From positions 1-37,669 of the forward strand of contig JAHITY010000053.1 of the NCBI GenBank assembly GCA_018817165.1: a stretch of DNA of 37,669 nucleotides. The letters are read 5' to 3'. Positions 1 to 37,669 of the stretch are shown here, piece by piece (position 1 is the first letter of the stretch; every line of letters begins with the position of its first letter). The notes under the pieces were generated by a model. The model had not been told where the DNA came from, did no database searches, and was given only the letters and a program-made list of their open reading frames with translations. The stretch comes from Candidatus Omnitrophota bacterium. Lineage in GTDB: Bacteria > Omnitrophota > Gorgyraeia > B26-G9. The position numbers and the translations under genes were made by a program.

Positions 1-57
1 GATACTATTAGGAAATAACATTAATTGTTCTGCTCGATAGGGCTTAAATTTCGCCAT
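1..57 (-). CDS. Transposase, N-terminal fragment (cut by window edge)
   Basis: Nineteen codons run from an ATG at 57 (minus strand) off the left edge and read MAKFKPYRAEQLMLFPNSI. An AAGGAGG Shine-Dalgarno lies 6 bases upstream (64-70). The MAKFKPY...Q..L.P opening resembles the start of IS1182-like DDE transposases, which is my basis for the call. Only the start is visible, so neither the family nor whether the gene is intact can be settled. A REP-type transposase remnant at 3463-3663 shows that this flank has hosted mobile DNA more than once. Confidence 0.6.
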   Translation of the reverse strand, partial: MAKFKPYRAEQLMLFPNSI

Positions 58-82
58 TGATAACCTCCTTGTTTCAATGACT

Positions 83-91
83 ATTATACCA
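83..91 (-). promoter_or_regulatory. Extended -10 promoter for the transposase
   Basis: On the minus strand the sequence reads TGGTATAAT, a perfect -10 hexamer with the upstream TGn extension, about 26 bases before the transposase start codon. No convincing -35 box is present, as is usual for extended -10 promoters. Confidence 0.45.
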
Positions 92-128
92 ATTTCTTAT
101 CTTTTTGTGGTAAAATAATCCTATTCTC

Positions 129-157
129 GGTCAGCCTGTTAAGGTCTGACCCCTTAC
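129..157. repeat. Short inverted repeat, possible mobile-element end
   Basis: GGTCAG (129-134) and CTGACC (146-151) form a 6-bp stem around an 11-base loop, followed by CCTTACGAC. GGTCTGACCCC-type ends are, to my recollection, often seen beside REP-associated transposases, and one lies at 3463-3663. This could be a leftover terminus, but the link is inference from a short motif. Confidence 0.3.
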
Positions 158-224
158 GACCAAAATCTTGTGCTAAGATATGTGTAGTTTTAATAAATTA
201 ATTTTTTTGGAACTTTATTGGTTT

Positions 225-230
225 TATAAT
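225..230 (+). promoter_or_regulatory. -10 box for the 259-3402 gene
   Basis: A perfect TATAAT lies 28 bases before the start codon. The region where a -35 box should sit is a run of T with no good match, so only the -10 element is supported. A start site near 236 would leave a leader of about 20 bases containing the GGAGAAAGGGG ribosome-binding region (241-251). Confidence 0.4.
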
Positions 231-258
231 GTCTAATCATGGAGAAAGGGGATAGATT

Positions 259-3200
259 ATGAGAAAAATATTGAATAATGGTTTAATGGTAATGATTGGT
301 TTGTTAAGTATTCTGCCTTATGCCCAGGCAAAAGAAGGGGAAATGTGTATTGCCGCTAAAGCAATGGGTATGCCCGGTTATGTGGTTCAGGAGGCGGCAT
401 ATATCGGGAGAGTTGAAGATGCTACGGTGTTTGTGGATACAAAATTAAAGATTGAGGTTTTGGCAGAACAACAGAGCAGCGTTCCTTTGTTTGCTCAGGA
501 CGTGGCAATGATCAAAACTTCTTTACCCAAAGGCGTATTGCTATTGCAGCGAGATGGCCGGTATAATTTGCTGTTTCCGGGCAAAGGCAGTTATTCGGTT
601 GGACTGCAATTCACGGCTTTGGTTGATCAAAAAAGTGATCGGAATCTGATCAATTTGGAAGTAACTCAAGCCGCGATTTCTACATTACAATTGGTATTTG
701 AGGGCATTGATCTGGACATCCAAAGCAGTCCGGCAATGAGCACGCAAATAAAAGCCAAAGGTAAGAATACAGAATTCACCGCTTATTTAGGAGCAGCTAA
801 ACAGATTGAAGTCAGCTGGTTTGCCAAACCCACGGCTTTGGCCAAAGCCAATCTTTTGTTTAATTCCGAGAACAATACTTTGATTACCATATCTTCCGGA
901 GTGATCAATACCCGGACTTTTTTAAATTACAAAGTTATTCAGGGAAAACTTTCCCAATTTAATGTGTCTTTGCCGGAAAATATGAATCTGTTGACAGTCA
1001 AAGGCGAAAACTTGAAAAACTGGACATTGAAAAAAGATAAGAATAAACAGATTCTCACTGTGGAGCTGACCAAGGAAATTTCCGATACCTATCAATTGGT
1101 GCTGGATGCCGAAGAAATAAAAGATAAGATCGAAGGTAATTATAGTACGTCGGATATTATTTCTTTGGACGCGGAAAGAGAAAATGGTTATTACGCGTTT
1201 AAGGTAAAAGATGATTATAAATTGCGTTCTTTGCAGCGCAATGGAGTCAGTCAGCTGAATATCGGGGAATTACCCCAACAGCTAAAAGATGCCGGAGATG
1301 GCGAAGCGAATATTTCTTTAGCCTATCGTTTTTTGCGTGATCCCAAAGAACTGATGATCAATATCGAGAAAACAATTCCAGAGATATCAGCGCGGAATAA
1401 TATTTTGCTGGATGTCTCAGAAGAAATAATGAAGTTGTTGGTTATGACTGATTATCAGATTGAGAAAGCCGGGGTGTTTAACTTTAATTTGGAATTGCCT
1501 GGCGATATGGATGTTATTGATGTTAAAGGTTTAAATATTGAAAATTGGAAAGTAAATAAAAAAGGCAATATTCAGGAGCTGGAAATCCAGCTGCGCACCA
1601 AGGCAATTGGAGAGTATCGCTTATTGGTCAAGTTGGAAAAACCAGTAAAAGATATTTATCAGGACATTCAAATGCCGCAGGTAAATGTTTTAAATGTGGA
1701 TAAGCTGACGGGGTTTATTGGGGTGGCTTGCGAGAGCAGTATTAATCTTAAAACCAAACACCGCAGTAAGCTTACGGAAACAGCTTTATCTGATTTAATC
1801 GCGATTCCCGGGGAGAAGATGTATCCGAATTTAGCTTATAAGTTTATTACCCAGCCTTATGAATTGTATCTGACAGTAGAAAAGGTGGATCCGCGGGTAA
1901 TGGCAGACGTGTTTACCTTTTTATCAGTGGGGGAAGGTTTAGTCTTGGTTAATTCCGCGGTAACATTTGATGTTTTATTTGCCGGAGTCGATCAATTTGA
2001 GATCGCTTTACCCAATGATGTCGGGGGCGTGGACATTACCGGACAGGGAATCAAAGCTAAAGCCGAACGTTTAGAAGAAATCGAGGTAAACGGTCAGAAG
2101 AAAAAAGTAAAAATATATACAATTTCTTTACATTCTAAAGTAAAGGGTAAGTATAATCTTTATTGCGCTTATGAAAAAGTATTGAAAAATCTTTCGGAAA
2201 AAACAGACATGCCGGCATTTCAGGTTCTTGGGGTAGAACGCCAGACCGGCAGCGTGGCGATTGGTCCTCGGGCAAATGTGGAAATCGAATTAGTTAATAT
2301 TGAGGGGGCTAATCAGGTAGATGTTAAGGAATTAGCGCAGGATAAACTGGCTGGCGCGGATATTCCGATATTATACGCTTTAAAATATGTTCGCTATCCA
2401 TATAGTGTGGGCTTGGATATTAAAAAACATGAAGATGTCTCGGTATTGGTGGCAGTGGTTGAATCAGCAAATATCACCACGGTTTTAGGTAAAGACGGGC
2501 AGACTATTGTCAGCGCGAAGTATCAGATTAAAAACCGGACCAAACAGTATTTAGACATTACCTTACCGAAAAATGTGGAAATCTGGAGTACTTTTGTCGA
2601 TGGCAAAGCGGTTAAACCCGCGAAAACCGAAGAAAATAAAATATTATTACCTTTGGTTAAGTATGAAGAAAAAGACCGCAGTTTTCCTGTGGAAATAATT
2701 TATGAAGTTAAGCGTCCTAAATTTTCCTTATTTGGTGGGGTAAATCTTACTGCCCCGCAGTTTGATATTCCTTTGACCAATGTTACCTGGGAGGTGTATA
2801 TGCCGTTTGGCTATAATTACTTTAATCTGGGTGGGAATATGGAACTGGGCACCAGAGCCTTTGCTCAGGGCAGATGGCAGCCGCGAGAACAGCTGGCGAC
2901 CGGCAATGTGGGCGGATTTGTTGATGACAATCCCCGACAAGCGATGCCGTCAGTCAGACGCGAGTTAAATAAAAAAATGGATTATGAACGTTGTGTTGCT
3001 GATAGCCTGAATCTTTGTGAATCAAAAGAAGAAGTCTATAGTCCTGAGTCTGCGCAAATGACGGATAAGCAAAAAGACCAGACATTTGTCTCCAATATAA
3101 ATTCGCAGATCGCACGGTATAATCAACAGTTAGCGCCATCCAAAAGCAAACAAGTGGCAACCGCAGGCAGACAAAAAGGGGTATTGCCGATTCATATTAC

Positions 3201-3402
3201 CATTCCGACCGGAGGTAAACTGTACACATTTAGCAAATTGATCAGTCGCGAGCAATTAAAGGTGCATGCTTTTTATGCTAAGAAGCTAGGCAGATTAATG
3301 TTTTTAATTATGCTGTTTGCCGGAATCACAATGGTTATTCGTTATAAACAAAAGGTAATAAAAATAATCCAGAGTTTCGCTAATAAGAATAAGCCGGAAT
3401 AA
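259..3402 (+). CDS. Large exported, membrane-anchored beta-rich repeat protein, function unknown
   Basis: The 1047-aa product has a signal peptide (residues 1-24, ending AQA), a long beta-rich exterior part and one hydrophobic segment near the C-terminus (about 1015-1033, GRLMFLIMLFAG...) followed by a basic tail. It should be exported and held in a membrane by its C-terminus. The middle is built from units of about 175-180 residues. A 'LP.(D/N)(M/V)' strand motif recurs near residues 234, 408, 580 and 764, and an 'L.Y.F...P..L.L.(I/V)EK' motif near 354, 525 and 708. No catalytic motif was recognised. A Gln/Lys-rich, low-complexity stretch precedes the anchor. The start is supported by GGAGAAAGGGG just upstream. 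The gene stands alone between mobile-element remnants. The repeats suggest an adhesion or scaffold role, but this is a guess. Confidence 0.85.
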   Translation: MRKILNNGLMVMIGLLSILPYAQAKEGEMCIAAKAMGMPGYVVQEAAYIGRVEDATVFVDTKLKIEVLAEQQSSVPLFAQDVAMIKTSLPKGVLLLQRDGRYNLLFPGKGSYSVGLQFTALVDQKSDRNLINLEVTQAAISTLQLVFEGIDLDIQSSPAMSTQIKAKGKNTEFTAYLGAAKQIEVSWFAKPTALAKANLLFNSENNTLITISSGVINTRTFLNYKVIQGKLSQFNVSLPENMNLLTVKGENLKNWTLKKDKNKQILTVELTKEISDTYQLVLDAEEIKDKIEGNYSTSDIISLDAERENGYYAFKVKDDYKLRSLQRNGVSQLNIGELPQQLKDAGDGEANISLAYRFLRDPKELMINIEKTIPEISARNNILLDVSEEIMKLLVMTDYQIEKAGVFNFNLELPGDMDVIDVKGLNIENWKVNKKGNIQELEIQLRTKAIGEYRLLVKLEKPVKDIYQDIQMPQVNVLNVDKLTGFIGVACESSINLKTKHRSKLTETALSDLIAIPGEKMYPNLAYKFITQPYELYLTVEKVDPRVMADVFTFLSVGEGLVLVNSAVTFDVLFAGVDQFEIALPNDVGGVDITGQGIKAKAERLEEIEVNGQKKKVKIYTISLHSKVKGKYNLYCAYEKVLKNLSEKTDMPAFQVLGVERQTGSVAIGPRANVEIELVNIEGANQVDVKELAQDKLAGADIPILYALKYVRYPYSVGLDIKKHEDVSVLVAVVESANITTVLGKDGQTIVSAKYQIKNRTKQYLDITLPKNVEIWSTFVDGKAVKPAKTEENKILLPLVKYEEKDRSFPVEIIYEVKRPKFSLFGGVNLTAPQFDIPLTNVTWEVYMPFGYNYFNLGGNMELGTRAFAQGRWQPREQLATGNVGGFVDDNPRQAMPSVRRELNKKMDYERCVADSLNLCESKEEVYSPESAQMTDKQKDQTFVSNINSQIARYNQQLAPSKSKQVATAGRQKGVLPIHITIPTGGKLYTFSKLISREQLKVHAFYAKKLGRLMFLIMLFAGITMVIRYKQKVIKIIQSFANKNKPE

Positions 3403-3462
3403 GCAAAGGGGCAAAGGGGGCAGGGCTGAACGATTAACAAAATAGTCATAAGCGGATAAAAT

Positions 3463-3663
3463 TTGTTTAAGTCCAGAGCCTTGAGGAGAGAATATCTGAA
3501 AGCGAGCTATCATATAATTAACCGTGGAATAGATCGGCGGAATATATTTAATCAAGAAGATAGTGAGCATCGAGTAAAGTTGTTAAAACAAGGTACGGAT
3601 TCTTATAGAGTAGAAGTGATTGCTTATTGTTTGACAAGCAATCACTTTCACTTTATATATTAA
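3463..3663 (+). pseudogene. Truncated REP-associated tyrosine transposase (Y1/HUH, IS200-like)
   Basis: The frame from TTG 3463 encodes about 66 residues with the typical RAYT start: a YHIINRGIDRRNIF block, then a C-terminal CLTSNHFHFIY block holding the HUH-type H-x-H metal site. It stops at 3661-3663 directly after the HUH motif. The rest of the domain, including the helix with the catalytic tyrosine, is missing, so it cannot transpose. A G-rich stretch just upstream (3409-3432, ending GGGCTGAACG) may be part of the element's left end. The neighbouring minus-strand gene ends only 3 bases downstream, so the element's 3' part was lost at or replaced by that gene's end. Confidence 0.75.
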
Positions 3664-3666
3664 TAT

Positions 3667-6033
3667 TTAAATTGCAGAGTTGATAGCTGTCTGCGTCAAT
3701 AATTGCGGAGTTTTCGCATTTTGCAAGTCCGGCAGCTTAATTTCATTTACTTCCGTTACCTTTCGATTTGTTTTATTGCTGCGATTGTTTGTTAGAAATT
3801 CTACAATCTTAGCGTAAACGCGTGGATCAGTAGCGATTCCGACATGCCCTGAGGGAATTCCCCAGATATCGATTTTTTCTGAACTAACTAGATTCGCTGT
3901 ATATTTTGCTGCTTCGGGTAATACAATATGATCCTTTTCCGCTAAAAGGATCATTATTTCCTGGGTTATACTTTTAAGGTCAACTGTTCTCCCGAGGATA
4001 TGCAGTTTTCCTTTGGCTAAAAGACTTTTGTCGTAAACAAGATCAAGAATCTCTGCGTGTGCCGCTCCGGGGTTTTGGGCGCGTTCGTTCCAAGCAAGCA
4101 GAGGGTGTTCCGCGGGCCCGATTCCCTGCAACCAGCGCTGCATTAACTCAAACATACCCTGATTATCGTTTCCGCTAGGTTGGATGAAGCCAAAAGTACC
4201 GCGCAGATTCTTTTTCGGGAATATGCCTTTGTTTTCAGCAACGATAGCATAAGGATCAGCAGTATGTGCAATCGCATAGAGTAGTTGCTCATTAAGCTGT
4301 TTGGGGTCGGTTAATGAGTTTTCATCACCGCCTACTTTTGAAAGCATCGCGCTGGTCATTGGGATTAGGCGGTCAAAATATTCAGGATATAAAGATGCCA
4401 GGATCATCATCAGTGTTCCGCCGATACAGTAGCCTAAAACATCGATTTTTTCCTCTCCGGTCAATTTCCGAATGAGCAGAGTACTGTTCAGGAGTTCTTG
4501 GACATAATCATCGATATGCTGGGCATACTGTTTATTCTCCTGAGTGATTTCCTGCCAGTCTGTTACATATACTTCAAATCCTTGTTGAAGCAAATATTTT
4601 ATCATGCTTTTATTATGATCAGGATCAAGGTCAAATATTTCGTATTTGTTTATCCAGGAATAAGACAGGAAGATAGGTTTACTCCGGACCTGTTTATTTT
4701 TCGGCGCGTAACGGCGCAGTTTTAATATTGGGGATTCGTATACAACTTCGTTGGGGGTATTAGCAAGGTTTCCGCCTTGGCCGAAGGTAAACGGCTGTTC
4801 CGGGGCAGGGGACCTTTTTAGGGTTATATCAGTCATATCATTTATGAAATTATTCACTCCTTGCAGTCTGCTTATTGTTGTGTCAAAGGTTTGCTTGATA
4901 AGCTCATTGCAAAGGTTCAAGTAAGACATGCCGTTTGAAAACGGACTGCCAAATGATCCGATTTCCAGTACTGAACGATTAAAGCGCAAGAAAGAGTCAA
5001 AAGTTTTTTCCAATTGCTCGATGCTTAGATTGAAGTAAGATTGCGCTAACTGTTTTGATAAGTCTGCTTTAAACTTTTTGAAGGCGGCATCGTATAGCTT
5101 AGCATAAAAATCATATGGAAGCTCCTTTATCTTGGTGACTTCTTCAGAGTTTGCTGTTATCTGGCGCAGTTCAGGCTTGCTTCTTCTTTGCGGGACAAGG
5201 ATTCCTGATGATTCTCGGCTTTGCGCAATATCAATGCCGTAAGTGCGGGAAATCTCTGTTAAAATTGCGGTTAATTCTGTATTGTAACTTTCCGCGTTAT
5301 CAAAAAATGGTTCAAAAGAGATGTTTTTTTTCTTAAGATTTTTTTCTTTTGCCGCAATGGCAAATAGTTTCATTAACCTTGCCGCCGGCTGGATAATTTC
5401 GCGGAGTGCATTTTCAGCGACATTTCCGGCTTTGGCCGCGGCGAGTTTTTCAGCGATCTTTTCCTGCAGTGCTTGGGCAAGCCCGTAAGGAATATAAGCT
5501 TGTACCGGATAGATATGATCATAAAACGCTGTGCCGCCGGCTCCGACATAACCGACGAGTAGATGCTTTTCTTCTGCTGCGCTGAAAAGCAGCGGCTGAA
5601 TTTTAGCTTTATTGCTTTTAATCGCAAAAAAATTGGTGTTACTGATAATATCGGAAGAGTCTTTATCTTTTGTCTGCCTGTAAAAATCAGCGGTTATTTT
5701 TTGTAGATACTTTCCGGTCGGGAATTGACTGAAAGCAGTTGCCGAGTATGTATTGTTTTTATCGTCAAAAGCATCGGTGACGATTTTTGAAGCGGCGGCT
5801 AATTCGCTTGCGCCTATACCAAGGCCTATGGCTAAGTTGGAAAACCCGGCTGTCAAATCGGCAAAATTCAAAGTTATTTGGGCTGTGTCCATCTGGATTT
5901 TTGGAGAAAGGCAGGAAGTTTCCCGGGATGCGGTATCTGGTTGTGCTGAGGCAATAATAGTACAAAGAAAAGTTTGGGTACAGACAGCGGCAATAATCCG
6001 CAAAATTCTTGGAGAAGTGCTGGTAGAAAACAT
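3667..6033 (-). CDS. phaC: PHA synthase-like (PhaC) alpha/beta hydrolase with signal peptide and long N-terminal region
   Basis: The 788-aa product has a C-terminal half (about 390-760) matching class I-type polyhydroxyalkanoate synthases: a GGNLANTP / VVYESPILKLRRYAP entry, a WINKYEIFDL block, the modified lipase box GYCIGG with nucleophile Cys536, Asp701 in EKDHIV and His730 in GHVG. PhaC normally polymerises hydroxyacyl-CoA in the cytoplasm. Here the first 30 residues look like a Sec signal (IIAAVCTQTFLCTIIASA), followed by CLSP at 41-44, and a region of about 300 residues that I do not recognise precedes the catalytic part. I chose ATG 6033 because GGGAGGA sits 6-7 bases upstream and the signal peptide starts there; a longer frame to 6090 has no such site. 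The cofactor supply genes phaA and phaB are absent nearby. It may act outside the cytoplasm, perhaps as an acyltransferase or esterase, rather than in granule formation. Confidence 0.8.
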   Translation of the reverse strand: MFSTSTSPRILRIIAAVCTQTFLCTIIASAQPDTASRETSCLSPKIQMDTAQITLNFADLTAGFSNLAIGLGIGASELAAASKIVTDAFDDKNNTYSATAFSQFPTGKYLQKITADFYRQTKDKDSSDIISNTNFFAIKSNKAKIQPLLFSAAEEKHLLVGYVGAGGTAFYDHIYPVQAYIPYGLAQALQEKIAEKLAAAKAGNVAENALREIIQPAARLMKLFAIAAKEKNLKKKNISFEPFFDNAESYNTELTAILTEISRTYGIDIAQSRESSGILVPQRRSKPELRQITANSEEVTKIKELPYDFYAKLYDAAFKKFKADLSKQLAQSYFNLSIEQLEKTFDSFLRFNRSVLEIGSFGSPFSNGMSYLNLCNELIKQTFDTTISRLQGVNNFINDMTDITLKRSPAPEQPFTFGQGGNLANTPNEVVYESPILKLRRYAPKNKQVRSKPIFLSYSWINKYEIFDLDPDHNKSMIKYLLQQGFEVYVTDWQEITQENKQYAQHIDDYVQELLNSTLLIRKLTGEEKIDVLGYCIGGTLMMILASLYPEYFDRLIPMTSAMLSKVGGDENSLTDPKQLNEQLLYAIAHTADPYAIVAENKGIFPKKNLRGTFGFIQPSGNDNQGMFELMQRWLQGIGPAEHPLLAWNERAQNPGAAHAEILDLVYDKSLLAKGKLHILGRTVDLKSITQEIMILLAEKDHIVLPEAAKYTANLVSSEKIDIWGIPSGHVGIATDPRVYAKIVEFLTNNRSNKTNRKVTEVNEIKLPDLQNAKTPQLLTQTAINSAI

Positions 6034-6357
6034 AAAATTCCTCCCAAAGTAAGCTAAATGTAGATAGACAAAGACATGAAAGCGTACCACACCTTTGTTT
6101 ACTTTGCAATAGCAAGGGGGTGAAGTTTTTTGGATTAAAGCGGTCTGTTTCTGTAAGTATCCGCATCTGAGCCCTAATATTTTGAGGGTAATTTAGGTAT
6201 AATATATGCAATTTCATTGCTTTTTCCCTTATTTTTTGGTATAAATAATAATTACTATTAATAAAATTGTGGATAAATTGTGTAAAACTCATGGTTTTAG
6301 CCTTTATTTTGCACATAATTTTGCTGTTTTTCTGTATAATTTGGAGGCTGGAGCACC
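6034..6357. other. AT-rich divergent intergenic region
   Basis: This 324-base gap separates the divergent phaC-like and ABC-F genes. It is AT-rich and holds a perfect DnaA box (6268-6276), a small palindrome GCAATTTCATTGC (6209-6221) and two TATAAT hexamers on the plus strand (6198-6203, 6335-6340). On the minus strand TTGCAA-17-TACGCT, starting near 6109, could drive the phaC-like gene, but the -10 match is poor. No convincing gene is seen in it. Confidence 0.5.
6268..6276 (-). promoter_or_regulatory. Consensus DnaA box
   Basis: TGTGGATAA on the plus strand is the complement of the consensus DnaA box TTATCCACA, 9 of 9. It is single here, in an AT-rich intergenic region, so it could be a regulatory site or chance. 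A second group lies at 19371-19390. Confidence 0.35.
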
Positions 6358-8262
6358 ATCGCATTAATTAGTTTAAAAGATATTTCATTGGCTTTTGGCG
6401 GGCCGCTTTTGTTCGAGCAGTTGAATATGCAGCTGGAACCCGGTGAGCGCGTGGCTTTGCTGGGCAGAAACGGGGTGGGCAAAACCACGCTGATGAAGGT
6501 TATGGCCGGACAGATCCCTGTGGACTTAGGAGAAATTGCTTATCAAAAAGGGGTTAAGCTCACCCATCTTCCCCAGGAAATACCCAGTGATGTTACTGGC
6601 TGTGTATTTGATATTGTGCTGGCTGGTTTGGGCGAACGCGCTCAAATGGTAAAAGAATATCATCATGTCAGCCACTTGCTGCATACTGAACAGTCAGATA
6701 AATTATTGCGCAGATTAGATGACCTGCAGCATCAAATGGATCATGCCAATGGCTGGGAGATCAACAATCAGGTTGAATACGCGATCAGCCAGGTTAAGAT
6801 CGATCCGGACAGTAATTTTGAAGAATTATCCGGCGGGCAAAAACGTAAAGTTTTATTAGCCAGAGCTCTGGTTTGCAATCCGGAGATTTTAATGCTCGAT
6901 GAGCCGACTAATCACTTGGACATTGAATCAATCACTTGGCTGGAAGAATTTTTAAAAGCTTATAAAGGCACTTTATTTTTTGTTACCCATGATCGGGCAT
7001 TTATGAATAATCTGGCTACCCGGATTGTTGAGCTTGATCAAGGCCGGATATTCAGCTGGACTTGCGGGTATGATCTTTTTTTAGAACGCAAAGCCCAGGC
7101 TTTGGAAACCGAAGCAATGCAGCAGTTTCATTTTGAAAAAAAACTTGCCAAAGAAGAAGTTTGGGTGCGGCAGGGGGTTAAGGCCCGCCGGACGAGAGAT
7201 GAAGGCCGGGTCAAAGCCTTGGAAGCGATGCGCAAAGAAAAGCAAGCGCAGCGCCAGGCAATTGGCCAGGTTAAAATGCGCGCGGAAGAATCAGAGCGTT
7301 CAGGAAATCTGGTAATCAAAGCGAATAATCTCGGCTTTGCCTATGACAATAAATGTTTGGTCAAAGATTTTTCCACGCGGATCATGCGGGGTGATAAAAT
7401 CGGGGTAATTGGCCCGAATGGTTCAGGTAAAACCACTTTATTGCGCATCTTGGTCGGACAATTAGCGCCGCAGCAAGGTGAAGTGAAAATCGGTACGAAA
7501 ATTGATTTATTATATTATGATCAGCTCAGAGAAGCTTTAGACGAAGATAAAAGTGTAAAAGAAAATATCAGCGGTGACGCGGATATGATTACGGTTAACG
7601 GTAAACCAAAACACGTGATCAGCTATTTGCAGGATTTTCTGTTTTCCCCGCAAAGAGCGCAGACTCCGGTGCGAGTTTTATCCGGCGGAGAGCGGAATCG
7701 TTTATTATTAGCCCGTTTATTTACCAAGCCATCTAATGTTTTAATCATGGATGAACCAACCAATGATCTGGATATTGAAACTCTGGAATTATTGGAAGAT
7801 CTGCTGGTTAAATATTCCGGCACATTATTCTTAGTCAGCCATGACCGGGTATTTTTAAATAATATCGCGACCTCGACGATTGTAATGGAAGGCTATGGCC
7901 GGATTAATGAATATCCCGGAGGATATGATGATTGGCTGAATCAGCGCCAGAAAAAACAAAACCAACACTTGGCCAAACCTAAACCAGCGGCAAGTCAGGA
8001 AAAAAATAAATTGGATAAAAATCCTAAACCAAAAAAACTCTCGTTCAAACAGGCAAAGGAATTACAAGAATTACCGCTGCGGATCGAACAGCTGGAAGCA
8101 GAGCAGAAACAGATTTTTAATACCATGGCTCAACCGGATCTGTATAAAAAAGAGCCAGGCAAAATTAAAATATTAGAACAAAGAGCGGAGCAGATAAAGC
8201 AGGAATTGCCGGAAATGTATAAACGCTGGGAAGAATTAGAATTAATTAAAGGTGAGGAATAG
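6358..8262 (+). CDS. uup: ABC-F ATPase, Uup type, apparently starting at ATC
   Basis: This soluble ATPase has two nucleotide-binding domains. The first has Walker A GRNGVGKT (36-43), signature LSGGQKRK and Walker B LMLDEPTNHLD; the second has GPNGSGKT, LSGGERNR and LIMDEPTNDLD. They are joined by the basic ABC-F linker, and a C-terminal coiled coil (about 565-630) follows. ABC-F proteins act on the ribosome during stalled translation, and Uup is also linked to genome stability. No ATG, GTG, TTG or CTG lies in frame before TTG 6388, which would remove the first beta strand. The codons from 6358 read (ATC)ALISLKDISLAFGG, matching the usual MALISL opening, with GGAGG at 6343-6347 and GGAG at 6350-6353. 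I therefore place the start at ATC. A TATAAT at 6335-6340 would give a very short leader. An ATG-to-ATC sequencing error is the main alternative. Confidence 0.88.
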   Translation: MALISLKDISLAFGGPLLFEQLNMQLEPGERVALLGRNGVGKTTLMKVMAGQIPVDLGEIAYQKGVKLTHLPQEIPSDVTGCVFDIVLAGLGERAQMVKEYHHVSHLLHTEQSDKLLRRLDDLQHQMDHANGWEINNQVEYAISQVKIDPDSNFEELSGGQKRKVLLARALVCNPEILMLDEPTNHLDIESITWLEEFLKAYKGTLFFVTHDRAFMNNLATRIVELDQGRIFSWTCGYDLFLERKAQALETEAMQQFHFEKKLAKEEVWVRQGVKARRTRDEGRVKALEAMRKEKQAQRQAIGQVKMRAEESERSGNLVIKANNLGFAYDNKCLVKDFSTRIMRGDKIGVIGPNGSGKTTLLRILVGQLAPQQGEVKIGTKIDLLYYDQLREALDEDKSVKENISGDADMITVNGKPKHVISYLQDFLFSPQRAQTPVRVLSGGERNRLLLARLFTKPSNVLIMDEPTNDLDIETLELLEDLLVKYSGTLFLVSHDRVFLNNIATSTIVMEGYGRINEYPGGYDDWLNQRQKKQNQHLAKPKPAASQEKNKLDKNPKPKKLSFKQAKELQELPLRIEQLEAEQKQIFNTMAQPDLYKKEPGKIKILEQRAEQIKQELPEMYKRWEELELIKGEE

Positions 8263-8354
8263 GAAAAGAAGTAGGAACGATGTGTTTTCTGATTGTAATC
8301 ATTTGAATAATCGCATCTTCAAGCCAATCAAAAACTTTTATTGAAAGCAGAAAC

Positions 8355-9236
8355 ATGAAAAAGCTGTTTTTCATATTAATTTTATTTGGGCTTTTAAATA
8401 ATGCAATTGTTTTCGGCGATATAATATATTTGCGAAATGGGCGGATGATTGAAGGTGAAATTGTTGAGCAAACCAATGAATTTGTAAAGATAAACTGTTT
8501 GAGTTTGGGGATGTATGCTAAGTATAAGAAAAGCGCAATCGCAAAAATAGTTTTAGAAACCGCAAAATCTGAAACAAATAAAAACTCCCCAGATGGATTA
8601 AAGTCAGGAGTTGAACAACCCGCCAGCCGCGAAGTCCTTAAGTCTCAAATCATCAAACAAGAAGGCTATTTGTTATATCTTCCGCAAGGGCTTGTCGCTG
8701 GGAAAGTTTATCCTTTGATTGTCGCTTTTGATCCTGGAGCCAATGCGCAGGCAATGATTAATTTTTGGAAACCCATAGCCGATGAAAAAAAATTGATTGT
8801 TTACGCTTCGAAAAAGTTTCGCAATGGCCAGAACGATTGGTTTAAATCGGAAGAAAAAATGATCGAAGCGGTAATTAAGTCATATCCGGTTAATCGCAAG
8901 CGGATAATAACCACGGGAATATCCGGAGGAGGCATGGGCGCGCATATGGTTGCCTATTATCGGCCGGATTTGGTTTTAGCGGTGATTAGCACTGTTGGAC
9001 GGATAAATCCTTTTTTTAAAACAGACCCCAAAGCAAAACAAGATTATCCGCAAAGTAAAATAGCGGTATTTCTTTCCGGGACTAATGACTTTAATGCCGC
9101 GGAAATGCGCAAAGATCAGCAGTTTCTTTCCCAGCTTTATTGGCAGACAAAATGGCTGGAATTTAAAGGCGGCCATGAAATGGCGCCGCAGGAACTCTAC
9201 AAACAGGCCCTATCCTGGATAGAGCAATACTGGTAA
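8355..9236 (+). CDS. Secreted alpha/beta-hydrolase esterase with N-terminal SH3-like domain
   Basis: The 293-aa product has a signal peptide (1-21), then a small beta domain (about 22-70) of the 'I.L.NG..IEG.(I/V)' kind often found on exported proteins. The esterase domain (about 97-293) has a nucleophile elbow GISGGG with Ser190, a likely acid Asp245 in GTNDFN and His274 in GGHEMAP. The fold resembles PHB-depolymerase and carboxylesterase families that use a peptidase-like GxSxGG site. It is likely periplasmic or extracellular. The substrate is unknown. The PHA-synthase-like gene close by makes a polyester or short acyl ester conceivable, which is inference only. Its 92-base gap from the ABC-F gene and weak ribosome-binding site give no sign of tight coupling. 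Confidence 0.8.
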   Translation: MKKLFFILILFGLLNNAIVFGDIIYLRNGRMIEGEIVEQTNEFVKINCLSLGMYAKYKKSAIAKIVLETAKSETNKNSPDGLKSGVEQPASREVLKSQIIKQEGYLLYLPQGLVAGKVYPLIVAFDPGANAQAMINFWKPIADEKKLIVYASKKFRNGQNDWFKSEEKMIEAVIKSYPVNRKRIITTGISGGGMGAHMVAYYRPDLVLAVISTVGRINPFFKTDPKAKQDYPQSKIAVFLSGTNDFNAAEMRKDQQFLSQLYWQTKWLEFKGGHEMAPQELYKQALSWIEQYW

Positions 9237-9358
9237 ACAAGTCAAGGGTATTAGTTAAGGATGTAAATTAATGTTCAGGTAATAGTGTAAATCGCTGAAT
9301 ATGCTGCTTTAATCGTTTTATTGTCTCTGAGGTTACTGGTTTTCTTTCTGACTAAATA

Positions 9359-9386
9359 TGGGCCTGATTCTGTACAGGGCTTTTTT
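9359..9386 (+). terminator. Weak intrinsic terminator after the esterase gene
   Basis: GCCTG and CAGGGC pair with one bulge over a short loop and are followed by CTTTTTTAGCTTTT. The stem is short, so termination may be partial. Confidence 0.4.
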
Positions 9387-9424
9387 AGCTTTTATTTCCG
9401 CATTCTTTCGTATAAAAATTTCTT

Positions 9425-9453
9425 TTGACATCATCTAACTTTAGGAGTATCGT
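9425..9453 (+). promoter_or_regulatory. Candidate promoter of the atp operon
   Basis: A perfect TTGACA (9425-9430) is followed after 17 bases by TATCGT (9448-9453), 4 of 6 matches to the -10 consensus. The position, about 190 bases before atpB, fits a long-leader operon promoter. Confidence 0.4.
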
Positions 9454-9499
9454 ATTTTATATAAGGTGACAATGAAGTCACAAGCGGCTTTTAATGTCA

Positions 9500-9541
9500 A
9501 AAGTTCTCTTTAGATAGAAGTTATTTTCTAAAGGGAATTTT
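9500..9541 (+). other. Long leader hairpin upstream of atpB
   Basis: TTCTCTTTAGA (9504-9514) pairs with TCTAAAGGGAA (9527-9537), 11 bp including one G-U pair, around a 12-base loop. Pairing extends outward with AAAG and TTTT to about 15 bp. A T-rich run follows. It could be an attenuator or a mRNA-stabilising structure of the ATP synthase transcript. Confidence 0.5.
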
Positions 9542-9644
9542 ACTTTTAATCAGCAGATTATTTCTGGGCATTAAAGCTCGAGTCGCGCGCTTAAATTTAT
9601 TTTTAATCAACAAAGAGTTATTATTTTAATAAAGTAGGGAAAAG

Positions 9645-10478
9645 ATGAAAAATAAATATATAGCCTATTTAGGATTAATTTATTTGCTTTTTTCTCCGGT
9701 TGCGGTATTGGCTCAAGAGGGCAATGTTTCTGCAGTACTGTCTCGGGAAATCAGCAATGGCAAAACCCTGGATATTTTTCCTTTTCTTCCCACAGTACAG
9801 CTTCCGCTGGGAATAAGCGCGCATTTTTTTATGCTGTTACTCTCCGCAGGGCTGATCCTCTCGCTGTTTTTCTATGGGAAGCGACACCTAGCTTTAAAAC
9901 CTCGCGGATTGCTGGTTGTTTTGGAAAATATGATTGGTTTTGTCCAGGAGGATATTGTTTTTCCGATTATGGGTGAAGCTAAAGGCGAGAAATGGCTGCC
10001 GTTTTTCTGTACATTATTTCTTTTTTTATTGACAAGCAACCTTTTGGGCTTGATTCCTTGTTTTAAAACCGCTACTGGAAATATCAATGTGACCTCAGCC
10101 TTGGCAGCAATGATTCTGATCTTGGTTTTTTCGGTGGGGATAAAAAGTTTGGGAACTTTTAGGTTTTTTAAGAATTTTTTTCCTGCCGGGGTCATTCTGC
10201 CGATTGGGATTTTTGTGGCGTTTCTCGAATTTACCGGGCTATTCCTAAAAACCGCAATATTAAGTCTGCGGCTTTTTTCCAATATGTTTGCCGGACATCT
10301 GGCGATCTTCTCATTTTTGATGTTGATTTTTATCCTTAGCCCGATGGCGGGGATATTTGCTGTTCCGTTTACAGTTTTTACATACTTATTGGAAGTTATT
10401 GTCGGTTTTATTCAGGCGTTTGTTTTTACATTGCTTAGTTGTATATTTATTACAATGGCAAGCAGTGTTCATGAATAG
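9645..10478 (+). CDS. atpB: ATP synthase F0 subunit a
   Basis: The 277-aa integral membrane protein forms the half-channels through which protons reach the c-ring. The conserved helix ILSLRLFSNMFAGH holds the essential arginine facing the ring. The N-terminus looks like a cleavable signal (residues 1-23, ending VLAQ), as in several Gram-negative subunits a. It is first in the order atpB-E-F-H-A-G-D-C; no atpI precedes it. The ATG follows GTAGGGAAAAG. A structured leader lies upstream (9425-9541). Confidence 0.95.
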   Translation: MKNKYIAYLGLIYLLFSPVAVLAQEGNVSAVLSREISNGKTLDIFPFLPTVQLPLGISAHFFMLLLSAGLILSLFFYGKRHLALKPRGLLVVLENMIGFVQEDIVFPIMGEAKGEKWLPFFCTLFLFLLTSNLLGLIPCFKTATGNINVTSALAAMILILVFSVGIKSLGTFRFFKNFFPAGVILPIGIFVAFLEFTGLFLKTAILSLRLFSNMFAGHLAIFSFLMLIFILSPMAGIFAVPFTVFTYLLEVIVGFIQAFVFTLLSCIFITMASSVHE

Positions 10479-10501
10479 CTTATAACTTAAGGAGGTTTTT
10501 A

Positions 10502-10732
10502 ATGGACTTAACTACTTTATCATACGCGATTGCTGTTATTGGCGCTGGGATTGGTATCTTTGGCGGGGCAATTGGGATAGGAATGATCGGAGCAAAAGCA
10601 ATGGAAGCCATAGCGCGGCAACCCGCGGAAAAAAAAGATATCCGAACCAATATGATCCTTATGGCCGCTTTGATTGAAGGTTTAGCCTTTTTTGGTGCGA
10701 TTATCGCCCTGCTGATTATTTTTAAGAAATAA
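10502..10732 (+). CDS. atpE: ATP synthase F0 subunit c
   Basis: The 76-aa hairpin proteolipid has two glycine-rich membrane helices joined by the polar loop ARQPAEKKD. The ion-binding carboxylate is Glu59 in ALIEGLAF. Residues that mark sodium-binding c subunits (a Gln in helix 1 and Ser/Thr after the Glu) are replaced by Met28 and Gly-Leu, so the ring should carry protons. It starts 23 bases after atpB with AAGGAGG just upstream, the strongest ribosome-binding site of the operon, fitting the need for many copies. A 97-base gap with a small hairpin follows. Confidence 0.96.
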   Translation: MDLTTLSYAIAVIGAGIGIFGGAIGIGMIGAKAMEAIARQPAEKKDIRTNMILMAALIEGLAFFGAIIALLIIFKK

Positions 10733-10783
10733 GAGTTTATTGTGGATGATTAACTCAGCATATGTTGCGAACAAAATCTTTTT

Positions 10784-10798
10784 CAGCAAAAACTGCTG
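10784..10798 (+). other. Small hairpin between atpE and atpF
   Basis: CAGCA-AAAAC-TGCTG forms a 5-bp stem in the only sizeable gap inside the operon (10733-10829). It is too short for a good terminator but may protect or process the mRNA 3' to the highly expressed atpE. Confidence 0.3.
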
Positions 10799-10829
10799 TT
10801 TATTTGCTGACCTTTAAGGAGATAGGATT

Positions 10830-11312
10830 ATGGACTTATTTAAGATTGATCCTGGACTGGCTATTTGGACATGGATTGTTTTTGGGATTACTTTAACAAT
10901 TCTCTGGAAATTTGCTTTTCCCGCGCTTTTAACTAATATAAAAACTCGGGAAAAAACGATTGCCCAGGCGATTAACAATGCCGCTCAGATTGAAAAACGG
11001 CTTTCCGCGATAGAAGAGGAACAGGCTGAGGCGATTCAATTATCTAAGGCGCAGGCCAGTGAAATTTTACGCCAAACCCGCAATCAGGCGGAAAATATCA
11101 GAAAAGAGTTGTTGGCCAAAGCGGAAGCAGAAGCTCAGGATATTTTGGCCCAGGCAAAGATTAAAATTGAAGGAGAAAGGGTCGCGGTAATCCAATCAAT
11201 TAAATCGGACATTGCGGATTTTGTTTGTGACGCGGCGGAAAAAGTTATTGCTAAATCATTTGTTTCCAAAGATGATCGTATTTGGGTCAAAAAACTGGTA
11301 GAAACATTATGA
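10830..11312 (+). CDS. atpF: ATP synthase F0 subunit b
   Basis: The 160-aa product has one N-terminal membrane helix (about 11-30, WTWIVFGITLTILWKFAFPAL) and a long charged helix of Ala/Glu/Gln/Lys heptads that dimerises as the peripheral stalk and binds the delta subunit. Length is normal for the family. It begins after TAAGGAGATAGGATT and its TGA overlaps the ATG of atpH (ATGA, 11309-11312), so the two are translationally coupled. Only one b gene is present, unlike lineages with b and b'. Confidence 0.94.
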   Translation: MDLFKIDPGLAIWTWIVFGITLTILWKFAFPALLTNIKTREKTIAQAINNAAQIEKRLSAIEEEQAEAIQLSKAQASEILRQTRNQAENIRKELLAKAEAEAQDILAQAKIKIEGERVAVIQSIKSDIADFVCDAAEKVIAKSFVSKDDRIWVKKLVETL

Positions 11313-11845
11313 GTGGAAGAATTGTTGCCATCAGATATGCTACCGCGCTTTATCAGGTAGCGGTAGAGAAAAAAATGTTTGAAGCGATTGTCGGGGATCT
11401 GACAAGGCTTAATGAAATCATGGGTGTTGCGCTAATTAGGGAGTATTGTCTGAAAGCGCATGTTAATCAAGTTTTGGAAATGAAGTTTATAAATACAGCG
11501 TTTATTCCCTATGTAAGTCAGACCACTGGAGAGATGTTAAAAATCGCGGTGCGGAATGGCCGCTTAGCGGCATTGCCCTATTTGTTCGCGGCTTGGAAAA
11601 ACATAATCAATCAAGAATCCGGGATAGTGGAAGTTATGCTTGAGAGCGCTGATGAAGCTGAACAAAATATTCAGCAAATCATTGAAACAAAAATGGCCAA
11701 ACGTTTGGGAAAGAAAATTAAACTTAATAATATTGTTGTGCCAAAACTTCTCGGCGGGATCAGAATTTTATGGGACAACCACTTGATCGATTTGTCCGCG
11801 ATCGGAAGGTTAAAAATAATGCGGGCTTTATTTAAGGCTGTTTGA
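11309..11845 (+). CDS. atpH: ATP synthase F1 subunit delta
   Basis: The 178-aa product has the delta/OSCP start [14 protein letters not shown], a helical N-terminal domain that caps F1, and the C-terminal [22 protein letters not shown] block that contacts subunit b. I start it at ATG 11309, which overlaps the atpF stop; a longer frame from 11282 would run into atpF without need. It ends 14 bases before atpA. Confidence 0.93.
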
Positions 11846-11859
11846 TAAGGAAGGTTTTT

Positions 11860-14067
11860 ATGCGTGATCAGATAAAACCACAAGAGATTTTAGAAATTCT
11901 TAGACAGAAGATCGCGGATTTTGGCGCTGCTTCGCCAACCGAAACAGAAGTTGGCCGGATTATTCAGTCTGGCGACGGAATTGCCCGGGTTTGGGGTCTG
12001 AACAATATAATGTCCGGCGAATTAGTGGAAATTGAAACCCCTGGTGAGAAGCAAGTTCGCGGCATGGTGATGAATCTTGAAGAAGAAACTGTAGGGATTA
12101 TTTTATTTTCAGATTATGAATTAGTCAAAGAAGGCTGTTTGGTCAGACGCACGAAACGGATAGCGGAAGTGCCTGTAGGGGAAAGTCTTTTAGGCCGGGT
12201 TGTGGATTCTCTGGGTAATCCGATTGATGGCAAAGGTCCGATCAAGGCTGAGGAATATCGGCGAGTGGAAGTAAAAGGTCCGGGAATAATTGATCGCCAG
12301 AATGTTTCGGAACCTTTGCATACTGGAATAAAAGCAATTGACGCGATGATCCCGATCGGCCGCGGACAGCGGGAACTTATTATCGGTGATCGCAAGACAG
12401 GTAAAACGACAATCGCGATCGACACGATCATTAATCAGAAAAATTCTCAAGGTAAAGATAAAGTATATTGTTTCTATGTGGCCATTGGCCAAAAACGTTC
12501 TTCAGTTGTCCAGCTGGTGGAAACATTAAGAAAGCACGGGGTTATGGAATGTACAACCGTGATCAGCGCTACAGCTTCTGATCCGGCGTCTTTGCAGTAT
12601 CTGGCGCCTTATGCCGCTACGGCGATGGCGGAATATTTTCGGGATCAAGGCAAGCATGCTTTGATTATTTTTGACGATTTGACCAAACATGCTCAGGCTT
12701 ATCGGGAATTATCCTTGCTCATGCGCCGTTCCCCGGGACGGGAAGCTTATCCCGGCGATATTTTTTATCTCCACTCTCGGCTTTTAGAAAGAGCGGCAAA
12801 AATGAGCGCTGCCAAAGGCGGCGGTTCTTTGACCGCGCTGCCGATCGTGGAAACTCAGGAAGGGGATGTTTCGGCTTATATTCCGACAAATGTTATCTCA
12901 ATCACCGACGGACAGATATTTCTTGAATCTAATTTGTTTAATTCCGGATTACGTCCGGCAATTAATGTCGGCATTTCGGTTTCCCGCGTTGGCGGTGACG
13001 CTCAAATTAAAATTGTCAAACAAACCGTTGGTCCTTTGCGGATTCATCTGGCGCAGTTTCGTGAATTAGCCGCGTTTATGCAGTTTTCTTCCGACCTTGA
13101 TCCCGCGACGAAAAAACAGCTGGAAAGAGGTAAGCGTTTGATTGAAATCCTCAAACAGCCGCAGTACGCGCCGATTGATATTTATAAACAGGTGATGATT
13201 TTAAAAGCCGGGGTTTCCGGCAGGCTGGATAAATATCCCACAGACAAGCTTTTGCATTACCAAAAAGAGTTGTTTGCTTTTCTCGATACACAAGCCGTTG
13301 AATTTATGGAAAAACTGCGTAAAGCCGTCAGCTTTGATGATAAATTAGAAGCTGAGACAATTAATATTTTTGAAACATTTGAAAAGGACTTTAATCCGGA
13401 CATCGCGGAAAGCAATGTTGATTCCGGTTATGGGATAAACTTGGCAATGGCCTTGACTCATCCGGCATCGCGGATTAATCGGGAAATGTTGAAATTGGTT
13501 GAACAGATCGCGTCATATGACCTGGGAGATGCTTCTTTAGAGCAAGAATTGGAAGGAATTATTAATGGCAAAGAGCTTGCTGAAGAGCAAAGGGTGCAAA
13601 AACTGGTTGAATCTTGTGAGATGATTGATTGGGAAAAATCAAATCAAATGCCGGCGGTTTTCAAAAAAGCAGCGGAATTAATCGCCACTAAATTCAAAGA
13701 TAGCAACAGCCAGGGGATATATGATAAGCTGATCGAGCGCGAGAAATCAAGTTCGACAGCACTTACTCCCTTCTTTGCTTTACCGCATATTATTGTCGAA
13801 GGAACAGAAAAATTTGAGATGGTGATTGTCCGTTCGCGAAAAGGCATATTCTTTTCTGACGTTATGCCCAAAGTCCATGCGATGTTTTTTCTTGTCGGAT
13901 CAATGGATGAACGGCATTTTCACTTGGTTGTTTTGGCGGCTTTAGCTGGACTTGTCCAGCAGTCGGAATTTGAAGATACTTGGTTGAATACGCGTAAGTT
14001 AAAACAATTGCGGCTAAATTTACTGAACATGCTAAAAGATAAGGACGAGTCAGAAGAAAATGGCTAA
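11860..14067 (+). CDS. atpA: ATP synthase F1 subunit alpha fused to a C-terminal PTS EIIA (PtsN-type) domain
   Basis: The product is 735 aa, while alpha subunits are about 500-515. Residues 1 to about 510 form a complete alpha subunit: Walker A GDRKTGKT (176-183), the SVVQLVETL and [19 protein letters not shown] blocks and the C-terminal helical domain. After a linker (about 515-590), residues about 595-728 match EIIA domains of the fructose/PtsN class: a helical lead-in, [20 protein letters not shown] with the phosphorylatable His643, then the [25 protein letters not shown] strand-helix block. Stop codons and frame are continuous, so this is a real fusion and not a frameshift. ATG 11860 is preceded by AAGGAAGG. 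Its last codons overlap atpG by 8 bases. In the assembled enzyme three EIIA domains would surround F1, which suggests control by PTS phosphorylation or a purely structural role. The domain calls are firm; the regulatory idea is inference. Confidence 0.95.
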
Positions 14068-14938
14068 TCTAAAGGATTTACACAGCCGGATAGCAACATT
14101 GAAAAATATGCAGAAAGTGATGCGGGCGATGAATATGATCGCCTCAGTCAAGCTGCGTAAACTTTTTCGAACTCATAATGCATTAGCTTTTTTTGAAAAA
14201 TCAGTTGCCGGGCTCGCAATAGATATTCAGCAGGCATTAAAACAGTCAGAGTATCCATTGATCGCCGGGTATCCGAAGATAAAGAAAGCGCAGGTAATTA
14301 TTTTTACCGCGGATAAAGGTTTGTGCGGTTCGCATAATAGTTCAGTGCAGAAAGCTTTGGATCTATTTGTCCAGGGACAGAAAAAAAATAATATTGCGGT
14401 TGAGGTTACCTGTATCGGACTGCGAGGAGCTAGTTTCTGCAAACGCCGAGGGTATGATATTTATGATCAAACGGAAATCAATGATCGGGTTTTTAATTCC
14501 GCGGCGGTGCGGGACTTATCAATGAAAATTTCCCAGCGGTTTTTAAATAATGAAATTCAGGAAGTTCAGCTTATTGCTAATTATTTTGTATCAACTTTGC
14601 AGCAGGACACGCTTGTTTCCCGCTTAATCCCTTTAAGCGAGACGGCAGGAGATAAAACTAATCAAGCAAACTCTGAATTTAATCCTTTGATCGAACCGGA
14701 ACCAATGAAATTTATTGCTTTAGCTCAAGAACAATATTTGTATTATAAATTGATCGCGGCTTTGGCTAATTCTTATTTAAGCGAACAGTCGGCCAGAATG
14801 ACGGCCATGGAAAACGCGACTAAAAACTCGGAAGATCTGATCAATCATTATTTAAAATTGCAGAACCGCGCTCGTCAGGCGACGATCACAAATGATTTAA
14901 TTGAAATTATTTCAGGAAAAGAAGCTTTAAAAGGATAG
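14060..14938 (+). CDS. atpG: ATP synthase F1 subunit gamma
   Basis: The 292-aa rotor shaft has the N-terminal helix [21 protein letters not shown], the Rossmann-like middle with GLCGSHN, and the C-terminal helix [13 protein letters not shown]...[14 protein letters not shown] that rotates inside the alpha/beta hexamer. Length is normal. It overlaps the end of atpA by 8 bases, so expression is coupled, and ends 6 bases before atpD. No gamma-inhibitory insertion like that of chloroplast enzymes is evident. Confidence 0.95.
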
Positions 14939-16623
<1,685 letters not shown>

Positions 16624-16643
16624 TAACAAATTAATGGGTGCTT

Positions 16644-16691
16644 AAAAGTCTCTCTGTTTGGAATCTATCCGGGCAGGGAGATTTTAATTTT
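16644..16691 (+). terminator. Intrinsic terminator of the atp operon
   Basis: AAAGTCTCTCTG pairs with CAGGGAGATTTT (about 12 bp with G-U pairs) around a loop of about 17 bases and is followed by TTTTAATTTTAG. It lies 20 bases after atpC. Confidence 0.65.
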
Positions 16692-16702
16692 AGGCGCTGT
16701 TT

Positions 16703-16731
16703 TTGTAAACACAGCAAGCTTGTGGTATACT
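16703..16731 (+). promoter_or_regulatory. Promoter of the 16791-18800 gene
   Basis: TTGTAA (16703-16708), a 17-base spacer and TATACT (16726-16731) make a good sigma70-type promoter about 50 bases before the start codon and just after the atp terminator. Confidence 0.55.
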
Positions 16732-16790
16732 TGAATGCTTTTGATTGTAAGCAGAATTTAGAATAAACACAAAGAGAAATAGAGATAAAA

Positions 16791-18800
16791 ATGCGGGGTT
16801 TTAAATCAAAAAGGATTAATTGCCGGATATTGGTTGGGGCGGTGATTGTTGGTTTGGTGATGCCGCCGATAACTGGGTTTGCCGGCAAAGAAAATACGGC
16901 TAAAAACGCAATGCTTTCGCCCTCACTTTCTCTGGGGGCAGATACTTTTCAATATTTTTTTATCGATTCCCGCGCAGCGCCGCAAGCCAGCAATGCTTTG
17001 CGCAATGATCCTGCTTTTGCTGAATATCAGAGCTTGGTCAGGGTTAATGATTCTTCGATTGAAGTCAAACAATCCCAAGGAGTAAGCGCCTATTTTCTCG
17101 AGCAAGTGTTTAAGCGTGTATTAGTCCAGTTAAATAAACGTAAGGTTTGGAGCGATTTTCCCAGCTTTTACGCAAAAAATGAGTTTGTGTTTGGGTTTAA
17201 AGCCGGACAAAAGGAATTATATATTATTAATCAAGATACAAAAATAATCAGCCTGCCCGCTTCTTTGCTGAATAATTTTTCCGCGCTTTTATTTACGCTG
17301 CGCCATGTTATTCAACAATATAATAATCCTCAGATAAGTCAAGATAAGGTCTTGATCTCGGATGCTTTTTTCTTTATGAATTGTTTTGATTATGAACGCA
17401 GTGAAATTCTGCAATGGCCGGAATTAGCTTTATATGAAAACAGAAAATTGCTCAGGGAACTGCAGCAAGCTATCGCGGAAAATAATTTTTCACAGCTTAA
17501 TAAATTGCTGTTTAATAAATCTTTAACCAAGCAAACCAATAGAGAATTAAAAAAAGTATTTTCTAGCCTTTGCCATGATTTAAAAGATGTGTCGATTTCC
17601 CAGGGGCGGTTACAAAGTTTTGTTTTGCTGCTTTGGGAGATTAGCAACGCGAACAAAAAGCAGGCCAAGAAAACTTTTTATAATTTGATTTATGGTTTAT
17701 CAAGCATTCCCGCTTGGAGTAAATTAGTCAAAGAAGCCAGCCCGGGAGTTTTTATTACAAAGCTTGATCAGCTATTGGCGGAGTCTTATTTTGGAATGCA
17801 TCACACTAATTCTCAAGTCAAAGCCTTGCTGAGTAATACTGTGCTGGAGACATTGTTTTATTTTAAACAAATAGAAAATCGAGCGGAACAGTTTAGAGAC
17901 GGCGGCAAAGAGTCTGAATTCAGGCAGAAACGTGCGGCGCATGTTCGGGGTATTTTAGGGGAAATATCGGGATTGCATAAGTATACTTTTGTGTTTAAAG
18001 ACACTGTAATGCTCCTGGATAAGCATCCGCAGATTGATAGTCGCAATAAAATTTATGTTTCCCGGCTGAATACTGGCGAGGATTTTGAAAAAGAGTGTGA
18101 CGCGCATACTGCCGGAACAATGCTTGAATTTAAATACTCAGCGCATTATCGGGATATTTACGCGCAGCTTTTTGGCTTTATGAAACAAGGCTCAGTGTTT
18201 AGCCTGCTTTTAAACGCTCATCAGAAAAAAGCTTTAAGTTTGCAATCCAGGGATAATCCCAAGTTAAATAGCAGTGATCGAGAATTGACAAATGTGAAAA
18301 ATGTGGTTTATTTCGCGGAAAATGATATTAATGGGTTTGCTCAGCATGTGTCTGGTTTTGTCCAGGCAAATAAAGACTCTTTTGATCCCAAGACCGGGCG
18401 CTCGCTTGAAGCCAGAACTCTTTGGAATGCCGATGGTTTTAATTGCCGATTGAATTTAAAGGAGTTTGAGATACTTGTGCTTGATCCTGATTTTATCCAA
18501 GGACTTTTATCAGAAACTCAGGTTCTTCAGGGAATGAGTGAAGAGTTTAAAACCAAGTATTTTGAGAATTTGAGAAACTACTCTGAGGCGGTTTTTTCAG
18601 AGATGATCAAGATATATCAGAAAACTGGGTTTGATATTTATATCAGCATCAGTAATCCCAAGCTGAGAACTCTGGATAAAAGCTTTGTTAGTGGGATCAA
18701 GCTGGCTGATGATATTAAAAGCAGCAGAAAAAACATACATCAGTTTTCTGCGGACCATTCCCGGATCGAACATCTATTTTTCACCGAAACCGCAATCTAA
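16791..18800 (+). CDS. Exported protein with [M/C]LSP motif and a PD-(D/E)XK nuclease-like domain
   Basis: The 669-aa product has a basic start, a hydrophobic signal (about 12-31) and MLSPSLSL at 41-48, the same position as CLSPKIQM in the phaC-like protein at 3667-6033. Most of it is helical and not recognised. In the middle the order GEISG (Glu391), ECDAHTAG (Asp437), LEFKYS (Glu446-x-Lys448) and then YAQLFGFM looks like the E...D...ExK core of PD-(D/E)XK nucleases, with a following Gln-containing helix. This is motif reading only; no fold search was possible. If right, an exported protein with a nuclease core resembles a toxin or effector. No clear immunity gene follows; the next ORF is a 51-aa zinc ribbon. 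It has its own promoter and no tight neighbours. The start has only a weak ribosome-binding site (GAGATA). Confidence 0.82.
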   Translation: MRGFKSKRINCRILVGAVIVGLVMPPITGFAGKENTAKNAMLSPSLSLGADTFQYFFIDSRAAPQASNALRNDPAFAEYQSLVRVNDSSIEVKQSQGVSAYFLEQVFKRVLVQLNKRKVWSDFPSFYAKNEFVFGFKAGQKELYIINQDTKIISLPASLLNNFSALLFTLRHVIQQYNNPQISQDKVLISDAFFFMNCFDYERSEILQWPELALYENRKLLRELQQAIAENNFSQLNKLLFNKSLTKQTNRELKKVFSSLCHDLKDVSISQGRLQSFVLLLWEISNANKKQAKKTFYNLIYGLSSIPAWSKLVKEASPGVFITKLDQLLAESYFGMHHTNSQVKALLSNTVLETLFYFKQIENRAEQFRDGGKESEFRQKRAAHVRGILGEISGLHKYTFVFKDTVMLLDKHPQIDSRNKIYVSRLNTGEDFEKECDAHTAGTMLEFKYSAHYRDIYAQLFGFMKQGSVFSLLLNAHQKKALSLQSRDNPKLNSSDRELTNVKNVVYFAENDINGFAQHVSGFVQANKDSFDPKTGRSLEARTLWNADGFNCRLNLKEFEILVLDPDFIQGLLSETQVLQGMSEEFKTKYFENLRNYSEAVFSEMIKIYQKTGFDIYISISNPKLRTLDKSFVSGIKLADDIKSSRKNIHQFSADHSRIEHLFFTETAI

Positions 18801-18887
18801 ATCTCCTCAAGGATGCTGAGTCCCGAGAACTCCTCCTTTAATCAGAAATTAAAGTTCAGGTTTGAGCTCAGCGCAGGCTTTGCTTGT

Positions 18888-18916
18888 TTGCGCAAATCAG
18901 AATAGACAGGTATAAT
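18888..18916 (+). promoter_or_regulatory. Promoter of the small zinc-ribbon gene
   Basis: TTGCGC (18888-18893), a 17-base spacer and a perfect TATAAT (18911-18916) lie about 70 bases before the ATG at 18985. The -35 match is only 3 of 6. Confidence 0.5.
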
Positions 18917-18984
18917 TAATTAAGGATCAAGATGCTCAATCAACCATGCGGAAAATGAGTTAAAACCATGAAAGCAGGTGTTGA

Positions 18985-19140
18985 ATGGACGATGACCTAT
19001 TTGATGAATTTTTAGAGTATGATGTGCTTATGGGGGGAGATATTATCAGCTGTCCGTATTGCTCAGAAGAAGTAGCCTGCAGTTTATTTTTCGAGGATCA
19101 GGCGCAATGTCCGAAATGCGGAAAACTGATTAAAAAATAA
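18985..19140 (+). CDS. Small zinc-ribbon protein (CPxC type)
   Basis: This 51-codon ORF begins with an acidic stretch (MDDDLFDEFLEYD) and has two Cys pairs, CPYC (23-26) and CPKC (42-45), about 16 residues apart: a classic zinc-ribbon arrangement similar to small Cys-rich CPxC/CPXCG proteins. It ends in basic residues. AGGTG lies 4 bases before the ATG and a promoter-like TTGCGC-17-TATAAT upstream. The function is unknown; such proteins are usually small metal-binding or nucleic-acid-binding adaptors. Confidence 0.75.
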   Translation: MDDDLFDEFLEYDVLMGGDIISCPYCSEEVACSLFFEDQAQCPKCGKLIKK

Positions 19141-19192
19141 GCAGGTAATATGCTTTAGCCTAAACAGCATAATCATCAATCGATATTTTAGC

Positions 19193-19212
19193 AAAACCAA
19201 GGCCTTGGTTTT
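19193..19212. promoter_or_regulatory. Perfect 20-base palindrome
   Basis: AAAACCAAGGCCTTGGTTTT is fully self-complementary with no spacer. Without a loop it is more like a protein-binding site than an RNA hairpin. No gene's promoter overlaps it, so its target is unclear. Confidence 0.5.
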
Positions 19213-19370
19213 AAGCAATCAAACAAGCCTTAAAGGGTGTAATTATTTTTTGCTTGTAATTTTACACTCAAGTTGTTGATTTCTTCCCCAGAATTAGCTA
19301 AAAGCATTCCAGTTAATTTTCAGTCGAAAAAAGTAGTTTGGCTGTATAAAAAATTAGATATTTTAGCGAT

Positions 19371-19390
19371 TTATCCTCAACTTATCCACA
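19371..19390 (+). promoter_or_regulatory. Two tandem DnaA boxes
   Basis: TTATCCTCA (19371-19379, 8 of 9) and TTATCCACA (19382-19390, 9 of 9) lie in the same direction, 11 bases apart, that is, about one helical turn. AT-rich sequence surrounds them. This spacing suits cooperative DnaA binding at an origin or a regulatory site. Confidence 0.45.
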
Positions 19391-19523
19391 AATTATTAAC
19401 AATCTTAAGGTTGGACAAGCGCGGAATATTAGAATATCAGGCGATAAGCAGCATAAATATTGTGATTAAGCCAATAAATTTTAAATAACTTAAAATTATT
19501 GCTTTATTGAGTTTTTAGTCTCA

Positions 19524-19532
19524 TGGTATAAT
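19524..19532 (+). promoter_or_regulatory. Extended -10 promoter of the three-gene export operon
   Basis: TGGTATAAT is a perfect -10 box with the TGn extension, 26 bases before the start of the 19558 gene. No good -35 is present. Confidence 0.5.
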
Positions 19533-19557
19533 CAGGCTTTAAAAGGATTTAATCGCT

Positions 19558-20841
19558 ATGAAAAATTGCTTTATCATGGTTTTTATTTGCTTAACTATTG
19601 CCTGGTTTGCCAGGAATAGTTTTGCCTTTAACGTGGATTTTGACGGTAACGGAGGTCAGGATTACGGTTCTGGTGGTAATGTGCCGATGCCGTCCGCGCC
19701 AACGCGTGTTGATTATCCAGCAAACTCAAATTCCAATTCACCGCGGTCTAATACTCCGGTTCAAGCCGCTCCGCGGGTTCCTAAACCACCTTCAACTGAA
19801 AAAGTTGTTTCAGATACAATTACTCTGGGCATTATGGAAATGATGATCAGTGAAATATTCGCTCCACCTGCTCCGACCGGACCTTCACCGGAAGAGCTGC
19901 AGCGAATCGAAGCCGAAAGACTCCAGATCGAAGAGGCAAAACGTCAGGAATTTCTCCGGAATAATCATCAGCTTCGCGGAATGCTTAAAGGCTCTGGTTA
20001 TACAGCGGAAGCTTCCAGCAGCAGTCAAACAGGGGGGCTGCAATTAAAAACCATGCCCGATACTTCTTCAAGTGGAGCTCATCGAGATTTTTTTGGACAG
20101 CCTGGGGCTCAAGTCAAAAGCGTAGAATTACTGCGCAATGCCGGTCCAATGGAAAATGATTTTAGCGAAATCCGGCAGCAGCAGAATCAGATGGATGAGT
20201 TATTAGCTAAACCGCAATTAAGCCAGGCCGAGCAATCAGAGTTAAATGCTTTGCAGCTAAAGCGCAATAACTTGTGGCAAAAAGCCGCTAGTAATCAGGA
20301 TTTAACGCAGGAAGAAAGAGAACGTTTGCAGTTAAAAATGCGCATAGTCTTGCCCCAACTCGGCGATCATCCGATGGTCGATGAGCGCGCTTTAGTGGAA
20401 AAAGAACGCTGGACTGATCCTTGTCTGGATGTGGTTATGGCCGCAGCCAAGGGCGGGGCGACCAGCTTGGGCGTGTCGGGCCTAGAAGAAGGCGGTAAAA
20501 TGTTTTTGGGTAAAGCTCCGGGTTTTGATGAGCTTTTGACTGTGGGGAAATTAGGCACGGAAACGCCAAAGAATACAGCGGAAAAAACCATGGCGGTAAT
20601 TGATTATGGTTTAACTAAAGCGCCATCTTGGGCAATGCTTGCTGACGCAGCAGTCAATACTGTGGGGGCGGGAACACGTCAGGCGATTATCCGTTACTGG
20701 GCGGACAAAGACAGCAGTAATCGATATGATCCTACACCAATGAAAACCGCTAAAGCTAAATGGAATGACTGGTGCGCAAATCAAAATGATTGGACCAGGG
20801 CAGCGCTTAATCGCGTGGGTGCCGGAGAACTTAATAAATGA
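19558..20841 (+). CDS. Exported protein with low-complexity linker, function unknown
   Basis: The 427-aa product has a signal peptide (1-23, ending SFA), a Gly/Asn/Pro/Ser-rich segment (about 25-85), a charged coiled-coil-like stretch (about 105-140 and 215-265) and a more globular Ala/Gly-rich C-terminal part (about 290-427) with a hydrophobic stretch SWAMLADAAVNTVGAGT. I recognise no family. It is first of three genes: it overlaps the next by 4 bases (ATGA, 20838-20841), so both are translated together. AAAAGGA lies upstream of the ATG. The layout, disordered linker plus C-terminal domain, fits a surface or secreted protein, but no more can be said. Confidence 0.8.
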   Translation: MKNCFIMVFICLTIAWFARNSFAFNVDFDGNGGQDYGSGGNVPMPSAPTRVDYPANSNSNSPRSNTPVQAAPRVPKPPSTEKVVSDTITLGIMEMMISEIFAPPAPTGPSPEELQRIEAERLQIEEAKRQEFLRNNHQLRGMLKGSGYTAEASSSSQTGGLQLKTMPDTSSSGAHRDFFGQPGAQVKSVELLRNAGPMENDFSEIRQQQNQMDELLAKPQLSQAEQSELNALQLKRNNLWQKAASNQDLTQEERERLQLKMRIVLPQLGDHPMVDERALVEKERWTDPCLDVVMAAAKGGATSLGVSGLEEGGKMFLGKAPGFDELLTVGKLGTETPKNTAEKTMAVIDYGLTKAPSWAMLADAAVNTVGAGTRQAIIRYWADKDSSNRYDPTPMKTAKAKWNDWCANQNDWTRAALNRVGAGELNK

Positions 20842-21728
20842 AAATAATCTGTTTAATTTTTACTTTATTAATAATCATCCCTGCGGCTGGGGCGGATGAA
20901 TTTGTTATGCCCAAAAGCCTGAGAATGGCTTTGCCTCTTGATGGATCAGTTAAGATCGAGTGGATCGCGCCGCCTTTGGCGGAAAGTCAGGTTAAAAAAG
21001 CTAATCTTCAGCAGCAACGTTTTCATTTGGACAGCCATGGCGCGGCCTGGGTTTGTTATAATCAGAAATACCTTGCGGATTTTTCTTCAGGTTTTAGTTT
21101 TTCACTCAAACAGTCGATTCGGGATTTTGTTTTTCTCACAGATAATGCACTGTTTTTGCTTACTGACAAAAGTTTAGGTACGGTTGCTCCGTTTAGCCAA
21201 GATAAGCTTAATAATAAGGAAATTCCGGAATTATTATTTCAGCCAATATGCGGTTTGCCGATAATTCCAGTTGGTTTAATTGCTAATGATCAGGATAAGC
21301 TTTTTATTTTTGGCTTTGATTCTCAAATCCGTGAATACGCGGTTTATGAATTGTTGTCAGATTTTTCCTCTTGGCGCAAAATATTTGTCTCTAGTCAAAG
21401 AATATTAGCGGCAGTCGCAGACAATGATATAGTTTATATTGCCAGCGGCAGAATGGTTTTTCAAGTGCCGCTTAAGGCTGATCAGGCGGAAAAGATTGTT
21501 TTTTCGCATCCTTTGGAAATGATCACTGCTTTAACGCAGATTAAAGGTGTAGGTATTTTTTATGCTACTGCCAGCGGGGTAGGCTTGGTCAATGGCCAGG
21601 GCAGTTTAGAATTTATGAAAAGCCAGCAGCCGCAGATCGTGGCATGGCAAGATCAATTATATATATTTTTCCCGGAAAGTTTAGGAATTTTGCGGCTAAC
21701 TAATCCCAACCGATTGACCAGTAAATAA
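20838..21728 (+). CDS. Exported protein, possibly beta-propeller-like, function unknown
   Basis: The 296-aa product has a signal peptide (1-19, ending AGA) and a beta-rich body in which short hydrophobic strands alternate with turns (FVFLTDNALFLLTDKSLG, KLFIFGFDSQIREYAVYEL, IVYIASGRMVFQVPL, IFYATASGVGLVNGQG, LYIFFPESLGILRL), roughly every 45-50 residues. This pattern recalls a beta propeller, but the motif is weak. It overlaps the upstream gene by 4 bases and precedes the ankyrin lipoprotein by 18 bases, so the three should be co-expressed and may form one envelope complex. Confidence 0.78.
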   Translation: MKIICLIFTLLIIIPAAGADEFVMPKSLRMALPLDGSVKIEWIAPPLAESQVKKANLQQQRFHLDSHGAAWVCYNQKYLADFSSGFSFSLKQSIRDFVFLTDNALFLLTDKSLGTVAPFSQDKLNNKEIPELLFQPICGLPIIPVGLIANDQDKLFIFGFDSQIREYAVYELLSDFSSWRKIFVSSQRILAAVADNDIVYIASGRMVFQVPLKADQAEKIVFSHPLEMITALTQIKGVGIFYATASGVGLVNGQGSLEFMKSQQPQIVAWQDQLYIFFPESLGILRLTNPNRLTSK

Positions 21729-21746
21729 TAAAACAAAGGAGCGCTA

Positions 21747-23474
21747 ATGGATGCAAAGCATTTTGTAAGGGTATTTTTATTAAGCTTATTTTCTTGCGGC
21801 TTGATTGGCTGCGCGACAATCGGCGCACCGGTTTATGATGCCGCGGGGACGAATAATCCAGCTTTAGTGCGCCAGCTGATTAATCAAGGACAGGATGTTA
21901 ATGCGACTAATCAATTTTTTTTAACTCCTTTACACATGGCCGCAATCAATGGCAATGAGGAAATCACCCGGATGCTTCTTGAACAGGGAGCAATGGTAGA
22001 TGGGAAGATCCATTCAGCTTATTGTCCTTTAACCCCATTGATGCAGTGTTGTTATCAGAGCGGAAATCCCGGAGTTGTCCGCTTACTGGTTAATTACCGA
22101 GCAAATGTAAACGCAATTAATCCTTCAAACCAGTTTACGCCATTGATCTATGCCGCGGCTTATGGGCACTTGGAAGCAGTTAAAATTCTTTTGGAAGCCA
22201 ACGCGGATATAAATGCTCGGGATAATAAGGGGAAAACCGCTACTGATTATGCGCAGCAGTATAAAAGAACCGAAGTTCTAGCGCTTTTACGTAAATTTGG
22301 AGCAACGGTTGCTTACACTGGTATTCCCAAACAAGATTTATTGATGGCGGCTGTTAGCGGAGACAGAGAAAAAATTCTTAGTTTGCTGGAACAGGGGGCA
22401 GATCCCAACCTTAAAGATAAAGACGGGAAAACTTTATTGATGTATGCCCAAGAAAATAACTGGCTGGATATTGCTGATTTGCTGCTAAAAAAAGGCGCTA
22501 ACCCAGATGTTCGCGACAAAGATAATTTTACGGCTCAGATGCTGGCAGCGATTGATAATAAAACTCAGATGCTCAAAGTGTTTGCCGATAATCAGGTAAA
22601 AATACCTTATTCCGGCAAGCCAAAGGAAGATTTACTGCTGGCGATTTTGTTTGCCGATTATCCTAAAGCCCAAACTCTGATAAATCAAGGAGCGGATGTA
22701 AATTCCTGCTATCGGTTTAATTCTCCTTTACTGAATTACGCGCTTACGCGTAATGATTTAGCAGCAGTAAAATTACTCTTGGATAATAAAGCTAATCCCA
22801 ATAAATTTAATGATTATGGCATAAGCCCGCTGTGGGTTACCACCGGAGATAAGGATTTATTAATAATGCTGAAGCTGTTTGTCGAAAAAGGCGCGGATAC
22901 AAATATGGTGAATAATTGGGGAGTAAATCCCTTGATGAATGCTTTGATCGCCAAAAATTTAGAAGCAGCGCGTTATCTTTTAGATAAACCGACGGATGTT
23001 AATGCTTGTCAAAAAAAAGGATTTACGGTTTTGCAGTACGCGATTCTTACCGGAGATCTGGAAATTGTCCAAAAACTGCTGGATAAAGGAGCGCAGGCAG
23101 ATCCCCTCTGCGTAGTTTTGGCAGAAGGCAGAAATGTAAATTATAAAAATATTAATTATCCGGAAATCGCGGCTTTGTTCAAGACCGATGTTCTGCGCAG
23201 GCAAATGTTGCGTGCTCAAGCGGCTGTGGAAACCGCCCAATCTCAGGATGATTATGCCAAAGCAATTTATCAGTATAATTTAGCCATGGATGTGGACCCG
23301 AATTTTTCGGAGATTTATTACAATCTGGGGATGATTCAGGATAAAACCGGGGACTATGCTTCAGCGATTTCTAATCTGCGCAAATATTTAGAGCTTGCGC
23401 CTTCAGCGCCGGATACGCAGACAGTGCAGGATATGATTTATAAAATAGAATACAAGCGGGATGCGGGAAAATAA
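21747..23474 (+). CDS. Ankyrin-repeat lipoprotein with C-terminal TPR
   Basis: The 575-aa product starts with a lipoprotein signal whose lipobox LIGC places lipidated Cys22. About ten ankyrin repeats fill residues 30-480 (for example TPLHMAAINGNEEITRMLLEQGA, TPLIYAAAYGHLEAVKILLEANADINARD), and a tetratricopeptide unit near 500-550 (YAKAIYQYNLAMDVDPNFSEIYYNLG) completes it. Such solenoids bind proteins. It is probably anchored in the outer or inner membrane facing the periplasm. An AAAGGAG site precedes the ATG. It is last in the operon and is followed by a strong terminator. It may scaffold the two exported proteins encoded before it. Confidence 0.88.
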   Translation: MDAKHFVRVFLLSLFSCGLIGCATIGAPVYDAAGTNNPALVRQLINQGQDVNATNQFFLTPLHMAAINGNEEITRMLLEQGAMVDGKIHSAYCPLTPLMQCCYQSGNPGVVRLLVNYRANVNAINPSNQFTPLIYAAAYGHLEAVKILLEANADINARDNKGKTATDYAQQYKRTEVLALLRKFGATVAYTGIPKQDLLMAAVSGDREKILSLLEQGADPNLKDKDGKTLLMYAQENNWLDIADLLLKKGANPDVRDKDNFTAQMLAAIDNKTQMLKVFADNQVKIPYSGKPKEDLLLAILFADYPKAQTLINQGADVNSCYRFNSPLLNYALTRNDLAAVKLLLDNKANPNKFNDYGISPLWVTTGDKDLLIMLKLFVEKGADTNMVNNWGVNPLMNALIAKNLEAARYLLDKPTDVNACQKKGFTVLQYAILTGDLEIVQKLLDKGAQADPLCVVLAEGRNVNYKNINYPEIAALFKTDVLRRQMLRAQAAVETAQSQDDYAKAIYQYNLAMDVDPNFSEIYYNLGMIQDKTGDYASAISNLRKYLELAPSAPDTQTVQDMIYKIEYKRDAGK

Positions 23475-23489
23475 AAAATAGGCAAATAA

Positions 23490-23543
23490 AAAACCCCTAA
23501 TGCGTGGTATGAGAAATGCCGCGACATTAGGGGTTTTATTTTT
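23490..23543 (+). terminator. Strong intrinsic terminator
   Basis: AAAACCCCTAATG pairs perfectly with CATTAGGGGTTTT (13 bp). An inner stem CGTGGTAT/ATGCCGCG with two G-U pairs extends it, and TTTTATTTTT follows. It ends the ankyrin lipoprotein operon. Confidence 0.9.
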
Positions 23544-23602
23544 AGCGGATAAATAACAGCTTACTCTATGAGGAGGATGGTTTAGGGGTTAAAGGGTAGT
23601 TA

Positions 23603-23631
23603 TTGCATTCTATATTAGGCTGGATTATAAT
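23603..23631 (+). promoter_or_regulatory. Promoter of the histidine kinase gene
   Basis: TTGCAT (23603-23608), 17 bases and a perfect TATAAT (23626-23631). The -35 is poor (3 of 6) but the spacing is ideal, and it lies directly downstream of a strong terminator. Confidence 0.5.
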
Positions 23632-23684
23632 ACAGTCGGAGATAAACACACACAAGTAAATTTTACTGCAAAGGAGCAACTCTT

Positions 23685-23705
23685 ATGCAGGATACTTATT
23701 CTTGA
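23685..23705 (+). CDS. Six-codon leader ORF (MQDTYS)
   Basis: AAGGAG with an 8-base spacer precedes ATG CAG GAT ACT TAT TCT TGA, a better ribosome-binding site than that of the kinase gene 13 bases further on. It could be a leader peptide that couples or tunes kinase translation. The product itself is unlikely to have a function. Confidence 0.35.
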   Translation: MQDTYS

Positions 23706-23718
23706 GGCTGGGTAATCA

Positions 23719-24771
23719 ATGAAAATATTAAAAAGTTTTTTATTTTTTAATAATGGGTTTTTACAATCATTGCTTTTGACAATGGTTATTTTCTATCTGG
23801 ATTATATCACCGGAGCTTATTTAGGATTAGCTTTGCTTTATGTCGGAGCGGTTGTTTTTAGTACTTGGAGCGGAGGTTTGAGCAATGGCATGATAATCGC
23901 TTTTATCAGCGCGGCTTGTTGGTTGACTGCCGATTTGATGGGGGGATTGAGGTATCCGAGTATTTTATTTCCGCTTTGGAATGCCGGGATTCGATTGTTC
24001 ATTTTTGGGCTGATTGCTTATTTTATCTGGAAAGTGGAAACAGCCAAAAAGTTACGCAAAGAATTTTTAAATTTTGTAGTTCATGATTTGCGGAATCCTT
24101 TGTTTTCAGTTGTGTTGATTGGAGAGAATATGCGCAAGCATCCTGTTTATGCCGCTGATCCTGACCTGAAAGAACAGGTTGAGGATACATTATTGATAAC
24201 CAAGCAAATGACATCTTTAGTTGAATCAATTTTAGATTTATCGGCGCTTGAAAATAAAGCCGTTATAATTCAATATTCTGATTTTGAAGTTAAAAATTTA
24301 GTTCAAGCCGCTGTGCAGCAAGTGTCAGTGTTTGCGGCAAAGTCAAAAATAATCCTAAAAACGCAGATTGCTCCCGAAATATCGACTATAAATACTGATT
24401 ATAATATGGTGTCTCGGGTATTGGTAAATTTGCTGGTAAACGCAATTAAGGCTAGCCCGCAAGCCGGGACAGTGACTGTTTGTGTGGAAATGGCCGGAAA
24501 AGATAATTTGGTTTTTAGTGTGGCTGATCAAGGCGCGGGGATTCCTCCACGGATTGCTAATATAATATTTAATCAATTTGTGACGACCCGGGCAAGGGGA
24601 GTGGGTATGTGCCGCGGTTTTGGTTTAGGGTTGACATTCTGCAAGCTGGCTGTGGAAAAATTAGGCGGCCGGATTTATGTATCTACCCGCCAAGAAAAAG
24701 GGGCAAAGTTTAGCTTTATTTTGAGCTTGAACCCAAAAGCCAAAGTGTTACACAAAGATCAATTTAGTTGA
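23719..24771 (+). CDS. Membrane-bound sensor histidine kinase (orphan)
   Basis: The 350-aa product has about four hydrophobic segments in residues 15-105 and no visible PAS or periplasmic sensor domain, so sensing is likely within the membrane. The HisKA helix has the H-box FVVHDLRNPL with phospho-acceptor His122. The ATPase domain shows the N box (LLVNAIKASP), G1 (VADQGAGIPP) and G2 (GFGLGLTF), so it should be active. No response regulator gene lies within the window on either side; a PilZ protein follows 80 bases later. The cognate partner must be elsewhere. Confidence 0.9.
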   Translation: MKILKSFLFFNNGFLQSLLLTMVIFYLDYITGAYLGLALLYVGAVVFSTWSGGLSNGMIIAFISAACWLTADLMGGLRYPSILFPLWNAGIRLFIFGLIAYFIWKVETAKKLRKEFLNFVVHDLRNPLFSVVLIGENMRKHPVYAADPDLKEQVEDTLLITKQMTSLVESILDLSALENKAVIIQYSDFEVKNLVQAAVQQVSVFAAKSKIILKTQIAPEISTINTDYNMVSRVLVNLLVNAIKASPQAGTVTVCVEMAGKDNLVFSVADQGAGIPPRIANIIFNQFVTTRARGVGMCRGFGLGLTFCKLAVEKLGGRIYVSTRQEKGAKFSFILSLNPKAKVLHKDQFS

Positions 24772-24851
24772 TGATTGTAAAAACAAACGGAATAAGTTGT
24801 TTAGTTTTTCTGATATAAGGTAAGTGCTCAAATAAACCCAAGGAGAGGATT

Positions 24852-25181
24852 ATGCAGGAAAGACGTTCATCTCGCCGATACGCGGTAGTTTTAGAAGCAA
24901 AAGCAATTATTTTAGGAACAGAGCAGGTGTATGAAGGCAAAGTGACTGATATTAGTTTTTCCGGAGTGCGCTTTGTTTGCAGTGAAAAAATTGAAAAAGA
25001 TCAGCAATTAGAGCTGACTTTGGTCATAGAAGAGCAGGAGGTTACGCTCAAAGCGGTAGTTGTTTGGGCAGAGCATTTGGAACCATTAGCGGGCATTCAG
25101 CATGGAATGAAAGTTGTTGGAGTGGCTTTTGTGGGGGATTGCAAACAATTAGAGAAATTTTTTCAAAAGATTCAGGGATAA
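24852..25181 (+). CDS. PilZ-domain c-di-GMP receptor
   Basis: The 109-aa single-domain protein has the two PilZ signatures: the arginine cluster ERRSSRR (RxxxR at 4-8 and 5-9) and DISFSG (D33-x-S35-x-x-G38), which together bind cyclic di-GMP. With nothing else attached, it probably works by contacting another protein or the envelope machinery. AAGGAGAGGATT precedes the ATG. It runs 1 base from the next gene (arsC-like), so the two are co-transcribed. Confidence 0.9.
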
Positions 25182-25182
25182 G

Positions 25183-25611
25183 ATGAACAAGCAAAATATT
25201 TTATTTCTCTGTACCGGCAATTCTTGCCGCAGCCAGATGGCTGAAGGCTGGGCAAAGCAGCTTAAAGCCGATCAAATCCAGGCATATTCCGCGGGCATTG
25301 AAATTCATGGCTTAAATCCTTACGCAGTGCAAGTCATGCGGGAAGTCGGGATTGATATATCCGGGCAGACAAGCAAGCTGGCGAAAGATTTAAGCAATAT
25401 AGCTTTTGATTGTGTGGTCACTGTGTGTGGACATGCGCAGGAAACTTGTCCGATTTTTCCTGGAGTGCCGAAAGTTGTGCATGTTGGCTTTGAAGATCCG
25501 CCCAAGCTGGCAAAAGAGGCTAAGAGCGAAGCGGAAAAGTTAGGGCATTATCGCCGAGTGCGTGATCAAATTCGGGATTTTGTGAATAAGATGCCGGAAA
25601 ATTTAGGATAA
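25183..25611 (+). CDS. arsC: Arsenate reductase, thioredoxin-coupled (LMW-phosphatase type)
   Basis: The 142-aa product matches the Gram-positive-type ArsC: the anion-binding loop CTGNSCR with Cys10 and Arg16, and the redox pair Cys82 and Cys89 in [10 protein letters not shown], the same numbering as in the well-studied pI258 enzyme. It reduces arsenate to arsenite using thioredoxin. A low-molecular-weight tyrosine phosphatase is excluded by the presence of the two extra cysteines. No arsenite exporter (arsB or acr3) is seen, so any pump is encoded elsewhere. It is co-transcribed with the PilZ gene and ends at a shared terminator. Confidence 0.9.
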
Positions 25612-25638
25612 GCAAAAACTGCTTAGGGAAATTAACAA

Positions 25639-25677
25639 AAAAGTCCGAAACAGGAGTAGATAATGTTTCGGACTTTT
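25639..25677. terminator. Bidirectional terminator between arsC and the Cys-rich gene
   Basis: AAAAGTCCGAAACA (25639-25652) and TGTTTCGGACTTTT (25664-25677) form a perfect 14-bp stem with an 11-base loop. A-rich and T-rich flanks serve both strands. Confidence 0.85.
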
Positions 25678-25737
25678 CACAAGAAACTAATAATTAGTCA
25701 AACAGATCGCTTTATTCCCGGGCTGAGATTTAATTGC

Positions 25738-25959
25738 TTATTTTTTGCCGCTTATAATTTTTTTCACGCGCTCAGCTTGATTTGGATATAGATCCGCGGG
25801 AACTTTGTCTCGGCCCAGGGTTGTGGCTATGACATAACGGGCACATTTTGAATTATCTCCTATGCAATAGCGTTTCTTATACATTCCCGCGGTTCCTGGT
25901 GCCGCGGCCATCTTGTCATTAAAAAATAAACATCCCCCAAGCAGTGCACAATTTCCCAT
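25738..25959 (-). CDS. Small four-cysteine protein, possible metal or Fe-S binder
   Basis: The 73-aa product has Cys at 4, 10, 32 and 39 (GNC...GGCLFFND...RYCIGDNSKCARY) and ends in a basic helix. I recognise it as a widespread small family with FFNDKM and RYC.GD...CARY blocks, but its function is unknown to me; the four cysteines suggest a metal or iron-sulfur site. AAAGGGGGAA lies 6 bases before the ATG. It is 56 bases downstream of the ArsR gene on the same strand and most likely under its control. Confidence 0.75.
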   Translation of the reverse strand: MGNCALLGGCLFFNDKMAAAPGTAGMYKKRYCIGDNSKCARYVIATTLGRDKVPADLYPNQAERVKKIISGKK

Positions 25960-26015
25960 GATTATTCCCCCTTTTTAGGTTAGTACCGCGTTAATAGTTA
26001 ATTGATTACAAAAAT

Positions 26016-26297
26016 TTATAATGCGTTTGCCTTGATCATATTGATGATTTTAATTGCAATAGGATCAATAACCTTGTAGCAGATATTATTCCCTTTGCGG
26101 ATCGATTGAACAATCCTTGCCATTTTTAATACTTTAAGATGCTGTGAAATTGTTGATTGTGAAACGCCGATATTTTCTTGCATGGTTTTTACATTACAGC
26201 CATTTTCTTTTAACCCGACCAGAATTTTGAGGCGGACAGGAGAGCCGAGTAATTTAAACAGTTCAACGTTTTGATTAAATTTCAGACTATTGGTCAT
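26016..26297 (-). CDS. ArsR/SmtB-family transcriptional repressor
   Basis: The 93-aa winged-helix protein has the ArsR core: KLLGSPVRLKIL, then the recognition helix VSQSTISQHLKVLK and the wing RKGNNICYKV. It has Cys34 (NGCNVKTM) and Cys73 but not the CVC metal site typical of arsenite sensors, so the inducer is not evident. GGAGGGCATCG precedes the ATG. A 24-base palindrome directly upstream (26324-26347) is the likely operator. It is the first gene of a two-gene minus-strand operon. Confidence 0.9.
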   Translation of the reverse strand: MTNSLKFNQNVELFKLLGSPVRLKILVGLKENGCNVKTMQENIGVSQSTISQHLKVLKMARIVQSIRKGNNICYKVIDPIAIKIINMIKANAL

Positions 26298-26323
26298 CGA
26301 TGCCCTCCAGAGTTAATTAGCAT

Positions 26324-26347
26324 ATTAGAATATTAGCATATTCTAAT
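26324..26347 (-). promoter_or_regulatory. Likely ArsR operator
   Basis: ATTAGAATAT-TAGC-ATATTCTAAT is a perfect 10+10 palindrome with a 4-base centre, 26 bases upstream of the arsR start codon. ArsR proteins bind AT-rich palindromes of this sort to repress themselves. Confidence 0.7.
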
Positions 26348-26436
26348 TATCTAATATAACTATACCATAAAGTTTTATTTTTTGCAAATCCGGTAGAACC
26401 ATCTCGGCGAAATCCAGATAATCGAGCGCTGGATTA

Positions 26437-26452
26437 GGTCAGTGTACTGGCC
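26437..26452. repeat. Short palindrome between arsR and marR
   Basis: GGTCAGTGTACTGGCC is nearly self-complementary (7 pairs including one G-U) with a two-base centre and is followed by CCCTAG. A neighbouring ATCCAG...CTGGAT pair flanks 26412-26434. It may be a leftover insertion-sequence end; no transposase is seen. Confidence 0.3.
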
Positions 26453-26504
26453 CCCTAGTCTTTTGCAAGAAGATAGTTTGTTTGTTGATTCCTGCTTTCA
26501 GGTC

Positions 26505-26533
26505 TTGACAAGGAGATTGTTATGTGTTATACT
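26505..26533 (+). promoter_or_regulatory. Promoter of the marR-aas operon
   Basis: A perfect TTGACA (26505-26510), 17 bases and TATACT (26528-26533, 5 of 6). This is the best promoter in the window. The -10 overlaps the palindrome that is the likely MarR operator. Confidence 0.8.
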
Positions 26534-26552
26534 GTTAATAGGTTCACAGTAT
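26529..26552 (+). promoter_or_regulatory. Likely MarR operator
   Basis: ATACTGT...ACAGTAT (7-bp arms; 9 of 10 pairs when the inner AA/TT are counted) is a 24-base inverted repeat that overlaps the -10 box. MarR dimers bind sites of about this size, so binding would block transcription of their own operon. Confidence 0.6.
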
Positions 26553-26575
26553 CATTATGAATAAAGGAGGAAGCC

Positions 26576-27046
26576 ATGTCTCTGGACAAGGAAATAAAAC
26601 AAAAAATTGACTCCGCGCGCCATGAAGCGGTTTTAAATATAGTTTATACCGCTAATTTTCTCGATAAAATTTCGCGGAGTTTTTTCAGCAGCTTTGATAT
26701 TACCGAGGCTCAGTATAATGTAATGGTGATTATTAAATTGGAAAAACGCAAGCTTACTCAAGTCGAAATCAGCGAGCGGATGGTTTCCAGCCGCGCGAAT
26801 ATTACCAGTTTAATTGATAAATTGCAGAAAAAAAATTATGTGCGCAGATTAGCGGTTGTGGGAGATCGCAGAGTGCATCAGATTGAGTTAACCGCTCAGG
26901 GGATAAAGAAGCTGGAAGCGGTAGAGCCGCAATATATAAAGATAATTGAACAAAACATGAAACGCGTTTCTTTGGAGGAGAGCCGCAGCTTAAACCGTTT
27001 ATTGGAAAAAATCCGCGAAAGCTTTAAATCAATAGAAGGAGTTTAA
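26576..27046 (+). CDS. MarR-family transcriptional regulator
   Basis: The 156-aa product has the winged-helix dimer fold: FDITEAQYNVMVIIK, the recognition helix region LTQVEISERMVSSRANITSLIDKLQKK and the wing VGDRRVHQIELTAQG. AAAGGAGG precedes the ATG. The gene ends 1 base before the aas-like gene, so it should control that operon, probably by responding to a fatty-acid-type or aromatic ligand, as inferred from its neighbour. A matching operator lies on its promoter. Confidence 0.92.
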   Translation: MSLDKEIKQKIDSARHEAVLNIVYTANFLDKISRSFFSSFDITEAQYNVMVIIKLEKRKLTQVEISERMVSSRANITSLIDKLQKKNYVRRLAVVGDRRVHQIELTAQGIKKLEAVEPQYIKIIEQNMKRVSLEESRSLNRLLEKIRESFKSIEGV

Positions 27047-27047
27047 A

Positions 27048-30000
27048 ATGAAAACCAAAAACCTGGATGCTTCTTTTAAGTCGCTTTTAGGCACACAGTT
27101 CTTGGGCGCGTTTAATGATAATGCTTTTAAAATAATTATTTCTTTACTGGGCATACAGTTAATCAGCTCGGCTCGTCAGTCCGCGGCTTTTGTGAGTATT
27201 ATTGGGGCTTTGTTTGTGATTCCTTTTATTATATTTTCTCCGCTTGCCGGCTACTTAGCTGACCGCTACCGTAAACGGAATATTATTGTGATAATGAAAA
27301 TAGCGGAACTGTTAATAATGCTATTGGGTTTATGGGGATTACTGACTCATAATTTAGTTTTTCTTTGCGCGATTCTTTTTCTCATGGCGGCGCAGAGTGC
27401 TTTTTTTAGCCCGGCGAAATATGGGATCTTGCCGGAGATTTTAAGCGAAGCCGAGATTTCCCGCGGCAACGGATATCTCCAGATGTTTACCTTTAGCGCG
27501 ATAATTTTAGGCAGTGCTTTTGGCGGGAAGATCAAACAAGCTTTTGATCCAAACATTTGGATGGTTTCAATTATTTTAATTGCTCTGTCTATGCTCGGCT
27601 TATGGTTTTCCAGCCAAATGGCCAAAGGGGTCGCGGCCAGACCAAATGCCCAATTCAAGCTTAATGGCTTTAAGCGCAGCTTAGAGATAATAAAAATAAT
27701 CCACCGCAACAAGCCCTTGTTCTTATCTTTATGCGCGATAAGTTATTTTTGGTTTTTAGGCGCGGTTTTTCAAATGAATATCTTGCTTTACGCCAAGCAG
27801 GTATTGTCCACGGGAGATTCGAATACCGGGATATTATTGGCCATGGTTGCTTTGGGCATAGGCATCGGCAGTATTTTAGCCGGCAGACTTTCTGAAGGTC
27901 AGATTGAATTTGGGCTTGTTCCCTTAGGCGCTATTGGGCTGACAATATTTTGTTCGATCTTAGGTATCTCAGGCTTAACTTATTTTCAGGTATCAATAAT
28001 CTTGTTTTTGTTGGGAGTTTCCGCGGGATTTTACACTGTTCCTTTAAATGCCTATTTTCAAACTAATTGTCCGAAAGAAGAGCGGGGAGAATTTCTCGGA
28101 GCAATGAATATTATTACGGCTTTTGCCACATTGTCCGGTTCTTTATTTATTTGGCTGGTAGGGGTTAAATTCGCGGCAACGCCCGGACAAACCTTTTTAA
28201 CTTTAGGCGCTTTGTCGGTTATGGCAACGATATATATATTAAAAACATTGCCCACGGCTTTTGTCCGCTTGGTTAACTGGATCGTTACCCATACTTTGTA
28301 CCGTCTAAACATTGAGGGGTTTGAAAATGTTCCGGAACAAGGCGGCGCGCTTTTAATTTGTAATCATGTTTCCTATATTGATGCCATGGTTGCTTTGGCA
28401 GCTTTAAAACGTCCGGTAAGATTTATTATGTACCGGAAAATTTATAATCTGCCTTTTTTACATCAGCTGTGTAAGATCATGCGGGTTATTCCCATAGATT
28501 ATCAAGATGGCCCCAAGGCAATTGTGCGTTCTTTGCAGCAAGCGCGGGCAGCGATTGAACAAGGCGATTTGGTCTGCATCTTTCCCGAAGGAGGGCTTAC
28601 GCGCACCGGCAATCTGCTGCCATTTAACCGGGGATTTGAAAAGATCATGCAGGGCCTAAGCGCTCCGATTATTCCAATGTATCTGGATAATATTTGGGGA
28701 AGTATTTTTAGTTTTCATGATGGGAAATATTTTTGGAAATTGCCGAGGAAAACACCGTATCCCTTGACTGTTGTTTTTGGCTCGGCAATGCCGGCAGAAT
28801 CAAAGGACTATCAGGTGCGAATTGCGGTCCAAGAGCTAGGTGCCTTTGCTTGTAAATTAAGAGGAATATATCGTAAAAAATTACATCTTTCATTTATCGA
28901 TATTGTTAAAAAACAACCTTTTAAATTTTGCATGGCTGATTCTACCGGCTTAAAGTTAACTTATTTAAAAACCCTGGCAGCAGTTTTACTGCTTAAAGGT
29001 AAGCTTTTTCCTGAAAAACGTCGGCCAATGGAAACCAATGAAATGATCGGCGTTCTTCTCCCGGCATCGTGCATGGGCTCAATTGTTAATGGTGCGGTCC
29101 TGTTTGCGGGCAAAGTTCCGGTGAATTTAAATTTTACATTGTCAGCTGAATCATTTAACTCATGTATAAAACAATGCCGCATGCAGAGCATTATTACTTC
29201 CCGGAAATTTTTAGAGAAAATAAATATCCCGGAAACAAAGCAAATGATCTGTTTAGAAGATATAAAACAAAATAGCGGTTTTTTAGATAAGCTAAGAGCA
29301 TTCTTCCAGAGTCTTATGCCGGGATTTTTAATCAGGCTGTTTTGCGTAGACGGAGACAAGCAAAATGTTGATGATCCGGCTACTGTTATTTTTTCCAGCG
29401 GTTCGACCGGCGAACCCAAGGGAATAATTCTTTCGCATGGCAATATTTTTTCTAATATCGAAGGGTTTTATCAGGTATTCAATGTCCAGCCTAATGATGT
29501 AGTTGTCGGGGCTTTGCCTTTCTTTCATTCATTTGGCTTTACCGCTACATTGTGTTTTCCTGTGGGAGCAGGCATTGGAGTGGTGTATCATTCTAATCCC
29601 ATGGACGCGGGGATAATCGGCAGTTTGACTGAAAAGTTTAAAGCGACAATTATCATGGGCACCCCGACTTTTTTAGCAGCTTATGTGCGCAAATGCAGTC
29701 AACAGCAATTTAAAACTTTGCGTTTTGCCGTAGTCGGCGCGGAAAAACTTAAGCAGCAGCTGGCGGAGGCTTTTAAGGAAAAATTTGGGATCACTCCGCT
29801 GGAAGGTTATGGAGCAACAGAGCTTTCGCCGATTGTCTCAATAGGTTACCCGGATTATGTTTCCAAGGATAAGCGGATCGTGCAGATTGGGAATAAATCC
29901 GGGACAGTGGGGCATCCTCTGCCAGGGATTGCGGCAAAGGTGGTTGATCCGGATACAGGGGAAATACTGCCTTATGACCAGGAAGGCTTATTGCTGATCA

Positions 30001-30464
30001 AGGGAGCAAATGTGATGAAGGGATATCTGAATAATCCGGAAAAAACTGATCAGGTGATTAAAGATGGCTGGTATATCACCGGAGATATTGCTATGATTGA
30101 TTCCGATGGGTTTATTCAGATAACTGATCGTTTGACCCGGTTTAGCAAAATTGGCGGAGAAATGGTGCCGCATATAAAAATAGAAGAAAGTATCCTGGAA
30201 ATTATCGGAACAGTTGATCAAGTCTGCGCGGTTACTTCTGTGGGCGATGATAAAAAAGGGGAGAAATTGGTAGTATTGCATTGTGCGGATATAAATATTG
30301 ATCATGTTTTACGCTGTTTGTCCGAAGCGGGTATGCCGAATTTATGGATACCCAAGAAAAATAGTTTTTATCGCGTTGAGAAAATTCCGCTATTGGGTAC
30401 AGGCAAGCTGGATTTAAAAGGGATAAAAACAATAGCGCAGGATTTATCAGAAAAGCAGGGATAA
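27048..30464 (+). CDS. aas: LplT-PlsC-acyl-ACP synthetase fusion (Aas type)
   Basis: The 1138-aa product joins three activities. Residues 1 to about 405 form a 12-helix MFS transporter resembling LplT (lysophospholipid flippase, FLGAFNDNAFK start). Residues about 415-600 are a PlsC acyltransferase with HVSYID (His440, Asp445) and FPEGGLTRTG (Glu514). Residues about 650-1138 are an adenylate-forming acyl-ACP synthetase with VIFSSGSTGEPKG (780-792), GYGATELSP and GWYITGDIA. Together they would flip lysophospholipid inward, activate a fatty acid and re-acylate the lipid at the inner membrane. Three-part fusions of this type are known in bacteria. The gene is 1 base after marR and 3 bases before a hydrolase gene. 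Confidence 0.93.
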   Translation: MKTKNLDASFKSLLGTQFLGAFNDNAFKIIISLLGIQLISSARQSAAFVSIIGALFVIPFIIFSPLAGYLADRYRKRNIIVIMKIAELLIMLLGLWGLLTHNLVFLCAILFLMAAQSAFFSPAKYGILPEILSEAEISRGNGYLQMFTFSAIILGSAFGGKIKQAFDPNIWMVSIILIALSMLGLWFSSQMAKGVAARPNAQFKLNGFKRSLEIIKIIHRNKPLFLSLCAISYFWFLGAVFQMNILLYAKQVLSTGDSNTGILLAMVALGIGIGSILAGRLSEGQIEFGLVPLGAIGLTIFCSILGISGLTYFQVSIILFLLGVSAGFYTVPLNAYFQTNCPKEERGEFLGAMNIITAFATLSGSLFIWLVGVKFAATPGQTFLTLGALSVMATIYILKTLPTAFVRLVNWIVTHTLYRLNIEGFENVPEQGGALLICNHVSYIDAMVALAALKRPVRFIMYRKIYNLPFLHQLCKIMRVIPIDYQDGPKAIVRSLQQARAAIEQGDLVCIFPEGGLTRTGNLLPFNRGFEKIMQGLSAPIIPMYLDNIWGSIFSFHDGKYFWKLPRKTPYPLTVVFGSAMPAESKDYQVRIAVQELGAFACKLRGIYRKKLHLSFIDIVKKQPFKFCMADSTGLKLTYLKTLAAVLLLKGKLFPEKRRPMETNEMIGVLLPASCMGSIVNGAVLFAGKVPVNLNFTLSAESFNSCIKQCRMQSIITSRKFLEKINIPETKQMICLEDIKQNSGFLDKLRAFFQSLMPGFLIRLFCVDGDKQNVDDPATVIFSSGSTGEPKGIILSHGNIFSNIEGFYQVFNVQPNDVVVGALPFFHSFGFTATLCFPVGAGIGVVYHSNPMDAGIIGSLTEKFKATIIMGTPTFLAAYVRKCSQQQFKTLRFAVVGAEKLKQQLAEAFKEKFGITPLEGYGATELSPIVSIGYPDYVSKDKRIVQIGNKSGTVGHPLPGIAAKVVDPDTGEILPYDQEGLLLIKGANVMKGYLNNPEKTDQVIKDGWYITGDIAMIDSDGFIQITDRLTRFSKIGGEMVPHIKIEESILEIIGTVDQVCAVTSVGDDKKGEKLVVLHCADINIDHVLRCLSEAGMPNLWIPKKNSFYRVEKIPLLGTGKLDLKGIKTIAQDLSEKQG

Positions 30465-30467
30465 TTT

Positions 30468-31238
30468 ATGAGCCAAGAAAAGATAACTTTAAAAACCTTT
30501 GATCGCCAGACGATCGCCCTTGATCATTATCGCAATGGGTTTAAGAAAGTAGTTGTTTTAGCGCATGGATTTTATAATAATAAAGATGCCTATTTGTTTA
30601 AAGCGATCGCCGCTGAATTAGCCAAATATTATGATGTGCTTGTGTTTGATTTTCGCGGTCATGGCAAAAGCACGGGTCTGTTTAGCTGGACAGCTGATGA
30701 GCCTAAAGATCTGTCAGTGGTTTTAGCTTATGCTAAAGAGCAAGGTTATGATCAAGTTGGAATTGTCGGATTTTCTTTGGGAGCGGCAGTGGCGATTATT
30801 GAAGCGAGCCATAATCGGATAATCAATAGCGTTATCGCGGTCAGCGCTCCATTTGATTTTTGGCAGATAAATTTTCATTTTTGGGAACCGGAAATGCTCA
30901 GTGATTTAAAGCTTAATTTGGGAATCAAAGGTAAGGGTAAAGGGGTTCGTCCGGGAAATATTTTAAAGAAAAAGATTAAGCCGATTGATGTGGTCAGCAA
31001 AATAGCGCCAGTGCCGATTTATTTTATCCATGGGGAAAAAGACTGGATAATTAAACCAAAGCATAGTGAGAAATTGTTTGAAAAAGCGCTGGATCCGAAA
31101 AAACTGCTGATTATCCAACAGGCGGGACACGCGGAGAAAATATTTGATTCGAATCCAAATCAGTTTATTCAGGAATGCGTGCAGTGGTTTGAGCAAACGC
31201 TTTGCGCTAAAACTAAAACAGATGAAGCGGTTAATTGA
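30468..31238 (+). CDS. Alpha/beta hydrolase (cytoplasmic, lipase-like)
   Basis: The 256-aa product has the oxyanion motif LAHGFYN, FDFRGHGKS, the nucleophile elbow GFSLGA with Ser103, the likely acid Asp192 in GEKDW and His221 in AGHAEK. No signal peptide is seen. It resembles serine-aminopeptidase/monoacylglycerol-lipase-type hydrolases. Its position, 3 bases after the aas-like gene, makes a lipid or acyl ester the plausible substrate, by inference. Confidence 0.87.
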   Translation: MSQEKITLKTFDRQTIALDHYRNGFKKVVVLAHGFYNNKDAYLFKAIAAELAKYYDVLVFDFRGHGKSTGLFSWTADEPKDLSVVLAYAKEQGYDQVGIVGFSLGAAVAIIEASHNRIINSVIAVSAPFDFWQINFHFWEPEMLSDLKLNLGIKGKGKGVRPGNILKKKIKPIDVVSKIAPVPIYFIHGEKDWIIKPKHSEKLFEKALDPKKLLIIQQAGHAEKIFDSNPNQFIQECVQWFEQTLCAKTKTDEAVN

Positions 31239-31270
31239 TTTAACAAAAGCGGTATAAAAAAGGAGAGAGC

Positions 31271-33703
31271 ATGTTTAATAGTATTGTATTTATAATTATT
31301 AGCATTGTTTTATGGAATAAGATGCGCGATTCTTTAGATCAAACAAAAAATGATTTACGCAAAGATATTCAATATTCTCTTGATCCGATTCGACTAAAAT
31401 TAGAGGAAATCAGCAAGCAAATCACTCCAAAAATATTAAAGGATAAACCGTCTGTATCTGCTACGCAAACCCCAGCCGTGTGTCCAAAGCGGGAAAAAAG
31501 CTTACCGGAAAGCGCTAAAGCTCCGGAGCGATTAAAAAAACAAGCAGTATCTCAAGACGGGGTTATTTTAAAACCAATGACAGTTAACTCCGCGGTTTTA
31601 AAAGTTGACCGTCAAAAGTCAAAGCTAGAAGAGGGTGTTAATGATGTTTTGAAAAAGATTTGGAATTGGATACTGGTAGGGGAAGAGCGTCGCCAAAAAA
31701 ATGTTTCCATTGAATATGCTATTGCCAGCACTTGGCTGATGAGACTGGGGATTATGGCTATTGTTATTTGTATCGGCTATTTTTTGAAATGGTCAATAGA
31801 TAAAGGTCTTTTAGGGCCAACCGGAAGAATCGCTTTATCGATAATCGCGGGGCTTTCAATGTTGGGTTTAGGGATTAAGAATCTTAATAAAAAATATGAT
31901 ATTCTGGGTCAAGGATTTTTAGGCGGCGGTTTAGCAGCACTATATTTCAGCATGTATGCCGCTGGGCCTTTGTATGACAAGATACCCTTGTCCGGGACAT
32001 TTGCGATGATGATTTTAATTACAATTGCTGCCGGATTAATGTCTTATAAATTCAATTCGCAATTGGTAGCGATTTTTGGAATTATTGGCGGTTTTTGTAC
32101 TCCGATAATATTAAGCACTCCGGGCGTAAGCCCTGTTGGTTTATACGCGTATATTCTGATTCTGAATCTGGGGATTTTAACGATTGCGCATGCGCGTAAT
32201 TGGCGCTTACTGAATTATCTGGGGTTTATATTTACCTGGGCTTTAGTGTTTTTTAGTTTTTCCGGATATCAAGTGAAAAGAGATTTTAATGGAACTATAA
32301 CTCTGCTTACTTTATTGTTTATTCTTCAGGGGATGATTGTTTATTACTATAATCTGGTGAAACAGAAAAAATCTTCGAGCTTAGAAATAATCCATATGCT
32401 TTTTAATTCTATTTTTTACGCGGCAACAGCATATGCTTTAATTTTAGAAGCGCACGGCCGTCCTTGGCCGGCAGTGATGGCTATTGGAGTCGCGGTCTTT
32501 TATATCGCGCATATTTACTGTTTTTTGAAAAGCCGCAGCGTTGACCGTAATTTATTAGTTTGTTTGATTGGAGTCGCGGGATTTTTTACGGTTTGGGCAG
32601 TACCGTTGATCACCCAAAAAGAAACAATTGCTATTTGCTGGGCATTGCAGGCATTTTTCTTTCTTTGGATAGGTTTGAAATTAAACAGCAATTTATTGAT
32701 AAACCTCGCGCACATTTTATATTTAATAGTTATCGGAAGATTGGTGTTTATCGATATGCCGAATAAATTCTCAGGTCACGCTCTGGCAACGCTGCCGATG
32801 CGTGAATATTGGTCAATATTCTTTGATCGTATTTGGACCTTTGGTGTGGTTATCGCCTCTTTTTTTAGCGGCTTCTTTTTGCATAAACGTAAAATTAATC
32901 AGCTGGCTGATTTTACAGTTGAAGCAAAGAGCAATAGTTCATTACTTGTATCCTCGAAAGTTTCTCGGGAAGTAATGTTTTGGCTGGGAGTGGCCTTTAT
33001 GTTTTTTATTCTATATTTAGAATTTTTTCAGATGGTGGCATACTGCCTGCCGTTACAGATGCCGGTGCTTACACTCTTATGCTGTATCTTGGGCGGATAT
33101 GTTTTATATAATTATTTTTCTACAAAAAACAATATTTTTTTATCAGTGGCCATAATCTTAATGCTGATTATTTTAGCTAAATTATTTATGTATGATTATT
33201 CAGGGTGGATGAGTAATATCGATGTCTATATTTATAAAAAAGGCTCAGTGCCGATACTTATCCGCTTATTTGATTATGGTGTAGTTTTTCTATATGCTTT
33301 AGGTATTATTCAGCTGGTCTCAAAAAAACATGATTTAATAGTTTATCGTAAAACCTTTACGGTTATCAGCACGGCTCTGCTTTTTATTTATGTCTCTTTA
33401 GAAATCAATACGTTTTTTTACTGGTATCTGAAGGCTTTTCAGGAAGGAGCAATATCAGTGATTTGGTCTTTATTCGCTGTGGCATATCTGATTATCGGAA
33501 TTGTTAAGTCAAGCAAGGCTTGGCGGTATAGCGGGCTGGCTTTGTTTGTTTTTGTTGCCGGTAAAATATTTTTCTCTGATCTCGCGGATATGGAAGTTAT
33601 ATACAGAGTAATCGCGTTTATGCTTTTAGGGCTAATATCAATCGGAGGATCTTTTGCCTATATTTACGCTAATAAAAAATTTGCGATTGAGGAGGAAAAG
33701 TGA
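31271..33703 (+). CDS. DUF2339 multi-pass membrane protein
   Basis: The 810-aa product has one hydrophobic N-terminal segment (4-17), a charged cytosolic stretch (about 20-130), and then about 20 membrane helices. The IGYFLKWSIDKGLLGPTGRI block followed by GQGFLGGGLAALYFSMYAA is the DUF2339 hallmark. Its function is unknown; it is usually encoded beside DUF3999, as here. An AAAGGAGAGAG site precedes the ATG, and the stop overlaps the GTG of the next gene by 4 bases. Confidence 0.9.
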   Translation: MFNSIVFIIISIVLWNKMRDSLDQTKNDLRKDIQYSLDPIRLKLEEISKQITPKILKDKPSVSATQTPAVCPKREKSLPESAKAPERLKKQAVSQDGVILKPMTVNSAVLKVDRQKSKLEEGVNDVLKKIWNWILVGEERRQKNVSIEYAIASTWLMRLGIMAIVICIGYFLKWSIDKGLLGPTGRIALSIIAGLSMLGLGIKNLNKKYDILGQGFLGGGLAALYFSMYAAGPLYDKIPLSGTFAMMILITIAAGLMSYKFNSQLVAIFGIIGGFCTPIILSTPGVSPVGLYAYILILNLGILTIAHARNWRLLNYLGFIFTWALVFFSFSGYQVKRDFNGTITLLTLLFILQGMIVYYYNLVKQKKSSSLEIIHMLFNSIFYAATAYALILEAHGRPWPAVMAIGVAVFYIAHIYCFLKSRSVDRNLLVCLIGVAGFFTVWAVPLITQKETIAICWALQAFFFLWIGLKLNSNLLINLAHILYLIVIGRLVFIDMPNKFSGHALATLPMREYWSIFFDRIWTFGVVIASFFSGFFLHKRKINQLADFTVEAKSNSSLLVSSKVSREVMFWLGVAFMFFILYLEFFQMVAYCLPLQMPVLTLLCCILGGYVLYNYFSTKNNIFLSVAIILMLIILAKLFMYDYSGWMSNIDVYIYKKGSVPILIRLFDYGVVFLYALGIIQLVSKKHDLIVYRKTFTVISTALLFIYVSLEINTFFYWYLKAFQEGAISVIWSLFAVAYLIIGIVKSSKAWRYSGLALFVFVAGKIFFSDLADMEVIYRVIAFMLLGLISIGGSFAYIYANKKFAIEEEK

Positions 33704-35091
33704 AAAAAACAATTAATCTAATCAGTATTTTTCTGTGCTTGATTTTTTTAACAAAAGCAGCAAAGGCGAACGAATTTTTATTATACAAACAGATAATCGC
33801 GCCTAAGAATATAAAAAATGAAGTTGGAGCAATTGTTCTGGATAGTCAGATTTATCGCAATACTGATAATGCTTTTGCCAATTTAAGAATCTATGATTCA
33901 AAAAATAAAGAAGTTCCATTTGTGATTCGAAAAATGAGAGGTCAGGAAAAAGCGTCAACAGAAGAATCAATCGCCATGAAAATTTTAAGCTTGGAAGAGC
34001 TGCCGGAAAACAGATTAAGTATCACCTTGGAAAGAGATAATGAAAAAAATAAGCAGAAAGAAACCCTATTGCCTTCAGATGTGATAATTAAAACATCAAA
34101 TCATAATTTTGAGAAAACCGTTTCCGTGTTTGGCAGTAATGATAAAGAACAGTGGCAGCTTCTTTGTGAAAATCAGCCTATTTTTGATTATTCAAGGTTT
34201 ATTGATCTTAGAAATACCAGTGTATCATTCGAGAAAAAACAATTTAAGTATTATAAACTTGTTATTGATAATCTAGCGCAAGCACTGGTTTCCTCATTTT
34301 CTCAAATATTTACTAAATACGCGCAAGGAAAAGTTAAGGAAGAGTATTCCGGCTTTATGCGTGATGAAGGGGTATTGCGGATCGAACAGCTTGTTTTTCT
34401 TAGTAAGCAGGAAAAAGCGGTTTTCGGAGAAATGGAAATGGCTCCCTATGCTCTGGAGATCGCGGCAGCGCAGATCAATGAAAAAGATAAAACCAGCGAT
34501 ATCTATTTAAATTCCAAACAAGAACCCTTAACACGGATGTTGTTTGATATTTCCAGCAAGAATTTTAAGCGAAAAATTATTGTCGAGGCGGATAATTCTT
34601 TAGATTCTAAAGCTAACTGGATCAGGCTTGGCTCAGGCGAAGTGTTTGATATAAGCGCTGGGGATTTCCATAAACAAAACCTTAAAATTGATTTAGCGCA
34701 TAAAGAAAATAGATATAAACAATATCGTGTTAGGATATTTAATTATGATAATCCGCCGATTGAAGTTAATTCTGTTCAGGCAGAAGGCGCGGTTTATCAG
34801 CTTGTATTTTTTCATAATAATCAAACAGAATTAAAAGTTTATTATGGCGGATCCGGGGTTAAGTCGCCGGAATATGATATTTCATCAGTGTTGGCGGAGA
34901 TTCCTCTGGGCACAGAAGAGCGCTGGCAAGTCGGAGCAGAGAGAGCTAATGAAAGCGCTACGCCCAAGCAAAAAGCCCTAATATCGCCCAAGCAGCTGCT
35001 TATTATTGCTTTAAGCTTGATGGTTATTGTTTTGGGAGCGCTGATTGCCCTTAGTGTGAAAAAAGTTGATGAAATTAACAAAGAAGAATGA
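33700..35091 (+). CDS. DUF3999-family exported membrane-anchored protein
   Basis: The 463-aa product starts at GTG (with GGAGG upstream) inside the stop of the DUF2339 gene. It has a signal peptide (about 1-23), a beta-rich extracytoplasmic body (for example YKQIIAPK..., [17 protein letters not shown]) and one C-terminal membrane helix (about 430-451). DUF3999 and DUF2339 are often paired, which supports a joint envelope function that is not known. It may be a periplasmic partner of the membrane protein. Confidence 0.85.
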
Positions 35092-35113
35092 TGCTAAAAA
35101 GGAAAACCAATAC

Positions 35114-35335
35114 ATGCAAAATAATAAAAACAAAGATCCGCTGCATGGAATCACCTTGGAAATGATGCTTAATTATCTGGTTGAAAAAATCGGCTGGGAA
35201 AATATGAGCCAGAGAATCCGAATAAACTGCTTTGCGAATGATCCGAGTATTAAATCCAGCTTATCATTTCTCAGGAAAATCGCTTGGGCCAGAAAAAAAG
35301 TAGAAAATTTATATCTTGCGGAAATCGGCAAATAA
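35114..35335 (+). CDS. VF530-family small DNA-binding-like protein
   Basis: The 73-aa product carries [43 protein letters not shown] and [11 protein letters not shown], hallmarks of the VF530 (DUF2132) family, a SAP-like helical fold thought to bind DNA. I start at ATG 35114 because the family opens shortly before DPLHG and AAAGGA lies upstream. An earlier start at 35066 would overlap the DUF3999 end and add residues without family support. Confidence 0.85.
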
Positions 35336-35386
35336 TCGAAAAAGCGTAAATCAAGAATCGCGGCAAGTTTTAGAAAGGGTTTATTG

Positions 35387-35734
35387 ATGAATGAAATTAA
35401 TACTATGATCACAAAAATTAAACAGTTTAGAGATGATCGGGATTGGCTGCAGTTTCATGATCCGAAAAACATGGCAATTTCAATTATGCTCGAAGCCTCG
35501 GAACTGCTGGAGCATTTTCAATGGAAAACCAAAGAAGAAGTTGATGCTTATATTGCCAATCATCGCGAATCAGTGCAGGAAGAAATCGCTGATATTGCCA
35601 TGTATTTGTTTGAACTTTCGGATAATCTAGGGATTGATTTAATAGCTGCTATGGAAAAAAAACTTAAAAAAAATGCTGTTAAATATCCGGTGGATAAAGT
35701 TAAAGGCAGTCATAAAAAGTATAATCAGTTGTAA
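35387..35734 (+). CDS. MazG-like nucleotide pyrophosphohydrolase
   Basis: The 115-aa all-alpha product has the MazG-type EASELLEHFQW and EEIADIAMYLFEL acidic motifs that bind magnesium, and a C-terminal NAVKYPVDK block. It probably cleaves a non-canonical or excess dNTP (dCTP-pyrophosphatase-like) to the monophosphate. I prefer ATG 35387 to the TTG one codon earlier. AAAGGG lies upstream. It follows the VF530 gene by about 50 bases and may be co-transcribed. Confidence 0.87.
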   Translation: MNEINTMITKIKQFRDDRDWLQFHDPKNMAISIMLEASELLEHFQWKTKEEVDAYIANHRESVQEEIADIAMYLFELSDNLGIDLIAAMEKKLKKNAVKYPVDKVKGSHKKYNQL

Positions 35735-35811
35735 AAAACTAGGTCACAAGGACACAAGACACAGGTTGCAAGCTAAAAGCATAAACTATAAAGGGCAGGA
35801 ATAATTATTTA

Positions 35812-35921
35812 GGCGGGTTTGAAGCCTGATTTTGATAGGATTGGCAAAATCAGAGATTCATCCTCGGAGTCCCGCACGATGCGGGACGGGAATGAGCCAA
35901 AATGAGTGATTCCGAACCGCC
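35812..35921. ncRNA. Possible structured RNA or repeat element (three-stem fold)
   Basis: The ends pair (GGCGGGTT with AACCGCC, one bulge) and enclose two hairpins: TGATTTTG/CAAAATCA (35827-35834 and 35845-35852, 8 bp) and GTCCCGCA-CGA-TGCGGGAC (35869-35887, 8 bp), the latter extended by TCAT..CC / GG..ATGA. No known RNA family was recognised; RNase P, tmRNA and tRNA hallmarks are absent. It may be an RNA or a folded mobile repeat. Confidence 0.4.
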
Positions 35922-36012
35922 TTCGATAAAGGTTGTATCAGCAGGAAAAGTTATCGGGTTTGCGGGTTAAAAAATATTTGGTTTCTAACTTGTGCACGCG
36001 CTAACGCGCAAA

Positions 36013-36036
36013 CTGGCTAACTGGTCAACTGGTTAA
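36013..36036. repeat. Three tandem 8-base repeats
   Basis: CTGGCTAA, CTGGTCAA and CTGGTTAA follow one another without gaps, each differing in the fifth or sixth base. A short microrepeat of unknown role, about 40 bases before rsmH. Confidence 0.5.
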
Positions 36037-36072
36037 CACTAGGACAAGACAACTGTTGCTTAAAATCAAGAG

Positions 36073-37158
36073 ATGATCATGGACAATTTAAATCCCAAGT
36101 TGAATAATCAGCAAGTTAAGCCCAAGCGCCGTATCCGCTACAAAGGTTCTCACCCGCGGCATTTTAGTCAAAAGTATAAAGAACTTAATTTCGAAAAATA
36201 TCCTTTAGATGTAGAAAAAGTTATTCAGTCTGGAAAAACTCCGGCGGGAACGCATCGTCCGATTTGTGTGGAGGAAGTTTTGGCAGTATTAAAGCCCTTG
36301 CCTGGTGAAATCGGCTTGGACGCGACTTTAGGGTTTGGCGGCCACGCGGTCGAGCTGCTGAAAAGAATAAGGCCAAAGGGAAAACTTTTTGCCATGGATG
36401 TGGATCCTTTGGAGCTTAGCCGCACAGAGCAGCGTTTGCGGTCAATCGGTTTTAGCGAACAGGAATTAATTATTAAGCGCGGCAATTTCGCCGGGATGTT
36501 TAAGCTTGTTGCTCAAACCAGCAATGGGTTTGATTTTATTCTGGCTGATCTGGGAGTATCCTCGATGCAATTGGATAATCCCCAGCGCGGTTTTACCTAT
36601 AAACACCTCGGGCCCTTAGACTTGCGGCTTAACCCTGAACGCGGACAGCCGGCAGCCGCGCTGCTTAAAATTTTAGACGCAAAACAGCTGGAGCATTTAT
36701 TTATCCAAAATTCTGATGAGCCGTATGCGCGCAAGATAGCTCAGGGGGTATTTGTTAATAGAAGTAAAATTAATACAACCAAGGACTTAGCTAATGTGAT
36801 CGCGAATAGCTTGGCTAATAAATCAGTGGCTGATTGTACTTATCAAGTCAAAGATTCAATCCGCCGCGTTTTTCAGGCTTTGCGCATTGAAGTAAATGAT
36901 GAATTTTCCGTGTTGGAACAATTTTTACGGAATCTTCCCTTTTGTTTAAAACCTAATGGCCGGGCAGCGATTTTAAGCTTTCATCCCGGAGAAGAAAAGC
37001 GGATTATTGATTTTTTCAAGCAAGGTTTTTTTGAAGGTTTATATTCAGAAATCAGCAAGGAGCCCCTTCGCCCTGGCGCTAAAGAACAGGCAGCTAATCC
37101 GCGCTCGAAAAGCGCGCGATTGCATTGGGCAAAAAAGCGGCAGGAAGTTATTTCTTAA
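36073..37158 (+). CDS. rsmH: 16S rRNA (cytosine-1402-N4) methyltransferase RsmH, with N-terminal extension
   Basis: The 361-aa product has the RsmH core: HRPICVEEVL, the AdoMet-binding DATLGFGGH, LADLGVSSMQLDNPQRGFTYKHLGPLDLRL, ALRIEVNDE and a C-terminal basic NPRSKSARLHWAKK. It methylates C1402 of 16S rRNA at the decoding site. An extra 60 residues at the N-terminus (RRIRYKGSHPRHFSQKYKELN...GKTPAGTHRP) match a known longer RsmH subgroup. It lies outside a division (dcw) cluster: no mraZ, ftsL or ftsI is seen. The end overlaps the convergent recN end by 11 bases. A second ATG two codons on is an alternative start. Confidence 0.93.
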   Translation: MIMDNLNPKLNNQQVKPKRRIRYKGSHPRHFSQKYKELNFEKYPLDVEKVIQSGKTPAGTHRPICVEEVLAVLKPLPGEIGLDATLGFGGHAVELLKRIRPKGKLFAMDVDPLELSRTEQRLRSIGFSEQELIIKRGNFAGMFKLVAQTSNGFDFILADLGVSSMQLDNPQRGFTYKHLGPLDLRLNPERGQPAAALLKILDAKQLEHLFIQNSDEPYARKIAQGVFVNRSKINTTKDLANVIANSLANKSVADCTYQVKDSIRRVFQALRIEVNDEFSVLEQFLRNLPFCLKPNGRAAILSFHPGEEKRIIDFFKQGFFEGLYSEISKEPLRPGAKEQAANPRSKSARLHWAKKRQEVIS

Positions 37159-37669
37159 CCTTATTCCGCGTAGCAGAGGCTTGATTCCAATTGCCTGCCT
37201 TAGAGAGCATTTCTTTGGCGTGGTTTATGGCGATGGGGCTTTCTTTTTCATCGCTCATCATTTTAGCAAGTTCTTTAATTCGGATTTCATTTTCAAGATA
37301 CTCTATGGTTGTAATAGTGCGGTTATCTTTAACATTTTTTACTACTTTGTAGTGAGCGTCAGCGAAACTGGCTATTTGCGGTAAATGTGTGATGATGATA
37401 ACCTGACGGCTGTGAGAAAGTTCTTTTAATTTGCGCCCGGTTATGGTACCAAGTCGTCCGCCTATTTGGGCGTCTATTTCATCAAATATAAGTACGGGTA
37501 TGAGATCAACTTCTATTAGGGCTTTTTTCAGCGCCAGCATTACACGCGCGGCTTCTCCCGAAGAAACGATATCAGTCAGCGGTTTAAGGTTTTCGCCGGC
37601 ATTGGGGCTTATATAAAATTCTACAGAATCGCGGCCATCCTGTTTTAAAGCAGTTTTTTTAACGCGACA
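37148..37669 (-). CDS. recN: DNA repair protein RecN, C-terminal part (cut by window edge)
   Basis: The visible 173 residues belong to the C-terminal ATPase half of RecN: the signature-like SSGEAARVMLALKKAL, the Walker B VLIFDEIDAQIGG and the IIITHLPQIASFAD block. RecN is an SMC-like ATPase that helps repair double-strand breaks. The N-terminal half with Walker A and coiled coil lies beyond the right edge. The frame is open to the last base and ends at 37148. Confidence 0.93.
   Translation of the reverse strand, partial: CRVKKTALKQDGRDSVEFYISPNAGENLKPLTDIVSSGEAARVMLALKKALIEVDLIPVLIFDEIDAQIGGRLGTITGRKLKELSHSRQVIIITHLPQIASFADAHYKVVKNVKDNRTITTIEYLENEIRIKELAKMMSDEKESPIAINHAKEMLSKAGNWNQASATRNKVKK

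Follow-up and report, generated by a model that had tools for sequence, protein, structure and literature searches.

A PhaC-like protein of an Omnitrophota bacterium bears the two terminal tags of a large class of putatively exported proteins

The gene P0001 from a Candidatus Omnitrophota bacterium encodes a divergent relative of the polyhydroxyalkanoate (PHA) synthase PhaC. Sequence comparison gives good support for placing its product in a large class of proteins that have only their two ends in common. We propose, with a probability of about 0.45, that the product is a probably active PhaC-type acyltransferase, exported as a passenger of this doubly tagged class and acting on acyl-CoA of another cell. 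PhaC is an intracellular enzyme that makes bioplastic, and Omnitrophota are widespread and uncultured.

Results

P0001 lies in a stretch of 37,669 nucleotides (contig JAHITY010000053.1, assembly GCA_018817165.1), which is called the window here. The initial annotation had given its coordinates correctly and had left the strand, which is minus, unstated. The features are as follows.

3667..6033 (-), whole gene of P0001 (788 amino acids plus stop); ATG at 6033, stop codon at 3667-3669
6040..6044 (-), ribosome-binding site GGAGG, six bases upstream of the ATG, read from the sequence
5944..6033 (-), signal-peptide-like segment, residues 1-30, from hydropathy and the shared profile
5890..5916 (-), N-terminal tag motif SCLSPKIQM, residues 40-48; L42 is invariant in an alignment of 38 tagged proteins
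5179..5856 (-), orphan region, residues 60-285, with no recognised relative
3769..5166 (-), PhaC-like acyltransferase module, residues 290-755, from family and structure alignments
4426..4428 (-), Cys536, the expected nucleophile, in GYCIGG, aligned to solved PhaC
3931..3933 (-), Asp701 of the triad, in EKDHIV, aligned to solved PhaC
3844..3846 (-), His730 of the triad, in SGHVG, aligned to solved PhaC
3670..3684 (-), C-terminal tag INSAI-COOH, residues 784-788, from comparison of C-termini in the class

The triad Cys536/Asp701/His730 had been described as complete. All three residues were found at these places, in register with solved PHA synthases and with a relative from another Omnitrophota genome (G233). 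P0001 aligned to the structures 5hz2 (E 8.8e-27) and 5xav with matching triad residues, to the family models TIGR01838 (E 1.9e-49) and TIGR01836 (E 8.5e-45), and to Pfam PhaC_N (PF07167; 62 bits, gathering score 23.7, profile positions 69-173 of 173). By these alignments, the PhaC homology is far above chance level. For each of the three PhaC classes, the score was well under the curated NCBIfam cut-off (168.5 of 622.65 bits for TIGR01838, and 110.5 of 855.4 and 153.3 of 365.3 bits for the others). Therefore, P0001 is a divergent relative of PhaC. Pfam families of the alpha/beta hydrolase fold matched P0001 as well, and the PHB depolymerase (PhaZ) model TIGR01849 gave 22.3 bits, below its cut-off of 300.75. 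P0001 shares the Cys-Asp-His triad, the GxCxGG box and homology over residues about 375-753 with class I PHA synthases (TIGR01838; 5hz2, 5t6o); it differs from them in its signal-like start, its LSP and [AS]I tags and its orphan region of 225 residues, and no pha genes were recognised in its window. The protein is probably a thioester-using acyltransferase, as judged from the aligned catalytic residues.

A region of 300 residues without known relatives had been reported at the N-terminus. The orphan stretch is present; its length is nearer 225 residues (about 60-285). The module of the G233 relative can be aligned, weakly, to residues 285-375, and the Pfam PhaC_N match begins at residue 376. 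With residues 60-285, neither Pfam nor NCBIfam gave a family match at E 1, and residues 60-290 had no match at E 5 in six-frame translations of the collected loci. A search with residues 30-306 gave nothing significant in 57 other related genomes; the best match (E 0.012) was rejected, as it falls in ordinary housekeeping genes, and a weak one was seen in G022 (E 0.15). An AlphaFold model from two sequences was uninformative (pLDDT 33).

When P0001 was used to search its own genome, the gene itself was the sole match. Among 384 Omnitrophota genomes drawn, four had a match: its own genome, two genomes at E 6-7e-4, and G233, in which the relative was strong (36% identity over P0001 residues 285-748, E 2.7e-64). 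The G233 relative is a module within a 30,185-amino-acid open frame on contig JAPLLX010000004.1, a Candidatus Omnitrophota metagenome-assembled genome from Lac Pavin that belongs to the same class as the window's genome. A search of a class draw of 384 genomes with the two-sequence alignment added only four weak partial matches, the best of them in G068 (E 1.4e-5 over 86 positions). The weak matches in G039, G040, G080, G088 and G307 were judged to be chance or general alpha/beta hydrolases. No PHA synthase above the TIGR01838 cut-off was present in a draw of 384 Omnitrophota genomes. GTDB contigs, which were searched with P0001 alone, and viral contigs gave no relative, and a plasmid collection gave ordinary PhaC in 208 records (24-27% identical among the ten matches listed).

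No phaA or phaB was recognised by eye among the open reading frames of the window. In the whole genome, the phaB-type model TIGR01829 gave three full-length acetoacetyl-CoA-reductase-like matches, all below the cut-off (best 261.8 of 302.1 bits). The initial annotation had also pointed to a secreted esterase nearby at 8355-9236 (+). This gene does have a signal-like start; no evidence for a link to P0001 was found, and its product ends in QYW, not [AS]I. It is on the strand opposite P0001, past gene 6388-8262, and matches an extracellular PHB depolymerase model weakly (38.4 bits, cut-off 150) and, at its N-terminus, a Leptospira-named domain model (33.5 bits, cut-off 43).

Two other genes of the window were noted in passing. 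At 11842-14067 (+), an ATP synthase alpha subunit has a PTS_EIIA_2 domain at its C-terminal end (residues 601-722, E 1.1e-17). Such a fusion is unusual and might connect ATP synthase with signalling by phosphotransfer. At 27048-30464 (+), a 1,138-amino-acid frame appears, by eye, to encode a single chain made up of a transporter, an acyltransferase and an AMP-forming acyl-activating enzyme, an arrangement that we take to resemble LplT-Aas.

The secretion signal of the initial annotation held up in that P0001 has a signal-like segment, hydrophobic over residues about 9-31 and supported by a crude rule and the shared profile. ASA followed by Q is a plausible cleavage point after this stretch, and CTQTFL within the segment resembles (L)IQ[AT]FL of other members of the tagged class. 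The class was surveyed in 741,486 bases, a non-random quarter of a single draft genome (completeness 93.45%, contamination 3.83%); signal peptides were detected by the crude rule, and members were first chosen by motif. In the first sample (436,860 bases, window included), a motif like [TC]LSPxLxI occurred soon after the predicted cut. It was found within 35 residues in 13 of 105 signal-peptide proteins (two of the 13 look false), as compared with a mean of 1.7 and a maximum of 6 in 500 shuffles, and with 7 of 837 internal windows. The second sample (304,626 bases) gave 7 of 68 (one looks false; shuffle mean 1.1, maximum 5). In G001, from the same genus, the count was 5 of 67 (shuffle mean 1.0), which is not beyond every shuffle because the shuffle maximum was 6. 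The motif starts at residue 30-52 in 65 of 67 pooled members, and in most aligned members the hydrophobic segment ends in a small-residue motif of the signal-peptidase type.

Pairwise BLAST among 17 members at E 0.01 found similarity confined to the first 90 residues, and P0001 showed none to the 16 others. Thus, its membership rests on the profile and the C-terminus. In a leave-one-out test on 698 N-termini, the first ~55 residues of P0001 scored 27.2 bits (E 1.1e-7) against the 28-member profile. Only two of 670 non-members scored higher (L088:3960 and L096:5534), and their sequences mark both as additional members. Low scores were seen for four of the 28 members (L035:5805, L035:7594, L054:4656 and L107; E 0.01-0.74, with 7-25 non-members higher). 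With the full tag model, 30 N-termini were below E 1e-6 (24 from this genome and 6 from G001), and 28 of these are its own training set. The window holds a second doubly tagged protein, for which four non-members scored higher in the leave-one-out test.

16791..18800 (+), second doubly tagged protein of the window, 669 amino acids; signal-like start, AMLSPSLSL, end TETAI-COOH, no Pfam family

Rough scaling from the sampled bases suggests about 100 tagged genes per genome, a rough figure because the sample was non-random.

The C-termini played no part in choosing the members. Nevertheless, an [AS]I end was found in 24 of 28 complete sampled members, whereas signal-peptide proteins without the N-terminal tag had it in 1 of 283 cases and untagged proteins in 10 of 636 (Fisher p about 1e-30, relatedness ignored). 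It was also present in 33 of 35 complete proteins fetched by the N-terminal tag. Among 63 pooled proteins, I was last in 59, A or S preceded it in 57, and I or V stood at -5 in 48; in the alignment of 38 tagged proteins the last residue was nearly invariant. For two of the four sampled exceptions (L052:5390 and L066:5554), the next frames end EQAI and ESAI, as if frameshifted; the other two are L045, which ends LI, and L105. P0001 ends INSAI and thus has both tags of the class. All eight complete proteins fetched from family f29 end AA or SA and the sole f37 protein ends AL, so the C-terminal motif differs by lineage.

The idea that the C-terminal tag mimics the cell's own tmRNA degradation tag was not supported, as the endings differ. 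In family f1, tag peptides from tmRNA end ALI (this genome, by eye), VLL (G001), VALR (G009) or VVLR (G003, by eye) and the tagged proteins mostly QAI or SAI; in f29, the peptides end ALAL (G075, G079, G039) or SAAL (G159) and the tagged proteins AA or SA. ARAGORN found no tmRNA in this genome, and G002 had none above the cut-off. As a separate observation, the tmRNA tag peptides of the lineages represented by L214 and L222-L228 end ALI, VLL, VALR, ALAL or SAAL, not LAA.

The tag model matched 132 of 285 genomes of the phylum at E <= 0.01; the single weak matches in many genomes elsewhere may be ordinary signal peptides. Nine genomes from the window's family had from 8 to at least 22 scored matches each; in this genome, a first look gave 98 candidates. 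This genome (G000) and G001 supplied the members from which the model was made, and both therefore match it by construction. Six tagged genes stand in a row in L069 (G000:C138, 540-18184) and likewise in L088 (G000:C129, from 1294), which shows that the class is partly clustered.

Judged from Pfam matches, many of the recognised passengers are of the cytosol type. The sampled members include PPDK/PEP-utilising (L035), starch-synthase (L075), SecA-like and HATPase (both L088) and HD (L069) domains and HEAT repeats (L065 and L102, marginal in L045), together with weak matches to DUF1152, TPR, phosphorylase and GH-E; many members have no Pfam match. The GH-E nuclease match (22.1 bits, cut-off 25) was the sole toxin-like hint noticed. 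For the set of 38 proteins, P0001 included, 25 of 62 Pfam families were listed. Among these matches, AAA_11/AAA_12 helicase-type, methyltransferase and HD domains occurred in three members each, cNMP-binding and HEAT in two each, and Carb_kinase, HTH_8, nucleotidyltransferase, APH, radical SAM, phosphoglucomutase and DUF218 in one each. The substrates of PPDK/PEP-utilising, starch-synthase, SecA, HATPase, helicase, methyltransferase, Carb_kinase and nucleotidyltransferase domains are cytoplasmic.

The 30,185-amino-acid frame from Lac Pavin is similarly rich in such domains.

G233:C4 209047..118490, 30,185-amino-acid frame with a PhaC module inside

Besides PhaC, Pfam recognised C39-peptidase, response-regulator, GGDEF, methyltransferase, M23, UDPGP, NAD-epimerase, starch-synthase, ARMT1, CofD, PEP-utilising, TPR, CheR, racemase and PCMT domains in the residues scanned (all but 29683-29869, 13016 and 19683), and many of these are of the cytosol type. 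The frame holds 27 S[SAT]SP motifs, several at apparent module borders, including both sides of the PhaC module; these linkers were not found in the 8,030-amino-acid frame of the P0001 genome. A tie of the Lac Pavin giant to the class by its N-terminus was rejected, as the tag model had no match there; the giant is thus joined to the class through passenger families only. The tag motif was present in 0 of 26 signal-peptide proteins within 220 kb around it. The 8,030-amino-acid frame (G000:C129 from 17151; L088, L191, L192) opens with a SecA-like domain with an intact GEGKT behind an N-terminal tag, and ends NNAI. The same genome has a SecA frame of normal size (955 amino acids), and SecA-like matches also lie within frames of 7,288 to 9,619 amino acids in G003, G016 and G001.

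Discussion

The shared ends and unrelated middles of the class mean that the ends behave like an address: at the N-terminus a signal peptide plus an LSP-type motif near residue 42, and at the C-terminus -[AS]I-COOH. We infer from these features that P0001 and the class are exported; the destination is a guess. A Sec-type signal would carry the protein over the inner membrane, and a putative sorting, processing or secretion machine would then read one or both tags. P0001 would work where acyl-CoA is found, most likely within a host or prey microbe's cytoplasm or where that cytoplasm has spilled out, and there it may polymerise, transfer or hydrolyse hydroxyacyl groups. Because cytosol-type passengers need cytoplasmic substrates, their export is sensible if they act in or on another cell. 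PMC10066038 proposes that most Omnitrophota are predators or parasites.

The suggestion of an exported enzyme with a non-standard role gains from the signal-like module, the aligned triad and the lack of a PHA synthase above the cut-off among the genomes drawn. Its simpler form, a plain periplasmic or surface hydrolase, leaves the cytosol-type passengers of the class unexplained. We consider it unlikely, in the same vein, that a PhaC fold in the periplasm or at the surface acts on lipid, polyester or cell-wall acyl groups, with the tags as a surface-display signal. The signal-like N-terminus, the alpha/beta hydrolase matches and PhaC class scores far under the cut-offs would suit such an envelope enzyme, as would the nearby gene at 8355-9236, which begins like a signal peptide and weakly matches a PHB depolymerase model. 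However, the nucleophile is Cys and the homology is PhaC-specific, not that of a Ser esterase, and an envelope-lipid role does not account for co-members of the ATP- or sugar-nucleotide-using type.

Two further explanations keep P0001 within its producer. If the hydrophobic segment, which was judged by the crude rule only, is an uncleaved membrane anchor, or if the protein enters a membrane-bound or enlarged periplasmic compartment, PhaC could use the producer's own metabolites. Cytosol-type passengers would be easily accounted for if substrates were supplied there, and a normal-size SecA accompanies the tagged one in this genome. We regard this as quite improbable, since a small-residue motif of the signal-peptidase type closes the segment in most aligned members; we know of no internal compartment in this Omnitrophota lineage. 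That P0001 is a normal, intracellular PHA synthase whose N-terminus is hydrophobic by chance or whose start is misassigned seems very improbable indeed. It would agree with the clear PhaC homology, with the triad and with the three acetoacetyl-CoA-reductase-like matches, each of them below the cut-off of that family. The ribosome-binding site at the annotated ATG, the shared N-terminal profile and the C-terminal tag speak against it, as do the failure to recognise phaA or phaB by eye in the window and the lack of a match above the TIGR01838 cut-off in a draw of 384 Omnitrophota genomes. We prefer an exported, doubly tagged acyltransferase that would act on acyl-CoA of another cell.

The type IX secretion CTD and PEP-CTERM/exosortase systems handle exported proteins that are sorted by the C-terminus. 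The Omnitrophota class is like them in joining a Sec-type signal and a C-terminal feature to many unrelated passengers. It differs in that the C-terminal tag is about six residues that end exactly at the carboxyl end, in the LSP motif after the signal, and in passengers that are often cytosol-type. Multi-effector and polymorphic toxin systems combine variable enzyme modules with constant delivery parts; compared by description only, the class resembles them in its variable enzyme modules behind constant parts.

The giant open reading frames of Omnitrophota offer another comparison. The available part of PMC10066038 describes a giant from Velamenicoccus, calls the roles of these frames poorly understood, reports few annotated domains in them and does not describe tags. 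The best relative of P0001 is a module of a 30,185-amino-acid Omnitrophota frame, and the 8,030-amino-acid SecA frame has an N-terminal tag and the end NNAI. P0001 itself is of ordinary size: its 2,367 bases are below the >20 kb criterion for giants. No description of two-ended tags was found among the papers listed by the literature searches, including the available parts of PMC10066038, PMC12057145 and PMC11573180, nor any of PhaC in Omnitrophota (preprints and most subscription papers were outside the scope). The two-ended tagged protein set is apparently undescribed.

It is possible, although doubtful, that each genome encodes about 100 proteins, including many cytosol-type enzymes, that are exported by an undescribed two-tag route and put to use within other microbial cells or against them. 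In that case, the PhaC-like enzyme would be a delivered metabolic effector that diverts acyl-CoA of the victim, and the giants a chained form of the repertoire. With a two-ended tag, the sequence by itself would point to a repertoire that is likely exported and whose proteins are of ordinary, expressible size. This makes two questions testable, namely what Omnitrophota export and where it goes. An exported PhaC, if true, would be a new use of a well-known enzyme.
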